Below are positions 1-64,000 of a stretch of 64,000 nucleotides of DNA, in pieces. Source of the DNA: Parvularculaceae bacterium (GTDB lineage Bacteria > Pseudomonadota > Alphaproteobacteria > Caulobacterales > Parvularculaceae). The notes beneath the pieces were generated by a model. The model had not been told where the DNA came from. It saw only the letters and a program-made list of their open reading frames with translations, and searched no databases. Made by a program: the position numbers and the translations under genes. Within the stretch, counting starts at the first letter, position 1; each line of letters starts with the position of its first letter. The stretch spans positions 35,024 to 99,023 of the forward strand of contig JACADZ010000076.1 of NCBI GenBank assembly GCA_013389105.1. Direction: 5' to 3'.

Positions 1-912
1 TGGGCCCAATTCACAAAGCCCGCCCTGACCTTCGCCCTGCTGATGGGGAGCGCATTCCTGTTCGGGATGGCGGACGACCGGTTCAATCTGAGCGCGCCCC
101 TGAAGTTTTTCGCCCAGATCGCCCTCGCTCTGTTCTTTGTCGGATTATTCGGGCCGCTTCAGACGGCGCCGCTTCCGTTCGTTGGGGCGACGTCGCTCGG
201 CGCATGGGCCGGGCCTTTGACCGTCCTCTGGATCGTTGGTTTCATGAACGCCTATAACTTCATGGACGGGCTCAACGGAATCGCCGCCGGCTGCGGCGCG
301 CTGGCGCTCGCGGCCCTCGCCGCAGCATCCGCGTATGGCGGCGGCGCTTTCTGGGCGATTATCTGCGCCCTCGGCGCCGTATCACTCCTGTCGTTCCTGC
401 CGATGAATTTTCCCCGAGCCCGGCTCTTCATGGGCGACAACGGCAGCCAGGCGATCGGTTTCCTCTTCGCCGCCGCGACCGTCGGCGCGGCAAACGAATC
501 AGAAGGCGCCGTCAGCGCTCTGTTCGGACCGCTCGTCATGCTGCCCTTCTTGTTTGACGTCGCGTTCACGCTTGCACATCGCGCGCGGCGCGGCCGCAAC
601 ATCCTTTCAGCGCACAGGGAGCACCTCTATCAGCTCTTATCGCGGCTGCGCCTCTCCCATGCGGAGGTGACCGCCGTCTTTCTAAGCCTGACGGCCTTGT
701 CCGCGGCCGTGGCCGTTCTGCAATTGCGGCTGCCCGCCGGCTACCAGTTCGCGGCGCCGCTGGTCCTCGCCGCGGCGTTCCTTTTGCCGGCTGTCCGCAT
801 CCTTAAACGCGCGCGCGATGCCGGGTTGATCTCGGCCACAGCCGCCGCGGCGGCGGAAACGCCCGCCGAGAATGCGCCGGACCCGGAGCTGCAAACGCAA
901 GCGGCCGAGTAA
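1..912 (+). CDS. Glycosyltransferase family 4 / WecA-MraY-type undecaprenyl-phosphate phosphoglycosyl transferase, 5'-truncated by window edge
   Basis: Frame 1 is open from base 1 (WAQFTKPALTFALLMGSAFLFGMADDR...); motifs MADDRF, NAYNFMDGLNGIAA, FMGDNGSQAIGF, H-rich AHREHLYQLL typical of the PNPT family. Confidence 0.9.
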   Translation, partial: WAQFTKPALTFALLMGSAFLFGMADDRFNLSAPLKFFAQIALALFFVGLFGPLQTAPLPFVGATSLGAWAGPLTVLWIVGFMNAYNFMDGLNGIAAGCGALALAALAAASAYGGGAFWAIICALGAVSLLSFLPMNFPRARLFMGDNGSQAIGFLFAAATVGAANESEGAVSALFGPLVMLPFLFDVAFTLAHRARRGRNILSAHREHLYQLLSRLRLSHAEVTAVFLSLTALSAAVAVLQLRLPAGYQFAAPLVLAAAFLLPAVRILKRARDAGLISATAAAAAETPAENAPDPELQTQAAE

Positions 913-918
913 TCGCAG

Positions 919-1893
919 TTATTTGAGGTTCATCACGCCCATGATGGCCGGGCCGAGGATGACCGCGAACAGCACCGGCAGGAAAAAGCCGATCATCGGC
1001 ACCGTGAGTTTCGGCGGCAGCGCCGCGGCCTTTTTCTCCGCTTCCTGCATGCGCAATTCGCGATTTTCCTGCGCCATGACGCGAAGAGACTGGCCGAGCG
1101 GCGTGCCGTATTTCTCAGACTGAATGAGCGCCGTGGTCACGCCTTTGACGCCGTCGAGACCCGTGCGCTCGGCCAGATTGACGTAGGCCTGCTTGCGCTC
1201 CTGGAGGTAGGAGAGTTCGGCGGTGGTGAGGCCGAGCTCCTCGGCGAGTTCGGGTGAGTTCGGACCGACCTCTTCGCTCACTTTTTGCAGGGCCGCTTCG
1301 ATCGACATGCCGGATTCAACGCAGATCAGCAATAGGTCGAGCGAGTCCGGCCAGGCGAGCTGGATCTTCTGCTGACGCTTTTTCACCGTGTTGTTGATGT
1401 AGACGTTGGGCGCATAGAAGCCCGCGCCGAACGCGAGAAAAATCGCACACAGCTTGCCGAAGCTGTCGAGCTCGATCGCCTTCAGGAGATAGACGTAGAT
1501 CCAGCAGCCGATGGCGAACACGAACGGCATGCCGATGCGCGCCGCCATGAAGATGAATACCGGCCGTGGGCCGCGGAAGCCCGCCATGACAAGCTTCTTT
1601 CTGGCGTCCGCCGCGTCGAACACCTCAAAAAGCTTCAGGTTCTCCACGATTTCGCGGAGCATGCCGGTCGCCGTCGCAGCGCGAAGCTTGGCCTGGCCCT
1701 TCCTTGCGAAACTGTCTCGCTGCTGCTGTCGCAGCGTCTCCCGGTAGGTGGCGACCGATTTCATCCGCTCCTTGAGCCTGTCGCCCTTGAAGAACGGCTC
1801 GAGGACCGTGAAGACCGTGGCTGCAGCGGCCAGCGCCACCAGCAGCGCAATCTGGAACTGACGGTCCGTGGCGGTGTTGACGAAATCTTCCAT
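919..1893 (-). CDS. tadC: Type II secretion system F family protein, Tad pilus TadC
   Basis: GspF-like membrane protein, ESGMSIEAALQKVSEEVG motif; last gene of tad cluster. Confidence 0.9.
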   Translation of the reverse strand: MEDFVNTATDRQFQIALLVALAAAATVFTVLEPFFKGDRLKERMKSVATYRETLRQQQRDSFARKGQAKLRAATATGMLREIVENLKLFEVFDAADARKKLVMAGFRGPRPVFIFMAARIGMPFVFAIGCWIYVYLLKAIELDSFGKLCAIFLAFGAGFYAPNVYINNTVKKRQQKIQLAWPDSLDLLLICVESGMSIEAALQKVSEEVGPNSPELAEELGLTTAELSYLQERKQAYVNLAERTGLDGVKGVTTALIQSEKYGTPLGQSLRVMAQENRELRMQEAEKKAAALPPKLTVPMIGFFLPVLFAVILGPAIMGVMNLK

Positions 1894-1896
1894 CGA

Positions 1897-2910
1897 TCAG
1901 ACCTTGATCTTGATCATTTGCTTCATGACCATGATGCCGGTTCCCATCCAAATGCCGGCCCCGATCAGGATGAGGTTGCCGGGCTTGGTCGTGAACAGCG
2001 GGTCGAGATAGTCCGGCGAGGCGACCTTCACGGCGCCCATCACCAGGAACGGCAGGGCTCCGATGATCATCGACGAAGCCTTGGCCTCTGACGACAGCGC
2101 CTTGATCTTGCCTTCCATGAGCTTGCGGCCGCGGAGCACCGCTGCAAGATTGCCGAGCGCCTCTGCGAGGTTGCCGCCGGTTTTTTGCTGGATCATCAGC
2201 ACGATGCCGAAGAAGTTCACCTCCTGCAGGGGCATGCGCTCATGCATGCGGACAAGCACCTGCTCCAGCGACAGGCCGACCCGAATGCCCTCCACCAGCT
2301 GGTGGAACTCCTCGCAGACCGGCTTTGGCGATTCTTTGGCGATGATCTTGAGGCATTCGTTGACCGGGAGGCCGGACTTGACGCCGCGCACGATGACGTC
2401 GATCGCATTGGAGAACTCGTCCACGAACTTCTTCTGTCTGCGCGCGCGCGCCATGTTCACGAACCAGTTCGGCAAGCCAAGGCCGCCGACGAGGCACAGG
2501 AGCCCGGTCACCCACAGCTTCTGGCCGGTCACCAGCCCAAGCGCGGTGAGCGCCACCGCGCAGATGGCCGAACCAATATAGAATTGCCGCGGCGAGAAGC
2601 TGAGGCCGGCTTGCTCAAGGCGCTGCTGAAGCGTGATGCGCTTCTTCTTTTTGAGCGTCTTGTTCTTGTCTTCGATCTTTGAAAGAGCCTCGGTGAGCTT
2701 GCGGCGGCGGTCTTTCGAGTCGGCCGCGCCGCTCGACGGATTGTTTCCCGCTCGGCGGCCCCGCTTGCCGCCCGTGTCGATCGACGACGCAAGCCGCTTC
2801 CTCGCCTTGTCCTGCTCAGTCGGCGCGAGGAAGGCGAACGCGAAGGCGCCGAGACAGAGGAGGCCCAACCCGGCGATGATGATCAATTGGAGGCTCATGG
2901 ATCCCGTCAA
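1897..2910 (-). CDS. tadB: Type II secretion system F family protein, Tad pilus TadB
   Basis: GspF domain (GVKSGLPVNECLKIIAKES); directly between cpaF and tadC. Confidence 0.9.
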   Translation of the reverse strand: MTGSMSLQLIIIAGLGLLCLGAFAFAFLAPTEQDKARKRLASSIDTGGKRGRRAGNNPSSGAADSKDRRRKLTEALSKIEDKNKTLKKKKRITLQQRLEQAGLSFSPRQFYIGSAICAVALTALGLVTGQKLWVTGLLCLVGGLGLPNWFVNMARARRQKKFVDEFSNAIDVIVRGVKSGLPVNECLKIIAKESPKPVCEEFHQLVEGIRVGLSLEQVLVRMHERMPLQEVNFFGIVLMIQQKTGGNLAEALGNLAAVLRGRKLMEGKIKALSSEAKASSMIIGALPFLVMGAVKVASPDYLDPLFTTKPGNLILIGAGIWMGTGIMVMKQMIKIKV

Positions 2911-4397
2911 TCAGCGGCGGCGTCGAGCGCCGCGGCCAGCTCTTCTTCCCGGCCGTAATACCTCGCGCGATCCCAGAAGGCGGGACGGGCGATGCCGGTC
3001 GACCGGTGTCTGCCCTTGATCTTTCCGTTTTCGTCCTCGCCGTCCATTTCGTAGACGAAGAGATCCTGAGTGATGATCGTATCGCCCTCGGTGCCGAGCA
3101 CCTCGGTGATATGCGTGATGCGTCGCGAGCCGTCACGCAGGCGAGCCGCCTGAATGATGACGTCGATAGAGCCGACCATCATTTCACGGATGGTCTTGGA
3201 GGGGAGGCCGTAACCGCCCATCGTGATCATGGATTCGATACGCTGCAGGGCCTCGCGGGGCGAGTTGGCGTGCAGCGTTCCCATCGACCCGTCGTGGCCG
3301 GTGTTCATGGCCTGCAAAAGGTCGAAGGCTTCAGGACCGCGGACCTCGCCGACGATGATCCGTTCAGGCCGCATGCGCAGACAGTTCTTTACGAGGTCGC
3401 GCATGGTGACCTCGCCCTGGCCTTCGAGGTTGGGCGGGCGGGTTTCCAGGCGCACGACGTGAGGCTGCTGCAGCTGGAGTTCGGCCGCGTCCTCGCAGGT
3501 GATGACACGCTCGTCATGCTCGATGAATCCGGTCATGCAGTTGAGCAGAGTGGTCTTGCCCGAGCCCGTTCCGCCGGAGATCAGCGTGTTGATGCGGCAG
3601 GCTCCGATAATCTCGAGAACTTTCGCGCCCTCCGGGGAGATCGAGCCGAAGTTCACGAGATCCTGAATTTTCAGCTTGTCTTTCTTGAACTTCCGGATCG
3701 TCAGCGCGGCGCCGTCGATCGAGAGCGGCGGCGCGATGACGTTGACACGCGAACCGTCCGGGAGACGCGCATCGCATATCGGCGAGGCTTCGTCGACGCG
3801 TCGACCGATCTGGCTCACAATGCGCTGACAGATGTTCATCAGCTGCGCGTTGTCGCGGAATCGGACGTTTGTCAGCTGAATCTTGCCGCCGACTTCGATG
3901 AAGACCCGGCTCGCGCCGTTGACCATGATGTCGGCGATGTCGTCGCGCGCAAGGAGCGGCTCAAGCGGCCCGTAGCCGAGAACGTCATTGCAGATGTCCT
4001 GGAGCAGGGCTTCCTGCTCGGCGATCGACATCTGGACGTTCTTGATCGAAATGATCTCGTTGACGATATCGCGGATTTCTTCGGCCGCCGACTCCGTGTC
4101 GAGCTGGCCGAGCTGCGACAGGTCGATCGTATCGATCAGCGCGTTGAAGATCGTGGTCTTGGTCTGGAAATACTCGTCAGAGCGCCCGCCGATCTCAATC
4201 GGCTGCGCCGTCTTGGTTTTCTGCACCGCCGGAGCGACGCGCGGCGGAATGCTCGCCGACCCCTTGGCCGGGGCAGCCGACTTCGGCTTCTGACCGGAGG
4301 CCGAGTCGGCCTGCGGTTTCGCCGGCGCCGCTTTCGACTTCGGCGCGGCGGCGGCCGAAGGGGCCTCGGGCGTTGTCGCTGTTCTGCGTCCGAACAT
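2907..4397 (-). CDS. cpaF: CpaF/TadA secretion ATPase
   Basis: Walker [13 protein letters not shown], Walker B/His-box [47 protein letters not shown]. Confidence 0.97.
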
Positions 4398-4399
4398 GT

Positions 4400-6091
4400 C
4401 TATCTACGTTTTTTAAAGAGCCCTTTGAGGCTGAACTTGGAGCTTTCCGCAGGCGCTTCGCTGCGGCCGAGAATTCGCGCCGTCAGATCCCTCAAGGCGG
4501 CGGCGGTCTTTGACTTCGCGCCGACCTGAACAATCGGAGATGCGTTGGTGGCCGCAGCATGGAAGAGCTGGGGCTCCCAGCCGATGACGACGGCCGGTTT
4601 CAACCCGACATGCTCCACATATTGCTCGGCCTGCACGGAGGAGACTTTCGGGTCGAGCTGATTGAGGACCAGGATAGGCGCGGAGTCGTTTGGCCGGGCC
4701 CCCGACACGATATCGACCAGATTTTTCGTATTCCGGAACGACGCAAGGTCCGGCGCCGCCGTCACGATGATCTGATCCGCAGTTTGCAGGATCCGCTTGG
4801 ACCAGCTCGTCCAGATGTGCGGCACGTCGACGATGATGGTCGGCGCGGAGCCGCGCACGACATCGATGACGGTCTCGAAGGCCTGATCATCAATCACGTA
4901 GTCCCGATCGAGAAGATTGGGCGCCGTGAAGAGGCTGAGGCGTTCAGTATGTTTTTGAAGCAACCGGTCGAGGAGAACGTCATCCAGTCGCTCAGGCGAC
5001 GTCAACGCCTCCATGAGTCCCGAAGTCGGGTCCTGCTCGAAGTCGAGACTGGCTGTTCCGAAGGGCAGGTCGAGATCGAGGATCACCGTGTCGGACTTCA
5101 TCTCCTCGGCGCAGATCCAGCCGACATTGTGGGCGATCGTCGAAGAGCCGACCCCGCCGCGGGCGCCGACGAAGGCGATCGTCTTGCCGATCGGCGGCGC
5201 GGAAGGATCGACATAAAGCGCCGCGATCGCGCGGATGATTTGCATGGGCGATTGCGGGCGAACGATGTATTCGCTGACGCCCTGGCGCATGAGTTCGCGA
5301 TAAAGAGCGATGTCGTTGACGCGACCGATCAGGATGACTTTGGTCGATGGATCGCAGACCTGCGCAAGTTCGCCGAGCTGCCCGAACAGAGCCGGTCCGC
5401 CTTCCGTCGTTTCAACGATGATCAGATTGGGCGTCGGCGACGTCTGGAAATGGTCTGCTGCTTTGGCCAGCCCGCCCATATGCATGGTGAGATGCGCCTT
5501 GGAGAGCCGGCGATCCACCGCCGCCTGTTCGATCAGGGTCGTCGTCGACGGCGATTCGCAGAACGCGTGAATGGAGATGCGGGGCACCGGCCGGTGGTCG
5601 GCCTCGGCGTCTGCGAAGTCGCCGACCGGCTCGCCAGCGTCGTTGAAATCCTCGGACAACGAGACGTTGGCCTTGACAATGGAGCCGCCCGCCGAGCCGG
5701 CCGGCGGTTTTGCAGCGGCGACGGTCTCGCTGCGCTGAGCGGCGACCGCGGCAGCCTCGATAATCTGGGGTTCTGGCTCCTCATCGATGCTGAAGTCGTC
5801 GGCGCCGCCGGCGATCGCAGGCTTCTCGTCGAAGGCAAGATCGGCATCGAGCAGGTCGCCATCGTCGAGGTCCTCTTCGCCGAGCGCGGCTAGCTCCTCG
5901 TCCGACAGGTCCTCGGTGAGCCACGAATCTTCATCGTCCTCAAGCTCCCCAAGATCGTCGTCGACGCTGGCGGCGGACTGCTTTTTAACCGCAACGAGCG
6001 GCCCCCCGTCCGGTCCCAGCCGCGCGGCGGACTGAGCGACGCCTTCTTCGTCGTCGTCGATCTGAAAGGCGTTTTCGGCGGCCTTGGCCAT
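4400..6091 (-). CDS. cpaE: CpaE/TadZ pilus localisation ATPase (receiver-like + deviant ParA/MinD domain)
   Basis: Deviant Walker A GARGGVGSSTIAHNVGW, VILDLDLPFGTASLDFEQDP; position in cluster. Confidence 0.93.
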   Translation of the reverse strand: MAKAAENAFQIDDDEEGVAQSAARLGPDGGPLVAVKKQSAASVDDDLGELEDDEDSWLTEDLSDEELAALGEEDLDDGDLLDADLAFDEKPAIAGGADDFSIDEEPEPQIIEAAAVAAQRSETVAAAKPPAGSAGGSIVKANVSLSEDFNDAGEPVGDFADAEADHRPVPRISIHAFCESPSTTTLIEQAAVDRRLSKAHLTMHMGGLAKAADHFQTSPTPNLIIVETTEGGPALFGQLGELAQVCDPSTKVILIGRVNDIALYRELMRQGVSEYIVRPQSPMQIIRAIAALYVDPSAPPIGKTIAFVGARGGVGSSTIAHNVGWICAEEMKSDTVILDLDLPFGTASLDFEQDPTSGLMEALTSPERLDDVLLDRLLQKHTERLSLFTAPNLLDRDYVIDDQAFETVIDVVRGSAPTIIVDVPHIWTSWSKRILQTADQIIVTAAPDLASFRNTKNLVDIVSGARPNDSAPILVLNQLDPKVSSVQAEQYVEHVGLKPAVVIGWEPQLFHAAATNASPIVQVGAKSKTAAALRDLTARILGRSEAPAESSKFSLKGLFKKRR

Positions 6092-6126
6092 AGTATTCTC
6101 CTTGAACCCCTCTAGGCGTGTGCAGC

Positions 6127-6786
6127 CTATTGCGACGAAACCTGCTGCTTGATTTCCGAATCGGTTTCGGAGGACGTCTTCTGGCCCTCGCGATAGGCTT
6201 TCACCCCGCGAATCCGCGCTGTCGCGTCAGCAGGCGCCTCGTCGGCGGGCTGCATCAGGTCGCGGGGATCGGCGACCATCGCCGCCAGATTGTTTTGCGT
6301 GGCGCATCCGAAATTCGGAGACCGCCGGTTTGCGTAATCCCGAGCCTTGACGCCCTGCCAGACGCCGCAAGCGCTCGGCGTGGCGACATAGCGCGTATAG
6401 CTGAGAACGATTTCCTGCTTCGACCCCTCGGCCGGGATGTATCCGGCGCTGGACATGTCCGCCCACGACACGCCGGCGTCATTCAGCGCCTGCCGCACTT
6501 CCGCGGCTGCGTCATAGCGCTTGGTCGCCGCAGGCGCCGAAATACTCACCGGGCCGTGCCCGTTCTCAAGATACGCCTGGGCGAACGCGGCGAGCCGGGA
6601 GCGATCGAGATCGGTAACCGCGCCGTCGACGCCGACCGTCATCGTCACCACTTGCGAGTCAACGGTGATGGGATGCTCTTCGGCGATCGTGAGTGCGGCT
6701 TCCGGTCCGTTCCAGGCGCCCGCGCAACCGGCAAGCAGCGCTGCCGCGGCGGCTGAGATCAGAAAGCGAAGCTTTGCGGTTTTCAT
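6127..6786 (-). CDS. cpaD: CpaD pilus assembly lipoprotein
   Basis: Lipobox AALLAGCAG; FGCATQNNLAAMVADPRDL motif characteristic of CpaD. Confidence 0.93.
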   Translation of the reverse strand: MKTAKLRFLISAAAAALLAGCAGAWNGPEAALTIAEEHPITVDSQVVTMTVGVDGAVTDLDRSRLAAFAQAYLENGHGPVSISAPAATKRYDAAAEVRQALNDAGVSWADMSSAGYIPAEGSKQEIVLSYTRYVATPSACGVWQGVKARDYANRRSPNFGCATQNNLAAMVADPRDLMQPADEAPADATARIRGVKAYREGQKTSSETDSEIKQQVSSQ

Positions 6787-6798
6787 GTCGGTCGCGTC

Positions 6799-8274
6799 CT
6801 ATTCCAGAATGAAGCCGAGCGGACCTTGCAGGGTCTTTTCCCTGACGCCGCTGCCGGCGAGGCCGTAGGTGACGAGAATTTTGCCCAGCAGAATCGACTG
6901 CAGGTCGGAGGCGACGACAGCCCCTTCCGTCGGATCGGTGAGCTTGCTTTCGTGCGTCGGCTTGACGAGGTAGGGCGTCACGACAATCACAAGTTCGGTC
7001 TCGTTGTTGGCGAAGTCGCGGCTCCGGAACAGCTGTCCGAGAACTGGCGTATCCTTGAGGCCCGGAACGCCCTGAATGGTCTGGCGCATGTCCTCCTGAA
7101 GGAGGCCGGCCATGACGAGGCTTCCGCCGGATGGGAGTTCGACAGTGGTGCCGGCGCGACGAACCGAGAGGCCGGGGATGGCGAGGTTGCCGGTTGTGAT
7201 CGGCTGACCCGTGTTGGGATCGATCGTGACTGCGCCCGGAACGATGAAGGCGTTTTCGGCGGTGACTTCGCTCACCTCAGTCTCGATCTTGAGGCTGATG
7301 CGGCCCTTGTCGATCACGAGGGGCGTAAAACCGAGACCGACGCCGAATTCTTTGAACTCGATCGTAATGCCTTCATCGTCCTGGCCGACGGGGACGGGGA
7401 ATTCGCCGCCCGCGAGGAATTTCGCTGACTCGCCCGACACCGCTGTGAGATTCGGCTCAGCGAGAACCTTGACGACGCCCGTCGACTCCAGCGCTTCGAA
7501 GGCGACATCGAGATCGCCGCGGTCATTCGATCCGATGTTGGCGATTGAGGAGGCTCCCGAGAAGCCGCCGGCGGCGCCGACGGCGTTGGAACTGGCGAGG
7601 GCGATCGCCGCATTGGACAGGGTGATCGAGCCCTCCTGACTGATGCCCAGCTGCTTGATCATCTGGCGCTGCATCTCGACGACGCGCACCTTCAGCGTCA
7701 CCTGCTCCGGCGCGCGCACGCTGATCATGGTCAGCACCTTGGCCGGATCGCCGATGAACCGCCCGGCGATGTCAGCCGCGTTCGCGGCTTGAACGCTGGT
7801 TTCCGCCGATCCGCGAAGCACGACATTGTCGTTGACGGCTTCGGCCGTGATCCTGGTGTCCGGCATCAGCCGCTGAATGAGCTCGGTGAGCGCATCCATG
7901 TCCTGCTCGACCCGGATCTCGAGATTGAGAATCTGGCGTCCGTTGGCGTCGAAGAAGAAGGCGTTGGTCTGCCCGACCTTGAGGCCGAGGAGATAGACGC
8001 GCCTCGGCGTTCTGACCACCGCATCAACGACGGCCGGCTGGGACACGAGAACGTCGGCGGCGGCCTGCGGCAGTTCGACGATCGCCGCCTTGTTCAGCGG
8101 AAGCACGATGCTTCTCGCCATGGCGCCCGAGCCCCCGAAATCGACGACCGGTTTGCCCGAGGCCGCCTCGGCCGCGCCAGGAGCGATCGCCGCGACTAGC
8201 GCCATCAGCCCGACGGATACCGCCTTCGGTCCGGTCAATAAGGATTTCATCTTATTCCCCTGCATGCGTCGCAT
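6799..8274 (-). CDS. cpaC: CpaC/RcpA outer-membrane secretin
   Basis: Pilus-N domain plus BON-like plus secretin domain (VKVLAEPNLTAVSGESAKFLAGGEFPVPV). Confidence 0.95.
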   Translation of the reverse strand: MRRMQGNKMKSLLTGPKAVSVGLMALVAAIAPGAAEAASGKPVVDFGGSGAMARSIVLPLNKAAIVELPQAAADVLVSQPAVVDAVVRTPRRVYLLGLKVGQTNAFFFDANGRQILNLEIRVEQDMDALTELIQRLMPDTRITAEAVNDNVVLRGSAETSVQAANAADIAGRFIGDPAKVLTMISVRAPEQVTLKVRVVEMQRQMIKQLGISQEGSITLSNAAIALASSNAVGAAGGFSGASSIANIGSNDRGDLDVAFEALESTGVVKVLAEPNLTAVSGESAKFLAGGEFPVPVGQDDEGITIEFKEFGVGLGFTPLVIDKGRISLKIETEVSEVTAENAFIVPGAVTIDPNTGQPITTGNLAIPGLSVRRAGTTVELPSGGSLVMAGLLQEDMRQTIQGVPGLKDTPVLGQLFRSRDFANNETELVIVVTPYLVKPTHESKLTDPTEGAVVASDLQSILLGKILVTYGLAGSGVREKTLQGPLGFILE

Positions 8275-8277
8275 TTC

Positions 8278-9066
8278 TCAAGACCGTCCGTAGCGGATGA
8301 CGGTGACATCCGAGGATTTCTTCGGTTTCTGCTCGACCTCGACTTCCGGCTGGAAGACGCTGCGCAGAACGAGGCTGACAGTCCCGCCCGAGCGCGCGGT
8401 TATGAAAGCCTCCGCGTCCTCCGGCGTGAACTCGAGAGTGATATTCACTCCCTCGACATAGCCGCCTTCAGTCGTCTCGCCATAAAGGGCGTTCACGGCG
8501 AGGACGCGCACGTTTTCGAAGATCGTCCGGGTACGGCTGGCCCCCTCGCGACCGCCGGTGAAGAGCACGTCGACGCGGTCGCCGGGGAGGATGAAGCCGC
8601 CTGACGCCGTCTCCGGCGAAACCCGCTGGGTCACCGCGCGCATGCCCGGCGCGATGATCGCCGCCATCAGACCCGACGAGCCGGCGCGTACGATCTTGGC
8701 TTCGATGATCGGCTCTCCCTTTACAATCATGGTGCGGGCGACTGCGTCCTTGAGGGACTCTGGCGTCTGGCCCGACGCCTCGGTCAGAAAGGATTCGGAC
8801 AGCGCTTTTTCCGGCCAATCGACCCACTTTAGGCTTTCCACGACCAGCCGTTCGCCGCGCTGGAAGTCGCGATCGGCCACCAGGATCCGAACGGTCTTCT
8901 CTTTCATGGGCTCGACGATTTCGACCGGGCTCTGCCGGGCGCCCAGCATGAGAAACAGCGCAATGGCCCCCGCGACGAGCGCGACGCCGAGAACCGCGAT
9001 ACGTGTGACGTTCATCGATGACCTGCCTTGCTGTGCACGTGGCGCATACTGGTAAAAACTCCTCAA
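8278..9066 (-). CDS. cpaB: CpaB/RcpC Flp pilus assembly protein (SAF domain)
   Basis: MRAVTQRVSPETASGGFILPGDRVDVLFT motif; cluster position. Likely start at the internal ATG giving MNVTRIAVLGVALVAGA (about 9015). Confidence 0.93.
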   Translation of the reverse strand: MRSFYQYAPRAQQGRSSMNVTRIAVLGVALVAGAIALFLMLGARQSPVEIVEPMKEKTVRILVADRDFQRGERLVVESLKWVDWPEKALSESFLTEASGQTPESLKDAVARTMIVKGEPIIEAKIVRAGSSGLMAAIIAPGMRAVTQRVSPETASGGFILPGDRVDVLFTGGREGASRTRTIFENVRVLAVNALYGETTEGGYVEGVNITLEFTPEDAEAFITARSGGTVSLVLRSVFQPEVEVEQKPKKSSDVTVIRYGRS

Positions 9067-9086
9067 AACGGAGTTAACTCATCCTG

Positions 9087-9638
9087 TTAACCGCCGAACG
9101 CCATCTGGAAGAGCCGGGTCGTCGGAAAGCTGATGAGGCCGCCTGCTGCAATCGCAACCGCGTACGGAATATCTTTTGGCTTCGAGTGCAGGCGCATGAT
9201 CCAGGGAGCCTGAGCGTAGATCGGGAGGGCCGGCGTCTTTCTGAAGAGGACCAAGGCGATCGCGAGAGCGGCCCCGGCGAAAGCCATATTGAGAAGGAAG
9301 GCCATAAGTCCCGACACGCCGATCCATGGGACCGTGGCGGCCAGGAGCTTCGCATCGCCGCCGCCAACGATCTTGAATGCGAACAAGGCAAATCCGAACG
9401 CGAGCGCGCCGCAACCGAGCGCCGCTCCTTCCACAATGACGCTGAGCGGCGCGCCCGCCGCGACGGCGGTCGCAAAGAAGGCGACGAAGAGCGCGCCGGA
9501 AATCCAGTTCGGAACCTTGAATTCGTAGAGATCGTTCGCGGCTGCTATGAGCAGCGCCGCGGGAAACGCCGAAAGCGCGACGAGCGCCAGCATTTTTTGA
9601 GTCTCCGGATGGCCTGAACGCGAGGCTACGGCGGGCAT
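9087..9638 (-). CDS. cpaA: CpaA/TadV A24-family prepilin peptidase
   Basis: AANDLYEFKVPNW and GGGDAKLLAA catalytic Asp motifs; ATG at 9638 preferred over upstream GTG at 9671 which lies inside a terminator hairpin. Confidence 0.9.
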   Translation of the reverse strand: MPAVASRSGHPETQKMLALVALSAFPAALLIAAANDLYEFKVPNWISGALFVAFFATAVAAGAPLSVIVEGAALGCGALAFGFALFAFKIVGGGDAKLLAATVPWIGVSGLMAFLLNMAFAGAALAIALVLFRKTPALPIYAQAPWIMRLHSKPKDIPYAVAIAAGGLISFPTTRLFQMAFGG

Positions 9639-9671
9639 CGTTAATGGTCCGTTCGACCCTGCGCCGCGCAC

Positions 9672-9701
9672 AAAAAAAAGGAGGCGGAAGCCTCCTTTTT
9701 T
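9672..9701. terminator. Bidirectional-looking intrinsic terminator/attenuator between flp and cpaA
   Basis: aaaaaaaaGGAGGC-ggaa-GCCTCCtttttt, perfect inverted repeat flanked by A- and T-tracts. Confidence 0.85.
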
Positions 9702-9722
9702 CCTTCAAACTGGCGGCGGCTC

Positions 9723-9890
9723 TTAGCGGTTCGCGAGTTCGCTGTCGACTTCTTCGAAGGTCGACGAGAGCTCGGTTCCGACGGCGCGGACCATCGCGAT
9801 GATCGCGACGCCGATCAGGGCGGCGATGAGGCCGTATTCGATGGCCGTGGCGCCGTCTTCGTCTTTCAAGAAGCGATTGAACAGTTTCAT
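9723..9890 (-). CDS. flp: Flp/Fap-type pilin (55 aa), major Tad pilin; not in supplied ORF track
   Basis: Translates to MKLFNRFLKDEDGATAIEYGLIAALIGVAIIAMVRAVGTELSSTFEEVDSELANR; G|ATAIEY prepilin processing motif; lies upstream of cpaA. Confidence 0.95.
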   Translation of the reverse strand: MKLFNRFLKDEDGATAIEYGLIAALIGVAIIAMVRAVGTELSSTFEEVDSELANR

Positions 9891-9973
9891 TGGGTCGACT
9901 CCTGGTTACTTTAGTCTTCGCACCGCTGACGAGGCGATGCGCCCGTCAGATGACCCTTTATCGCAGCGTCCGA

Positions 9974-9988
9974 TTAAAAAAAGTTGAA
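9974..9988. promoter_or_regulatory. CtrA-like half-site pair (one mismatch) upstream of flp
   Basis: TTAA-AAAAAGT-TGAA; one mismatch to TTAA-N7-TTAA. Confidence 0.3.
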
Positions 9989-10049
9989 CAACTCAGTATC
10001 AGGAGACTTTTTATCCGTCTGCAGAATGAGGCGTTATGGTGAATAATGG

Positions 10050-10808
10050 TTACGCGGCGAGCTTTCCGAACCGGTTCATGTCGGAAATGATCAGTCCGGG
10101 ATAGTCTCGCTTTGCGACCCCTTCCTGGATTAGCAAGGCTATTGCGGCCGCGGCGGCCGGCTCGTCGACGCCGCTGGCTTCAGCAAGTTCACGATGTTTG
10201 GGCATTCGCGGAATTCGCCAGTCCCCGTTCGCTGTGTCCCGTTCCACGTATCGCATCAGGACCGCGAATACCCGGCGCTCCGGCGTCGTTTCGGACGGAG
10301 CGCTTTGGATGACCCCCGTCGCGAGCGCGAGCGCGAAGTGCTGCATCAGCTTTCGGGTTAATGACGGCCGCTGAGCGACAATTTCGAGGAAGGCGGCGGA
10401 ATCGACAGATAGAACCTCGGAATCTTCTTCGGCTGTGAGCGTCGCCTTGTGGGCGCGGGAATTCTCGACCGAGGCGACCGCTTCGGCCAGCGCGAAAAAC
10501 TGACCGGCCGCGACGTCTTCGAAAAGCATGGAGCCGTTGGAGTCCGCGATCGCGGCCTTCAGCCGACCGGACGCGACAAAGTAGAATTCGGCGCCGTCGA
10601 ACTGTCCGAGAGCGAACACCGGCTCGCCCCTTGAATAAAACCGCCGGCGCGAAATGCCGGCGAGCGCCTCGAGAACCGTGTGCGGCAGGTCGCCGAAAAG
10701 GGTCGCGCCCTTGACCAGCTCGGAAGTCCCGGCGTCGTCTGATGTGGGAACGAGTTGCGTCGCTGACATTGAGACCTCTCCGTGTTCCGCTCTTATCGAG
10801 TCGATCAT
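10050..10808 (-). CDS. Crp/Fnr-family transcriptional regulator
   Basis: Cyclic-nucleotide-binding fold (FALGQFDGAEFYFVASGRLKAAI) plus C-terminal HTH (MPKHRELAEASGVDEPAAAAAIALLIQEG); start chosen at ATG 10808 (ORF track extends to 10925; ATG 10769 also possible). Confidence 0.85.
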   Translation of the reverse strand: MIDSIRAEHGEVSMSATQLVPTSDDAGTSELVKGATLFGDLPHTVLEALAGISRRRFYSRGEPVFALGQFDGAEFYFVASGRLKAAIADSNGSMLFEDVAAGQFFALAEAVASVENSRAHKATLTAEEDSEVLSVDSAAFLEIVAQRPSLTRKLMQHFALALATGVIQSAPSETTPERRVFAVLMRYVERDTANGDWRIPRMPKHRELAEASGVDEPAAAAAIALLIQEGVAKRDYPGLIISDMNRFGKLAA

Positions 10809-10809
10809 T

Positions 10810-10873
10810 TTAACTTCAGGTAAAAAGCTCCGCGAAGACGATCCGTCCGGACCTGCGTTAAGCCTCCGTTGAC
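10810..10873. promoter_or_regulatory. Two CtrA-like boxes, each one mismatch, in the divergent crp / pilus-N intergenic region
   Basis: TTAA-CTTCAGG-TAAA (10810-10824) and TTAA-GCCTCCG-TTGA-C (10858-10873). Confidence 0.35.
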
Positions 10874-10917
10874 CGCTGGAGATATAGAACAGAGGGGACG
10901 CCATTCTCGGATCACTC

Positions 10918-11379
10918 ATGCGCACGCTCGTCCTTGCCCTGATCGTTTCAGCCGCCGCGATGCCGGCCTCAGCCGAGGAAGTTTGGCTGACGATCGATCA
11001 GGTCCGCCCCTATGAAATCGAACGTCCTGCCGGCCAGATCGTCGTCGGTAATCCGGCGATCGCGGATCTGACCGTTCAGGACAAGACGCGCGTCCTGCTG
11101 TACGGGAAGGCGCCGGGCCTCACCAACATGTACATTTTTGATGACGAGGGTCAGGTTATCGACAACCTCATCGTGCGGGTTCGGTCATCGAACTCCGAGA
11201 TGCTGACCATGTATCGCGGCCCCTCGCGCAGCACCTACCACTGCGCCGGAGCCTGCGAGGCCACGGTGACGGTTGGAGACGACAAGACCGTGTTCGGCGA
11301 CGTTAACTCTCAAGTTCAGCAGAAGGCGTCGCAAGTATCGTCAGGCGCCGGCGGCGGGTCGACCGGCACGGCCCAGTAG
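10918..11379 (+). CDS. Stand-alone secreted pilus-formation N-terminal domain protein (CpaC N-domain paralogue)
   Basis: Signal peptide; PAGQIVVGNPAIADLTVQDKTRVLLYGKAPGLTNMYIFDDEGQVIDNLIVRV aligns by eye with the CpaC N-terminal domain in 6799-8274. Confidence 0.85.
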   Translation: MRTLVLALIVSAAAMPASAEEVWLTIDQVRPYEIERPAGQIVVGNPAIADLTVQDKTRVLLYGKAPGLTNMYIFDDEGQVIDNLIVRVRSSNSEMLTMYRGPSRSTYHCAGACEATVTVGDDKTVFGDVNSQVQQKASQVSSGAGGGSTGTAQ

Positions 11380-11383
11380 GCGG

Positions 11384-12544
11384 TCACTCGCCGGCGACGG
11401 GTTCCTCAAAACTGTAGATTCGCGGCCGCTCCGGCGGCCGCAACTGCGTCCGGCACCAGGCGTCGATATCGCGGGCCGCCCGCTCGTTCAGCTGCTCTCC
11501 CCGCTTTAGCCGCAGGCGTGCGACCAGTCGGTTGACGCCGTCCGCCTGACGCATGACGGCGACCTCGCAGGCGGCGACGCTTGGATGCGCCCGGATAGTC
11601 GCAGCGATCTGGTCCGGAAATACGTTGACCGCGCCGACCTGCACCGCCCCGTCGCGACGGGGGCCGAGGCGAAACGAGCGCGTGTCGCTCCAGTCGAGCT
11701 GATCCATCGAGGAAAACGCTGTTTCCCCGACCGGATTGACGCGAACAATGCCGTCGCCGTCGCGACGCCAGTGCTCGAAGAGCGTGAAGGGCTCGGACAA
11801 AGTGTCCCGCCAGGCGACGAGCCCGGTTTCGGTCGAGCCGTAGAGTTCCCTAATGGCGCCAAAGCCGCTCTTGCGCATTTCGGCCCCGAGTTCGGGCGCC
11901 AGCGTCTCGCCGAAAGCGACGCCGATGACGTTGTCCGGCGCGCGCAGCCCGTCGCTGATCAAATACCGCCAGATCGTCGGCGTCGCCACTAGCGCGTCGC
12001 CAAACTGCAGCATGTCGCGAAGTTCGTCCAACGCTCGGCCGCGCGCGTCAATACTCTCGATCCGCAAAAGATTGGCCGCGAGCACCGTGGTCACGAAGGC
12101 GATCAGACCGTGCGGCGCCACAAGGGAAACGATGCGCCGCCGCCCGTGAAGGAGATTGGCCGCGGCGGCGGCGTCCTTGTAGACGGCGGCCGCCGCATGC
12201 TCGACGACGGCGGCGGCGCCGGACCGGCCACCCGGCTTGAAGCGGAGGCGGCGCAGATCCCGCATGGCGGCGGTCTCAATTCTGTCGGCCCAGTCGGCGA
12301 CGACCGCCCCCAGCGTCGGGTCGATGGCGCCCTCCAGTCCGAAGAAGCGCTCGACGGCGGCGGCGCAATGGGCGCGTTCGGCGGCGTCAAGACCAATACC
12401 GTTCGCGCCAATCGGCGTATCGCCCGTCCATGACGCGGCGGTCAAGAAATCGATGTATCGCTTGAATTCGCCGCTCAGCTCATCGAAGAGGATGCCAGCG
12501 ATGACCTTGGCCGCCTGCTGCGACGAAATCGTGAACGCGTTCAC
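11384..12544 (-). CDS. Divergent ANL superfamily (AMP-binding) adenylating-type protein
   Basis: ELYGSTETGLVAWRD, FRLGPRRDGAVQVGAVNVFPDQIAATIRAHPSV; GTG start, coupled to pabC-like stop. Confidence 0.75.
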   Translation of the reverse strand: MNAFTISSQQAAKVIAGILFDELSGEFKRYIDFLTAASWTGDTPIGANGIGLDAAERAHCAAAVERFFGLEGAIDPTLGAVVADWADRIETAAMRDLRRLRFKPGGRSGAAAVVEHAAAAVYKDAAAAANLLHGRRRIVSLVAPHGLIAFVTTVLAANLLRIESIDARGRALDELRDMLQFGDALVATPTIWRYLISDGLRAPDNVIGVAFGETLAPELGAEMRKSGFGAIRELYGSTETGLVAWRDTLSEPFTLFEHWRRDGDGIVRVNPVGETAFSSMDQLDWSDTRSFRLGPRRDGAVQVGAVNVFPDQIAATIRAHPSVAACEVAVMRQADGVNRLVARLRLKRGEQLNERAARDIDAWCRTQLRPPERPRIYSFEEPVAGE

Positions 12545-12545
12545 G

Positions 12546-13376
12546 TCAGATCAATCCTCTGCGAAGATCGTCGGCGAGGGCGTCGGAGTACCACGACTGG
12601 AGCCTCTCTAGCGCCTGCGTCGCCTGGACGGAGGCGTCGGCCCCGGCGCAAGGCGCGACCCCCCTCAGGCTATTTGTGAGAAAGATCCCGCCATTCGCCA
12701 CCTCCTCCGGACGAATGGCTCGTTCAGTGATTTTGACTCCATGGGCGCCCCCGAGCAGCAACCCGCGCACGACGCCCGGAAGGGCGCCGTCCGCGACTCG
12801 TGGCGTGGCGACGACGCCGTCAGGCGCTATCAGAAACAGGTTTGCGACGGTCGCGCATGCGACATCGCCGTGCTCGTTCAGCATGATCGCTTCATCGAAA
12901 CCGCGACTGCGCGCCTCGGCAAGAGCCGCGAGATTATCGACATAGCCGCCGATCAGTTTGCAGCGCGCGGCGATCGACCCGGCGCAGCGCGCGTAACTCG
13001 CAAGACTGATCGTGATCGGTCGAGTCGCGCGCTCTATCGGCGTCAGCGTGATCAGGAGAGTCGCCGAAGCTCTGCCGTCCGGGCCACGTCCGGCCGGTCC
13101 GCCCGTCACCGTAAGTCGCAAGGCGCCGCGCCCATTGACGCCGTTGCGGTCGGCCAGATTCTTCGCCACGCCGCGCACGTCGACATCAGAATTGAATGCA
13201 ATTCCCAGCACTCTGAGGCCGCAACGGAGTCGTTCCAGGTGAGCGTCGAGAAAAGCGCAGGCGCCGCCTTCAACGTAGATGGTCTCAAAGGCGCCATGCC
13301 CCAGTAATAGCCCTCGATCCTCGGCGCTGACGGCCCGTTCGCTTTCCACGTAGGCCCCGTCGAGAAAGACGATCAT
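12546..13376 (-). CDS. pabC: Aminotransferase class IV / 4-amino-4-deoxychorismate lyase-like
   Basis: MIVFLDGAYVESERAVSAEDRGLLLGHGAFETIYVEGG; LIGGYVDNLAALAEARSRGFDEAIMLNEHGDVACATVANLFLI; start ATG 13376 overlaps pabA stop (ATGA). Confidence 0.85.
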   Translation of the reverse strand: MIVFLDGAYVESERAVSAEDRGLLLGHGAFETIYVEGGACAFLDAHLERLRCGLRVLGIAFNSDVDVRGVAKNLADRNGVNGRGALRLTVTGGPAGRGPDGRASATLLITLTPIERATRPITISLASYARCAGSIAARCKLIGGYVDNLAALAEARSRGFDEAIMLNEHGDVACATVANLFLIAPDGVVATPRVADGALPGVVRGLLLGGAHGVKITERAIRPEEVANGGIFLTNSLRGVAPCAGADASVQATQALERLQSWYSDALADDLRRGLI

Positions 13377-13945
13377 TCCCGGCTCGTCGTCAGTTCGAGA
13401 AAGTTGCCGATGATCTTCCGGCCCCATGGCGTCAGCAGAGACTCTGGATGGAACTGGACGCCATGCCACCGCGCATGAACATGGCGCACGCCCATCAGTT
13501 CGCCCCCCTCGCTCCAGGCGTTAGCTAGCAGGTCGCCGCCCGACAATTCGCCGACGAGCGAGTGATACCGTCCCGCCGCGAACGGACTCGGCACCCCGCA
13601 CAGGACGCCGGTCGCGTCATGATGAATGAGGGATGCTTCTCCGTGCAGCGGCTGCTTCGCCCTCGCGACCGCGCCGCCATGGGCTTCAACGAGACACTGA
13701 TGGCCAAGACAGACGCCCAGGAGCGGCGTCCTGCGGTCAAGTCGCGCCAGAAAGTCGAGGCATACGCCGGCGTCCGCCGGCTTCCCCGGACCGGGCGACA
13801 AGATTACGCCCGCGACGGCGGTAGCGAGCAGGGCGTCGACCGACATGGCGTCGTTGCGCACGATCAAGGTCTCTTCGCCGGCTTCTCGCACATAGCGTGC
13901 GAGATTATGAACGAAGGAATCGTAATTATCGATGATCAGAATCAC
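13373..13945 (-). CDS. pabA: Aminodeoxychorismate synthase component II (glutamine amidotransferase)
   Basis: MILIIDNYDSFVHNLARYV, LSPGPGKPADAG, TPLLGVCLGHQCLVEAHGG, VQFHPESLLTPWG. Confidence 0.92.
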   Translation of the reverse strand: MILIIDNYDSFVHNLARYVREAGEETLIVRNDAMSVDALLATAVAGVILSPGPGKPADAGVCLDFLARLDRRTPLLGVCLGHQCLVEAHGGAVARAKQPLHGEASLIHHDATGVLCGVPSPFAAGRYHSLVGELSGGDLLANAWSEGGELMGVRHVHARWHGVQFHPESLLTPWGRKIIGNFLELTTSRE

Positions 13946-15303
13946 AGCTGATCGAGCCCCATAGCGGCCAGCGCGTCCCGCGCTTTCAAAAGGGTCTCGC
14001 GATACTCCGCTTCCGGATCAGATCGGAGCGTCACGCCGCCGCCGACCGGGACAGTGATCTTGGTCGCGCCGTCGCGCCGTTCAGCGATGAGGAGTCGAAT
14101 GGCGACAGCAAAATCCGCCCCTCCCCGATCATCGATGTAGCCGATCGCGCCGCAATAGGGACCGCGGCCGCGCCCCTCGATCGCTGCAATCGTCCTCATC
14201 GCTTCGACCTTCGGCGCGCCCGTGACGGAGCCGCATGGAAACAACGCCTTCAGCACATCCGCCGCCGTCATGCCGTTGCGCAGTCGCCCGGAGATTTTTG
14301 AGGCGAGATGGTGGATGCCTGGCGTCGAGACGAGCGCGCAGATCGCATCCTCGCGAATAGAGCCGTCTGCGCAAACGGTCGATAGATCGTTGCGGAGGAG
14401 ATCCGCGATCATCACGTTTTCAGCGCGGTCTTTGGCGCTTCTCTGAAGCTCCTGCGCCAGACGCTCGTCCTCATACGCATCGGCGCTTCTGGGCCGTGTG
14501 CCCTTGATCGGCTCCGCCGTCACCCTCCAACCGTCGCCATCGGCCGCAACGGAGAAAAACCGCTCGGGAGACGCTGAGAGAATTGCCCCCTGCCTGTAAC
14601 AAAGATAGGCCCCAAACCGTGCGCGCTGCGCCAGTCGTATGAAAATCTGATACGGCGCGACCGTTTCGACGCATTCGGCGACAATCTGTTGCGACAGGTT
14701 GACCTGAAAGAATGCGCCGCCGCGAATGAGCTCTATCGCATCGGCGACGGCGCGGGCGTAGGTCTGCGGCGTGAAGTTCGAGCGTGGCGGCTCGAACATG
14801 AAGGCGCCATCCTGCCTGGCGCCCTCCCCGCCGAGGGCGTCCTCCAGCCGCCGCACGTCGCGCTCCGCGCGTCCGACGACGAAGGCGCGGTTCGCCGCAT
14901 GGTTGAACAGGACCGAGGCGTCGTAGGCGCCAAAAGCGCAATCAGGGAACAGGAACGGCGACGGCGGCCCCTCCGCCGTCGGTTCGACGAGAGCGCCGAG
15001 CTCATATCCAGCGAAGCCGATCAGTCCAGTCAGGAATGGAGAGCGGCATTCGTTCGGTCCGGCGCAGCGCCGCATCTGATGAAGAGCGCCAAGCACGTCG
15101 AACGGCGGGCGCTCTGACTTGCGGCCGTCAAGAATCGCCAGCCCTCGCCGGCACTCAAGACGCATCGATGGAAAGGCGGCGACTATCGACCAACCCGGAG
15201 CCGACGCTTCTGAACCCGCATGCAGAAGGCAGGCGTAGGGTTCCTCCGCCAGCGGCGCGAAGGCGTCGAGCGGCGACCGAAAGGCGATCTCGCGGACGAT
15301 CAT
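13942..15303 (-). CDS. pabB: Aminodeoxychorismate synthase component I
   Basis: Chorismate-binding motifs: GGAFFQVNLSQQI, ASPERFF, PIKGTRPRSADAYEDERLAQELQRSAKDRAENVMIADLLRNDLSTVC, FPCGSVTGAPKVEAMRTIAAIEG. Confidence 0.92.
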   Translation of the reverse strand: MIVREIAFRSPLDAFAPLAEEPYACLLHAGSEASAPGWSIVAAFPSMRLECRRGLAILDGRKSERPPFDVLGALHQMRRCAGPNECRSPFLTGLIGFAGYELGALVEPTAEGPPSPFLFPDCAFGAYDASVLFNHAANRAFVVGRAERDVRRLEDALGGEGARQDGAFMFEPPRSNFTPQTYARAVADAIELIRGGAFFQVNLSQQIVAECVETVAPYQIFIRLAQRARFGAYLCYRQGAILSASPERFFSVAADGDGWRVTAEPIKGTRPRSADAYEDERLAQELQRSAKDRAENVMIADLLRNDLSTVCADGSIREDAICALVSTPGIHHLASKISGRLRNGMTAADVLKALFPCGSVTGAPKVEAMRTIAAIEGRGRGPYCGAIGYIDDRGGADFAVAIRLLIAERRDGATKITVPVGGGVTLRSDPEAEYRETLLKARDALAAMGLDQL

Positions 15304-15379
15304 GGGGCCGATTGATAGCAGGCTCCAGCGTAGACGCGAACCGTGGCGCCGCCGAACAAATCGGCTTAAAGGCCCGACC

Positions 15380-16486
15380 ATGACCGACTTGGCGAAACCG
15401 AGCGGGCCGACGCGTGCGTTCTATGGGCTCGCCCTCGCGGCGCTCATAGGATTCATCGCCTATGTCGGACGAGGCGTCATCATTCCCGTCGTCGTCGCCG
15501 GGTTTTTGAGCTTCTTTATCTTCACGCTCAAACAGTCGATCAAGCGCGGTCCGCTGATTGGACGCTACCTCCCCGACTGGCTATGCTTCTTGTTCGCATT
15601 CGCCATCATCGGCCTTGTCTTCCTCTTCATAGTCGATGTCGTCCGCGACAATGTGGGCGTTCTCGTTGCAAAGTCGGGCGAGTACGAATCACGCCTGCGC
15701 GATCTTTCGGGCGAGGCTATCGCGTTTCTTCATCGTCTCGCGATCCTGCCTCAGGATTTCATGGGCGGCCTCGACGAGCTCCGGCGCCAGGCCTTGGGCG
15801 CCGTGCGGCCTCTGATTGCGCAGACCGGCCAGGCGCTGCGCGCGGTGACGGCCAACTTCGTCACCATCGCCCTATATACCGTGTTCATGCTGGTCGAGCG
15901 TGGACGAATTTTCAAGAAGATCAGCATGCTGAGCACCGATGCACAGGAGCGTCGCGCGGTCGACGAGACGATTACGGACATCGGCGCAATGGTGCGGGAG
16001 TATGTGACCATCAAGACGCTGATCAACCTGACGGTTGCAGGGATCAGCTTCGTAATCATGCGCTTGGTCGGCGTTGAATTCGCTGGATTCTGGGCGCTGC
16101 TGATATTTCTCCTCAACTATATCCCTATAGTCGGCTCGATCAGCGCGATCGCGTCAATCACCTTGTTCGTCCTGGTGCAGCCCGAAGGCGGCGGCTTGCA
16201 GACGGCGTTGTTGACGCTGGCGCTGCTCGCCGGCGCGGAGCAATTGATGAGTTCGATCGTCGAGCCGAGACTGATGGGTCGCAGCCTCAATCTCAGTCCG
16301 CTGGTCATCCTTCTGTCATTGAGCGTCTGGGGCTCTCTTTGGGGTTTCGCCGGAGCGCTCCTCGCCGTGCCGATGACGGTGACGATGATGATCATCCTCA
16401 CGCAGTTCAAATCATCACGGCCGATCGCGATCCTGATGTCGGACTCGGGCAAGGTGGCGCCGATCAAGCACCTGAAAGAATCGTAG
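15380..16486 (+). CDS. AI-2E family transporter
   Basis: Multi-pass membrane protein; LLNYIPIVGSISAIA and EPRLMGRSLNLSPLVILLSLSVWGSLWGFAGALLAVPMT signature. Confidence 0.9.
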   Translation: MTDLAKPSGPTRAFYGLALAALIGFIAYVGRGVIIPVVVAGFLSFFIFTLKQSIKRGPLIGRYLPDWLCFLFAFAIIGLVFLFIVDVVRDNVGVLVAKSGEYESRLRDLSGEAIAFLHRLAILPQDFMGGLDELRRQALGAVRPLIAQTGQALRAVTANFVTIALYTVFMLVERGRIFKKISMLSTDAQERRAVDETITDIGAMVREYVTIKTLINLTVAGISFVIMRLVGVEFAGFWALLIFLLNYIPIVGSISAIASITLFVLVQPEGGGLQTALLTLALLAGAEQLMSSIVEPRLMGRSLNLSPLVILLSLSVWGSLWGFAGALLAVPMTVTMMIILTQFKSSRPIAILMSDSGKVAPIKHLKES

Positions 16487-17392
16487 TTACCCGGTTCGCT
16501 TCATCGCGCCCCTGAGAACGCCTGCAAGCGCCTCGGCCTCCTCACGACGTCCCGAGCTTCGCCGCCACGCCAGACCAATTCGGCGCGACGGGGCGGGGTC
16601 CGCAAATGGAACCGCCTTCAGCCCGCTGGTCTTTGCGAGGCCGGCATTCACCGCCATCTCCGGCAGCAGCGTGGCGCCGAGGCCCGAGAGCGCCATCTGC
16701 GTCAGCGTAAACAGGCTCGTCGCCGCGAAGCCCGCCGCTGTTGCGCCGCGCGCTAGCTTGCAGGCGTCTATTGCGTGGTCTCTGAGGCAATGCCCATCCT
16801 CGAGCAGGAGCAGGGTTTCGCCTGACAGGTCGTCAAGCGACATCGCCTTTTTGGCGGCATGCGGATGATCAGGCCGGGCGGCGAAATAGAAGCAGTCTTC
16901 GCCGAGGTCGATGACTTCCGCCCCCCGGACGTCGTAAGGAAAAGCAAGGACTGCGGCGTCAAGAAGCCCGGCGGACAGTCTGTCGACGAGGTTGGCCGTC
17001 AGGTCCTCGCGAAGATAGAGCTCCAGCCTGGGGAAGGCGGCGCGAAGCTTCGGCGCTGCCGCCGGCAGCAGGAACGGGGCGACCGTTGGGATCACGCCGA
17101 GGTGGAACTGGCCTTCAAGCGGCTGGCGCGCGGCAGCGGAGCGGGCAAGGTCTTCCGTGAGAGCGAGTATACGCTCCGCCCTCGCGACCACCGCCTCTCC
17201 CGAGGGGGTCAATGCGAAGGCCTTGGTTGAACGATCGACCAGCTGGCAGCGCAGGACGCCCTCCAGCTCCTTGATGGCCGAAGATAAAGTCGACTGCGAA
17301 ACGAGGCAGTCCTCGGCCGCCTTGGAAAAAGATTTGCGCCGCGCGAGCGCGTGGAAGAACTGAAGCTGTCTGACGGTTGGCAGGGGGATCAT
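16487..17392 (-). CDS. oxyR: LysR-family regulator, OxyR-like
   Basis: LTR HTH (PTVRQLQFFHALARRKSFSKAAEDCLVSQSTLSSAIKELE); LEDGHCLRDHAIDAC conserved redox Cys region; divergent from ahpC. Confidence 0.88.
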   Translation of the reverse strand: MIPLPTVRQLQFFHALARRKSFSKAAEDCLVSQSTLSSAIKELEGVLRCQLVDRSTKAFALTPSGEAVVARAERILALTEDLARSAAARQPLEGQFHLGVIPTVAPFLLPAAAPKLRAAFPRLELYLREDLTANLVDRLSAGLLDAAVLAFPYDVRGAEVIDLGEDCFYFAARPDHPHAAKKAMSLDDLSGETLLLLEDGHCLRDHAIDACKLARGATAAGFAATSLFTLTQMALSGLGATLLPEMAVNAGLAKTSGLKAVPFADPAPSRRIGLAWRRSSGRREEAEALAGVLRGAMKRTG

Positions 17393-17422
17393 TTTATCGG
17401 ATTTTTCGATGCACGCTTGAGC

Positions 17423-17428
17423 TATAAT
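17423..17428 (+). promoter_or_regulatory. Possible -10 box (TATAAT) for ahpC in the oxyR-ahpC divergent region
   Basis: TATAAT embedded in an AT-rich stretch of an otherwise GC-rich region; no clear -35 located. Confidence 0.35.
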
Positions 17429-17518
17429 CTATTTGCTAAATTTTCAATGGCGCCTATGTAGGGCCTCGCGGAACGCGCTTCCGCCCCCATTTCGTATCCA
17501 TAAGCAAAGGAGAAGAAC

Positions 17519-18064
17519 ATGCTCGGCGTCGGCGATAAGCTTCCCGATTTTTCGGTGACGGGCGTCAAGCCCGGGTTCAACAAGCACGAGGAAGGCGGTC
17601 AGTCGGCGTTCGAACCCCTCACCCAGGCGAGCTTCCCGGGCAAGTGGAAGGTCATCTATTTCTATCCGAAGGATTTCACTTTCGTCTGCCCGACAGAGAT
17701 CGCCGAATTCGGCAGGCTCGCCAAAGAATTCGCCGATCGGGACGCGGTCGTTCTCGGCGGAAGCACCGATAACGAGTTCTGCAAACTCGCCTGGCGGCGC
17801 GACCATCCCGATCTGAAGAGCCATCCGGCCTGGCAGTTTGCCGACACCAATGGTTCTCTGGTCGACGGTCTTGGCGTGCGCGCGCCTCAAGGCGTCGCCT
17901 TCCGCGCGACCTTCATCGTTGACCCGCACAATGTTATCCAGCACGTGTCGGTGAACAGCCTCTCGGTCGGTCGCAATCCGGCCGAGATCCTCCGCATCCT
18001 TGACGCTCTGCAAACGGACGAACTCTGCCCCTGCAACCGTCCGGTCGGCGGCGATACGCTCTAA
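17519..18064 (+). CDS. ahpC: Peroxiredoxin (AhpC/Prx)
   Basis: YFYPKDFTFVCPTEIAEFG peroxidatic Cys; C-terminal ELCPCNRP. Confidence 0.93.
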   Translation: MLGVGDKLPDFSVTGVKPGFNKHEEGGQSAFEPLTQASFPGKWKVIYFYPKDFTFVCPTEIAEFGRLAKEFADRDAVVLGGSTDNEFCKLAWRRDHPDLKSHPAWQFADTNGSLVDGLGVRAPQGVAFRATFIVDPHNVIQHVSVNSLSVGRNPAEILRILDALQTDELCPCNRPVGGDTL

Positions 18065-18122
18065 TGCTATTGCAGGCCGCCGCGCGTTGACGCGTGGCGG
18101 CTTCATCAATCCCGAGAGCCCG

Positions 18123-20138
18123 ATGTCGATCGAGGAAAAACTGGCGCAGGCGCGGCGCGCCCGCGTGGATGGCGATTGGCGAAGCGCGGAGCTCTTGTGC
18201 AGGGAAGTACTTGACAAGAGCCCCGTGCACCCGGCTGCGACCGGGCTGCTTGGTCAGGTGCTTGCCGAACATGGGGACCTCGCCGCCGCGGCGCACTTCA
18301 TCAAGTTAGCGATCGGGCTTGCGCCGAATAGCGCCGACGTTCGTCTCAACGCAGCAGTATTCAACGAACGGCAGGGCGATCTCAAGGGCGCGCTCGACGA
18401 GTGCAAGCGCGCCTCAGAGCTTGACCCGACGAAGTTCGAGGTTTGGGCGACCTACGGGAACTATCTGGGCAAGGCGATGCTTTTCGAGCCGGCCGCAAAG
18501 GCCTTGAGGCACGCGGTTCGACTGAATCCAAATCATCCGGGTGCGGCTCTGCTGCTCGCCGGAGCCTGCTTTGAACTTGACGATTATGCCGGAGCCCATT
18601 CAGCGCTCGATCTTGCTGACAAGGTCGCGCCCGATCTGCCCCAGACTCTGAAGATGCGAACGCATATTGCGCGGCGCGCCGGCGACGATGAGACGCTTCT
18701 TGGATTCGCCGAGCGGTGGTTCGAGAAGGAGCCGAACAGCGACGAGGCGCGAATGGCGCTTGCATTTGCGCTGGCCCAGGCCGGTTACTATGCGCGGGCT
18801 GCAAAAACGTTTCAGCCGATCGCCGAACGCGAGCCTCTACGAGCCGACTACCTCGCCACCATGGGCCGCCATTATCTTGGCGCCAGGGATCTCGACCAGG
18901 CGCGTGCATGGTTCGAGCGCGCGCTGAGCGTTGAGCCTGAATTCGAGGAGGCCCATTACGGTCTTGCTCGCACCGCCACCTACTCCGGAGACCTGAAGGC
19001 CGCCGAAAGATTCTGCCGGCGCGCGATCAGCATAGATCGCGGACACATCGACTCGCTGGCCTTGCTGACCGAGGTCTGTGAAGGCCGAATCGGCGATGCC
19101 GAATTCGAAGCGCTGAAGGCCCTTTCCGCCAACCCGAATGTGCGCCTCGATGCGCGCGCGACCGCCGCCTACGCCCTTGGCGATGCAAGTCACAAGCGCA
19201 AGATGCGGGCGGAGGCCTTCGAGGCTTGGACCCAGGCGAACCGTCACAAAACCGCGATCCTCGCCGCGACGCCGCTGGGACCCTACGACCCGGCGCGCCA
19301 GGCGAGATTCACGCAGTTGCTCATGGACGTGTTCGCACTTGACCCGCTCGACACGGCGCATGAACCGCCGCGCGAGGGAGAGCCGACTCCGATCTTCATC
19401 GTCGGCATGCCGCGCTCGGGAACGACGCTCCTCGAAAACGCCCTGTCCGCCCACCCCCTGGTTGCAGGCGGCGGAGAACTGCCGGCGCTGCCCTACATCC
19501 TTGATCAGCTGATGGAGGCTTTCGCCGCGACCGGCGGCCGGGGACGGCGCATTGACGAGTCGACCAAGGCCGGATCAAGGGAAATGTATTTCCGGCAGGT
19601 GCGCGAGTTCCGGCTCGACGCCTTGCCCTTCCTGACCGACAAGCAGCCCACGAACTTTCTCTCCGTCGGACTCATCCGTATCCTGTTTCCGCAGGCGCGC
19701 ATCATTCACATCCGCCGCAATCCCCTGGATACCGGCTTTTCAATCTACAGGAAGAACTTTTCGAAACGCTGGCCTTTCGCCTTCGACCAGAGGTCAATCG
19801 CGCACTATTACGGACAGTACGCCCGCATCATGGATCACTGGCGGCGCAACTACCCGGCAGCCGTCGCCTTTGTTCAATACGAAAACCTGATCGCCGACTT
19901 TGAAGGCGAGATGCGGCGGCTCGTCGACTTCTGCGGGCTTCCCTGGGACGACATTTGCGTCAATTACCAGTTCGAAGAGCGCTCGGTGATCACGTTCAGC
20001 GCTGTGCAGGTCCGCAAGGGCGCTTCAAAGGATCATTCGGGCAGCGCCGAGCCATATCGCGACTTCCTGAAGCCGATGGCTGACGCGCTGATCGAAGCCG
20101 GTGTCGATCTCGAAACCGGCGACCTCGCCAAATCCTAG
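18123..20138 (+). CDS. TPR-repeat sulfotransferase family protein
   Basis: N-terminal TPRs; C-terminal PAPS-binding motif [23 protein letters not shown] and [20 protein letters not shown] (3'-PB-like). Confidence 0.9.
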
Positions 20139-20157
20139 CTTTCAAAGGAGGATTGTT

Positions 20158-20691
20158 ATGAGTCTCGACGCGTTGCGGGAATCCCTCCCCGATTACGCCA
20201 AGGATATTCGCCTCAATCTCGGAACGCTTGCTGCAGAATCCGTCCTGTCGGACCAGCAAAAGCATGGGACGTTTCTCGCTTCGGCCCTCGCGTCGCGCAA
20301 CGCAGGCGTCATTCGGGCGGTCGACGCCTGGGCTGGCGCGGCGCTGTCGCCTGAAGCGCGGAACGCCGCGAAAGCCGCCGCCGCGATCATGGCGATGAAC
20401 AACGTCTATTACCGAGCCACGCACCTTATGGCGGCCAAAGACTACGCGACCATGCCGGCGAAGCTGCGCATGAACGTGATTGGCGCGCCCGGCGTCGACA
20501 AGCTCGATTTCGAGCTATGGGCTCTCGCGGTCTCCGCCATCAACGGTTGCGGCATGTGCCTCGACGCGCATGAGAAGGTCGTCCGCAAGGGCGGTCTTTC
20601 CGCCGAACAGGTGCAGGCGGCCCTCAGGATCGCCGCCGCCGTTCACGCCGCGGCCGCCGTCTTGGATGGGGAGGAAGCCCTGGCCGCGTGA
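20158..20691 (+). CDS. ahpD: Alkyl hydroperoxide reductase AhpD
   Basis: [23 protein letters not shown] CxxC motif; strong RBS aaaggagg upstream of ATG 20158. Confidence 0.92.
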
Positions 20692-20694
20692 TCC

Positions 20695-22044
20695 TCAGGC
20701 CGTGCCCGCGAGCGCGTCTATCAGGGGGCCCAGGTGCTTCTCATAATTTCTCCAGCGTGCGACTGACGTCCGGCTGATTGGCTGGCGCGCCTGGTAGGCG
20801 CTTGAGGTCTGGATGTGGCGGGGCTTGGGCGCCCCGGTCGACGCCTCGGCCGGCGAGAGATCGAGCGCCGTCAGGACACGCTCGTACTCCGCCTCCGGAC
20901 GGTCAACGAATGCGTCATAGTCAACCGTGATGAGATCGCCGAGCAAGTCGCGCCAATGGGCCATGAGGTCGGCGTGAAGCCGGTAGTAGCGGCCTAGCGC
21001 GCGGAGATCGAACTTGTAGCTGTGCTCGGACCTAAGAAACTGAAAGTAGCAGGAGAGGCACGTATCGACCGGATCGCGCCGGCAATGAATGACGGCGGCC
21101 GCCGGCAGCATGAGACGGATCAGCCCTAGAAACTGGAAGTTCATGAGGTTCTTGTCGATGAGCCGCGCCGCCGTGACATGGCGTTTCTCGAACTTTTCGA
21201 CATATCGCCGCCCAAAGCCCTCAAACGCCTCCGCGGGAAGTTTAGGAGCCCAGTCCGGATATTGCACCTTGCCCGGATGATTGGCGCTGATAAGGCCGAC
21301 AATCCGCGTAATCTCGGGCCGCTCGCCCAGAGCAGCGACCCCGGGATGGCGCGCGAGTTGATCTTCGAGGAGCGAGGACCCGCAGCGCGGCATGCCGACG
21401 ATGAACACGGGCTTCGCGCTCGCGAACCCTGCCCGCTCGTGCTTATCTAGGAATTCGCGGTTGAAGACCGATTTTATTCGCCAGAATCGGGCCTCGCAGG
21501 CCGCGTCGTCGAACTTGACGCCGGCCAGCTCGTTGCCTTCGCGAAAGCAGGCGAATGCGTAATCGTACTCCCCGATATCGTCGTAGCACTTCCCGAGCGC
21601 AAAGGCGTAGATCGAGCGCGCTTGCCGGTCCGCGCCGGGACGCGCGCGCAGTTCTTCAAGGCGCGCGATGAGGCGGTCGCCCGGCTGCGCCCGTCGAATC
21701 CAGGTGAGGTTGAGAAACGCCGCCGGCATGTCCGGGTCAAGCGCCAGCGCCTCGTTTAGTTGCGCCTCCGCCTCGGAGAATTCGCCGGCGAGGATCAGCG
21801 CGTAGGCGAGGTTCACGCGCGACAGGGCGATTCGCGGATCAGCCGCCACGGCGGCGTGGAACGCAGCCCGGGCGTCGTCATGCTCCATCTCCTCGGCGCA
21901 GGCGGCGCCAAGGAGATTGTAAGACCACGGATTATGCGGGTCGGCTGCGACGGCGCGCCGTCCCATGTCAATCGCCTCGGCGAACCGGCCGGCCGCGTAG
22001 GCGGCGTTGCCGGCGGCGATCAGTTCGTCGGCCGGACTTGTCAT
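20695..22044 (-). CDS. TPR-repeat sulfotransferase family protein (second copy)
   Basis: TPRs plus KPVFIVGMPRCGSSLLEDQLARHPGV and AAVIHCRRDPVDTCLSCYFQFL. Confidence 0.9.
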   Translation of the reverse strand: MTSPADELIAAGNAAYAAGRFAEAIDMGRRAVAADPHNPWSYNLLGAACAEEMEHDDARAAFHAAVAADPRIALSRVNLAYALILAGEFSEAEAQLNEALALDPDMPAAFLNLTWIRRAQPGDRLIARLEELRARPGADRQARSIYAFALGKCYDDIGEYDYAFACFREGNELAGVKFDDAACEARFWRIKSVFNREFLDKHERAGFASAKPVFIVGMPRCGSSLLEDQLARHPGVAALGERPEITRIVGLISANHPGKVQYPDWAPKLPAEAFEGFGRRYVEKFEKRHVTAARLIDKNLMNFQFLGLIRLMLPAAAVIHCRRDPVDTCLSCYFQFLRSEHSYKFDLRALGRYYRLHADLMAHWRDLLGDLITVDYDAFVDRPEAEYERVLTALDLSPAEASTGAPKPRHIQTSSAYQARQPISRTSVARWRNYEKHLGPLIDALAGTA

Positions 22045-23027
22045 GCCGGCCGCCGCGCCGAGAGCCGCCAGGCTCCCTGGGCGTCGCCCGCTCGAAACTG
22101 AACAGGTTCAAAAGAGATGTCGACGAGTCCGGCGCCGGCAAGGCGGGTCGAGATCTCGTCCATGTCTTGCGGTGAGCGCGCCGCTTGCTGCATCGCTCTC
22201 AGGCGGGCGAGATAGGCCCTCAGCCTCTGTTCGATCTGCTGAAGCCAGCCGAGAGCATCCTCCGGCGCAAAGGCGAAGCGCCGCGCGGCCAACCGCTCCA
22301 TGTCGGCGGCGTAATTCGCAAGAATGGCGGCGCCCGGCGACGGCGGCGATGCGACGAGGCGAGATCGGGCGGCGGCGAGCGTTCGCTGGAAGGCGGCTTC
22401 GCGCTTTTTGTTGACGTAACCCGCAGGAGCGCCGTCATAGCTTGCAGCTAGAGTGTCTCGGAGCGCGCGGATGAGGCCCGCCTCCAGAGCGGCCGCCACG
22501 ACCTGTTCGCTGGCCCCGGATTCCAGCGCGATGGCGCCGCCGGCGACATGCACGACAGCCAGAAGCGGCGCTCCCGGCCGCAGCGCTGACGCCGCTTCGG
22601 AGAATGCGGCGGCTCCGGCATATTCGAGGCCGAACTGGCTGACGACAGCGGAGAAGCTGCCGGGCCGAAAAGGGAGGCGATTGGCGTCGGCAACGCAGCA
22701 GATGACGCGCGCGCCGAGCGTGCGCGCTGCGGTGAGAGCGGCGGGGGCGTAATCGACACAGGTGAAATTCGGACGTGAGGCGGCGGGCAAACTTTCGGCG
22801 CTTCGCGCGATCGGCGCGGCGCCGGACGCAATGTCGAGGACGAGGTCGTCGGGGCGGAGCGCCGCCGTTTCGAGAAAGGATTTCCAGATGGCGTCAAGCG
22901 ACGGCCGCGCCGCGAGCCCGCCCATGATCTCGCCGTCGTTCTGCGGATCGCTCCAGAGTTCCTGCCAATGGTCGGCGCGGCTTGAAATCGGTTGGCTCCC
23001 TAGCTGAAGGCGTCTGCTCTGCACCAC
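22041..23027 (-). CDS. Class I SAM-dependent methyltransferase
   Basis: DLVLDIASGAAPIARSAESLPAASRPNFTCVDYAP motif I/post-I; upstream extension to 23282 overlaps the YkgJ gene, so a GTG near 23027 is the likely start. Confidence 0.8.
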   Translation of the reverse strand: MVQSRRLQLGSQPISSRADHWQELWSDPQNDGEIMGGLAARPSLDAIWKSFLETAALRPDDLVLDIASGAAPIARSAESLPAASRPNFTCVDYAPAALTAARTLGARVICCVADANRLPFRPGSFSAVVSQFGLEYAGAAAFSEAASALRPGAPLLAVVHVAGGAIALESGASEQVVAAALEAGLIRALRDTLAASYDGAPAGYVNKKREAAFQRTLAAARSRLVASPPSPGAAILANYAADMERLAARRFAFAPEDALGWLQQIEQRLRAYLARLRAMQQAARSPQDMDEISTRLAGAGLVDISFEPVQFRAGDAQGAWRLSARRPA

Positions 23028-23037
23028 GCGCCAGCGA

Positions 23038-23796
23038 TCAGGCGATCGGCGCCGAGGCTCCCGGCGCCCGGGCGTTCGCGAAGATGTCGACGCCGGAAAG
23101 CCATTTTTCGAGGGGGTCGGGCGTCGACCAAACGGCGACCAGCGCGGCGTTGAGTTCGAGCCTGTACAAGGGACGCCCGTGCGCCGCGAGGCTGATCGCC
23201 AGGGCGCGCAGGAAAACCTCGGAATTCTGGAAAAGAAACGGACGCGCGCCAGCGAATCGCGGATCGGATGCCCGGACCGCAAATGCGTCCATACAGCCTT
23301 TGACGGAGGAGCTGAGGAGGCCGCGACACGCTAGCGGGCGGCCCGCATAGGCCGAGCAAGCGTTATCGGATTCACCGAGGAGCGGGCACGGCGGACCTCT
23401 GCGCCATCGTGCGTCGCCCGCCTCGCCTCGGGTGACGCGATCGACGTCGCTAACGCGGCGCTTCAGGTCGACGAGACTTTTCTCGTCCCGAGTGCGCGTC
23501 AAATGCTCGGCGAGGAAGAACACCTCCGGCGCAGTCACGACGATCAGCGCGCGACAGCAGAAGGCGCAGCCCTTCGAGCACGCGGGCGGCGCCATGCCGC
23601 CCGAGGGCGCGGGCAGGCGCACCTCCCCCATCGTATCGAACGCCTGATGATATCGCTGGAGCAGGCCGTATAGCGCCTCGCGCGTCACGCCAAGGCGCGC
23701 AAAATGGTCTTGCGCAAACCGCGCCTCGAAGGCCAGCGCGGCCGCCTTCTTTTCTTCAAGGGTCTGCAAGAGCGCCTCTTTGCCGTCTGGCCTCAT
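23038..23796 (-). CDS. YkgJ-family cysteine-cluster protein
   Basis: PPACSKGCAFCCRALIVVTAPEVFFLAEHL ... CPLLGESDNACSAYAGRPLACRGLLSSSVKGC. Confidence 0.88.
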   Translation of the reverse strand: MRPDGKEALLQTLEEKKAAALAFEARFAQDHFARLGVTREALYGLLQRYHQAFDTMGEVRLPAPSGGMAPPACSKGCAFCCRALIVVTAPEVFFLAEHLTRTRDEKSLVDLKRRVSDVDRVTRGEAGDARWRRGPPCPLLGESDNACSAYAGRPLACRGLLSSSVKGCMDAFAVRASDPRFAGARPFLFQNSEVFLRALAISLAAHGRPLYRLELNAALVAVWSTPDPLEKWLSGVDIFANARAPGASAPIA

Positions 23797-23861
23797 CTTG
23801 GATGAGCCCGCCGCGCCGCTCAACAGTCCGAGCGACCGGGCCGGAGCGCAGCTCAGGCTGG

Positions 23862-23896
23862 ACAAAAGAAAACGGCGGGCTTCAAGCCCGCCGTTT
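23862..23896 (-). terminator. Intrinsic terminator downstream of TonB-dependent receptor gene
   Basis: AAACGGCGGGCTT-c-AAGCCCGCCGTTT perfect 13-bp inverted repeat (23870-23896), followed on the minus strand by TTTTCTTTTG. Confidence 0.85.
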
Positions 23897-23921
23897 CCGT
23901 TCAGACTTTCGGCCGATCCGA

Positions 23922-26807
23922 TTAGAAGCGGAGCGAGGCGCCGAAGAAGAGCTGCCGGCCGAGGGTGTCGTAGGTGGCCGGGAAGGTGTTGGCCTGCTCA
24001 GAGACCGTCGATCCGAGGATCGGCGCGTCCTTGCCGGTGATGTTCTGCACGCCGACCGTCAGGTCGAGGTTTTCGTTCACCGAATAACGCATCGTCACGT
24101 CGAGATAATTGAACATGCCGATGTCGTCGGACAGATCGCTGATGCACGAAGTCGTCGAGCCGCAAGTGCCCACGACGTCGTAATCGAGACCGCCGATCAG
24201 GCGCCAGCGAACGCTGGTGGTCAGCGGGCCGTAATCCCAGCCAGCCGTCAGCGTGTGCTTGTAGGTGGGCGTCGGCTCGCCGCAGTCGCCGGAGTAGAGC
24301 CCGGTGCACTCGATGTAGCCGTCGATCGGGTCGTAGCCGTTCTTCAGGTAGTAGTTCCCGAAGTAGACGAAGTTCATCGAACCCAGGGAACCGATATCGA
24401 AGCCGTAATTGACCTGGGCTTCGATGCCCTTCGCCTGCAAGAAGGCGATGTTCGATGCGCCAAGGTTCATCAGGAACGGCGAAGCGATTTCGCCGGTGAG
24501 CGGGTTACGAACGACGAGCGCGCAGGCGCTGGCGACGTTGTTGATGTGGCAGCTGTCGAGAATAGTGCCGAGGCCGACCGTCGCGATCGCGTCGCGAACC
24601 TTGATGTTGTAGAAGTCGACGATCAGGGTCAGGTTGTCGACGAAGCTCGGCTCCCACACCATGCCGACCGTGAGCGTATTGGCGGTTTCTTCCGAAAGAT
24701 TCGGGTTGCCGCCGAACAGCGCTTCGATCTGGCCGTTCGATTGGAACGGCGTGCCAACGAGGCCCGGCGGAACGCCGGTGGCGACGCAGGTGGCGACGAT
24801 CGTGGCTGCCGAGAAGCCGCCGAAGCCGCCGCCCGAGCAGGGGTCCTTAGCGCCCGGGAAGCCGTTCGAGATCGCCGTGAACAGCTCGCCGATATTCGGG
24901 GCGCGAACCGCGTGCTGGTATTGGGCGCGGAAGCGCAGACCGTCAACCGGCTCCCAGCTGCCGCCCACCGCATAGGTGTGCGTGCTGCCGACATTCGCGA
25001 TCGAGTAGTCCGAATAGCGATACGCGCCGTTGATCGAGAAATCGCCAATACCGGTATTCTCGAAAATCGGAATGTCGGTTTCGAGGAAGGCTTCGTAGAC
25101 GTCGAAGCGACCGCCGGCCGCCGGCGCCTGGTTGAAGCCGAGCACGTCCGGTCCGAGCACCGAGTCGGGGATCGACTGCGCGAACTCCTCGCGGTATTCG
25201 ACACCAAGCGACACCGCGGGTGCCGATTCGGCCCAGGGCATCTTCATGCCTCCGAGCTCGCCCGTAAGAGTCGAAATGATCTGGGTCTGCTCGACAATGT
25301 CCGCGATCGCGCCCGTACGGCCAATCGTGGCCGCGTCGGCCGGCGACAGCGAACCCGGGCCGTCATAGATATTGGCGCCGGCTTGCAGAGCGGTTCGCAG
25401 CGCGCTGATCGAGACGTTGCCGCTCTGGAACGTATAGATCGACGACCGCCCGAACTGGGCGCCGGTATCCCACACCCAGTTATCATTCAGGTCGACCTTT
25501 ACGCCGCCGGAAATCTGGAAGGTGTTCGTGTCGCGAAGGCTATTGCGGGTGCCCAGTTCCTCGAACCGCTTGTTAAACGTGAAGCAGTAGGTTCCAAGGC
25601 CCGGAGCCGGGTTCGGCACAACGCCCGGAAGAGTGGCGCCGCCGCCCGTGCAGCCCGCCGTCGCGGCGTGGGCCTGCATGATGGCGCCAAGCGCCGGGTT
25701 CAGCGAATCGACGATCGACTTCGGCACCGCGACGAAGAAGCCGGCCGGGGTCGGCGCAAGCTGCTGGTCGACCACCGCGTTGGCGAACACGCCGCGGGCG
25801 TAAACTTCGATGTTATCGCTGACTTCATAGCTGGCGGCGCCGAAAATCGAATAACGCTCTTGCGGCAGCTGCAGGTAGTTGGTCGGCGCGTAGTTGTAGA
25901 GGTCGTTCGGGTTGCCGAAGCGCAGACCGCGAACCAGGTTCGGACCCGGCGCGAAGAGACCCGAGCAGGTATTGCCGGCGCAAAGCGGATCGATCGCCGT
26001 GCCGTTGCCGGTGCCGAAGTTCGAGCTGCCGTTGCCGCGGAAGCGCGTTCCCGGAATGGACGACGAACCGCCCGGAATGAAGCCGACCGAGGTCGAGCCC
26101 GCGCCCGGATCGAAGAAGGTGAATTCCGAGAAGGCGCGGTCGCCCTGGAACAGCGCCTTGCGGTTCGTGTAGGAGGCGCTGAACACCGCGTTGCCCTTCC
26201 CGTCGGCGAAGTTGCCGCCGAGCGTCAGCGCCGCGTTGAAGACGTTCGCGTCCCAGCCTGCGGCCGAAAGACGGTCCGATACGTCGAGTTGAACGCCTTC
26301 GAAGTCGTCCTTCAGGATGAAGTTCACGACGCCGGCGATGGCGTCCGAACCGTAAACGGCCGAGGCGCCGCCGGTCACGACTTCAACGCGGTCCACAAGC
26401 GAGGACGGAATGTTGTTCAGGTCGACCGGCCCGCCGGCACCCGAGCCGACGAAGCGCATGCCGTCGACAAGGACGAGCGTCCGGTTCGTGCCAAGGCCGC
26501 GGAGCGAAACGGTCGCGGTGCCGGTGCCCGGGTTGTTCGACGTCGAGTCGAAGGACGGGATGACCTGCGGCAGCGCGTCGAGATATTCTTCCGAGTTGAC
26601 CGTATTGGTAAGAACCAACTGTTCCGCGTCGACAGTGGCGACCGGGCTGGGAGCCGAAAGGTCCTGGCGCGCGATACGCGAACCGGTCACGACAATTTCG
26701 TCGTCGCCGCCTTCATCTTGAGCAAAAGCCGGCGCGGCCGCGACGGCGGCGACGCCGGTGAGCATGGTCGAGCTCAGGTACCGACCAAGCGCGATCTTCT
26801 TCGACAT
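23922..26807 (-). CDS. TonB-dependent receptor
   Basis: Signal peptide; IVVTGSRIARQDLSAPSPVATVDAEQL plug, RGLGTNRTLVLVDGMRF, VEVVTGGASAVYGSDAIAGVVNFILK; C-terminal ...RQLFFGASLRF. Confidence 0.96.
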   Translation of the reverse strand: MSKKIALGRYLSSTMLTGVAAVAAAPAFAQDEGGDDEIVVTGSRIARQDLSAPSPVATVDAEQLVLTNTVNSEEYLDALPQVIPSFDSTSNNPGTGTATVSLRGLGTNRTLVLVDGMRFVGSGAGGPVDLNNIPSSLVDRVEVVTGGASAVYGSDAIAGVVNFILKDDFEGVQLDVSDRLSAAGWDANVFNAALTLGGNFADGKGNAVFSASYTNRKALFQGDRAFSEFTFFDPGAGSTSVGFIPGGSSSIPGTRFRGNGSSNFGTGNGTAIDPLCAGNTCSGLFAPGPNLVRGLRFGNPNDLYNYAPTNYLQLPQERYSIFGAASYEVSDNIEVYARGVFANAVVDQQLAPTPAGFFVAVPKSIVDSLNPALGAIMQAHAATAGCTGGGATLPGVVPNPAPGLGTYCFTFNKRFEELGTRNSLRDTNTFQISGGVKVDLNDNWVWDTGAQFGRSSIYTFQSGNVSISALRTALQAGANIYDGPGSLSPADAATIGRTGAIADIVEQTQIISTLTGELGGMKMPWAESAPAVSLGVEYREEFAQSIPDSVLGPDVLGFNQAPAAGGRFDVYEAFLETDIPIFENTGIGDFSINGAYRYSDYSIANVGSTHTYAVGGSWEPVDGLRFRAQYQHAVRAPNIGELFTAISNGFPGAKDPCSGGGFGGFSAATIVATCVATGVPPGLVGTPFQSNGQIEALFGGNPNLSEETANTLTVGMVWEPSFVDNLTLIVDFYNIKVRDAIATVGLGTILDSCHINNVASACALVVRNPLTGEIASPFLMNLGASNIAFLQAKGIEAQVNYGFDIGSLGSMNFVYFGNYYLKNGYDPIDGYIECTGLYSGDCGEPTPTYKHTLTAGWDYGPLTTSVRWRLIGGLDYDVVGTCGSTTSCISDLSDDIGMFNYLDVTMRYSVNENLDLTVGVQNITGKDAPILGSTVSEQANTFPATYDTLGRQLFFGASLRF

Positions 26808-27048
26808 TAATTATCCCTCCGAAGGTTGTACCGGATGCCCGCCGCCCTACCCACTAGAGCGAGAATACTAGCTCCGCCCCCCGTCAAAAAGGGCCTTGCC
26901 ACGGCGCACCCGACGCCATCGTCGGACCCTATTGTCCGGAAAGTTCTCAGGTCAACAAAGAAGGCCGCGGGCCGACGGCTTCTGGGGAGCGCTGTGGCAA
27001 TATCACAACAACAGCGTTAAGGGCGCATTCAGCTTGGTGAATCGGGGG

Positions 27049-28863
27049 TTAAGAATGAGCGATTCTGGGCGCCAAGTCGAACGGCGCGGTCACCCGCGGC
27101 ATGGCCGCCGCGAACGGTTCGACCCCGTGCCACATGTAGGAGGGGAAGATGATGACCGACCCCTCTTCAGGCCTGATCCACCGCTCGGCCGGAAGGTTAA
27201 GGCCGGCCACGCCGGAGCCTCCAAGTCGCAGGAAACCGGCTTTTTTTCCCGTCATGATTTCAGTCGGAATTCGGACATAGTAGCTGGCGCTGATCCAGCC
27301 TTTGGGATGGAAGTGGTCCACATGCCCGCCGCCTGACTTGAGAATGACGGACCAGGCGCCGGCGCAATCAAGGTCTTGGCTTTTCGCCGCCAGGAATGGA
27401 TGGGCCGGATCGTCGGGAAGCTCGTCGACATAGCGGCGCGCGGTCGCCATCAGCGCTCCCTTGAGCGCCTGGATGACCGGGTGGGGCTCGTTCCACAACC
27501 TGCCGACGGACTGCGTGCCGCCGTAGAGCGTCTGCGAAATTGGTCGGGCGCTCTGGCCCTCGTGCAGCGGCAGCAGCGCCTCGAGAAGGGCGGCGTTGAA
27601 CTCATCGACGCTGTCGAACCCCGGCGGGGGCTCGATGAACATTTTGCGCGCGAATCGGTCGTAGTCGTACCAGCGTCGATACCCGGGGTCGCCGCTGGCC
27701 CGCATGGCCAAAGACTTCAGCGCGATGTGGCGCTGAAGATGCTCCCGCGGCGCGTCGTCCAAGAGCAGCCGCACCGCGTCGGCGGCCCGCCCGGCCGCCA
27801 GCAGGCACTCGGCATACTCGTGGCGGGCCTCGAAGTCGCCCGGCGCTTTTTCATGCGCGGCGCGGGCGAGTTCGGCGGCGGCGGCCCGATCTCCCTGCAC
27901 CCGCCGCACCCGGGCGAGTCTGGCATAGCCCCTCGAGTCCGTGGGAGATCGTTCCATCAGCGCGTCGGCGGCCTCTTCCGCCGCCGCGACGTCGCCGGTC
28001 ATGAGCGCGAGTCCGGCCTTGAGGTCTAATAATCCGGGGTCGGATGTTTTGGCGATGGCGCGATCGAGGGCGGCGAAATGGCGGTCCGTCGCGCCGGTCT
28101 CCCAGAGAAGATTCACGAGATCGCCATGCAGGGAAGTCGAGGTCGGATCGAGCCCCGCGCCCTTGAGATAGGCCTCCTCGGACTCCCGGAACCGGCCCAT
28201 CAGGCGCAAGCAGTTAGCACGCTGATGATGGGCGTCGACCGATCCGGGCGCCGCCGCGCAGGCGGCCACAAAATCATCGAGCGCCTCCGCTAACGCGCCG
28301 CGATCCCGCCTCAGTTTTCCGCGGTTGAGGCGGGATTGGACATGATGCGGCTGACGCATGATCGCGTCTGAAAAGGCCCCTTCGGCCTCTGCAGGCCTTC
28401 CCGCGGCGCTCAGCGCAACGCCGAGGTTGTTGAGAAGGCGAACATTTTCAGGTTCGATCGCGACCGCCTTCGCCGCGGCGTTTGCGGCGCCTTCGGCGTC
28501 GCCCTTTCGGCGCAGCGCGGTCGCGAGCCCCGACCAGCCGTTGGCGAAGCGCGGGTCGAACCCGAGCGCGCGTTCAAAGGCGCTGACCGCTTCCGACAGG
28601 CGGCCTGCGGCGGTCAGGGCGTTGCCCAGGTTGGCGAGCACCGCGGCCTTGTTTGGATGAATTCGCGCAGCGCGCTCGAAGGCGGATACGGACTCGTCGA
28701 ACCGCGAAAGACCGCCGAGCGCGAGAGCTTCGAGGTGCGCCGCTTCCGGGTGATCGGGCGCCCGTCGCGCGACGGCGCGCGCCGTCTCAAGCGCGACGTC
28801 GGGTCTCCCCGACTGGAGCGCGGCGGCCGCACGCTGCAGGTCCGCCAGAAAGGGATCGGCCAT
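27049..28863 (-). CDS. TPR-repeat putative 2OG-Fe(II) oxygenase
   Basis: N-terminal TPRs; C-terminal GHVDHFHPKGWISASYYVRIP ... GSVIIFPSYMWHGVEPF like PF13759-type oxygenases. Confidence 0.85.
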   Translation of the reverse strand: MADPFLADLQRAAAALQSGRPDVALETARAVARRAPDHPEAAHLEALALGGLSRFDESVSAFERAARIHPNKAAVLANLGNALTAAGRLSEAVSAFERALGFDPRFANGWSGLATALRRKGDAEGAANAAAKAVAIEPENVRLLNNLGVALSAAGRPAEAEGAFSDAIMRQPHHVQSRLNRGKLRRDRGALAEALDDFVAACAAAPGSVDAHHQRANCLRLMGRFRESEEAYLKGAGLDPTSTSLHGDLVNLLWETGATDRHFAALDRAIAKTSDPGLLDLKAGLALMTGDVAAAEEAADALMERSPTDSRGYARLARVRRVQGDRAAAAELARAAHEKAPGDFEARHEYAECLLAAGRAADAVRLLLDDAPREHLQRHIALKSLAMRASGDPGYRRWYDYDRFARKMFIEPPPGFDSVDEFNAALLEALLPLHEGQSARPISQTLYGGTQSVGRLWNEPHPVIQALKGALMATARRYVDELPDDPAHPFLAAKSQDLDCAGAWSVILKSGGGHVDHFHPKGWISASYYVRIPTEIMTGKKAGFLRLGGSGVAGLNLPAERWIRPEEGSVIIFPSYMWHGVEPFAAAMPRVTAPFDLAPRIAHS

Positions 28864-28949
28864 GGCCGCCTCGATACCCAAGCCCCGCGCTTGACGCTAG
28901 GCCGGAAGCCCTCTTTAGTCGGTCGATCAGGCGGTCAGCGGGGCTGAAC

Positions 28950-29522
28950 ATGAATCGAATTCTCCTATTGGGCGTTTTGGTCCTCGGCGCTTCCGCTCCC
29001 GCCTATGCGGCTTCTCCCATTGACGAAGCCATGGACCGCGCGATCGCCTGCAGGACCATCGCGGACAACGCCGAACGCCTCGCCTGCTTTGACGGCGCCG
29101 TCGCCGGCGTCGAGAACGCCAAGGCCCTTCGCGCCGCCGAGGCGCAGGAAAAGAAAGCCGCCAAGGAGAAGAAGAGAAAGGACGATTTTGGCCTCAAAGG
29201 GCGCGACGTGATCGTCATGGCCGATACCGAGGAGAACTTCGGCGGCGAGGCCGTGCCCGAGATTCGGGCCGCGCAGGAGGAGAAACGCCTGAAGGCGATC
29301 ACGGCGACCGCGACGACAGTCAAGGTCAACTCGCTGAAGCAGGCGACCCTCGTTCTCGACAATGGCCAGGTATGGAAGCAGCTTGAATCCGACAGCGTGA
29401 GCCTGCCGCGCAAGAGCGACGGCAAGAGCTACAGCGTCACGATCAAGCGCGCAGCCATGGGGAATTACATGGCGACCATCGACGAACTCAATCGCACGAT
29501 CCGCGTTACGCGCGTCAAGTGA
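28950..29522 (+). CDS. Secreted hypothetical protein
   Basis: Signal peptide MNRILLLGVLVLGASAPAYA; IACRTIADNAERLACFDGAVAGV (C-x-D-x-ARLACFD type) then charged region. Confidence 0.75.
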   Translation: MNRILLLGVLVLGASAPAYAASPIDEAMDRAIACRTIADNAERLACFDGAVAGVENAKALRAAEAQEKKAAKEKKRKDDFGLKGRDVIVMADTEENFGGEAVPEIRAAQEEKRLKAITATATTVKVNSLKQATLVLDNGQVWKQLESDSVSLPRKSDGKSYSVTIKRAAMGNYMATIDELNRTIRVTRVK

Positions 29523-30370
29523 TGGGCGGCGAGGATCATTTTTTCAGCAGCGGCGGGCTGCGGCTGCATGGCCGGCTCTACCGCGGCGGCGCCAAGACGC
29601 CGGCGATCTGCATTCCGGGCCTGACCCGAAACGAGCGCGACTTCTCCGAAGTCGGGCCGTTCCTTGCCGAGACGGGCCGCGACGTCTTCGCTGTTTCCTT
29701 GCGCGGCCGCGGCCTCTCTGACCGCGATCCGGACTTCATGAATTATCGCCCGCCGACCTATGTCGGCGACGTCCTCGCCGCGCTCGACAGCCTCGGCTGG
29801 CGCAAGGCGGTCTTCGTCGGCACCTCGCTCGGCGGGTTGGTCACGATGCTGACAAATGAGCGCGCGGGGGAGCGCGTCGCCGGCGCGGTCATCAACGATA
29901 TTGGTCCGGAGCTGGCGCCGGAAGGTATTGCTCGGATCGCCGGCTATGTCGGTGGCGAGGCGCCGCCGCCGGCCGAAACGATCGACGACGCGGCGACGCA
30001 GATCCGCGCGATCAATGAGGTCGCTTTTCCCGGCAGGGACGCGAGCTTCTGGCGCCTTTTCGCGACGCGCACCTTCCGCCGGCGGGCGGACGGACGCTAC
30101 GTGCTCGATTACGACCGTCTGATCGGCCGCGCACTGGTCGAGGCCGAGCCCGTCGGCGACCTATGGCCGGTCTTCAAGAAGCTCGAAGGCAAGCCCACGC
30201 TCGTCACGCGCGGAACCCTCAGCGATCTGCTGACGCCGCCGATCCTTCAGAAGATGCGCGCGGCGGTTCCCGACATGCGCACGGTCGACATCCCGAACGT
30301 CGGCCATGCGCCGACGCTATCCGAGCCGGACGCCGCCCGCGCCATGACGGACTTCGTCGGCGCCCTCTAG
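29522..30370 (+). CDS. Alpha/beta hydrolase
   Basis: AICIPGLTRNERDF, VFVGTSLGGLVTML nucleophile elbow, C-terminal VDIPNVGHAPTLSEPD; start overlaps previous stop. Confidence 0.9.
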   Translation: MGGEDHFFSSGGLRLHGRLYRGGAKTPAICIPGLTRNERDFSEVGPFLAETGRDVFAVSLRGRGLSDRDPDFMNYRPPTYVGDVLAALDSLGWRKAVFVGTSLGGLVTMLTNERAGERVAGAVINDIGPELAPEGIARIAGYVGGEAPPPAETIDDAATQIRAINEVAFPGRDASFWRLFATRTFRRRADGRYVLDYDRLIGRALVEAEPVGDLWPVFKKLEGKPTLVTRGTLSDLLTPPILQKMRAAVPDMRTVDIPNVGHAPTLSEPDAARAMTDFVGAL

Positions 30371-30462
30371 GGCCTCGCGCCCTCATTCGGAAGCAGGGCG
30401 CTGGCTCCAGTCTTTGATTTCTGCGGCGTTTTTTTCCGCGTGAACTTTTGCGCACGCCGCTC

Positions 30463-30556
30463 CAGCAAGCGGACCCCCCGCGCCCGACTGGGGGAGAGAG
30501 AACGAGCGCGGGGAGCCTTGCAACTTTCCCGAGGGGAACACGGGATCGGGTTGCTG
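30463..30556. ncRNA. Possible structured RNA / nested inverted repeats in unassigned intergenic region
   Basis: CAGCAA (30463-30468) pairs with TTGCTG (30551-30556); CCCCGCGC (30476-30483) pairs with GCGCGGGG (30506-30513). No RNA family recognised. Confidence 0.25.
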
Positions 30557-30626
30557 CGATCGATATGGTTTGTGCTCCGCACGGTTCCAGCGTCGCTCTT
30601 CAAACTGTGATGCAAGGCGCTCGACG

Positions 30627-31106
30627 TCAATTCGCGGGGCCGGGCGCAGCGTAGCCAAGGCGCCCCAAGCACTCGGCGACCGCGTCAAAGATGAGCAGGG
30701 TCGATGCGTGGCGCTGCGGATAATCCCGGATCGGCGCCAGTACGGCGAGTTCACGCCAGCGAGCGCCGCCGGGCGGAGGTCCGCCCTCCTTCAGCATGAG
30801 GCGCATCGACTCTCGAAGCCCAAGGAGTTCCGCGGCGTCAGCGCCCACGATGTTGCGGGCGACGATCGAGGCGGACGCCTGGCCGAGGGCGCAGGCGCGC
30901 GCCTCCATGCCGAAATCCGTGACGCGATCGCCCTCCATTTTGAGATCGACCGAAACCTCGGAGCCGCAAACGCGGCTGACCCTTTTGGCGCTGGCGTCCG
31001 GCGCGCCGAGCCGATGCGCCGGGGGTATGGCGGCGGCCGCCTTGAGGATCGCATCGCTGTAAAGATCGCCGAGCACCTCATCGATATAGGTCGCCGGCGG
31101 GCCCAA
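30627..31106 (-). CDS. NifU/IscU-like iron-sulfur scaffold protein
   Basis: SRVCGSEVSVDLKMEGDRVTDFGMEARACALGQASASIVARNIVGA. Confidence 0.85.
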   Translation of the reverse strand: MGPPATYIDEVLGDLYSDAILKAAAAIPPAHRLGAPDASAKRVSRVCGSEVSVDLKMEGDRVTDFGMEARACALGQASASIVARNIVGADAAELLGLRESMRLMLKEGGPPPGGARWRELAVLAPIRDYPQRHASTLLIFDAVAECLGRLGYAAPGPAN

Positions 31107-31142
31107 ATCTACGGGGAAAGCCGGAGCGCTCCGTATCCGGAG

Positions 31143-31637
31143 CTACTGCGCGCCCCACAGCGCCTCATTCGGGGCCCAACCAGAGACGGCGCCTACCGAT
31201 ACCTGGCTCCAGCCTTTTCGCGCCTTATCAATCCTGGCGATGACGCCGCGCTCAAGCGCCGCGCGAACCGGCGCGCTTTCGCGCGGCGCCTCGCGGAGTT
31301 CGACCGTTTGCAACGCCACGGCGTGATTGACCGAAACGAGGGTCGACTGATGAGCCCAGCAGCGCCCGCCCTCGAAGTCCTCGATGCGCCGCCAATGGTC
31401 ACGCGTTTCGGCGGTGACCCGCACCGGCAGCCCGATCCTCTGGTATGTGTAGACCGTCGGATGTTCGAATGAGGGCCCAAGCCGGCAGATCGTGCGGTTG
31501 AATTTGAGGCTGACGAATCGCGGGACGGGCAGACCTGACGGCGTGTCGGTTCGAACTTGATCGCCTGCGGCGGCGGCGGCTGGATCGGCGTTAGCCAAAA
31601 GCAACGCAAGGAATGCGCAAAACGCAGGAACTCGCAT
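31143..31637 (-). CDS. SH3-like domain secreted protein
   Basis: Signal peptide MRVPAFCAFLALLLANADPAAAA; two SH3b-like repeats (PVRVTAETRDHWRRIEDFEG; GVIARIDKARKGWSQVSVGAVSGWAPNEALWG). Confidence 0.85.
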   Translation of the reverse strand: MRVPAFCAFLALLLANADPAAAAAGDQVRTDTPSGLPVPRFVSLKFNRTICRLGPSFEHPTVYTYQRIGLPVRVTAETRDHWRRIEDFEGGRCWAHQSTLVSVNHAVALQTVELREAPRESAPVRAALERGVIARIDKARKGWSQVSVGAVSGWAPNEALWGAQ

Positions 31638-31669
31638 GGGCGGGACTCGACGAATCGCGGGCAGGCCGA

Positions 31670-31715
31670 TTAACAATCCCTTAGCCTCTGGCTTTGCAGT
31701 TAACGATCAGTTAAC
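31670..31715. promoter_or_regulatory. Tandem CtrA-type boxes: perfect TTAA-N7-TTAAC plus one-mismatch TTAA-N7-TTAG
   Basis: TTAA-CAATCCC-TTAG (31670-31684) and TTAA-CGATCAG-TTAAC (31700-31715), 30 bp apart, between divergent genes. Confidence 0.65.
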
Positions 31716-31738
31716 GGCGAGCGTCGCGAAAGGCCCTG

Positions 31739-32725
31739 ATGACCCAAAGCCGGCTCAAGGTGACGGTGACCCGCAAGCTCCCCGAGCCGGTGGAGCGGCG
31801 CCTCGCCGCGCTGTTCGATGTCTCTCTCAATCCCTCGGACGCGCCGATGGACGCCTCGCAGCTCATCGAGGCGGCGCGGTTTTCGGACGTGCTTGCACCG
31901 ACTCTCGGAGACCGTCTGGACGCGAAGTTCTTCGAGAAGGCGGGCTCGCGCCTCAAGCTGGTCGCCAATTTCGGGGCCGGCGTCGATCACATCGACCTGG
32001 CCGCCGCAAATCGCCGCGGCGTCACGGTGACAAATACGCCCTCGGTGCTCGCGGAAGACGCCGCCGACATGGCCATGGCGCTCATTCTTGCAGTGCCGCG
32101 CCGGCTCGTTGAGGGCGTGCGCGCGCTCGAGCAGGGGCGTTTCGCCGGCTGGTCCCCAACCTGGATGCTGGGTCGAAGCGTGCGGGGCAAGAAGCTCGGG
32201 ATCATCGGTCTCGGGCGAGTCGGCCAGGCGATCGCGCGGCGGGCGCGCGTGTTCGGACTTGAAATCCACTATCATGGCCGCTCGCCGATCAATCCGCATG
32301 TCGAGCAAGAGCTCGGGGCGACCTACTGGCCGCAGCTCGACGATATGCTGCCCGGAATGGACATAGTCTCCGTGAATTGTCCGCACACGCCGGAAACCTA
32401 CCATCTCCTGTCCCGCCGCCGGCTCGAACTCATGTCGCCCCAAGCCTATGTGGTGAACATCTCGCGCGGCGAAATCATCGAGGAGGACGCGCTCGTCGAT
32501 CTGATCTGCGCTGGAAAGCTCGCCGGCGCGGGGCTCGACGTGTTCGAACACGAACCGAGCCCGAACCCCAAGCTCCTCGCCGCGCCTAATGTCGTGCTGC
32601 TGCCGCACATGGCCTCGGCGACCGTCGAGGCGCGGATCGAAATGGGCGACCGCGTCATCCGCAACATCAAGATGTTCGCCGACGGTCATAAGCCGCAGGA
32701 CCGGATCATTCTCGGCCTCGGCTGA
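31739..32725 (+). CDS. D-2-hydroxyacid dehydrogenase (glycerate dehydrogenase-like)
   Basis: GKKLGIIGLGRVGQAIARRARVFG; NCPHTPETYHLLSRRRLELMSPQAYVVNISRGEIIEEDALV; VVLLPHMASAT. Confidence 0.93.
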   Translation: MTQSRLKVTVTRKLPEPVERRLAALFDVSLNPSDAPMDASQLIEAARFSDVLAPTLGDRLDAKFFEKAGSRLKLVANFGAGVDHIDLAAANRRGVTVTNTPSVLAEDAADMAMALILAVPRRLVEGVRALEQGRFAGWSPTWMLGRSVRGKKLGIIGLGRVGQAIARRARVFGLEIHYHGRSPINPHVEQELGATYWPQLDDMLPGMDIVSVNCPHTPETYHLLSRRRLELMSPQAYVVNISRGEIIEEDALVDLICAGKLAGAGLDVFEHEPSPNPKLLAAPNVVLLPHMASATVEARIEMGDRVIRNIKMFADGHKPQDRIILGLG

Positions 32726-33342
32726 TGGGCTTCTACGACGATCATGTCGTTCCCGCCGTCGTAAGCTTCGCCTGCTCCATGCCGGCGATCTCACGAGAGC
32801 GCGCGCGGATCGTGCCCGAGGCTCGGGGAACCGTGCTCGAACTCGGCTTTGGTTCGGGACTGAACGCCCGCTTTTACGACTGCGCCGGGATCGACAAGCT
32901 CTTCGCGCTCGAACCGTCGGCGGGCATGCGCCGGAGGGCTCGGCGGCGGGTCGCGGACCTTCCCTTCGACGTCGAATGGCTCGACCTGAAGGCGGAGGAG
33001 ATCCCGCTCGACGCCGCCAGCGTCGATACCGTGCTCGTCACTTATGCGCTGTGCACGATCCCGGACCCAGCGCGCGCTCTTTCGGGCGCGCGGCGCGTGC
33101 TGAAGCCCGGCGGCAGGCTGGTTTTTCTTGAGCATGGCGCGGCCCCAGACCCTGGCGTCAGGCGCGCTCAGGACCGTCTGAACGCTGTCTGGCGGCGGCT
33201 TGCCGGCGGATGCAACCTCAATCGCGAGCCGGCGAAACTCATCGCGCAGGCCGGCTTCGCGATCGAAAGGCTTGACGCGCATTACGCCAAGGGCGCGCCG
33301 CGCTTTGCAGGCTACATGTCGGCGGGCGTCGCGCGGGCGTGA
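32725..33342 (+). CDS. Class I SAM-dependent methyltransferase
   Basis: GTVLELGFGSGLNARFYD motif I, VLVTYALCTIPDPARALSGARRVLKPGGRLVFLEHG. Confidence 0.9.
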   Translation: MGFYDDHVVPAVVSFACSMPAISRERARIVPEARGTVLELGFGSGLNARFYDCAGIDKLFALEPSAGMRRRARRRVADLPFDVEWLDLKAEEIPLDAASVDTVLVTYALCTIPDPARALSGARRVLKPGGRLVFLEHGAAPDPGVRRAQDRLNAVWRRLAGGCNLNREPAKLIAQAGFAIERLDAHYAKGAPRFAGYMSAGVARA

Positions 33343-33361
33343 CCTTGCTGCTGCGGCGCCC

Positions 33362-34789
33362 TTATTGGCGCGGCGGCAGGCGGCCGGCGAATTCCGGCAG
33401 CTTTTCGATTTGCGGGCGGACTTTGGCGAGATCTCCGACGACGACGAGACTCATCTCGTCGATGTCGAGACTGTTCTTCGCCGCAAGTTGCACCGCTTCG
33501 GGCGTGAGGCCTTGCACCAGCGAAACGTAATTCTCAAGATAATTGAGCCCGAGCTCGTGGAGATTGGCGAAAGCGATCTGTCCGGTCATGCCCTGCCGCG
33601 ACGCCAGCCCGATCACGTAGATGCCGTTCATGTAGTTCTGGATGCCCTCCAGCTCGGCGGCGCTCGGCGGCGCGTTTTGCAGGCCCCGGATTTCCTTCAT
33701 GATCTCGACAAGCGCCGGTCCGGTCGCCTCAGTGGTGATGTCGGCGTTCTGCCGCCAGTAGGCGGCCCGGTACTCGGCGCTGACGGCCGAGTTCGGCGAG
33801 TAGGTGTACCCCTTGTCTTCGCGGATGTTGCGGGTGATCCGCGACGAGAAATAACCGCCAAGGATGGTGTCGGCCGCTTCGAGCTCAAGAGTGCCGTCGA
33901 GCGGCGGCACGCGCTTGCCGAGACGGATGGTCGATTGCACGGCGCCCGGACGATCGACGAGCGCGACCTGCGCAGGTCGCGCCGCTCCAGGCGGCATGAT
34001 GAGCGGCCCCGGACCTTCGGTCCATGCGCCGAACTCGTTCGCAACGGCTTTCTTGACCGCCTTTCGGTCGAACCGCCCGACGACGTAAACATGGGTGCGA
34101 GCGCCGCCGAAATTGGCCGAGTGATAGGCCTTGACGTCCTCGAGGGTCATGGCCTCGATCTTCTCGGTTCGCGGCAGCTGCGCCGCGGCATACGGATGAT
34201 CGGGATAAATGAGGTCGATGAACGCGTTGTTGGCGAGCGGCTGCGGCTCGCTTCGCTGAACCGACAGCTCGCGCAGCATATTCTGCTTGTTCTTTGCGAA
34301 CTCGGTCTCGGGGAAGGCCGGCCGCTGCAGCACGTCGGCGATCAGGGCGAGCGCTTCCTCCGCGTTCTCCCCGAGAACATCGATGTTGGCGAAGGTCTCA
34401 TCCAGACCGACCCCGATGGTGAGATCGCCGCCCATGGCGGCCGCCGCCATGTCTAGTTGGGCGCCGGTCATGCCGCCGGCTCCTTCCTGCATCATGTCGG
34501 CGGCGAGGTCTGAAATCCACGGCTTGTCGCCGTCATTGATATTCCCCGCACGCACGACCACACGAATTGTCGCTTTCGGCGCCGTCCCGTAAGCGGCGAG
34601 GGTCACGGCGACGCCGTTCTTCAGCTTGTACGTCTCGATGGCCGGCAGTTTGAATGGACGCGGCTCGGTCCCCGGCGGCGGCGTCGTCGGGAAAAGCGTT
34701 TCCAGCATGGGCGTCTCAGACGCGGCCTCAGACGCCGCGAAAGCAGGCGCGGCGAGGAATGCGGCAGCAAGGAATGCGAGCTTTCTCAT
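33362..34789 (-). CDS. M16 family peptidase-like protein, non-catalytic subunit
   Basis: M16 fold motifs but HxxEH replaced (ISDLAADMMQEG); C-terminal TLGG-like ADTILGGYFSSRITRNIREDKGYTY. Confidence 0.9.
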   Translation of the reverse strand: MRKLAFLAAAFLAAPAFAASEAASETPMLETLFPTTPPPGTEPRPFKLPAIETYKLKNGVAVTLAAYGTAPKATIRVVVRAGNINDGDKPWISDLAADMMQEGAGGMTGAQLDMAAAAMGGDLTIGVGLDETFANIDVLGENAEEALALIADVLQRPAFPETEFAKNKQNMLRELSVQRSEPQPLANNAFIDLIYPDHPYAAAQLPRTEKIEAMTLEDVKAYHSANFGGARTHVYVVGRFDRKAVKKAVANEFGAWTEGPGPLIMPPGAARPAQVALVDRPGAVQSTIRLGKRVPPLDGTLELEAADTILGGYFSSRITRNIREDKGYTYSPNSAVSAEYRAAYWRQNADITTEATGPALVEIMKEIRGLQNAPPSAAELEGIQNYMNGIYVIGLASRQGMTGQIAFANLHELGLNYLENYVSLVQGLTPEAVQLAAKNSLDIDEMSLVVVGDLAKVRPQIEKLPEFAGRLPPRQ

Positions 34790-34800
34790 CGGTGCGCCCC

Positions 34801-36174
34801 CTATTTCGACTTCGGCGCCGCGGCGGCGGCGCCGGGCTTCAGGGTGATGACCGAACGGTTGGTCGCCCGCAAATATTCCTTCGCGACATTCCGGATCATT
34901 TCCGGCGTCACCGCCATCAGTTCGCTTTCGATCCTGTTCACCATCTGCGGGTCGTCATGGAACAGCGCGGCGGTAGCGAGGAGATCGACGAGCCCGATGC
35001 GGTTGCCGTCGCCAAGCGCGTCGTAAAGTGACGACCGCAGTTTGGTTTTCGCGCGCGCGAGTTCGTCGGCCGAAACGAGATTGGTCTGCAGATCGGAGAC
35101 GATCGCGTCAATATCGGCGATGATCGCGTCCGCCGTATGTCTCGCGTCATGAATGAGGAACCCCGACATCAGCATCGGGCCGTTGTAATTGTAGGCGTTG
35201 CCCAGCGGCCAGTTGATGCCGCCATTGACGCCTGATGCGTAGCCCTTCTGCTCGACCAGCCGGCGATGCAGTCGGCTGTCGTCGCCCTGGAGCAGGATCG
35301 TCGTCAGGACGACCATCGCCCGCCATTCCGGCGTGCCTTTTTCCGGAACATGCCAGGCGAACGCCAAGGCGGGCTGAGGCGCGAGCTTGTCGATTTTTTC
35401 GCTGCGCTTCTCGGCCTCCTGGCGCGGCTCGGAAATGTCCGGCTTCGGAATGTCGGCTGACGGCGCGATGCCGCCGAAATAGCTCCTGACCCAGGCCATC
35501 GTCTCTTTGGGATCGACGTCGCCGGCGACCACGAGCACGGCGTTGTTCGGCGCGTAGAAGTCGTCGAAGAACTTGGCGACGTCTGCGAGCGTGGCGGCGT
35601 CAAGGTCTTCAAGATCGCCGTAGAAATTGTGCGCATTGTACCAGTTGGTGTTCGCGAGCTGCGGCAGGTCGATCCAGGGAAAGCCGCCATAGGGGCGGTT
35701 CAGCACATTGACCTTCACCTCGTTTTTGACGACGCCCTGTTGGTTCGTCAGATTTTCCTGGGTGATGGCGAGGCCGCGCATGCGGTCGGCCTCGGCCCAC
35801 AGGAAGGTCTCAGTCTTGTTTGACGGCACGACCTCGAAATAGTTGGTGTAGTCGAAGCGGGTCGAGCCGTTGAGAATGCCGCCGTTAGAATTGACGAGCT
35901 TGATAAACTCCGCCTTGCCGAGATTGGCGGAGCCCTGAAACATCATGTGCTCGAACAGGTGGGCGAACCCGGTCCGCTCCTTCGGCTCGATGCGGAAACC
36001 GATGCCGTAATAAACGCCGATCGTCGTCGTCGGCACCGCGTGGTCTTCGGAGATGACGACCTTGAGGCCGTTGTCGAGCCTCTCGTAGACGATCGGGGTC
36101 TTGAAGTCGGCCGCTGACGCGGCGCTTGCGCCAAGCGCGGCGGTCGCCGACGCCAGGATGAATCTGAGTTTCAT
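34801..36174 (-). CDS. M16 family zinc metallopeptidase
   Basis: GFAHLFEHMMFQGS (HxxEH) with downstream Glu region; signal peptide from ATG 36174. Confidence 0.93.
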   Translation of the reverse strand: MKLRFILASATAALGASAASAADFKTPIVYERLDNGLKVVISEDHAVPTTTIGVYYGIGFRIEPKERTGFAHLFEHMMFQGSANLGKAEFIKLVNSNGGILNGSTRFDYTNYFEVVPSNKTETFLWAEADRMRGLAITQENLTNQQGVVKNEVKVNVLNRPYGGFPWIDLPQLANTNWYNAHNFYGDLEDLDAATLADVAKFFDDFYAPNNAVLVVAGDVDPKETMAWVRSYFGGIAPSADIPKPDISEPRQEAEKRSEKIDKLAPQPALAFAWHVPEKGTPEWRAMVVLTTILLQGDDSRLHRRLVEQKGYASGVNGGINWPLGNAYNYNGPMLMSGFLIHDARHTADAIIADIDAIVSDLQTNLVSADELARAKTKLRSSLYDALGDGNRIGLVDLLATAALFHDDPQMVNRIESELMAVTPEMIRNVAKEYLRATNRSVITLKPGAAAAAPKSK

Positions 36175-36269
36175 GAAGCCCCTCCGAGAACCTTCAGATC
36201 GATTTGCCTTAGAGACCGCCGGACCGCGCGAGCCATTCGACGAAGGGAGGCTGGCGCAGGCCAAGTCGA

Positions 36270-36836
36270 TCACTTCGGCGCGCGCTTGGCGAGAATGCGC
36301 TGCAGCGTGCGGCGATGCATGCCGAGGCGCCGCGCCGTTTCCGACACGTTGTGGTCGCAAAGTTCGTAGACACGCTGGATGTGCTCCCAGCGCACGCGGT
36401 CGGCGGACATGGGGTTTTCGGGTGGCACCGGGCGCTCTCCCTCCCGGGCGAGCAGGGCGCGCTCGATGTCGTGCGCGTCGGCGGGCTTGGACAGGTAATC
36501 GATAGCGCCCGCCTTCACCGCCGCCACGGCCGTCGCGATATTGCCGTAGCCGGTCAGCATCACGACCTTGCAGTCCTCCCGCAGTTCGTGAAGCACGTTC
36601 ACCACCTCGATGCCGTCGCCGTCGTCGAGCCTCAGGTCGACCACTGCGAAATCCGGCGGCGCGCCTTTGGCGAGCGCCAGCGCCTCCTTTACCGAGCCGG
36701 CGAGTGCGACCTTGAAGCCGCGCCTCTCCATGGCGCGGCCAAGCCGCGTCCTCAGCGCCTCGTCGTCATCGACGATCAGTAGGCTCTTGCCCGCGATCTG
36801 AGGATTGGGCGCTTCGGTTTTTTCGGTTTCATTCAT
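36270..36836 (-). CDS. regA: RegA/PrrA/ActR response regulator
   Basis: SLLIVDDDEALRTRLGRAMERRGFKV; VVDLRLDDGDGIEV; C-terminal Fis HTH HNVSETARRLGMHRRTLQRILAKRAPK. Confidence 0.93.
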   Translation of the reverse strand: MNETEKTEAPNPQIAGKSLLIVDDDEALRTRLGRAMERRGFKVALAGSVKEALALAKGAPPDFAVVDLRLDDGDGIEVVNVLHELREDCKVVMLTGYGNIATAVAAVKAGAIDYLSKPADAHDIERALLAREGERPVPPENPMSADRVRWEHIQRVYELCDHNVSETARRLGMHRRTLQRILAKRAPK

Positions 36837-36893
36837 CGCTCAGGTCGTTTTTTGCTCCGTGTCGGGTTGTATGGCAAAGGTTGTTGCGCCGGA

Positions 36894-38213
36894 TCAACTC
36901 ATGAGGTCGCCAGCGCGCCAGGAAACCTGCACCCAGGCCCCAGGGGCGGCGGCCGGGTCATTCCAGGCGACATTGTCGAACAGGATCTTCGCGCCGCTCC
37001 TCTCAAGCAGCGTCTTGGCGATGAAAAAGCCAAGTCCCATGCCGGTCTTGCCAGGTTCGCGCGACTGGCGGCGCTGGCTCACATAGGGCTCGCCGAGGCG
37101 GGCGAGCACTTCGGCTGAAAATCCCGGGCCGTCGTCATGGACCGAGATGACGATCTGGTCCTTCGTCCATTGCGATGTCACGAGCACCTTTGAGCGCGCA
37201 AAGGCCGCCGCGTTTTCGATGATGTTGCGAAGGCCGTAGATAATCTCGGGCTTTCGCCGCAGCGCCGGGGGAGCGCCCTCGCCCAGCATCTCGAAAATGA
37301 CCGCCGGGCCGCGCGGCCGGTCGAGGAACGGACCGGCCGCCTCCTGCGCGAGCGCATCGAGCGTGATCCTGTCGAGAACGGCGTCTCCCTCCTCGCCCCG
37401 GCTCGAGAGCCGGCTCAGGATTTCGCGACATCGCTTGGCCTGCGCCACCAGGAGTTTTGCGTCATCCTCAAGAAGTCCCTTTCCCTTGAGTTCGTCCGCC
37501 ATTTCGCTGGCGGTGACCTGAATGGTCGCAAGCGGCGTCCCGAGCTCGTGCGCCGCCGCCGCCGCAAGACCGCCAAGGGCGTTAAGGCGTTCCTCGCGCG
37601 CAAGGACCATCTGGGTCGCTGCGAGGGCGGTCTTCATCTCAGCCGCCTCGGCGGCGATCCGCCGCGCGTAGGCCGCGAAAAAGGCGACCGAAAAGCCGAG
37701 GGCCACCCAGACGCCGGCGATGTACATCCTTGGCATTTCGAGAGTCTCGCCCGGTCGCCAGGGCAGCGGCAGGTTGGCCACCGCCAGCACGCTGACGCCC
37801 GCAAAGGCAAGCGAACCGATCAAGATGGTGAGCCGCAGCGGCAAGACGCTCGCGGCGATCGTCACCGGCGCGAGGATGAGCGCGACAAACGGGTTGTGCA
37901 GCCCTCCGGTCAGAAACAGGAGGGCGCAGAGCTGCAGGATATCGAACCCGATATAAGCCGCCGCCTCGCGGTCCGACAAAAAACGCTGCGGCGAAAACCG
38001 CATGGTCACGAAGAGGTTGAGCCAGGCGCTGGCCGCAATCACCGCGAGGCACCAGCCGAGCGGCGTCCGGAACCCGAAGAAAAAATGCACCGTGACGATC
38101 GCCGCCGTTTGTCCCGCGACGGCGAGCCAGCGCAGCGTAGTGAGCGTCCGGAGGCGAACCGGCCCGCGCAATTCGCCGATCGCGGCGTCGCGCTGGAACA
38201 ATCTCTTCAGCAT
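36894..38213 (-). CDS. regB: RegB/PrrB/ActS redox sensor histidine kinase
   Basis: Quinone motif GGLHNPFVALILAPV, H-box AAAAHELGTPLATIQV, AKRCREILSRLSS redox-Cys region, ATPase GKTGMGLGFFIAKTLLERSGA. Confidence 0.93.
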   Translation of the reverse strand: MLKRLFQRDAAIGELRGPVRLRTLTTLRWLAVAGQTAAIVTVHFFFGFRTPLGWCLAVIAASAWLNLFVTMRFSPQRFLSDREAAAYIGFDILQLCALLFLTGGLHNPFVALILAPVTIAASVLPLRLTILIGSLAFAGVSVLAVANLPLPWRPGETLEMPRMYIAGVWVALGFSVAFFAAYARRIAAEAAEMKTALAATQMVLAREERLNALGGLAAAAAHELGTPLATIQVTASEMADELKGKGLLEDDAKLLVAQAKRCREILSRLSSRGEEGDAVLDRITLDALAQEAAGPFLDRPRGPAVIFEMLGEGAPPALRRKPEIIYGLRNIIENAAAFARSKVLVTSQWTKDQIVISVHDDGPGFSAEVLARLGEPYVSQRRQSREPGKTGMGLGFFIAKTLLERSGAKILFDNVAWNDPAAAPGAWVQVSWRAGDLMS

Positions 38214-38311
38214 CGTCTCCGCTATGACGCATGGCGCGTTCCGGCGAAAGGAATTATGGACTTTTTCCGCCGCCGCCTGTGTGGATCGTCTGTGTAAACA
38301 AAGGGAATCTT

Positions 38312-38920
38312 ATGGGGAAGTTGTGGAAAACCGTCTTGGCCCCCGCGCTGCTCGCCCTTGGCCTCGCAGCCTGCGACGCGGGCCCTTCAGTCGATGTTCC
38401 CAAGGATGCAGTGGTCAAACTCTCGGACGCATTTTCGAGCGATTTCGATCTCGTCGACACCAGCGGCGCGAAGGTCTCCGATGAGAACTTTCGCGGCAAG
38501 GTCATGGCCGTCTATTTCGGTTTCGCGACCTGCCCGGACGTCTGTCCGATGGCCCTGTCGCGCCTGTCGGGGGCGCTGTCGATCCTCTCCGAGAAGGAGC
38601 GAAGCCAGCTTGCGCCGGTTTTCATCACGGTCGACCCGGAGCGCGATACGCCGGACGCGCTCAAGGCGTTTCTCGCTTTTGACGATCGCATCATTGGGCT
38701 GACGGGGAGCAGGGAGGCGGTCGATCGCGCCCGCGCCTCGTTCAAGGTTTACGCAAAAAAGGCCGCCCTCCCCGGCTCGGCGCTCGGCTACACCATGGAC
38801 CACTCGAGCCTTTTCTACATCGTCGATAGAGACGGCCGGGTTACGCTGGCTCTCCATGATTTCCTGAAACCTGACGAATTCGCGGAGATGTTGCGTCGCA
38901 GCATCCATCGGCGGAATTAA
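38312..38920 (+). CDS. senC: SCO1/SenC/PrrC copper-chaperone family lipoprotein
   Basis: Lipobox LGLAACDAG; YFGFATCPDVCPMALSRL CxxxC; YTMDHSSLFYIVDRDG. Confidence 0.93.
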   Translation: MGKLWKTVLAPALLALGLAACDAGPSVDVPKDAVVKLSDAFSSDFDLVDTSGAKVSDENFRGKVMAVYFGFATCPDVCPMALSRLSGALSILSEKERSQLAPVFITVDPERDTPDALKAFLAFDDRIIGLTGSREAVDRARASFKVYAKKAALPGSALGYTMDHSSLFYIVDRDGRVTLALHDFLKPDEFAEMLRRSIHRRN

Positions 38921-39000
38921 CCTAACATATTGATATCGCATCAAGTATTTCCCAACAGACTCCCTCTGCCGGATTTGCGACGTCGATGGCGCCAATTCGA

Positions 39001-39017
39001 TTGCAGGCGCGCTGCAA
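39001..39017. promoter_or_regulatory. Inverted repeat TTGCAG-N5-CTGCAA upstream of PHA depolymerase gene
   Basis: ttgcaggcgcgctgcaa, perfect 6-bp arms, about 90 bp 5' of the gene. Confidence 0.35.
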
Positions 39018-39106
39018 TGCGTCGTAAAATCGTCGTCTTCCACAACTCGCGACCCGAACGGGAAAAAGAAGTCGGGCGCAACTACCAGTAGGAGTTCAGG
39101 CGGGGC

Positions 39107-40390
39107 ATGCTCTATACGGCCTATGAAATGACTTACGCCGCGGTCGCGCCGGCGCGAATCGCGGCGGGGATCGGCGCCCGACTCTGGCGCTCCCCGTTCA
39201 ATCCCCTCGCCGACTCCTGGGTGGCTCGCACTAGCGCAGCCGCCCTTGATGTTTTTGAGAACATGACCCGGCGCTACCCGAAGCCCGGCTGGGGTCTCGC
39301 CTCCACCTCGATCAACGGCCGCGACGTCGCGGTCTCGATCGAACCGGTCATGACCAAAAGTTTCTGCACCCTCCTCCACTTCCATCGCGACGAGAAGATG
39401 CTGACCGCGGCCGGCGTCGATGGCGATCAGCCGAAGACGCTGATCGTCGCGCCGCTTTCGGGGCATTATGCGACCCTGCTTCGCGGCACGGTCGAGGCCA
39501 TGCTCCCGGGCCACGACGTCTACATCACGGACTGGACGGACGCGCGCCAGGTTCCGATTTCGGCAGGTCGTTTCGACCTCAACGATTACGTCGACTATCT
39601 GATCGAGTTCCTGCGACTCATCGGCCCGCGGGCCCATGCGATCGCGGTATGCCAGCCGGGCCCGGCGCTGTTGGCGGCGGCCTCTGTCCTCGCCGAGGAT
39701 AGCGACGAGGCGCGCCCCGCGACCATGACCATCATGGGCAGCCCCATCGATTCGCGCAAATCGCCGACCGTGCCGAACCTTCTGTCCAAGGAGCGTTCCT
39801 ACGCCTGGTTCGAGCGCAACATGATCCACACGGTGCCGGGGCCCTACCCGGGCATGCTGCGCCGCGTATATCCGGGCTTCGTGCAGCTCTATTCTTTCCT
39901 GTCGATGAACTCGGACAGGCATCTCAACGCCCATTACGACTATTTCAAGAACCTCGTGAAGGGCGACGGCGACAGCGCCGACAAGCACCGCGCTTTCTAC
40001 GATGAATATCTTTCGGTCCTCGATCTGACCGAGGAATTCTATCTCCAGACCATCCGCGAGGTGTTCCAGGAGCACAGCCTCGCCAAAGGCAAGTTCATGC
40101 ATCGCGGCCGGCGCGTGAAGCCGGAGGCGATCTCGGACATCGCCCTCCTGACGATCGAGGGCGAGAAGGACGACATCTCGGGAATCGGTCAGACCCAGGC
40201 CGCGCACGACATCTGTACGGGCATCCCGAACCATCTGAAGTCGGACTATGTGCAACCCGGCGTCGGCCATTACGGCGTCTTCAACGGCTCGAAATGGAGG
40301 TCTGAAATCCAGCCGAAGATCGCCGACTTCATCAGGAAATTCGACGCCAAGGGCGCTGCGCGGAAGCTGCGCGTCGTCGCCCGGACCTGA
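39107..40390 (+). CDS. phaZ: Intracellular polyhydroxyalkanoate depolymerase
   Basis: IVAPLSGHYATLLRGTVEAMLPGHDVYITDWTDARQVP; HAIAVCQPGPALLAA Cys-nucleophile lipase box; VKPEAISDIALLTIEGEKDDISGIGQT. Confidence 0.95.
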   Translation: MLYTAYEMTYAAVAPARIAAGIGARLWRSPFNPLADSWVARTSAAALDVFENMTRRYPKPGWGLASTSINGRDVAVSIEPVMTKSFCTLLHFHRDEKMLTAAGVDGDQPKTLIVAPLSGHYATLLRGTVEAMLPGHDVYITDWTDARQVPISAGRFDLNDYVDYLIEFLRLIGPRAHAIAVCQPGPALLAAASVLAEDSDEARPATMTIMGSPIDSRKSPTVPNLLSKERSYAWFERNMIHTVPGPYPGMLRRVYPGFVQLYSFLSMNSDRHLNAHYDYFKNLVKGDGDSADKHRAFYDEYLSVLDLTEEFYLQTIREVFQEHSLAKGKFMHRGRRVKPEAISDIALLTIEGEKDDISGIGQTQAAHDICTGIPNHLKSDYVQPGVGHYGVFNGSKWRSEIQPKIADFIRKFDAKGAARKLRVVART

Positions 40391-40396
40391 GCGGTC

Positions 40397-40591
40397 GTGA
40401 ACCCCGCGCGCCTCGGCGTCGTTTTCTTGCTGGCCCTCGCCGTCGCCGCCTGCGCGGACCGGGATTGTTCGTCTTCGGACGAACCGATCTGCTACAAGGA
40501 AAAATGCGACGCGACCGCCGACAAGGAAGCGTGCGCCACCTGGATCGAATACTGCCGGAACAATCCCGACTATGAGGGCTGCGAGGGCTAG
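40397..40591 (+). CDS. Small Cys-rich lipoprotein (64 aa)
   Basis: GTG start; lipobox LAVAACADRDCSSSDEPICYKEKCDATADKEACATWIEYCRNNPDYEGCEG, eight Cys. Confidence 0.6.
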   Translation: MNPARLGVVFLLALAVAACADRDCSSSDEPICYKEKCDATADKEACATWIEYCRNNPDYEGCEG

Positions 40592-40644
40592 CGCGAAATG
40601 CATTTAATCTGGATCGGCATTTTGCGCTAAGGTGTTGATCGGTC

Positions 40645-40688
40645 GCGTGACTTTGCAAAAAACCGGTTCCCACTTTTTTGCGTCACGC
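40645..40688. repeat. Alphaproteobacterial REP-like palindromic intergenic element
   Basis: GCGTGAC-ttt-GCAAAAAA-ccggttcccac-TTTTTTGC-GTCACGC; resembles the familiar AGAGC(A/G)TGA..AAAAGTGGGAACCGGTTTT.. repeat family of alphaproteobacteria. Confidence 0.75.
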
Positions 40689-40744
40689 TCTAGAGCGCCG
40701 GGCGAAAAGCAGAATCACCGGTTTCTCGGAATCCGGGTCGACAG

Positions 40745-41254
40745 CTAGGCGGCGCGCAGCCGCTTGAGAACCGCTGACTTCTTTTTGCCCGGCGGGGGCA
40801 GCTGGATCGGGGCCTCCAGCCCGATGGCGTCGAGAATGTCGGAGGCGAGCATCGGCGCCGCCGAGCGGAGCAGCGTCTTCCCGGCCTCGTCCACATAGAC
40901 GACCCAGAAACCGTTGTCGGCGTTCATGGCGTGCCGAAGCAGCGACGGGTCGAGCCAGTCGACCTCTTCGCCGTTCTTGCGCGGAACGCCGTCGCCATAG
41001 ACCTCCATCACCACGATGTCTTCGCGGATGAGGGCCGCGACCGCAGGCTTGAGGAGCCGGCGCTGGAGACGGCAGGGCGGATGATTGATCGTCGGCCCGA
41101 AAATGAACAGCGATTTCCTGGGCGAGAAGCGCTTCAGTTCGGCCTCCTTGAGGGTCGCGCCGATTTCCGCGAGCACCTGAGGCCGCCGCATGGCGAGCCA
41201 CGCGACTCCGCCGAGGATCACCGCCAGAGCGAAAAAGAGGACTGAAAGACCCAT
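40745..41254 (-). CDS. Membrane-anchored hypothetical protein, DUF4174-like
   Basis: N-terminal TM; KSLFIFGPTINHPPCRLQRRLLKPAVAALIREDIVVMEVYGDG. Confidence 0.7.
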   Translation of the reverse strand: MGLSVLFFALAVILGGVAWLAMRRPQVLAEIGATLKEAELKRFSPRKSLFIFGPTINHPPCRLQRRLLKPAVAALIREDIVVMEVYGDGVPRKNGEEVDWLDPSLLRHAMNADNGFWVVYVDEAGKTLLRSAAPMLASDILDAIGLEAPIQLPPPGKKKSAVLKRLRAA

Positions 41255-41340
41255 TGCTCTTGTCGTAGTTCGCCGTCGTTAGAGGCCGGTTAACGCGCGA
41301 GGCGTTCCGGCGCTCACGGCGACTGATTCCGCGCAGAACG

Positions 41341-42696
41341 CTAACAAGGCTCAACGCCGCTGGGAACGCGCGCCTTTTCCCCATGCCCCGCGGAAGAACC
41401 CAGCATTTCGTCATAGAGTCCGGTCGGGACCCGCGCGCGACGGCGCCACATATAGAGCGCGACGCAGCCCTGCATCAGGGCGCAGGCGAGAAGGGCGAGG
41501 CGCGGGTCCGCGTCCGTGCGCGTCACCAGCAGAACCGAGAGCGAGCCGAGCAGTGCGAAGGCCGCGTTCATCATGTTGCCGGCGGCAAGAATGCGCGCGC
41601 ACTCATGCGCCGGAGCGCGGCGCTGCACCGCCGCCTGCAGCGGCGCGACGAAGAGCCCCATAAGCGACGCGGCGAGCACGAAGGAGACCAGAATGGCGAA
41701 ACCCGCCGGTTTGCCCAGAAAATCCGAGGCTGTCTGCGGCGCGACAGAAGAGGCGAAGGGCGTCATCAGAAAGGCGAACAATGAGAGGACCGACGCTGCG
41801 GCGACGCCGAACGTCGAATAGCCGAGCGCGCTCCGGTTTCTCGCGAGGAGCGAGGCCGCGACGCCGCCAAGCCCCGCCCCGATTCCGAAGGCGCCCATGA
41901 CCAGCGTCGCGGTGGTTTCGTCGGCGTTGACCGAGTTCTTGATGTAGAGCGGAACCAGCACCGTCATCAGCGTCGAAACGTAGAAGAAGAACGACCAGCC
42001 GAGGATCGGCCGGGCGACGCCGCGTGCGCGGAAGGCGCGCGCAATCATGGAGACGCCCTGCGTGAGCACATTGAAGTCGAGTCTGAGATCCGGGGCCGAC
42101 GGCGACGCCTTCGGCGCGCCAAGGACGGCGAGAAACCCGACCAGCGAGGCGGCGAAGAGAAGCCCCCCCACCATGTTGCGACCGTTCTCGCCCGGGATCA
42201 CGAGGCCGCCGAGGAACAGGCCGAGCACAATCGACGTATAGAGACCGGCGTTGCAGAGTCCGTTCCCGCGAACCAGTTCGTCCGCGGCGAGATATTTCCG
42301 CATCGCCCCCTGTCGGACCGGAGAAAAGAAGGCGGACTGCGCCGCCATGGCGAACAGGACTCCGATCAGGAACCAGCCATTGTTGAAGTAAAAGCCGAGC
42401 GCCGCGATCGCCATAAGGATCACCTCGGCGAACTTGGTGACCCGGAACAGGCGTTGCGTTTCGTATTTCTCGGCGACCTGGCCCGCGATCGAGGAAAAGA
42501 TCAGCATTGAGACGGCGAACACGGAGCCGATGATCGGAATGGCGTCGTCCGCCCGGTCGAGGCCCTGGGTCGCAATCCAGCCAAAGGCGACGCCGATCAT
42601 CAGCGCCTGACGCAGCATGTTGTCCGCGAACGCCCCGAAGGAAAGCGCGGTCCACATCGGCAGGAAGCGCCGCTGAAAAAACAGGGGAGTCTTCAT
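41341..42696 (-). CDS. MFS transporter, LplT-like (lysophospholipid transporter family)
   Basis: FFQRRFLPMWTALSFGAFADNMLRQALMIGVAFGW; 12-TM-like profile; start ATG 42696. Confidence 0.82.
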   Translation of the reverse strand: MKTPLFFQRRFLPMWTALSFGAFADNMLRQALMIGVAFGWIATQGLDRADDAIPIIGSVFAVSMLIFSSIAGQVAEKYETQRLFRVTKFAEVILMAIAALGFYFNNGWFLIGVLFAMAAQSAFFSPVRQGAMRKYLAADELVRGNGLCNAGLYTSIVLGLFLGGLVIPGENGRNMVGGLLFAASLVGFLAVLGAPKASPSAPDLRLDFNVLTQGVSMIARAFRARGVARPILGWSFFFYVSTLMTVLVPLYIKNSVNADETTATLVMGAFGIGAGLGGVAASLLARNRSALGYSTFGVAAASVLSLFAFLMTPFASSVAPQTASDFLGKPAGFAILVSFVLAASLMGLFVAPLQAAVQRRAPAHECARILAAGNMMNAAFALLGSLSVLLVTRTDADPRLALLACALMQGCVALYMWRRRARVPTGLYDEMLGSSAGHGEKARVPSGVEPC

Positions 42697-42751
42697 CTCG
42701 CTCCTGGCTCCGCCCTTGGGAGGTGCGATCGGTCGATCAGCATGTTCAGCC

Positions 42752-43510
42752 TCACGCCGGATCTGGCAGCGGCGCGCGGGCGAGATAGCCGCCTTGCGGC
42801 GCGCGATCGCCAAGAAGCGCAAGGGAAGCCGTCTCGATGCGCTCTTCAAGAAGGGCCATGAAGGCGTCCTTGCCAAGACCCGGCTCGATGGCGGGCAGGA
42901 ACTCGACGGTCGCGACGCCGGGCGTCAACTTCCAGGACTGTTGCGGCCAGAAGAGGCCGAGATTGGTGGCGACCGGCAACGTCGGCCGCCCATAAGCCTC
43001 GTACATGTGAAAGACGCCGCGACGGTAGCGATGGCGCTCGCCTACCGGCGACAGATGGCCTTCCGGATAGATGAGGATTGACCGGTTGTCGGCCGCCGCC
43101 TTCTTCAGGTCTTCGTCGACGAGGCGCGCCCGCGCGTGCGCGCCGCCGCAATTGTCGACGATGATCGCGCCCATCTTGCGCAAAATGCCGCCGACGATCG
43201 GAAACTTCTCCAAGTGGTCGCCGACCACCATGGCGAGGTCGGGAAACTCGCTCACCATAATGAAGCCATCGCCCCAGCTCTGGTGTTTGGCGGCGACAAT
43301 GAACGGACCCTCCGGCGCCCGCTCGCGGCCCTTCACTTCCACTCTGACGCCGGCGATCACGCGCATCCAAAACCGCATCAGCTTTGAATAAAGCCGGATC
43401 CAGGCGCTCATTGGCCGCCGCGCCGGCAGGAGGAGCAGCGGAACAGCGAGCACGGCGAACAGCGCCGACGTCACCCAGTAGGCAACCTGAAACAGAATGT
43501 TCCGGATCAT
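42752..43510 (-). CDS. 1-acyl-sn-glycerol-3-phosphate acyltransferase (PlsC family)
   Basis: AAKHQSWGDGFIM (H-x4-D-like NHQSxxD variant), LIYPEGHLSPVGERHRYRRGVFHMYEAYGRPTLPVATNLG. Confidence 0.9.
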   Translation of the reverse strand: MIRNILFQVAYWVTSALFAVLAVPLLLLPARRPMSAWIRLYSKLMRFWMRVIAGVRVEVKGRERAPEGPFIVAAKHQSWGDGFIMVSEFPDLAMVVGDHLEKFPIVGGILRKMGAIIVDNCGGAHARARLVDEDLKKAAADNRSILIYPEGHLSPVGERHRYRRGVFHMYEAYGRPTLPVATNLGLFWPQQSWKLTPGVATVEFLPAIEPGLGKDAFMALLEERIETASLALLGDRAPQGGYLARAPLPDPA

Positions 43511-44154
43511 GCGGCGCGGTTCTCCTCGGCTTTCAGCACGGCGATGACGGCGCGCGTGATGGCCGGCGCATGCGGGCGAAGCTGTCCCCCGATGCGGCCA
43601 TAGACCTTGTGCAGCGCCGTCTGGAACAGGACGCCGAGCGCCATCGCGGTGACGACGACCGGATCGCGTCTCGGGATCTCGCCGCGCTCCATGGCCGCGC
43701 GCACGATATCCTCGAGGGCATCGACGGGGTTGTCCTCCCCCTCTGGCGTCGGCAGGAAGCGATTGGTGGAGAGCAGGTGGAAGGCGAAACGGTCCCACTG
43801 CCAATCGGCGAGACCGCAATAAATGCCGACGATCGCCCTAACCTGGTCCTCGATCCGCGCGCCCTTCCCGATCGTGCTGCGCACATGCGCCGTAATGCGC
43901 CGGTGCACCGACATAAAGAGATAGCGGGCTAGCGTCTCCTTGGACGGCCAGTGGCGATAGATGACGCCCTCCGAGCACCCGGCCGCCCGGGCGATTTCCC
44001 GGGTGGTCGTCCCGTCTATGCCCTTGGTCGAGAAGAGCCGTGCCGCCGCCTCCTCAAGCCGCCGTCGCGTTGAGCTCGGGTGCTCGAACCAGTCCGAGTC
44101 GGTGTCGAAGGTGCCGGCGGCGGGATCGCTTTCATGGATCGGGGCGAGTGTCAC
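43507..44154 (-). CDS. TetR-family transcriptional regulator
   Basis: RRRLEEAAARLFSTKGIDGTTTREIARAAGCSEGVIYRHWPSKETLARYLF HTH; GTG at 44154 suggested as start. Confidence 0.9.
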   Translation of the reverse strand: MTLAPIHESDPAAGTFDTDSDWFEHPSSTRRRLEEAAARLFSTKGIDGTTTREIARAAGCSEGVIYRHWPSKETLARYLFMSVHRRITAHVRSTIGKGARIEDQVRAIVGIYCGLADWQWDRFAFHLLSTNRFLPTPEGEDNPVDALEDIVRAAMERGEIPRRDPVVVTAMALGVLFQTALHKVYGRIGGQLRPHAPAITRAVIAVLKAEENRAA

Positions 44155-44167
44155 AATGCTCCTGTAG

Positions 44168-44181
44168 TGAGTGTTCACTCA
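44168..44181. promoter_or_regulatory. TetR-type operator palindrome 1
   Basis: TGAGTG-TT-CACTCA, perfect 6-bp arms, immediately 5' of the tetR gene. Confidence 0.75.
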
Positions 44182-44207
44182 ATATGGCATGTATTCCTAG
44201 CCGTGTC

Positions 44208-44223
44208 AAGTGAGCACTCACTT
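44208..44223. promoter_or_regulatory. TetR-type operator palindrome 2
   Basis: AAGTGAG-CA-CTCACTT, perfect 7-bp arms, 40 bp from palindrome 1. Confidence 0.75.
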
Positions 44224-44411
44224 ACGTCCTCTGACGAACGCGCGCCGCCCAGCCAGCGAGGCTCCGAGGCGGCCTATTCCGGCAATGGGCGTCAGGCTAG
44301 CTCGAGCCCTTGGCAGGCCCTTGGCAGGCAAGGTTTCCGGGCCGTGAGCCCTCCCGCCCGGTTGACGGCACGGCCCGCAACGGCGCTAAGCACCCCGAAA
44401 GGCTTCCGTCA

Positions 44412-45404
44412 ATGATTTCCGCCTACACAACCGAACAGGGAAAACTGCGGGCCCTCGCCGACCCAATAGGCGAGTGCGCCCTTGCGCTTTGGATCGACTT
44501 GAAGGCGCCGACCCCAGAAGAGGAGGTCGCCCTCGATAAGGCGTTCGGCCTTGATATCCCGACGCGGGAGGAGATGGAGGAGATCGAGGTCTCCAGCCGC
44601 CTCTATCTTGAAAGCGGCGCCGCCTATGCGACCGCCCTCGTCCTTTCGCGAACCGACACCGACGCCGCGACCGTCTCGCCGGTCACTTTCATTCTCTCTG
44701 ACCGGCGCTTCATCACGGTGCGTTACGAAGACCCGCGCGCTTTTTCGGTGTTCGCCGCGCGCGGCGCCAAGAGCGGCATCGGCGGAGACTCCCCCGATCT
44801 TGCGCTCGCGGGCGTTCTCGAAGCGATCGTCGAGCGGCTCGCCGACGTTCTCGAACGCACGACGCGGGAGATCGACGCCATTTCGCGCCGGATATTCCAG
44901 GCGCCCGGCAGAAAACCGACGCGTACGGATGACTTCCAGAAGGTCCTCGTCGAACTTGGTCGCAAAGGCGATTTCGCCTCCAACATCCGCGACAGCCTCG
45001 TGACCCTCTCGCGCGCCGTCGGCTTCATGATCTTCTACGCCGACCAACGCGCGAAGGAGGACCGCGATCTCAAATGCGACAAGGAGTTCAAGGCGCGGCT
45101 AAAATCCGTTTCGCGCGACCTCTCGTCCCTGACCGACCATGTGACCTTCGTGGCCGACAAGATCACCTTCCTCCTCGATGCAACCCTCGGCATGGTCAAC
45201 ATCGAGCAGAACCAGATCATCAAGATATTCTCGATCGCCGCCGCCGCTTTCCTGCCGCCGACGCTCATCGCCTCGGTCTACGGAATGAATTTCGAGCACA
45301 TGCCGGAGCTGAAAGAGCCCCTCGCCTACCCGATCGTCGTCGGACTGATGATCCTCTCGGCGGTCATGCCGCTCTCCTGGTTCAAGAAGAAGGGGTGGTG
45401 GTGA
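44412..45404 (+). CDS. corA: CorA-family magnesium/cobalt transporter
   Basis: C-terminal FLPPTLIASVYGMNFEHMPELKEPLAYPI (GMN motif) and two TM helices. Confidence 0.94.
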   Translation: MISAYTTEQGKLRALADPIGECALALWIDLKAPTPEEEVALDKAFGLDIPTREEMEEIEVSSRLYLESGAAYATALVLSRTDTDAATVSPVTFILSDRRFITVRYEDPRAFSVFAARGAKSGIGGDSPDLALAGVLEAIVERLADVLERTTREIDAISRRIFQAPGRKPTRTDDFQKVLVELGRKGDFASNIRDSLVTLSRAVGFMIFYADQRAKEDRDLKCDKEFKARLKSVSRDLSSLTDHVTFVADKITFLLDATLGMVNIEQNQIIKIFSIAAAAFLPPTLIASVYGMNFEHMPELKEPLAYPIVVGLMILSAVMPLSWFKKKGWW

Positions 45405-45422
45405 CGGCGTGGCCGACCGGGG

Positions 45423-46727
45423 TCAGGGCCGCCCGATCGACTGATACCTGAAGCCCTTCTCCTGCATCTGCTGCGGGCGGTAGATGTTGCGGAGGTCGAC
45501 CATGACCGGCGACCTCATCAGCGACTTCACGCGGTCGAGGTCTAGGGCGCGGAACTCGTCCCATTCGGTGAGAATGGCGACAACGTCGGCGCCGTCGATG
45601 GTCTCATAGACGCCGGTGCAAAAGACCAGGTCCTTGAAGAGCTTCCTCGCCTCATGCATGGCGGCGGGGTCGAAAGCCTTGACGCGAGCGCCTGCTTCCT
45701 GCAGCGCCGGGATCAGGTCGAGCGAGGGGGCCTCGCGCATATCGTCCGTGTTCGGCTTGAAGGCGAGCCCGAGAACGGCGACGGTCTTGCCCCTGACCGA
45801 GCCGCCGCACGCCTCGACCACGCGGCCGGCCATCTCTTTCTTGCGGCGGTTGTTGATCTCGACCACCGCCTCGACGATCTTGGTCGGGGCGCCGACCTGC
45901 TGGGCCGTGCGCACCAGCGCGAGCGTGTCCTTGGGGAAGCACGAACCGCCATAGCCGGGCCCGGCATGCAGGAATTTCGCGCCGATGCGGCGATCAAGGC
46001 CGATGCCGCGGGCGACTTCCTGCACATTCGCGCCGACGCGCTCGCACAGATCGGCCATCTCGTTGATGAAGGTGATCTTGGTGGCGAGAAAAGCATTGGC
46101 GGCGTATTTGATGAGCTCCGAGGTCGCCCGGTTGGTGAAGACGATCGGCGTTTCGTTGATGAACAGGGGCCGGTAGAGCTCCCGCATCACTTCCTGGGCC
46201 CGCGGGTCCTCCGCGCCGACGACAACGCGATCTGGATGCTTGAAGTCCTCAATCGCCGCGCCTTCGCGGAGAAACTCCGGATTGGAAACGACCGAGAAGT
46301 CTCCGTCCGGTCGGACCTTTCTCATGATCGCCTCGACCTCAGCCCCTGTGCCGACCGGAACCGTCGATTTCGTGACGATCACCGTGTAGCCGTTCATCGC
46401 CCTCGCGATGTCGCGCGCCGCGGCGTGCACAAAGGTGAGGTCGGCATGACCGTCGCCGCGCCGCGACGGCGTGCCCACTGCAATGAACACCGCCGCAGCG
46501 TCCCTGACGGCGGCGGCGAGGTCCGTCGTAAAGTTGAGGCGCCCGGCTTTCACGTTTTCGGCGACCAGGGCGTCCAGGCCCGGCTCGTAGATCGGGATTT
46601 CGCCGCGCATCAGGCGCGCGATTTTCTCTTCGTCCTTGTCGATGCAGACGACGTCATGTCCGAAATCGGCGAAACAGGCCCCTGACACGAGGCCGACATA
46701 ACCGGAACCGACGATGGCTACGCGCAT
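45423..46727 (-). CDS. ugd: UDP-glucose 6-dehydrogenase
   Basis: MRVAIVGSGYVGLVSGACFADFGHDVVCID; GPGYGGSCFPKDTLAL catalytic Cys; VAVLGLAFKPNTDDMREAPS. Confidence 0.95.
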   Translation of the reverse strand: MRVAIVGSGYVGLVSGACFADFGHDVVCIDKDEEKIARLMRGEIPIYEPGLDALVAENVKAGRLNFTTDLAAAVRDAAAVFIAVGTPSRRGDGHADLTFVHAAARDIARAMNGYTVIVTKSTVPVGTGAEVEAIMRKVRPDGDFSVVSNPEFLREGAAIEDFKHPDRVVVGAEDPRAQEVMRELYRPLFINETPIVFTNRATSELIKYAANAFLATKITFINEMADLCERVGANVQEVARGIGLDRRIGAKFLHAGPGYGGSCFPKDTLALVRTAQQVGAPTKIVEAVVEINNRRKKEMAGRVVEACGGSVRGKTVAVLGLAFKPNTDDMREAPSLDLIPALQEAGARVKAFDPAAMHEARKLFKDLVFCTGVYETIDGADVVAILTEWDEFRALDLDRVKSLMRSPVMVDLRNIYRPQQMQEKGFRYQSIGRP

Positions 46728-46819
46728 GGGAACTATCTCCAAGCCGTCAGGCGAACCGGCGCAGCAATGGAGAATTTGTTGGTCTTTGTCATCTGCTCTT
46801 TGCGCTCAGGAGGCGGCTT

Positions 46820-48280
46820 TCAATAGGCGTTCTTCGGGAACAGGACGGCCGCCACGGTGAGCGCCATGATCTTGAGGTCAAACCACAGCGACCAGTTATC
46901 GATGTAGTCGAGATCATATTTGACGCGCTCGGCCATCAGCTCGTTCTCCGACGTCTCGCCGCGATAGCCGTTCACCTGGGCCCAGCCCGTTAGGCCCGGC
47001 TTCATCTTGTGGCGGCCGGAATAATTCTCGATCGCCTGGGCGTAGGCGTGGTTGTGGGCCAGCGCATGCGGCCGCGGGCCGACCAGCGACATCTCGCCCT
47101 TCAGCACATTGATGAGCTGAGGGAGTTCATCGAGGCTGTAGCGGCGCAGGAAAGCCCCGATGGGCGTGATGCGCGGATCGTTGCGCACCGCCTGCTTCAC
47201 CTCGTCCCCGTCCTCGGCGACGGTCATCGTGCGGAATTTGTAGATGTTGAAGACTTCGTGATTGAAGCCGTGACGGCGCTGCCGGAAGAAGACCGGGCCG
47301 CCGTCTTGGAGCTTGATGAGCGCCGCAATAACGAGGAGGACCGGGGACGCGATCACGAGCGCGATCGCGCCGAGCAGACGGTCTTCTGCGGTCTTGATGA
47401 CGCCGCCCCAACCTTCGAGGGGCCGCCGGTAGAGATTGAGAATGCTCGCGCCGCCGATTTGGACGACCGACCCGCCGGTGTGATCGAGCCAGTGCGGACT
47501 GGGGGCGAGCGCCACGGCCACGGGCAGGATCGAAAGCCGGCGCAGCAGAGCCTTCATGTCTGCGGGGTCGGCGTCGGGGACGGCAACGACGATGTCGTCG
47601 ATTTCTCCAGCGCGCGCCGCTCTCGCGACCGCCGCAAGGTTGCCCGTGAGGTCGAACGCGCGGGTGGTCGCCGCATCCTTGAAATTGACGTCGTAAATGC
47701 CGACGACGGTCGCCGCGTAATCGCCGCGCTCCGCCAGTTCTTTGAACTTTTCCGCGGCGGCCGTCTTGCCGATCACCGCGATGCGCCGCGCGAAAGCCCC
47801 GTCCGCCGTCGTCGTCCGCCGAAGCACGCTTCCCGCGACGAGACGCGACAGCAGCAGGAGGAGCGCCGACACGATCGACCAGGCGAACAGCCAGAACCGC
47901 GAATAGCTCTCGGAGATTTTCAGCGCAAATCCGAAGGCGATCAGCCCGAGCATGACGAGCGAGATGCGGGCGAGCACGCCGCGCGCCATCCAGCGCGTCG
48001 AGACCAGACGCTCGAAGTCGTAGAAGCCGTCCCGGCGCAAGATGGCCGTGACCCCGGTCGCGCCGACCAGACCCGCCGCAGCGTAAATCTGGACGTCGAA
48101 TTCGGTGTCGATCACCGCCTGGTGGTAAATCGCCGCGACCAGAATCGAGGCGGCGGTGACGGCCACGAAATCGACAAACTGGACGACGTCGCCGAGAATG
48201 GTCCGCGCAAGCGGCGAGCGCTTGCGGGTGAGCGCCTGCGCCGGACCGGGATCGCTTAAGTCTGACTCCAACATCGGCAA
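46820..48280 (-). CDS. Exopolysaccharide polyprenyl glycosylphosphotransferase (WcaJ/PssY-type)
   Basis: KTAEDRLLGAIALVIASPVLLVIAALIKLQDGGPVFFRQRRHGFNHEVFNIYKFRTM; SLDELPQLINVLKGEMSLVGPRPHA; MKPGLTGWAQVNGYRGET. Confidence 0.95.
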   Translation of the reverse strand: MPMLESDLSDPGPAQALTRKRSPLARTILGDVVQFVDFVAVTAASILVAAIYHQAVIDTEFDVQIYAAAGLVGATGVTAILRRDGFYDFERLVSTRWMARGVLARISLVMLGLIAFGFALKISESYSRFWLFAWSIVSALLLLLSRLVAGSVLRRTTTADGAFARRIAVIGKTAAAEKFKELAERGDYAATVVGIYDVNFKDAATTRAFDLTGNLAAVARAARAGEIDDIVVAVPDADPADMKALLRRLSILPVAVALAPSPHWLDHTGGSVVQIGGASILNLYRRPLEGWGGVIKTAEDRLLGAIALVIASPVLLVIAALIKLQDGGPVFFRQRRHGFNHEVFNIYKFRTMTVAEDGDEVKQAVRNDPRITPIGAFLRRYSLDELPQLINVLKGEMSLVGPRPHALAHNHAYAQAIENYSGRHKMKPGLTGWAQVNGYRGETSENELMAERVKYDLDYIDNWSLWFDLKIMALTVAAVLFPKNAY

Positions 48281-48465
48281 GCCGACACCCCCAAAATTTC
48301 GCGGCGCCGCAGCGGCCGCAAAAAATCAGCAAGCAGCGCCCATTGCAAGGGGAAATTTTGCGCCGCAAAAAGCCGGATCAGGTATGGCTTCTAAGCGGTT
48401 AACTATGGGTATAGTTTCCGCTGTCGAAACGCGCGCCAGGTTGCGTCGGTTGCGTCGGGCGGAGC

Positions 48466-48690
48466 ATGGCCAAACAATTCGCGACGGTCTTTGTCAGCTG
48501 GAGAGACGCCCGCCGCGGTCGCCCGGGCTTGTTTTCAGGCGACGCAGATTACCATCAGGCGGCGGCGCAGGCGCTCGAGGCCAAGCTCAATGATCTCGCG
48601 CTCGAGGGCTGGATCGTTGAAGATATCATCCAGGCGCCCGGACTTACCGCGCGGCAGGTTTCAGCCTACACCATCATCGTTTTCAAGTAG
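48466..48690 (+). CDS. Small conserved-looking hypothetical protein (74 aa)
   Basis: ATG, ends just before cysQ start; KQFATVFVSWRDARRGRPGLFSGDADYHQAAAQALEAKLNDLALEGWIVEDIIQAPGLTARQVSAYTIIVFK. Confidence 0.6.
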   Translation: MAKQFATVFVSWRDARRGRPGLFSGDADYHQAAAQALEAKLNDLALEGWIVEDIIQAPGLTARQVSAYTIIVFK

Positions 48691-48707
48691 GCCGCAGGGA
48701 GCGGAAC

Positions 48708-49484
48708 GTGAGCGGCGGCGATGATGCGGGGCTGATGGCGGAGCTCGAGCGCATCGCGCTCGAGGCCGGAGCGGCCGTCATGCGCGTCTATGCCGCGGCG
48801 ATCAATGTCGACTATAAGACAGATTCGTCGCCCGTGACCGACGCCGACCGCTGCGCCGAAGACGTTATCCTGAAGCGCCTTGCCGAGGTCGCGCCAGGGG
48901 CGCCGGTCCTCTCAGAGGAAGCAAGCGCGGCGGGCAGGGACTTCGTTCCGGGTGCGGAGTTTTTCCTCGTCGATCCGCTCGACGGCACCAAGGAGTTTAT
49001 CAGCCGCAACGGCGAGTTCACGGTGAACATCGCGCTCGTGCAAAACGGCGCGCCCGTCGCAGGGGTCGTTTACGCGCCGGCCCTTGAGCGGCTCTATCTC
49101 GCGTCGCGCGCGCTGGGCGCCTGGCGGATCGACGGGGGCGGCGAGCGCCGCCCGATCCGCGCGCGCCGCCGGCCCAAGCAAGGCCTCGTCGCCGTCGCGA
49201 GCCGAAACCATCGCTCGCCGGAGACGGACGAGTACCTGAAGAGCCTCGATATTGCGTCGTTTGCGGAGGCCGGATCGTCGCTTAAATTCTGCCTGATCGC
49301 CGAAGGCGCCGCCGACGTCTATCCGCGCTTCGGCCGCACCATGGAGTGGGACACCGGCGCCGGCCAGGCCGTGCTGGAAGCCGCCGGCGGCAGCGTCGTC
49401 GAACTCCCGTCGGGGGCGCCCCTCGCCTACGGCAAGGCCGCGCGCGGCTACGACAATCCGCATTTTATCGCCCGCGGCGCGTGA
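48708..49484 (+). CDS. cysQ: 3'(2'),5'-bisphosphate nucleotidase CysQ
   Basis: Inositol-phosphatase motifs FFLVDPLDGTKEFISRNGEFTVNIALV and MEWDTGAGQAVLEAAGG. Confidence 0.93.
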   Translation: MSGGDDAGLMAELERIALEAGAAVMRVYAAAINVDYKTDSSPVTDADRCAEDVILKRLAEVAPGAPVLSEEASAAGRDFVPGAEFFLVDPLDGTKEFISRNGEFTVNIALVQNGAPVAGVVYAPALERLYLASRALGAWRIDGGGERRPIRARRRPKQGLVAVASRNHRSPETDEYLKSLDIASFAEAGSSLKFCLIAEGAADVYPRFGRTMEWDTGAGQAVLEAAGGSVVELPSGAPLAYGKAARGYDNPHFIARGA

Positions 49485-49493
49485 GGCGCGGGC

Positions 49494-51116
49494 TCAGCCT
49501 CGGGGCGAAAGATTCGCGGATTCGCCGGGCAGGGACGCCCCTCGGCGAACCCAGATATCCCAAAGATCGGTGCGTTCCGCCAGCATGAAATCCGTATAGA
49601 GAATAACCTGTGCGCGCTCCTTGGCCGCCTGCGTCGCCGCGTCGAGATCGAGCCGTGGGACGAAAACGACCTTTGCGGCCTGCGCCGCCGCCGGACCGTC
49701 GGCGCGGCAGGGGCGCGGGTCGGCGATGACGCAGGCCGAATCGGGGCCGGTGAGGATCGCCACGGCGAGGCCGCGGCGCGCGATTTCGCGGGCGCGGGTC
49801 GCGCCGTCAAGCAGCACGGCCGACTGGTCCGCGGGGGTCATGGCGAACAGGCCGCGCGTCTCGCTCGCCGCAAGGCGGCCCTCGGCGATCCATTGCGCGA
49901 GCGTCAACCCGCCAGGTTGGATCAGCCCGAGTTCGGCCCGGATGTCGGCCGGCGCCTGTTGGCCCGCCCGAAGCTGGAACAGCAATTGTCCTCCGGCGGA
50001 GACTGCCCGCGCCCCCGACCAAAACAGCGCGAGCGCGGCGGCCGACGCCGCAAGCGCGACGCTGGCGCGGTCGTGCGCGCGGAAGACTCCGTCATAGAAG
50101 GGCGAAGCGATAGAAAATGCGGCGACTGTCGCCGCCGCGAAGAACGCCGCAGCCGCATCGACGGCCGCGACGTGCGCCGCCCAGAGGCCGGCGACAAGCA
50201 CCGCAAAGCCGCTCGCCCAGCTCCGCCATTTCTCCCGCCCGCCAAAGACCGCGGCGCAGAAGATGACGATCCCGGCCGAGACAGCGGCCCCGCCAAGCGA
50301 GGCGCCCGTCGGTTCGATGGCTGCGAGCGCTTTCGCGGCCATTGAAAACCTGCTGGCGTTAAACCCGGCGGCGACAAGATCGAGCGCCGCCGCAAAGAGG
50401 CAAAAGCAGAAAGCCGCCGCAAGGGCGCGCAGGAGGTTGGCCTTGCTGTGGAAGATCGCCAGCGCGAGCGCGGCGAGCCCCGCCAAGGGCATGGCGGGGT
50501 TCGTCAGCCACAGGATGACGAACCCGCCGCCGAGGGCGGCGCCCTCGCACACCGCGCGGGTCGTCGTGTCCCGCACCGGGGGGGCGAGCAGCGCGACGAG
50601 GAGGGTCAGGAGGAGCGCCAGGGCGAATTCATCAGCGTCGGCGAACGGGGCGGCCACAACGGCGCAAAGTCCGGCGACAAGGAGCGCGGCGGGAGCGCGC
50701 GCGATACGGGCGGGAAAGAGTATGACGCCGGCCGCTAAAATCAGCGCCGCCGCCAGCGATTTGGCGATCAGGTGTATTCGGCCGGGCGCTTCTGCAAGTA
50801 AGTCGGCAAACGCAAGAAGCGCTGCATAGGACGGCGCCGGGGCCTGGGCGAGGGCCACCGCGCCGGCGAACAGCGCCCGCGCTTCCGCCACAGGCGCGAT
50901 GACGCTCGCGGTCGAGGCGAGACTCAACATGGCCGGGGCGACGGCGCCCGCCAGGACGAGCGGCAGCGCGACCGCGAGCATGACTCCTTGCGTGACGCGA
51001 GCCGGTCCCCAGCCGTAGAGGAACGCCGTCAGCGCCCGCGCGCGCGGCGCAGGGCGTCGCCAGGCGGCGTAATGGGTTTCGTGAAACTCGCCTTCGAGGT
51101 CCTGCGCCTCGGTCAT
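49494..51116 (-). CDS. Multi-pass membrane hypothetical protein
   Basis: Ala/Leu-rich predicted TM segments throughout, soluble C-terminal domain; no family recognised. Confidence 0.7.
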   Translation of the reverse strand: MTEAQDLEGEFHETHYAAWRRPAPRARALTAFLYGWGPARVTQGVMLAVALPLVLAGAVAPAMLSLASTASVIAPVAEARALFAGAVALAQAPAPSYAALLAFADLLAEAPGRIHLIAKSLAAALILAAGVILFPARIARAPAALLVAGLCAVVAAPFADADEFALALLLTLLVALLAPPVRDTTTRAVCEGAALGGGFVILWLTNPAMPLAGLAALALAIFHSKANLLRALAAAFCFCLFAAALDLVAAGFNASRFSMAAKALAAIEPTGASLGGAAVSAGIVIFCAAVFGGREKWRSWASGFAVLVAGLWAAHVAAVDAAAAFFAAATVAAFSIASPFYDGVFRAHDRASVALAASAAALALFWSGARAVSAGGQLLFQLRAGQQAPADIRAELGLIQPGGLTLAQWIAEGRLAASETRGLFAMTPADQSAVLLDGATRAREIARRGLAVAILTGPDSACVIADPRPCRADGPAAAQAAKVVFVPRLDLDAATQAAKERAQVILYTDFMLAERTDLWDIWVRRGASLPGESANLSPRG

Positions 51117-51176
51117 GGGACGCCCCGCCGCGGCGGGCGCTTCCACCCGGTCCCGGCGCTGCTATTGTCAGACGCC

Positions 51177-51857
51177 ATGCGCACTTTGCTCCACACGCCG
51201 CTCGATCCGTCTTCGCGCGCGGTCCGTCTCGTCCTCGCGGAAAAGAACCTTACGGCGCGACTGGTTAACGTCGCGCCCTGTTCGACTAGTGAAGAGCTCC
51301 TTCACCGCAATCCGGCCGGCGCGCCGCCCGTGCTGATCGACGAGCCGCCGACCGGCGGCGAGGTTGCGATTTCGCCGGCGCCGGCGATTTCGGAGTATCT
51401 TGAAGACGCCTACGGCGCATCGTCGCTGATGCCTTCGACGTCAGCGGGACGGGCGGAGACGCGCCGGCTTGTTTACTGGTTCGAAACCAAATTTGAGTCG
51501 GAAGTGAACGCAAAGCTCCTTCGGCGGAAGATCGACGACCGCATCGAGGGGCGTTACCGGATCGACCTGGAGCTTTGGCGCCAGGGCGTCGACCGCCTGT
51601 GCTGGCATCTCGACTATATGAGCTTCCTCCTTGAGGGCCGCGCCTGGCTCGCCGGCGAACGCATGACGCTCGCCGACCTCCACGCGGCGGCGCATCTCTC
51701 GGGGATCGACTATCTCGGCTCGGTTCCGTGGACCGACTTCGCCGCCGTCAAGGAGTGGTATCAGCGCCTGAAGTGCCGCCCGAGCTTTCGCCCCCTGCTC
51801 GCCGACCGCGTCGAGGGCGTGCCGCCGCCGGCTCATTATGACGACCTTGACTTCTGA
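51177..51857 (+). CDS. Glutathione S-transferase family protein
   Basis: [59 protein letters not shown]. Confidence 0.9.
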
Positions 51858-52974
51858 ACCGGAGCGCCGGCGGCAGGCCGTCATCGACAAGGCCTTGAGC
51901 CTCGGTTTCAATGCCGCCGGCGTGACGAGCGCCAAGGCGCCGGCGGCGCTGGGCGCGCGCCTTTCTGAGTTTCTCGCCGCCGGACGACAGGGCGATATGA
52001 CCTGGATGGCGTTGCGCGCCGCGGAACGCGCCGCGCCGCAGACGCTTTGGCCGGAAGCGAAATCCATCGTCATGCTCGGCCTCAATTACGGGCCGGCGGG
52101 CGATCCGCTCGACGTGCTGCGCGACAAGAGCGCGGGCGCCGTTTCCGTTTATGCGCGAGGGAAGGACTACCACGACGTCGTCAAGCCGCGACTGAAGGCG
52201 CTGGCCCGATGGCTGGTCGAAAGCGAAGGCGGCGAGGTCAAAGTGTTCGTCGACACCGCGCCTGTCATGGAGAAACCGCTCGCCGAACGCGCGGGCCTCG
52301 GCTGGCAAGGCAAGCACACCAATCTCGTCTCCCGGGATTTCGGCTCGTGGATGTTCCTTGGCGCGATCTTCTCGACCCTCGACGTGGCGCCTGACAGTCC
52401 CGAGACCGATCATTGCGGCGCCTGCCGGCGCTGCCTCGACATCTGTCCGACCGGCGCTTTCCCCGCGCCCTACCAGCTCGACGCGCGACGCTGCATTTCC
52501 TACCTCACCATCGAGCACAAGGGCCCGATCCCATTGGAATTTCGCGAGGCGATCGGCAACCGCATCTACGGCTGCGACGATTGCCTCGCCGCCTGCCCCT
52601 GGAACAAGTTCGCGGTGGTTGCATCTGAAGCGGCGTTCCATGCGCGCGACGGGCTCGCGGCGCCGCGCCTTGCCGAACTCGCCAACCTCGACGACGCGGC
52701 TTTTCGAAGGAGGTTCTCAGGCTCTCCGGTCAAGCGCATCGGCCGCGACCGTTTTGTAAGGAACGTCCTCATCGCCATCGGCAATTCCGGCGATCCGGGC
52801 CTCGCCGCCGTCGCGCTCGAGAGGCTTGCCGACGCGGCCCCGATCGTGCGCGGCGCCGCGGTGTGGGCGTGCGCCAGACTGATGGAAGCGGAGGCCCTCC
52901 GTGCGAGGCGCCCGAAAGACGAACCGGACGCGAGCGTGCGCGCCGAGTGGGCGGCGATTGTCGACGCGGCCTGA
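51838..52974 (+). CDS. queG: Epoxyqueuosine reductase QueG
   Basis: [44 protein letters not shown] and [13 protein letters not shown] 4Fe-4S motifs. Confidence 0.95.
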
Positions 52975-52984
52975 GGCCGGCCCC

Positions 52985-55900
52985 TCAAATCTCGACGGTC
53001 ACCGTCACCTGCGCCTTGGCGAAGTTTCCCTGATCGTCCTGCGCCCAATAGTAGAATGTATCGGTTCCGGCGAAGCCCGGATCAGCGAAGTAGACCGCCT
53101 TCCCCTGCTCGTTGATCACGACATGCCCGCGCTCCGAGAAGAGCGCGTCGAGCGTCAGCGGCCGTCCTTCCGGGTCGCGATCATTGGCGAGCACGTCGAT
53201 GACGACCGACTCGCCGCTCTTCACCCGCGCCGCATCGCCGCCGACGATCGGCGCCGCGTTGTTGAGATCAAGGAGGCCATGGTCGACGGGTTGGACGCGG
53301 ACGCCGTTGCCGTGGGCGCCGGGGACGAGATTGAGCTCGGCAGGGAGATCGACCCAAGTCGCGAATTTCTCCACCTGCCCGGTGACGCGATCGGTGACGT
53401 ACTCCTCGAACAGAGTGACTTTGCGGCCGTCCGGCAGCGTCCAGTAGCCGTTGACCTCGACCGCGCCCCGGATGTTCCAGTAGTTGACGTTGAAGGGATC
53501 CCAGACCGGCGACGTTTCGGTACGCCCCAGCGTGTCCGTCTTGGTCCCGTAAAGCTCGACCGACGGCTCGCCGAACCAGGTGTCCGGCCCGTCGAAGACG
53601 CTGCGGGCGGCGACATAATCAAGCGGCAAATTGGCGAGATCGGCGCTGGCGATGAAGCGGTCGGGCGCATGCGGCGCAAAATTGTCGTCGCGGTAGTTCC
53701 TGACGTTGCCCGAAAACGCCGTATCGACGAAGACGTATCCGAAATCCGTGACGCCCGCGAACAGCGTGTCGTGCAGCGCGCGCACCCCGCTGTTGAAGCC
53801 CTCGATGCGCGAATCGACGGCGACGACGTCGAAGACGTTCGTCCAGTAGGTGAGGCCCGCTGACTCGCCTGAGCCTCGCACGGCGTCGGCGCCGACAAGA
53901 TCGAATCCTTTCAGCGTGTAATGCCCCGTATACTGAAGGAATGCGCCTTGCAGAACCTCCCACGCCGTGAAATCGGCGAGAACGGACCGCACGTCGTGAC
54001 CCTGGGCCGGGCTCGCCTTCACGATCTCGAGTCCGGTTCGGACGGCGATGGCCTCGTTGTCTTTGAAAATCGAGATATTGGGCAAGTTGATGTAGCCCAT
54101 TTCGCCGAAACGGAGCTTCTCCCCTTGCGGAACCGTCGCCGCATCAATGTCGACCAGTTCGTTCTGAGGCTGGCGATGCATGTAGACGAAACCATGGCCG
54201 CCGGGCGATCCGGCCGCAACGTTTCCGACCGCGTCCACGAGCCTGCCCTGGAACCAGAAGCCGACGCCGTTGCGTCCGAGATCGAAGGCCTCGACATCCG
54301 CCGCGTCTTTGGAAAGGTTGTTCACGCCGAGCGTCAGGATCGAGATATTGTCGACCCAGCGGCCGGTTTCGTTGCCGCTTTCGGCCACGAAGGCGGCGCC
54401 GAACACGTTGTAGGCCGCGTTGCCCGCGAAGATCGCGTTCGAGTCATGGTGCACGTAGCCCCAGCCCGGCGATCCCCATACAGCGTTGCCGACGACCATC
54501 GCCGGATCGTCGAGATCTGCAACGCCGGCGCGGTGGATATGCAGGGAATACCGGCCCTTGAGGTTTGAGTCGGATTCGATGTTCGAGAGGTCTGACTTGT
54601 CGAACGCCCGCTCCGACTTGTCGGTGCGCCCGAGTTCGAAGAACTCGGCGTAACGCACGTCGATGTCGTCGGAGTGCATGAGCATGACATGGCCGCGCTC
54701 GTGCGTGCCGGTCGCCGCGCCGTTCTCCGACTGGATGACGACGTTGCGCGTGTAGTTGGCGACATAGGCCTTGAGGTCGGCGCGGGCGCCGTCATGGTCG
54801 AACTGCAGCGGACGATCCAGGCTGATCGTATTCCCGTTTATCGCCGTAATCGTCAGGACCTCGTCCTCGGTCGTATCCGTGCGCGGCGCGCCCTCAACAT
54901 GCGTCGCCGACTCCTTGAAGTGCGTGCCGGTTATCACGATGCGGTCGCCGACTCGCCAGCCTTCCGGCGGCGAATCCAGCGTGATCGAGGTCGCCCCCCT
55001 CATGGGATCGACGGCGACCTTGATGAAGGTCTCCTTCTCGGCGCCGTGAATATCGATGCCGCCGTGGCTGATGACGCCCCGCGACAGCAGAGTCGGATCC
55101 CAGGCGACATCGATCGGGCCGTTGTCGGCTATCGTGATGACCGCCCTCACGCCGGCGTCAATCGGATGCTCGGCGGTTCCGATCTCCAAATGACCTGACG
55201 GCGTCACGATCAAGGTGTCGACCTTCAGATGCGTATCTCGATCCGTCGCGAAATGAAGCGCGCCGTCGACGCGGACTGTCAAAACGGAGGCGTCGCTTTC
55301 GCCGTCATAGTCGATGACGACGCCCGTCGGGATGACGACCTTCGCACCGTCGCCGGGAACTACGCCGCTCGCCCATACCGTCGGATCGAACCAGGAGCCG
55401 CTCTTCACCGCGATATGCGTCGCCGCGGAAACCGGAACGAGGTTGAGAAGCGCCAGGTGCTCGGCCTGCATAGCCGGGTCTTCTGCATGCGGCTCGGCGC
55501 CGGAGTCGCCATCGCCGTGATCTCCGTGACTGTCGCCGCCGCCTGAGCCGACGCCGTCTCCGTGGCCTTCGTCTCCGTGATCATCCCCGCCCTGTTCATC
55601 GGCGTGAACATCGCCCCCGTGATCCGAGCCGCCGTCGACCGGGTGTTCTTCCGGCGCGCAGCCGCAAGCGTCGTCATCGACCGTCAGCGTGGCGTCGCCC
55701 CGTCGCGTCCGTCCGAAAAAGTTCTTGTATTCAAATGAGATGGCGGCCTCGCCTTCATAACCGGGAGTCGGCGTGAATTGGACCACCGAGCCCGAAATGA
55801 CCGCAGTTCCGTGCTCGACCGCAACGATCTTCGAAATCGATGCTGCGCCCGGATATGCGGCGAGGAGATCTGCGACCGGAATGTCCGTTGTGCGGTTCTC

Positions 55901-56173
55901 GCCGACCACAAGGCCCGCGGGCGGCGGCGTCGCCGGCGGCGGCGACGGAGCGGGCTGCGGCGCAGGCGGCTCAGGAGCGACCCCGGGGTTGCCGATGGTC
56001 TTGCAGCCTTCGAGCCCGAGCAGCACGGCGACCAGGCTTGACTGCGATATTTGGCCGACCCGCCGCCTTGACGCGGCGCCTCCGGCCGCGAGACGCCCGT
56101 TCCTCGCCGCTTCGAGGAGCCGGGCGAGCTCCAGCTTTTCGCCGTCAAGCCGAATCGCCGCCGCTGCGCTCAT
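52985..56173 (-). CDS. Large G8-domain / parallel beta-helix protein with His/Asp-rich linker and flanking cadherin-like domains
   Basis: G8-like SGSWFDPTVWASGVVPGDGAKVVIPTGVVIDYDGE...LEIGTAEHPI; right-handed beta-helix-like middle; C-terminal NNAAPIVGGDAARVKSGESVVIDVLANDRDPEGRPLTLDAL. Confidence 0.8.
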   Translation of the reverse strand: MSAAAAIRLDGEKLELARLLEAARNGRLAAGGAASRRRVGQISQSSLVAVLLGLEGCKTIGNPGVAPEPPAPQPAPSPPPATPPPAGLVVGENRTTDIPVADLLAAYPGAASISKIVAVEHGTAVISGSVVQFTPTPGYEGEAAISFEYKNFFGRTRRGDATLTVDDDACGCAPEEHPVDGGSDHGGDVHADEQGGDDHGDEGHGDGVGSGGGDSHGDHGDGDSGAEPHAEDPAMQAEHLALLNLVPVSAATHIAVKSGSWFDPTVWASGVVPGDGAKVVIPTGVVIDYDGESDASVLTVRVDGALHFATDRDTHLKVDTLIVTPSGHLEIGTAEHPIDAGVRAVITIADNGPIDVAWDPTLLSRGVISHGGIDIHGAEKETFIKVAVDPMRGATSITLDSPPEGWRVGDRIVITGTHFKESATHVEGAPRTDTTEDEVLTITAINGNTISLDRPLQFDHDGARADLKAYVANYTRNVVIQSENGAATGTHERGHVMLMHSDDIDVRYAEFFELGRTDKSERAFDKSDLSNIESDSNLKGRYSLHIHRAGVADLDDPAMVVGNAVWGSPGWGYVHHDSNAIFAGNAAYNVFGAAFVAESGNETGRWVDNISILTLGVNNLSKDAADVEAFDLGRNGVGFWFQGRLVDAVGNVAAGSPGGHGFVYMHRQPQNELVDIDAATVPQGEKLRFGEMGYINLPNISIFKDNEAIAVRTGLEIVKASPAQGHDVRSVLADFTAWEVLQGAFLQYTGHYTLKGFDLVGADAVRGSGESAGLTYWTNVFDVVAVDSRIEGFNSGVRALHDTLFAGVTDFGYVFVDTAFSGNVRNYRDDNFAPHAPDRFIASADLANLPLDYVAARSVFDGPDTWFGEPSVELYGTKTDTLGRTETSPVWDPFNVNYWNIRGAVEVNGYWTLPDGRKVTLFEEYVTDRVTGQVEKFATWVDLPAELNLVPGAHGNGVRVQPVDHGLLDLNNAAPIVGGDAARVKSGESVVIDVLANDRDPEGRPLTLDALFSERGHVVINEQGKAVYFADPGFAGTDTFYYWAQDDQGNFAKAQVTVTVEI

Positions 56174-56414
56174 GACGAATCCCTCAACTCAACCGTGAAG
56201 GCGTGTGAGAACGCCCCCCGAAACAAGGTTGATTAGTTGCAGGAAATCGTTAGCCCGCGCGCTATGGCGGGCCTTTATTGCGAGATGGTTTGATTACGGA
56301 GTGTCAGCGGAATTTGACTGCCGGATAACAGTTCATGTGGTCTTGTTCGCGCGGCGGTCGCAGTTTGGTTACCATGAATCAGCCGTTCAGCATGCAACTC
56401 GGCGGCGCGCCTGG

Positions 56415-56469
56415 CCGATCTCTGCGATCGGTCTCGCCTGGCGAGGGCCGCGGTCGGCATAGCGACCGC
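56415..56469. terminator. Two adjacent hairpins in intergenic region downstream of EPS operon
   Basis: CCGATC-tctgc-GATCGG (56415-56431) and GCGGTCG-gcatag-CGACCGC (56450-56469); no strong T-tract. Confidence 0.35.
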
Positions 56470-56491
56470 CGCGCCTCCTCGTGAAATCTTG

Positions 56492-57340
56492 TTAATTCGA
56501 GGGCCGCTGGAGGCGGCGCGCGAGATTGAGCAGCGATCGCGAGAGAATGGGCGGCGTGAGGTCGTCGATGAGTTCGTAGGCTCTCACCTGCCAGTCAGGC
56601 CGGTCTTGGGTGTTCCGCCGGCGCTTGAATTGGCTCGTGAAGGCGCGCCGAGTGCCGTCCCAGGTGGCCGTGTAATAGTAGAGGGCGATCGAACGACGCG
56701 GCATGCCCTGCGGGTGCTGCACGGGAACCGGATGGCCGTGATAACTGGTCGCGTCCGTCGAAAATATGACGCATCGGTTGAACACCGGCTCGATCTGCTT
56801 CACGCACGCTTTCATCTCCCGATCCCATAGTTCAAGCGCGCCGCCGTACTCGAGGCGCCAGTCGCGATTGAGATAGAGGATGATGTTGAGACGTCGCTCG
56901 ATCTGCAGCAGGGGGTGGAGATTGAAGTCGGCGTGGACATTGAGGTGGCCGCCCTGCGACGTCTGGTGAAAACCTCCGCCGACGAAATGAGGATCGGGGA
57001 GCAGGCCCTTGAAGCCGGTAATATTGTACAGGAAGTCCAGCATCGGCCTCGAGTTGAGCGCATAGAAGAACGACCGCACGCGCGGCGTCAGATGATCCGG
57101 ATTGTAGCTGGTCTTGAACCGTTCCTGCGCTCGATTGAACGAGTCGCTGTCGGGCTTGGGTGCAACAGGAAAATCAGCGAGACACGCGTCGAGGACCGCC
57201 GGAGTCACAAAGTCGTCGATGACGATGTGCGGGTAGGGCTGCGCCGAGCGGTACTGATCCGCGAGTTCGAGGCCCTTCTGACGGAGCGCGATCGGGTCGG
57301 CGAAGCCGTAATCGAGGTTTGAGATTTCAATGTAACTCAT
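56492..57340 (-). CDS. 2OG-Fe(II) oxygenase (prolyl-4-hydroxylase-like)
   Basis: HLNVHADFNLHPLLQIERRLNIILYLNRDW (HxD), TSYHGHPVPVQHPQGMPRRSIALYYYT (distal His and Arg). Confidence 0.88.
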   Translation of the reverse strand: MSYIEISNLDYGFADPIALRQKGLELADQYRSAQPYPHIVIDDFVTPAVLDACLADFPVAPKPDSDSFNRAQERFKTSYNPDHLTPRVRSFFYALNSRPMLDFLYNITGFKGLLPDPHFVGGGFHQTSQGGHLNVHADFNLHPLLQIERRLNIILYLNRDWRLEYGGALELWDREMKACVKQIEPVFNRCVIFSTDATSYHGHPVPVQHPQGMPRRSIALYYYTATWDGTRRAFTSQFKRRRNTQDRPDWQVRAYELIDDLTPPILSRSLLNLARRLQRPSN

Positions 57341-59514
57341 CGCTCGTCACCCTGGCGGCTTGCGCCCTTCGCCGGCTCTTCTTCCGCGAGGTTCGCGACT
57401 GTAGGCCCAGTTCTCGGCGCCACCCCTAACAGGTTGGCGTTAGCGATCGCTCTATCGACAAGTTGAGCGCGGATTGAGATCGGGCGCCAGCCAAGCAGGT
57501 CCTTCGCCGCCTGATTATCGTATATGGAAAGGGCCGCGCGGTTCTTCCAGTCGTGCAGCGTCGGCGCAGCAAGCCCTCGCTTGCCCGCAAGCGTGCGCTT
57601 TAGCAGATACTTCACCGCATCGACCGCGAAGTAGCGCCAGATCGGCGTCGGTCTGGCTTCGATCCTGACGCCGTAAGCCCGGCTCACCTCGTCGAAATAG
57701 TCGCGCGCCGAGAGGAGCGGATCGCCGACCAGGAAAAACGACATGCCTTCGATTCCGGGCGTTGACATGGCCCGGGCGAGACCATCGGCGACATCCTCGA
57801 TCTCGACAAAGGGGAGCGGGTTGTCGCCCCGACCCCACATCTTACAGCGAGTGGCGCCGCGCCACATCGCAATACCCCAGTGCTGAAAGGGACCGCCCCG
57901 GCCGATGACGACGCCTGGCCTCGCGATGACGAGCGGCAGGCCCCGCGTTTTGGCCAGTTCCGATAGGGTTCGCTCACACTCGCCCTTGGAGCGCGAGTAG
58001 AGGTCGCGTCGGTCGAGCTTGGGATCGAGCGGCGCGTCCGCGCCGATCACGGCGTCCCTTCTGGTGGCGTCGAAGGAGGAAATCGTCCCTGTGTAGACAA
58101 GGCGCTTGACCTTGGCCTTAAGGCACGCCTCGCCGATGAGCCGCGTCACGGCGACATCGTTCTCGAGGTATCCGCTCCAGGTCTTTTCCTCCGCGCGGGC
58201 GAGGTGGAAGACGCCCTCGACGCCGTCCATCGCGGCGACGAGATCCGCCTCCGATTTCAGATCGCCTGTAAAGACCTCAACCCGGCCGTCGGCGCGCTCC
58301 ATCCCGAGCGGCTTGCCCCTGGAAAAGACCCGCACGGTGCGGCCGGAGTCGGCGAGCTTTGCGACCAGCGAGCGCCCGATAAATCCGGCCCCGCCGATGA
58401 CGAGAACCGAGGGCTTTGACGGCGGCGTCGTCCGCACGAGCCTGATCGGCGCTTTGAGCAGCGGGGCCGCCGCAAGAGCGGCGCGCTCGATCATCCCGAT
58501 GACGCTTGTCGCCAATTCGCCAGAGAGTCGCCGATCGACCGGCGCGCGCGCGATCAAGGAAGCGTAAAAGCTCTCAACCGCTCGGGCGAGGGAAAGTCCG
58601 AACGGCGAGAGCTCGTTCAGCGAAGCCGCCTCCCTCGCCGCATTCGCGAGCGCGTTCGCGGCGGCCCCGGTTGCGTCGCCCAGTCGGGACAAAAGCGGGC
58701 CGATAACGATGTCGCCGGCGACGGGGGTGCGCAGCGCGTAGGCGTTCGATCCGAAATCGTAGCGGGCAAGCCCGCCGACGCCGCGAACCTCGAGGCTTCG
58801 ATCTTCCTGACCTTCAATCAGCGAAATATCGACCGTTACGGACGATTCCCCGGACGTTCCCGCAATCCGCCAGCCCTGGTAATGGGTGACGCCGCCTGGA
58901 ATCTCGATCGGGTAGCGCAGCATGACGTTGGCGATCTCCACGTCGCCGAGCAGGTCGGCGGCGAAGGCGAAGAGATGCGGTCCGAGTTCGAACAGGATGT
59001 TCTGAGGTGCACGGAGCATCCAGAGCCCGTACGGACCGGAACGCAACGGCGGCAGCGAGAATCGCCAGTTCGCCTGGAAAGCGTCGATCGGCCCCAGTCG
59101 CTTCGACGCGATATCCGCCTTGAGACGCTCATAGGCGGGCAGCATCAGAAAATTGTGATTGATCCCGAGCCCGGCGTTCCTGGCGGCGGCAAGCTCGCAG
59201 AGATCGCGCGCTTCGGCGGCGGAGAGGACGAAAGGCTTTTCGACAAAAGCCGCAGCGCCTGCCGACAGAATTTTCTTCACAGGCTCGAAATGCGCATGAG
59301 GCGGCGTCAGGACATGGATGCAGTCGACCCCGGCCGCCAGCATGTCATCGAGCGTATCGAAGCTCCGGATACCGAGCGGACGGGCGAAGGCTTCGGCAGC
59401 GGCCCGTGACAAGTCGCAGACGCCCGCGAGCTCTGCTCCCTTGACCCGTTTGAGTGCCCGCGCATGCCAGCTGGCGATGTAGCCCGCGCCGAGAAATCCG
59501 ACCTTCAGCTTCAT
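57337..59514 (-). CDS. Fusion: Gfo/Idh/MocA-family oxidoreductase + NAD-dependent epimerase/dehydratase (extended SDR)
   Basis: N-term KVGFLGAGYIASWHARAL ... AFVEKPFVLS; C-term SVLVIGGAGFIGRSLVAKL ... DLYSRSKGECERTL (YxxxK). Confidence 0.92.
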   Translation of the reverse strand: MKLKVGFLGAGYIASWHARALKRVKGAELAGVCDLSRAAAEAFARPLGIRSFDTLDDMLAAGVDCIHVLTPPHAHFEPVKKILSAGAAAFVEKPFVLSAAEARDLCELAAARNAGLGINHNFLMLPAYERLKADIASKRLGPIDAFQANWRFSLPPLRSGPYGLWMLRAPQNILFELGPHLFAFAADLLGDVEIANVMLRYPIEIPGGVTHYQGWRIAGTSGESSVTVDISLIEGQEDRSLEVRGVGGLARYDFGSNAYALRTPVAGDIVIGPLLSRLGDATGAAANALANAAREAASLNELSPFGLSLARAVESFYASLIARAPVDRRLSGELATSVIGMIERAALAAAPLLKAPIRLVRTTPPSKPSVLVIGGAGFIGRSLVAKLADSGRTVRVFSRGKPLGMERADGRVEVFTGDLKSEADLVAAMDGVEGVFHLARAEEKTWSGYLENDVAVTRLIGEACLKAKVKRLVYTGTISSFDATRRDAVIGADAPLDPKLDRRDLYSRSKGECERTLSELAKTRGLPLVIARPGVVIGRGGPFQHWGIAMWRGATRCKMWGRGDNPLPFVEIEDVADGLARAMSTPGIEGMSFFLVGDPLLSARDYFDEVSRAYGVRIEARPTPIWRYFAVDAVKYLLKRTLAGKRGLAAPTLHDWKNRAALSIYDNQAAKDLLGWRPISIRAQLVDRAIANANLLGVAPRTGPTVANLAEEEPAKGASRQGDER

Positions 59515-60476
59515 TTGTATTCCACGATCCCCACGGGGCGCGCGAGAAGGCGTTTGCGCCAATAGTCCGCTATGCCGAGGAAGTTAGGGAATTTTGAAAG
59601 GGTCAAAAACGCCGCATAGAGGGAAGCATCCGGGCCGGCGGCCCCGTTTTTCACGAGTTTCCAGCGGATTCTGAGCAACGAAGCCGGATAAAGCAGCAGT
59701 GCGAGCAGACTTGCGCCCTGAGTGACGGGCGCCGCCGAGCAAGCCGCCAGCGGCAGCAGCAGGCCGTAGGCCAAGGCTCTGCGCCGTTCTGCGGCGAAGT
59801 AGCCCTTATGCATTGCGCCAACCTGGGCGAAGGCATGTCCGGCCCGGTAGGCCCGGCGCCACCACTGCGAAAACCTCGTCATCCCAGCGTCGTGAAAGCA
59901 CATGTCTGCGTCCAGGCGGCGAATGCCGAATCCGGCCGCCCGGATCCTGATGCACAACTCATCGTCCTCCGCCGCGATGACCTTCGGATCGAATCCGCCG
60001 ACGCGGGCGAACACTGCGGCGCGGGTCATGAAGATGCCGCCGACGGCGGTCACCTCGCCGGACGGGGTCGCCCACTCCATGTCGCAAAGCCGGTTGTAGA
60101 TGGACTTGTCGCGCTCGCGCTCGCGCACGCGGCCGGCGACGACGCCGCAACGGGGCTCGCCGTCGAGAGTCCGCGCCGCCAGCGCCGTAAAGCCTGGCGC
60201 GAGTTCGCAGTCCCCGTCGATGAACATGACGCTGACGATGTCCGGCCAGCGCGCGACCAGCCGCTGGAAGCCCGCATTTCGGGCGCGCGCAGCCGTAAAC
60301 GGAAGCTCAGCGCCAAGCGCGACGACTTCGCAGCCGAGATCGGCGGCGAGCCTTGGGCTGCCGTCGGTCGATCCCGAGTCGACATAGACGACGCGGTCGC
60401 ATTCGGCGCGAAGGGAAGAAAGACATCGCCCAAGTCGCTCGCCTTCATTGCGGCCGATGGCGACGAAGCCGATCAT
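59511..60476 (-). CDS. Glycosyltransferase family 2
   Basis: GRNEGERLGRCLSSLRAECDRVVYVDSGSTDGS; VMFIDGDCEL; overlap with neighbours by 4 nt. Confidence 0.93.
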   Translation of the reverse strand: MIGFVAIGRNEGERLGRCLSSLRAECDRVVYVDSGSTDGSPRLAADLGCEVVALGAELPFTAARARNAGFQRLVARWPDIVSVMFIDGDCELAPGFTALAARTLDGEPRCGVVAGRVRERERDKSIYNRLCDMEWATPSGEVTAVGGIFMTRAAVFARVGGFDPKVIAAEDDELCIRIRAAGFGIRRLDADMCFHDAGMTRFSQWWRRAYRAGHAFAQVGAMHKGYFAAERRRALAYGLLLPLAACSAAPVTQGASLLALLLYPASLLRIRWKLVKNGAAGPDASLYAAFLTLSKFPNFLGIADYWRKRLLARPVGIVEYK

Positions 60477-61657
60477 CGGGGGGCGCCGCCCCGATCGGTG
60501 CGGGTCCAGGTCTTGGTCGATTGCCGCGCATCACGGCCGTATACCTTGACCTTGCCAAGGAGGTAGCTGACGACGCGGGGCAGTTCCCGGGGCGGCAGCG
60601 CATCCCGGCCGTGAACGAACCAAGCGAGCGCCGTCGCCGCTCCAAACAGCGCGAAAGCGGCGACGGCCAAGAGAAGGCTCGCCCCCGCTCCGATCGCCGC
60701 CGCGCACAATGCGAGGAGCGCAGAACCGACCAGCGCGGCCGCGAAGAGGGCAAGTGGCGGAATCAGGCAGTCGGCGGCGAGCGCCGCGAGCCGCAAATCT
60801 CCCGTGAGGAGGCCGCGAACGACCAGCCGGGGCGCCCGGCGGATCGCCACGCGCAGCGAGCCGTGCTCCCACCGCGCGCGCTGACGCGCGGCTGCTTCGT
60901 CCGTTGACGGAAATTCACTGCGCACGACGGCGTCGACGCAAAAAACCGGCGCGGCGCCCGCCTCGGCCAGGTCGAGACCGAGCACAAGGTCTTCGACGAT
61001 TTCACCCGAGGCGAGATTGCGCGAGGCCAGCAACTTCCAGGGAATGGCCATGCCCGTCCCGTTGAGGCGCGCCGAGTCGAACAGCGCGTAGAGCCCGGCC
61101 ATCCGCACACGGTTCATGAGGAGCCATGCGAAGGCGGAGACGGCGAAACGAGCGGACGAGCCGGCGGGAGCGCCCATGAGGTAGAGCGCCTGCGCCGGTC
61201 GCTGCGTTCTCGCCGCGGCTCCGGCGACTGCGACGATCGCGCCGGGACATGCAAGGCAGTCAGCATCGACGATGCAGACGATTTCCGGCGGATCGGCGCG
61301 CAAGGCGTCGAGGCCGAACTGCAGCGCATAGCCTTTTCCGCGGCGGGTCGCATCGCGCCGCTCCACGACCTCCGCACCCGCCTTGGCGGCGGCGGCGGCC
61401 GTCCCGTCCCCGCAGTTGTCGGCGACAACGACGAGCCGGTCGCCCTCGCGCAGCTGCCCCCGCAGGGCCTCTACCGTCGCAGCAATCATCGACTCTTCGT
61501 CATGAGCCGGAACAAGAACGGCGATCGGGCCTGGCGGCGCCGAGGGCGCCCTCTTGCGCAAGAACACTCCGGCGGCGACGACCAGCGCGTAGTATGAGGC
61601 CAGCAGGAGCGAGGCTCCTGAAACGACTAGCGAAGCAACGACGAAAATCCCGCTCAC
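60473..61657 (-). CDS. Glycosyltransferase family 2, membrane-associated
   Basis: IAVLVPAHDEESMIAATVEALRGQLREGDRLVVVADNCGDGTAAAA; IVCIVDADCL; RARWEHGSL (QxxRW-like). Confidence 0.93.
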   Translation of the reverse strand: MSGIFVVASLVVSGASLLLASYYALVVAAGVFLRKRAPSAPPGPIAVLVPAHDEESMIAATVEALRGQLREGDRLVVVADNCGDGTAAAAAKAGAEVVERRDATRRGKGYALQFGLDALRADPPEIVCIVDADCLACPGAIVAVAGAAARTQRPAQALYLMGAPAGSSARFAVSAFAWLLMNRVRMAGLYALFDSARLNGTGMAIPWKLLASRNLASGEIVEDLVLGLDLAEAGAAPVFCVDAVVRSEFPSTDEAAARQRARWEHGSLRVAIRRAPRLVVRGLLTGDLRLAALAADCLIPPLALFAAALVGSALLALCAAAIGAGASLLLAVAAFALFGAATALAWFVHGRDALPPRELPRVVSYLLGKVKVYGRDARQSTKTWTRTDRGGAPR

Positions 61658-62874
61658 GCTGCGTCTCCGGCGGCAAGGGCTTGCGCAAACAGAGCCTTGA
61701 GGCGCACGGCGATCAAGTCGATATCGTGAAGCGCGAGCACGCGGGCGCGCCCTTCGGCTCCCATGCGACGCGCCGCCGCCTCGTCAAGCGCGAGCGCTTC
61801 GGCCATCGCCGCCGCCAGCGCTTCTGCGTCGCCGGCCGGCGCGAGCCAGCCGTTCACGCCAGGCGCGACCAGCTCGGGGACGCCCGCGACGTAAGTGGAA
61901 ATGACCGGGCGGCCGAGCGCGAACGCTTCCATGATGGAAACCGGGAGACCCTCGGCGTAGCTCGGCAGCACGAAGGCACGGCACGATTCGATGGCGCGGC
62001 GGACCTCCGCCGGCGTCCGCCAGCCGGCGAACTCGATGCAATCGCTCACGCCCAAACGCCGAGCGGCGTTTTCGATATCGCGACGCATTTCGCCGTCGCC
62101 GACCAGCAGAATCGAGAACCTGACGCCCTTGCGCCTGAGGATCGCCGCCGCCTCGACCAGCGTGACCTGCCCCTTCTGCGCGCTGAGGCGCCCGACGGAA
62201 CAAAAGCGCGTCGCGTCCGGCGTCGCCAGCGGCGCGCCCTCATGAAACGCCCGATCGACGCCGCACGGCACGACCTGGATGCGGCTCCAGTCCGTAGGCG
62301 GAACAAATCGGCGGAGCTGGCTTGCGCCGTAGCGAGACACCGCCACGACGAACCGCGCTTTCTTCATTTTTTCGGGAAGGGCAATAAGGCCGGGCTTGTC
62401 GAATTCTTCCGGCCCATGCACGGTCATGCTGAACGAGGCGCCCGCGACCCGCGCCGCCAACATGGCGACCGTCGCCGAATTGGTGCCGAAATGGGCGTGC
62501 ACGTGGGCGAGGCGTTCGCGTCCCATCCAGTCGGCGAGCGCCAGCGCCTCCGCCCAATAAAAAAGGTGCCGCAACAAACCTGCCTCGGAGCGCGCCCCCA
62601 TGCGCAAGGCGCCGCCGAGCGCGGCAAGCGATTGGAGAGGGCGCATGATGAAGCTGCGCCCGATCGCAGCAACGAGCGCCGGCGCGCCGGCGCCGACAAT
62701 GATGCGGGTTTTCGCCGCCTCTTCCTTATCTTCCTCGGCCAGGAACTCGGTTTTCGACCGGCGCACCGAAAACCGGGCGATGGCGACGCCCTGGCGCTCA
62801 AGAGCAAGGATCTCACGGCGGATGAAGCTGTGGCTGACGCTTGGATACTGGTTGACGAGATAGGCGATGCGCAT
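61654..62874 (-). CDS. Glycosyltransferase family 4 (GT-B)
   Basis: FCSVGRLSAQKGQVTLVEAAAIL; FVLPSYAEGLPVSIMEAFALGRPVISTYVAGVPELV. Confidence 0.95.
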   Translation of the reverse strand: MRIAYLVNQYPSVSHSFIRREILALERQGVAIARFSVRRSKTEFLAEEDKEEAAKTRIIVGAGAPALVAAIGRSFIMRPLQSLAALGGALRMGARSEAGLLRHLFYWAEALALADWMGRERLAHVHAHFGTNSATVAMLAARVAGASFSMTVHGPEEFDKPGLIALPEKMKKARFVVAVSRYGASQLRRFVPPTDWSRIQVVPCGVDRAFHEGAPLATPDATRFCSVGRLSAQKGQVTLVEAAAILRRKGVRFSILLVGDGEMRRDIENAARRLGVSDCIEFAGWRTPAEVRRAIESCRAFVLPSYAEGLPVSIMEAFALGRPVISTYVAGVPELVAPGVNGWLAPAGDAEALAAAMAEALALDEAAARRMGAEGRARVLALHDIDLIAVRLKALFAQALAAGDAA

Positions 62875-62895
62875 GGCGCTCCGATCCGGCGCCGA

Positions 62896-64000
62896 TCAAT
62901 CCGGCTTTTTTTGGCGCGGCTTTCCGCGCCCGAGGAAATAGGCGAAGCCGCCGAGCGCCTCCCCGACCCTGCCGACGGTCGACCAGAATGCGAACGGCCA
63001 CGCGCCCGGCCGGCCGCCAAGGCTCGCCGCGACGACCACGACCTTGATGAGATAGACGAGCACGCCGACGGCTAAGGCGCTCAGGCCGTACAGGAGCGGA
63101 TTGCTGAGCGGGGCGAAAAGAGCCGCGTAGACCGCCGCGGCGATCGCCGCCGTCGCCACAAGCGAGGGAAGGAACGCGCCCCACAGGAGCGCCCGAGCCC
63201 GCTCGCCGGCGAAAAGCCGGTCAGGCGGCGCTCCGTGGAGCGCGGCCCCGTGCGCGTATTCATATCCTCTGTGGACGGACGCCTCCCAGAATCCGGCGAG
63301 ACCGTCCGACCTCGAAGCGACGACGCCCATCCACGCATCGAGACGCCAGATATGCGCGCCGCGGCGGCGAAGGCGAATGCAGAGATCCCGCGTTTCATTC
63401 ACCGTCAGGTCGCCGCGAAACCCGCCGGCGCCCTCGAACGCAGCGGCTCGCACGAAGAGATTGGCGCCGACAACGTCGGTTTCGCCCGCCTCGCCGTTGA
63501 TCTCGATCGCTGAAACGCGGGCGAACACGGATGAACCCTCGTTTTCGAAGCGGATCTTGCCTTCGATCGCTGCGACTTCCGGACGTCGCTCCATGAAACG
63601 CGCGGCGCCGGCGAGCCACTGAGCGTCGAGCGTCAGGTCGGAATCGACGAACTGCACATATTGGAGGTCGGGGAGTCGCTTCTTCAACTGGCGGTAGCCG
63701 GCGTTGCGCGCACGGCCGGCGGTCAGAGCCCGGTCCGGAACCTCGACCGTCTCGATCCCGGCGCGACGCGCCGTCTCAGCCGCCTCGGCGTCGTTCGACT
63801 GAGCAACGAAGACCACGGCGAGCGACGACGCAGCGGCTGCGCGCAGCGCCGTCTCCGGAGACCGCTGACCGGCAACCACGACGACGCCGACCACCGACGC
63901 GCTGGAGGGGCTCTCGGCGACCTGGCGCGCCGGTTGCTGCGGCTTAGGGGCCTGCGGCGCGGCGGCGGGCGCCGGGGCTGGTTCGGCCGCCGGGCTGCGC
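62896..64000 (-). CDS. Glycosyltransferase family 2 domain, ORF open through right window edge (5' end missing)
   Basis: GRARNAGYRQLKKRLPDLQYVQFVDSDLTLDAQWL; frame remains open to base 64000 with ...RSPAAEPAPAPAAAPQAPKPQQPARQVAESPSSASVVGVVVVAGQ. Confidence 0.85.
   Translation of the reverse strand, partial: RSPAAEPAPAPAAAPQAPKPQQPARQVAESPSSASVVGVVVVAGQRSPETALRAAAASSLAVVFVAQSNDAEAAETARRAGIETVEVPDRALTAGRARNAGYRQLKKRLPDLQYVQFVDSDLTLDAQWLAGAARFMERRPEVAAIEGKIRFENEGSSVFARVSAIEINGEAGETDVVGANLFVRAAAFEGAGGFRGDLTVNETRDLCIRLRRRGAHIWRLDAWMGVVASRSDGLAGFWEASVHRGYEYAHGAALHGAPPDRLFAGERARALLWGAFLPSLVATAAIAAAVYAALFAPLSNPLLYGLSALAVGVLVYLIKVVVVAASLGGRPGAWPFAFWSTVGRVGEALGGFAYFLGRGKPRQKKPD

Follow-up and report, generated by a model that had tools for sequence, protein, structure and literature searches.

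The DNA examined here, a window of 64,000 nucleotides from a Parvularculaceae bacterium (contig JACADZ010000076.1), raises the question of whether a TonB-dependent receptor (TBDR) gene and the putative modifying enzymes encoded around it belong together and, if so, what these enzymes act on. The original prediction regarded five consecutive genes as one multi-enzyme locus, with a protein, peptide, or receptor ligand as substrate and TPRs for its recognition. We analyzed the gene order of the locus, its conservation in other genomes, and the predicted properties of the encoded proteins.

Gene order and content of the locus

An ORF check of positions 20695-28863 bore out the five consecutive minus-strand genes and the domains assigned to them, since all ORFs are intact and have Pfam matches, and catalytic motifs are present. 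Two further genes, encoding SulfA and SSP, lie outside these positions, yet form part of the conserved neighborhood in relatives. The features of the region are as follows:

18123..20138, plus strand: SulfA, second TPR-sulfotransferase (PF13469)
20695..22044, minus strand: SulfB, TPR and PAPS-dependent sulfotransferase (PF13469)
22041..22988, minus strand: MT, SAM-dependent methyltransferase, start uncertain (PF13649/PF08241, Methyltransf_25/11, 7e-10)
23038..23796, minus strand: YkgJ/CxxCxxCC protein (PF03692)
23868..23898, minus strand: terminator-like hairpin, 14 pairs, 3' of the receptor gene (from the sequence)
23922..26807, minus strand: TBDR, subfamily 'c1' (Plug and TonB barrel, Pfam)
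25890..25892, minus strand: codon for Tyr306 of the receptor (within YN-Y-APTNYLQ), a candidate site of sulfation or selectivity
27049..28863, minus strand: OXY, TPR and C-terminal PF13759 2OG-Fe(II) oxygenase (Pfam)
28950..29522, plus strand: SSP, small secreted-looking protein (leader by eye, profile)

The methyltransferase and sulfotransferase genes overlap as ATGA (22044-22041), exactly as described earlier, and the YkgJ gene ends close to the methyltransferase start on the same strand. The placement of these three genes directly downstream of the receptor is correct as regards their order, but the gap between the receptor and YkgJ genes holds a hairpin of 14 pairs followed by a T-rich tail (minus strand 23898-23868), the longest of its terminator-like kind in the region, and adjacency therefore does not necessarily mean co-transcription. 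The hairpin splits the TBDR gene from its three downstream genes, and one unit made up of all five genes is therefore not supported. The SulfA gene is convergent to the five genes and located between ahpC and ahpD, a position identical in two relatives (L059 and L062), whereas the SSP gene is divergent from the OXY gene.

MT has no good ATG, the first in-frame one being at 22925. In an N-terminus alignment, MT homologs share a W-x(2-3)-W motif upstream of this ATG; the MT start is therefore probably ATT 22988 behind AGGGAG, or an upstream GTG, with ATG 22925 as the less favored candidate.

Conservation of the neighborhood in other genomes

Using oxygenase similarity alone, we picked 80 OXY loci from Alpha- and Gammaproteobacteria, 47 of which had at least 6 kb on both flanks. 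The same TBDR subfamily was encoded within 6 kb of OXY in 40 of the 47 full-flank loci, usually no more than 300 bp away; 26 of the 47 contained both this subfamily and a TPR-sulfotransferase, and 23 had the methyltransferase (the MT cluster was present in 34 loci, including the window). Within 2 kb of OXY, receptors accounted for 22% of the genes; beyond 6 kb, their share was about 1%. Besides the methyltransferase and TPR-sulfotransferases, recurrent partners included an aspartyl/asparaginyl hydroxylase with TPRs (AspH family) and a second 2OG oxygenase.

The original prediction had made co-occurrence elsewhere its own test, and homologs of OXY, the receptor, the methyltransferase, and the TPR-sulfotransferase do occur together across numerous orders of the Alpha- and Gammaproteobacteria. 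Cultured carriers of the module include Maricaulis maris DSM 4734 (locus L109), Amphiplicatus metriothermophilus (L098), and Thalassotalea loyana (L121). These four genes form a real conserved neighborhood, referred to here as the module, which is widespread in bacteria and apparently not previously described: a literature search for the gene combination found no description, most subscription journals being outside its coverage. In the papers searched, no function was found for TPR-sulfotransferases or TPR-PF13759 oxygenases, both of which recur in marine and soil Proteobacteria. The original prediction had not included the restriction to one TBDR subfamily, the 2OG partners (AspH-type and others), SulfA, or the secreted-looking protein SSP. 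In SSP, a leader was read by eye, and the C-terminal part holds a conserved LDNGQVWxQ...VTRVK domain; by raw count, its profile matches about 24 of the 80 OXY loci as well as genus relatives, often adjoining OXY or the receptor, which makes it a candidate associated component of the module.

Could these genes be neighbors through lineage-specific hitchhiking, with no functional link? Within the genus, the module adjoins oxyR-ahpC-ahpD, and part of the gene order is therefore shared ancestry. In other orders, however, the same partners stand among unrelated flanking genes, as the housekeeping genes around the module vary by lineage (e.g., a ribosomal-protein operon in Maricaulis) while the partners remain unchanged, and receptor frequency decays steeply with distance from OXY; the breadth of co-occurrence largely excludes hitchhiking, leaving it very improbable. 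Scarcely credible is a full five-gene unit including YkgJ, which might then serve as a metal-dependent methylation factor similar to FliB. Its strand and its end near the methyltransferase start would fit such a unit, but a terminator-like hairpin precedes the YkgJ gene, and the multi-enzyme locus proposed earlier is conserved in four genes and not in the fifth: YkgJ gave one weak match among 40 relatives and was absent from every other module locus retrieved. The comparison with FliB is not supported either, as YkgJ matched no NCBIfam family at E 0.01, including FliB flagellin methylase, and showed a generic PF03692 Cys cluster alone (CxxCxxCC, 1.1e-6, above the family cut-off). The YkgJ gene is lineage-specific and probably outside the module.

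Predicted enzymes and their relatives

OXY combines TPRs with a PF13759 domain (3.4e-20, 72.8 bits vs. a cut-off of 27), its catalytic part spanning about residues 376-604. Residues H514, H517, H519, H579, and R590 are invariant across 67 homologs; together with the profile score, this putative set of metal-ligand histidines and 2OG-binding arginine, defined by conservation, argues for membership of OXY in PF13759. The structure predicted by AlphaFold2 (pLDDT 96.7, pTM 0.92) matches the TPRs of O-GlcNAc transferase (OGT) and AspH, the whole-chain match to AspH having low TM-scores (0.23-0.28 by query length). AspH likewise joins TPRs to a 2OG oxygenase domain but is an aspartyl/asparaginyl beta-hydroxylase of PF05118, in contrast to PF13759 in OXY. 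For the catalytic domain, the sole solved relatives with significant scores were 2rg4 (2.1e-11) and 3bvc (5.4e-11), PF13759-like structures of uncharacterized function which, unlike OXY, comprise about 215 residues and no TPR part.

SulfB consists of TPRs and a Sulfotransfer_3 domain (PF13469, 3.4e-34), and SulfA matches the same family (9.9e-45). Among 41 proteins, R220, E241, K298, R323, W364, and S415 of SulfB are family-invariant and S331 is conserved in >90%. SulfB thus has the features expected of a PAPS sulfotransferase, namely the 5'-PSB Arg (R220), the catalytic Glu/His (E241), and the 3'-PB Ser (S331), residue roles being taken from a bacterial tyrosylprotein sulfotransferase in which an Arg, a Glu or His acting as base, and a Ser are essential (PMC6637879). 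PAPS could be supplied with the help of an APS kinase encoded in the same genome. When the sulfotransferase profile was compared with solved structures, protein-tyrosine sulfotransferases came first (2.8e-17), small-molecule cytosolic sulfotransferases being far weaker (8e-5 or worse); TPST also ranked first among structural matches to the catalytic domain of the SulfB model. The domain is thus nearest to TPSTs among solved structures, and tyrosine sulfation itself is predicted. CurM, which sulfates a polyketide chain, was also a fair match (5e-9), and a non-protein substrate is therefore possible. Two apparent fusions in relatives were rejected: the methyltransferase-sulfotransferase fusion of G004 (873-aa frame) was an assembly gap read as X, and the 918-aa fusion of G005 resulted from an ORF that had been spuriously extended into the region upstream of the sulfotransferase.

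The top structural matches of the TPR parts of OXY and SulfB were OGT and SPINDLY, in which a long TPR superhelix feeds polypeptides to a transferase domain, although these enzymes transfer glycosyl or fucosyl groups and have no catalytic domain in common with the module enzymes. The TPST-nearest sulfotransferase domain and the OGT/AspH-like TPR parts lend indirect support to the proposed TPR-recognized protein or peptide substrate. A comparable system is raxX-raxSTAB of Xanthomonas, encoding the tyrosylprotein sulfotransferase RaxST (PMC6637879), a bacterial PAPS enzyme related to human TPST, with the same essential Arg, Glu/His base, and Ser, and with an exported polypeptide as substrate, as proposed for the module. 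It differs in the RaxX precursor and type I exporter, since module loci revealed no short precursor ORF and no RaxA/RaxB-type export pair was recognized among neighbor clusters; the TPR fusion, 2OG oxygenases, methyltransferase, and TBDR are found on the module side.

Module receptors and the candidate substrate

The window receptor matches the Plug (3.6e-23) and TonB barrel (3.5e-33) families, as a TBDR should, and has an N-terminal leader with cleavage read by eye between AFA and QDE. The c1 profile gave 940-1030 bits for held-out module receptors and at most 76 for other receptors of the same genome, with one exception, identifying module receptors by profile score as a distinct TBDR subfamily. 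Members of c1 also occur without module enzymes, e.g., adjoining an ECF sigma factor and FecR; 31 of 76 receptors sampled regardless of enzymes have a module enzyme within 6 kb.

In the discovery set, position 306 was Tyr in 40 of 47 receptors whose genes had a sulfotransferase gene no more than 6 kb away vs. 3 of 29 without, the residue being otherwise mostly Phe; in new genomes (replication set), the respective counts were 8 of 11 and 12 of 58. Of 2877 column-residue tests in the replication set, Tyr306 came 39th when the sulfotransferase alone was considered and second for sulfotransferase or methyltransferase, the methyltransferase predicting it at least as well as the sulfotransferase. 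A phylogenetic pair test was not significant (about 4.7 pairs agreed, 1.4 disagreed, and 12 were tied; median p 0.2-0.4). Although the raw link is strong and replicated, the pair test and the equal predictive value of the methyltransferase led us to reject Tyr306 as a proven sulfation site and to keep it as a lead only; its association with the sulfotransferase is suggestive of tyrosine sulfation. Asp/Asn columns 773 and 459 of the receptor were associated with AspH when ancestry was ignored and were set aside as evidence.

We tentatively favor TPR-guided modification, in the cytoplasm, of an exported, module-encoded polypeptide, possibly the receptor, which would alter surface binding. TPR solenoids would bind the polypeptide ahead of Sec export, the attached domains would hydroxylate it and sulfate its tyrosine using PAPS, and the partner methyltransferase would methylate it. 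The substrate would most likely be the receptor (candidate site Tyr306) or the secreted partner, and the marks may change its binding of a ligand, phage, or bacteriocin when the substrate is the receptor, or that of the receptor when it is the partner. A point against this proposal is that any residue altered in the cytoplasm would still have to get through Sec and BAM. Quite unlikely is the more specific version in which enzymes encoded beside the receptor sulfate and hydroxylate it (e.g., at Tyr306), with lineage swaps of enzymes changing its specificity.

Receptor genes often adjoin enzymes for their ligand, and the c1 subfamily is found with differing enzyme sets, as might be expected if the receptor were merely a gate and the enzymes processed the ligand after uptake (catabolism or detoxification). 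This is decidedly improbable, as neighbor clusters of OXY loci contained no recurring inner-membrane transporter or hydrolase, sulfation with PAPS is costly and unusual in catabolism, and TPRs fused to several unrelated catalytic domains suggest protein or peptide substrates. Unlikely, though to be reckoned with, is that the receptor imports a small peptide or metabolite which these enzymes synthesize or decorate. Ligand import is the usual role of TBDRs, CurM-type sulfotransferases, which act on assembly-line products, are related to the SulfB domain, and methanobactin operons also unite a TonB transporter (MbnT), other tailoring enzymes, and sometimes a PAPS sulfotransferase (MbnS) (PMC3621798). 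MbnS, however, is described as PF00685, whereas PF13469 with attached TPRs is the main match here, and the operon description contains no 2OG-TPR enzymes (PMC3621798). Moreover, no RiPP precursor was common to module loci among 744 short ORFs compared, where flanking fragments and lineage-specific pieces alone recurred, and no exporter or assembly-line gene recurred in the neighbor clusters.

TPR-sulfotransferases and TPR-PF13759 oxygenases are now placed together in a single module that recurs with a defined subfamily of receptors, and the question of TPR-sulfotransferase targets therefore becomes directly testable on a named peptide, the tryptic peptide of the window receptor containing Tyr306, FGNPNDLYNYAPTNYLQLPQER (residues 297-318). 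If the receptor is indeed sulfated on tyrosine, it would be an outer-membrane protein of a type for which the papers searched gave no example. Should the receptor prove to be the substrate, enzymatic post-translational editing would join the ways in which bacteria vary their surface receptors, which serve phages, bacteriocins, and nutrients.

Gene layout and conservation of the module

The five open reading frames named in the original prediction are all intact at the positions it gave, and their domains were recovered: TPR and Sulfotransfer_3, class I methyltransferase, CxxCxxCC (YkgJ-type), TonB-dependent receptor (TBDR), and TPR and PF13759. The ATGA overlap of the methyltransferase and sulfotransferase genes at 22044-22041 was likewise correct. 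The features of the window, including two genes outside the predicted interval, are as follows:

18123-20138, +, second TPR-sulfotransferase, between ahpC and ahpD, outside the predicted interval
20695-22044, -, TPR-sulfotransferase SulfB
22986-22988, -, methyltransferase start candidate ATT, a rare start codon with a good Shine-Dalgarno sequence (AGGGAG)
23898-23868, 14-pair hairpin with a T-rich tail, 3' of the receptor gene
23922-26807, -, TBDR
27049-28863, -, TPR-oxygenase (PF13759)
28950-29522, +, small secreted-looking protein divergent from the oxygenase, outside the predicted interval

Because of the hairpin, the three genes downstream of the receptor probably form a second transcription unit. 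A W-xx-W stretch common to methyltransferase homologs lies upstream of the first ATG in the window gene, so translation probably begins at a non-standard codon, either ATT at 22988 or a GTG farther upstream. The ahpC/TPR-sulfotransferase/ahpD genes (17519-20691, +) lie downstream of a divergent oxyR-like gene; several relatives (L059, L062) share this order, while others have the module next to a differently arranged oxyR-ahpC-ahpD. The small-protein family, with a C-terminal LDNGQVWxQ...VTRVK domain and only a weak VasI match, is found repeatedly close to the module in both Alpha- and Gammaproteobacteria.

Within the same genus and family, several genomes carry the oxygenase and receptor together with the methyltransferase or sulfotransferase, in two gene orders. 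Using the oxygenase alignment as query and oxygenase similarity as the sole criterion, we collected 80 loci from GTDB species genomes (Parvularculales, Maricaulales, Kordiimonadales, Emcibacterales, Caulobacterales, Alteromonadales, Lysobacterales, Cellvibrionales, Woeseiales, and others) and clustered all neighbors, with those of the window, into families.

Neighbor families recurring across lineages
TBDR: 63 loci
TPR-sulfotransferase: 42 loci
Methyltransferase: 34 loci
TPR protein with aspartyl/asparaginyl hydroxylase (AspH) domain: 20 loci
PF13661-type 2OG oxygenase: 16 loci

The remaining frequent neighbors were mostly lineage-specific housekeeping genes. Of the loci flanked by ≥6 kb on each side (n = 47), 40 had a TBDR within 6 kb of the oxygenase, mostly no more than about 300 bp away, and 26 had a sulfotransferase as well. 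Receptors made up 22% of genes at <2 kb from the oxygenase vs 3/360 at 6-10 kb. The predicted co-occurrence thus holds across orders for oxygenase, TBDR, methyltransferase, and TPR-sulfotransferase, but not for the YkgJ gene, which was found in no other module locus. These data show a taxonomically broad, conserved module in which interchangeable TPR-armed oxygenases, TPR-sulfotransferases, and a methyltransferase accompany a single TBDR subfamily. In L043, the oxygenase homolog of genome G038 carries a single in-frame TGA within the matched region, which may mark a decayed copy or an error in sequencing.

The receptor subfamily and the enzymes

By a sequence profile made from module receptors, the module receptor belongs to a particular TBDR subfamily: held-out module receptors scored 940-1030 bits, and the remaining receptors encoded in the window's genome ≤76 bits, with a single exception (L185, 632 bits). 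That genome has 17 Plug-domain matches. Subfamily receptors also occur without the oxygenase: some adjoin AspH-type hydroxylases or TPR-sulfotransferases, and others lie divergent to a set comprising an ECF sigma factor, FecR, and a second receptor. Of 76 further receptors fetched blind to enzymes, 31 had one or more of the four enzymes within 6 kb. The conserved divergent arrangement, with a larger second TonB receptor, was seen in L194 (domains checked) and in L201, L205, L206, and L212 (judged by size and order). Elsewhere in the window's genome (L086, 8357-13012), another TPR-sulfotransferase is followed 66 bp on by a TonB receptor of a different subfamily, and the relatives G005 and G017 carry triple tandem SulfB-type TPR-sulfotransferase genes distant from the module (L079, 9844-13900; L080, 7976-12121).

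Against all PDB sequences, the sulfotransferase-domain profile ranked protein-tyrosine sulfotransferases (TPST) first (2.8e-17 to 4e-14), followed by the polyketide sulfotransferase CurM and a relative (5e-9 and 3e-8) and cytosolic sulfotransferases (8e-5 and weaker). In the SulfB AlphaFold2 model (pLDDT 95.9), the catalytic part matches TPST (TM mostly 0.55-0.66, by target) and the TPRs match OGT/SPINDLY. The Arg, Glu/His base, and Ser essential in RaxST and other sulfotransferases (PMC6637879) have counterparts in R220, E241, and S331, the first two invariant. For PAPS supply, the genome encodes an APS kinase. The oxygenase model (pLDDT 96.7, pTM 0.92) shows a long TPR superhelix followed by the 2OG domain; OGT TPRs matched best, and AspH, also a TPR-oxygenase, was among the significant matches. 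Its catalytic domain has just two significant solved relatives, both uncharacterized.

Candidate substrates and Tyr306

The TPST likeness and TPR architecture make a protein or peptide the somewhat favored substrate. The main rival is that the enzymes tailor a small molecule, by analogy with methanobactin operons; these, like the module, combine a TonB transporter with a sulfotransferase (PMC3621798). No conserved short open reading frame was found within the modules, which speaks against a peptide precursor. That protein modification acts on the receptor itself is more speculative and rather unlikely, the alternatives being its secreted partner or a peptide ligand. Leader peptides, judged by eye, are present in the receptor and small protein and absent from the enzymes, which would place modification ahead of Sec export.

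When columns of 93 subfamily receptors were tested for tracking a sulfotransferase gene within 6 kb, one residue stood out, position 306 of the window receptor (motif [YF]N-Y/F-APxN[YF]LQ), which the sequence pattern predicts to be at the outer end of a strand of the barrel. Tyr306 occurred in 40/47 receptors with a sulfotransferase vs 3/29 lacking one, which usually have Phe (Fisher 6.5e-11, top of 2341 column-residue tests; next different column, 1.2e-6). The prediction was set down before new loci were fetched, and in these Tyr306 occurred in 8/11 with vs 12/58 without (one-sided p 0.0014). A tree-based pair test was not significant (about 4.7 agreeing, 1.4 disagreeing, 12 tied), with few independent changes; in the replication set only, Tyr306 came 39th among 2877 tests when sulfotransferase was the predictor and 2nd when either sulfotransferase or methyltransferase counted. 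Given these few changes and ranks, Tyr306 is a good site to examine first, no more. At window-receptor positions 773 and 459, Asp/Asn was commoner with an AspH-type gene nearby (17/21 vs 14/72 at 773, ancestry ignored).

The protein families of the module are already known; their combination was not found in the literature searched, the coverage of which was incomplete. If true, enzymatic sulfation of an outer-membrane receptor would be categorically new.
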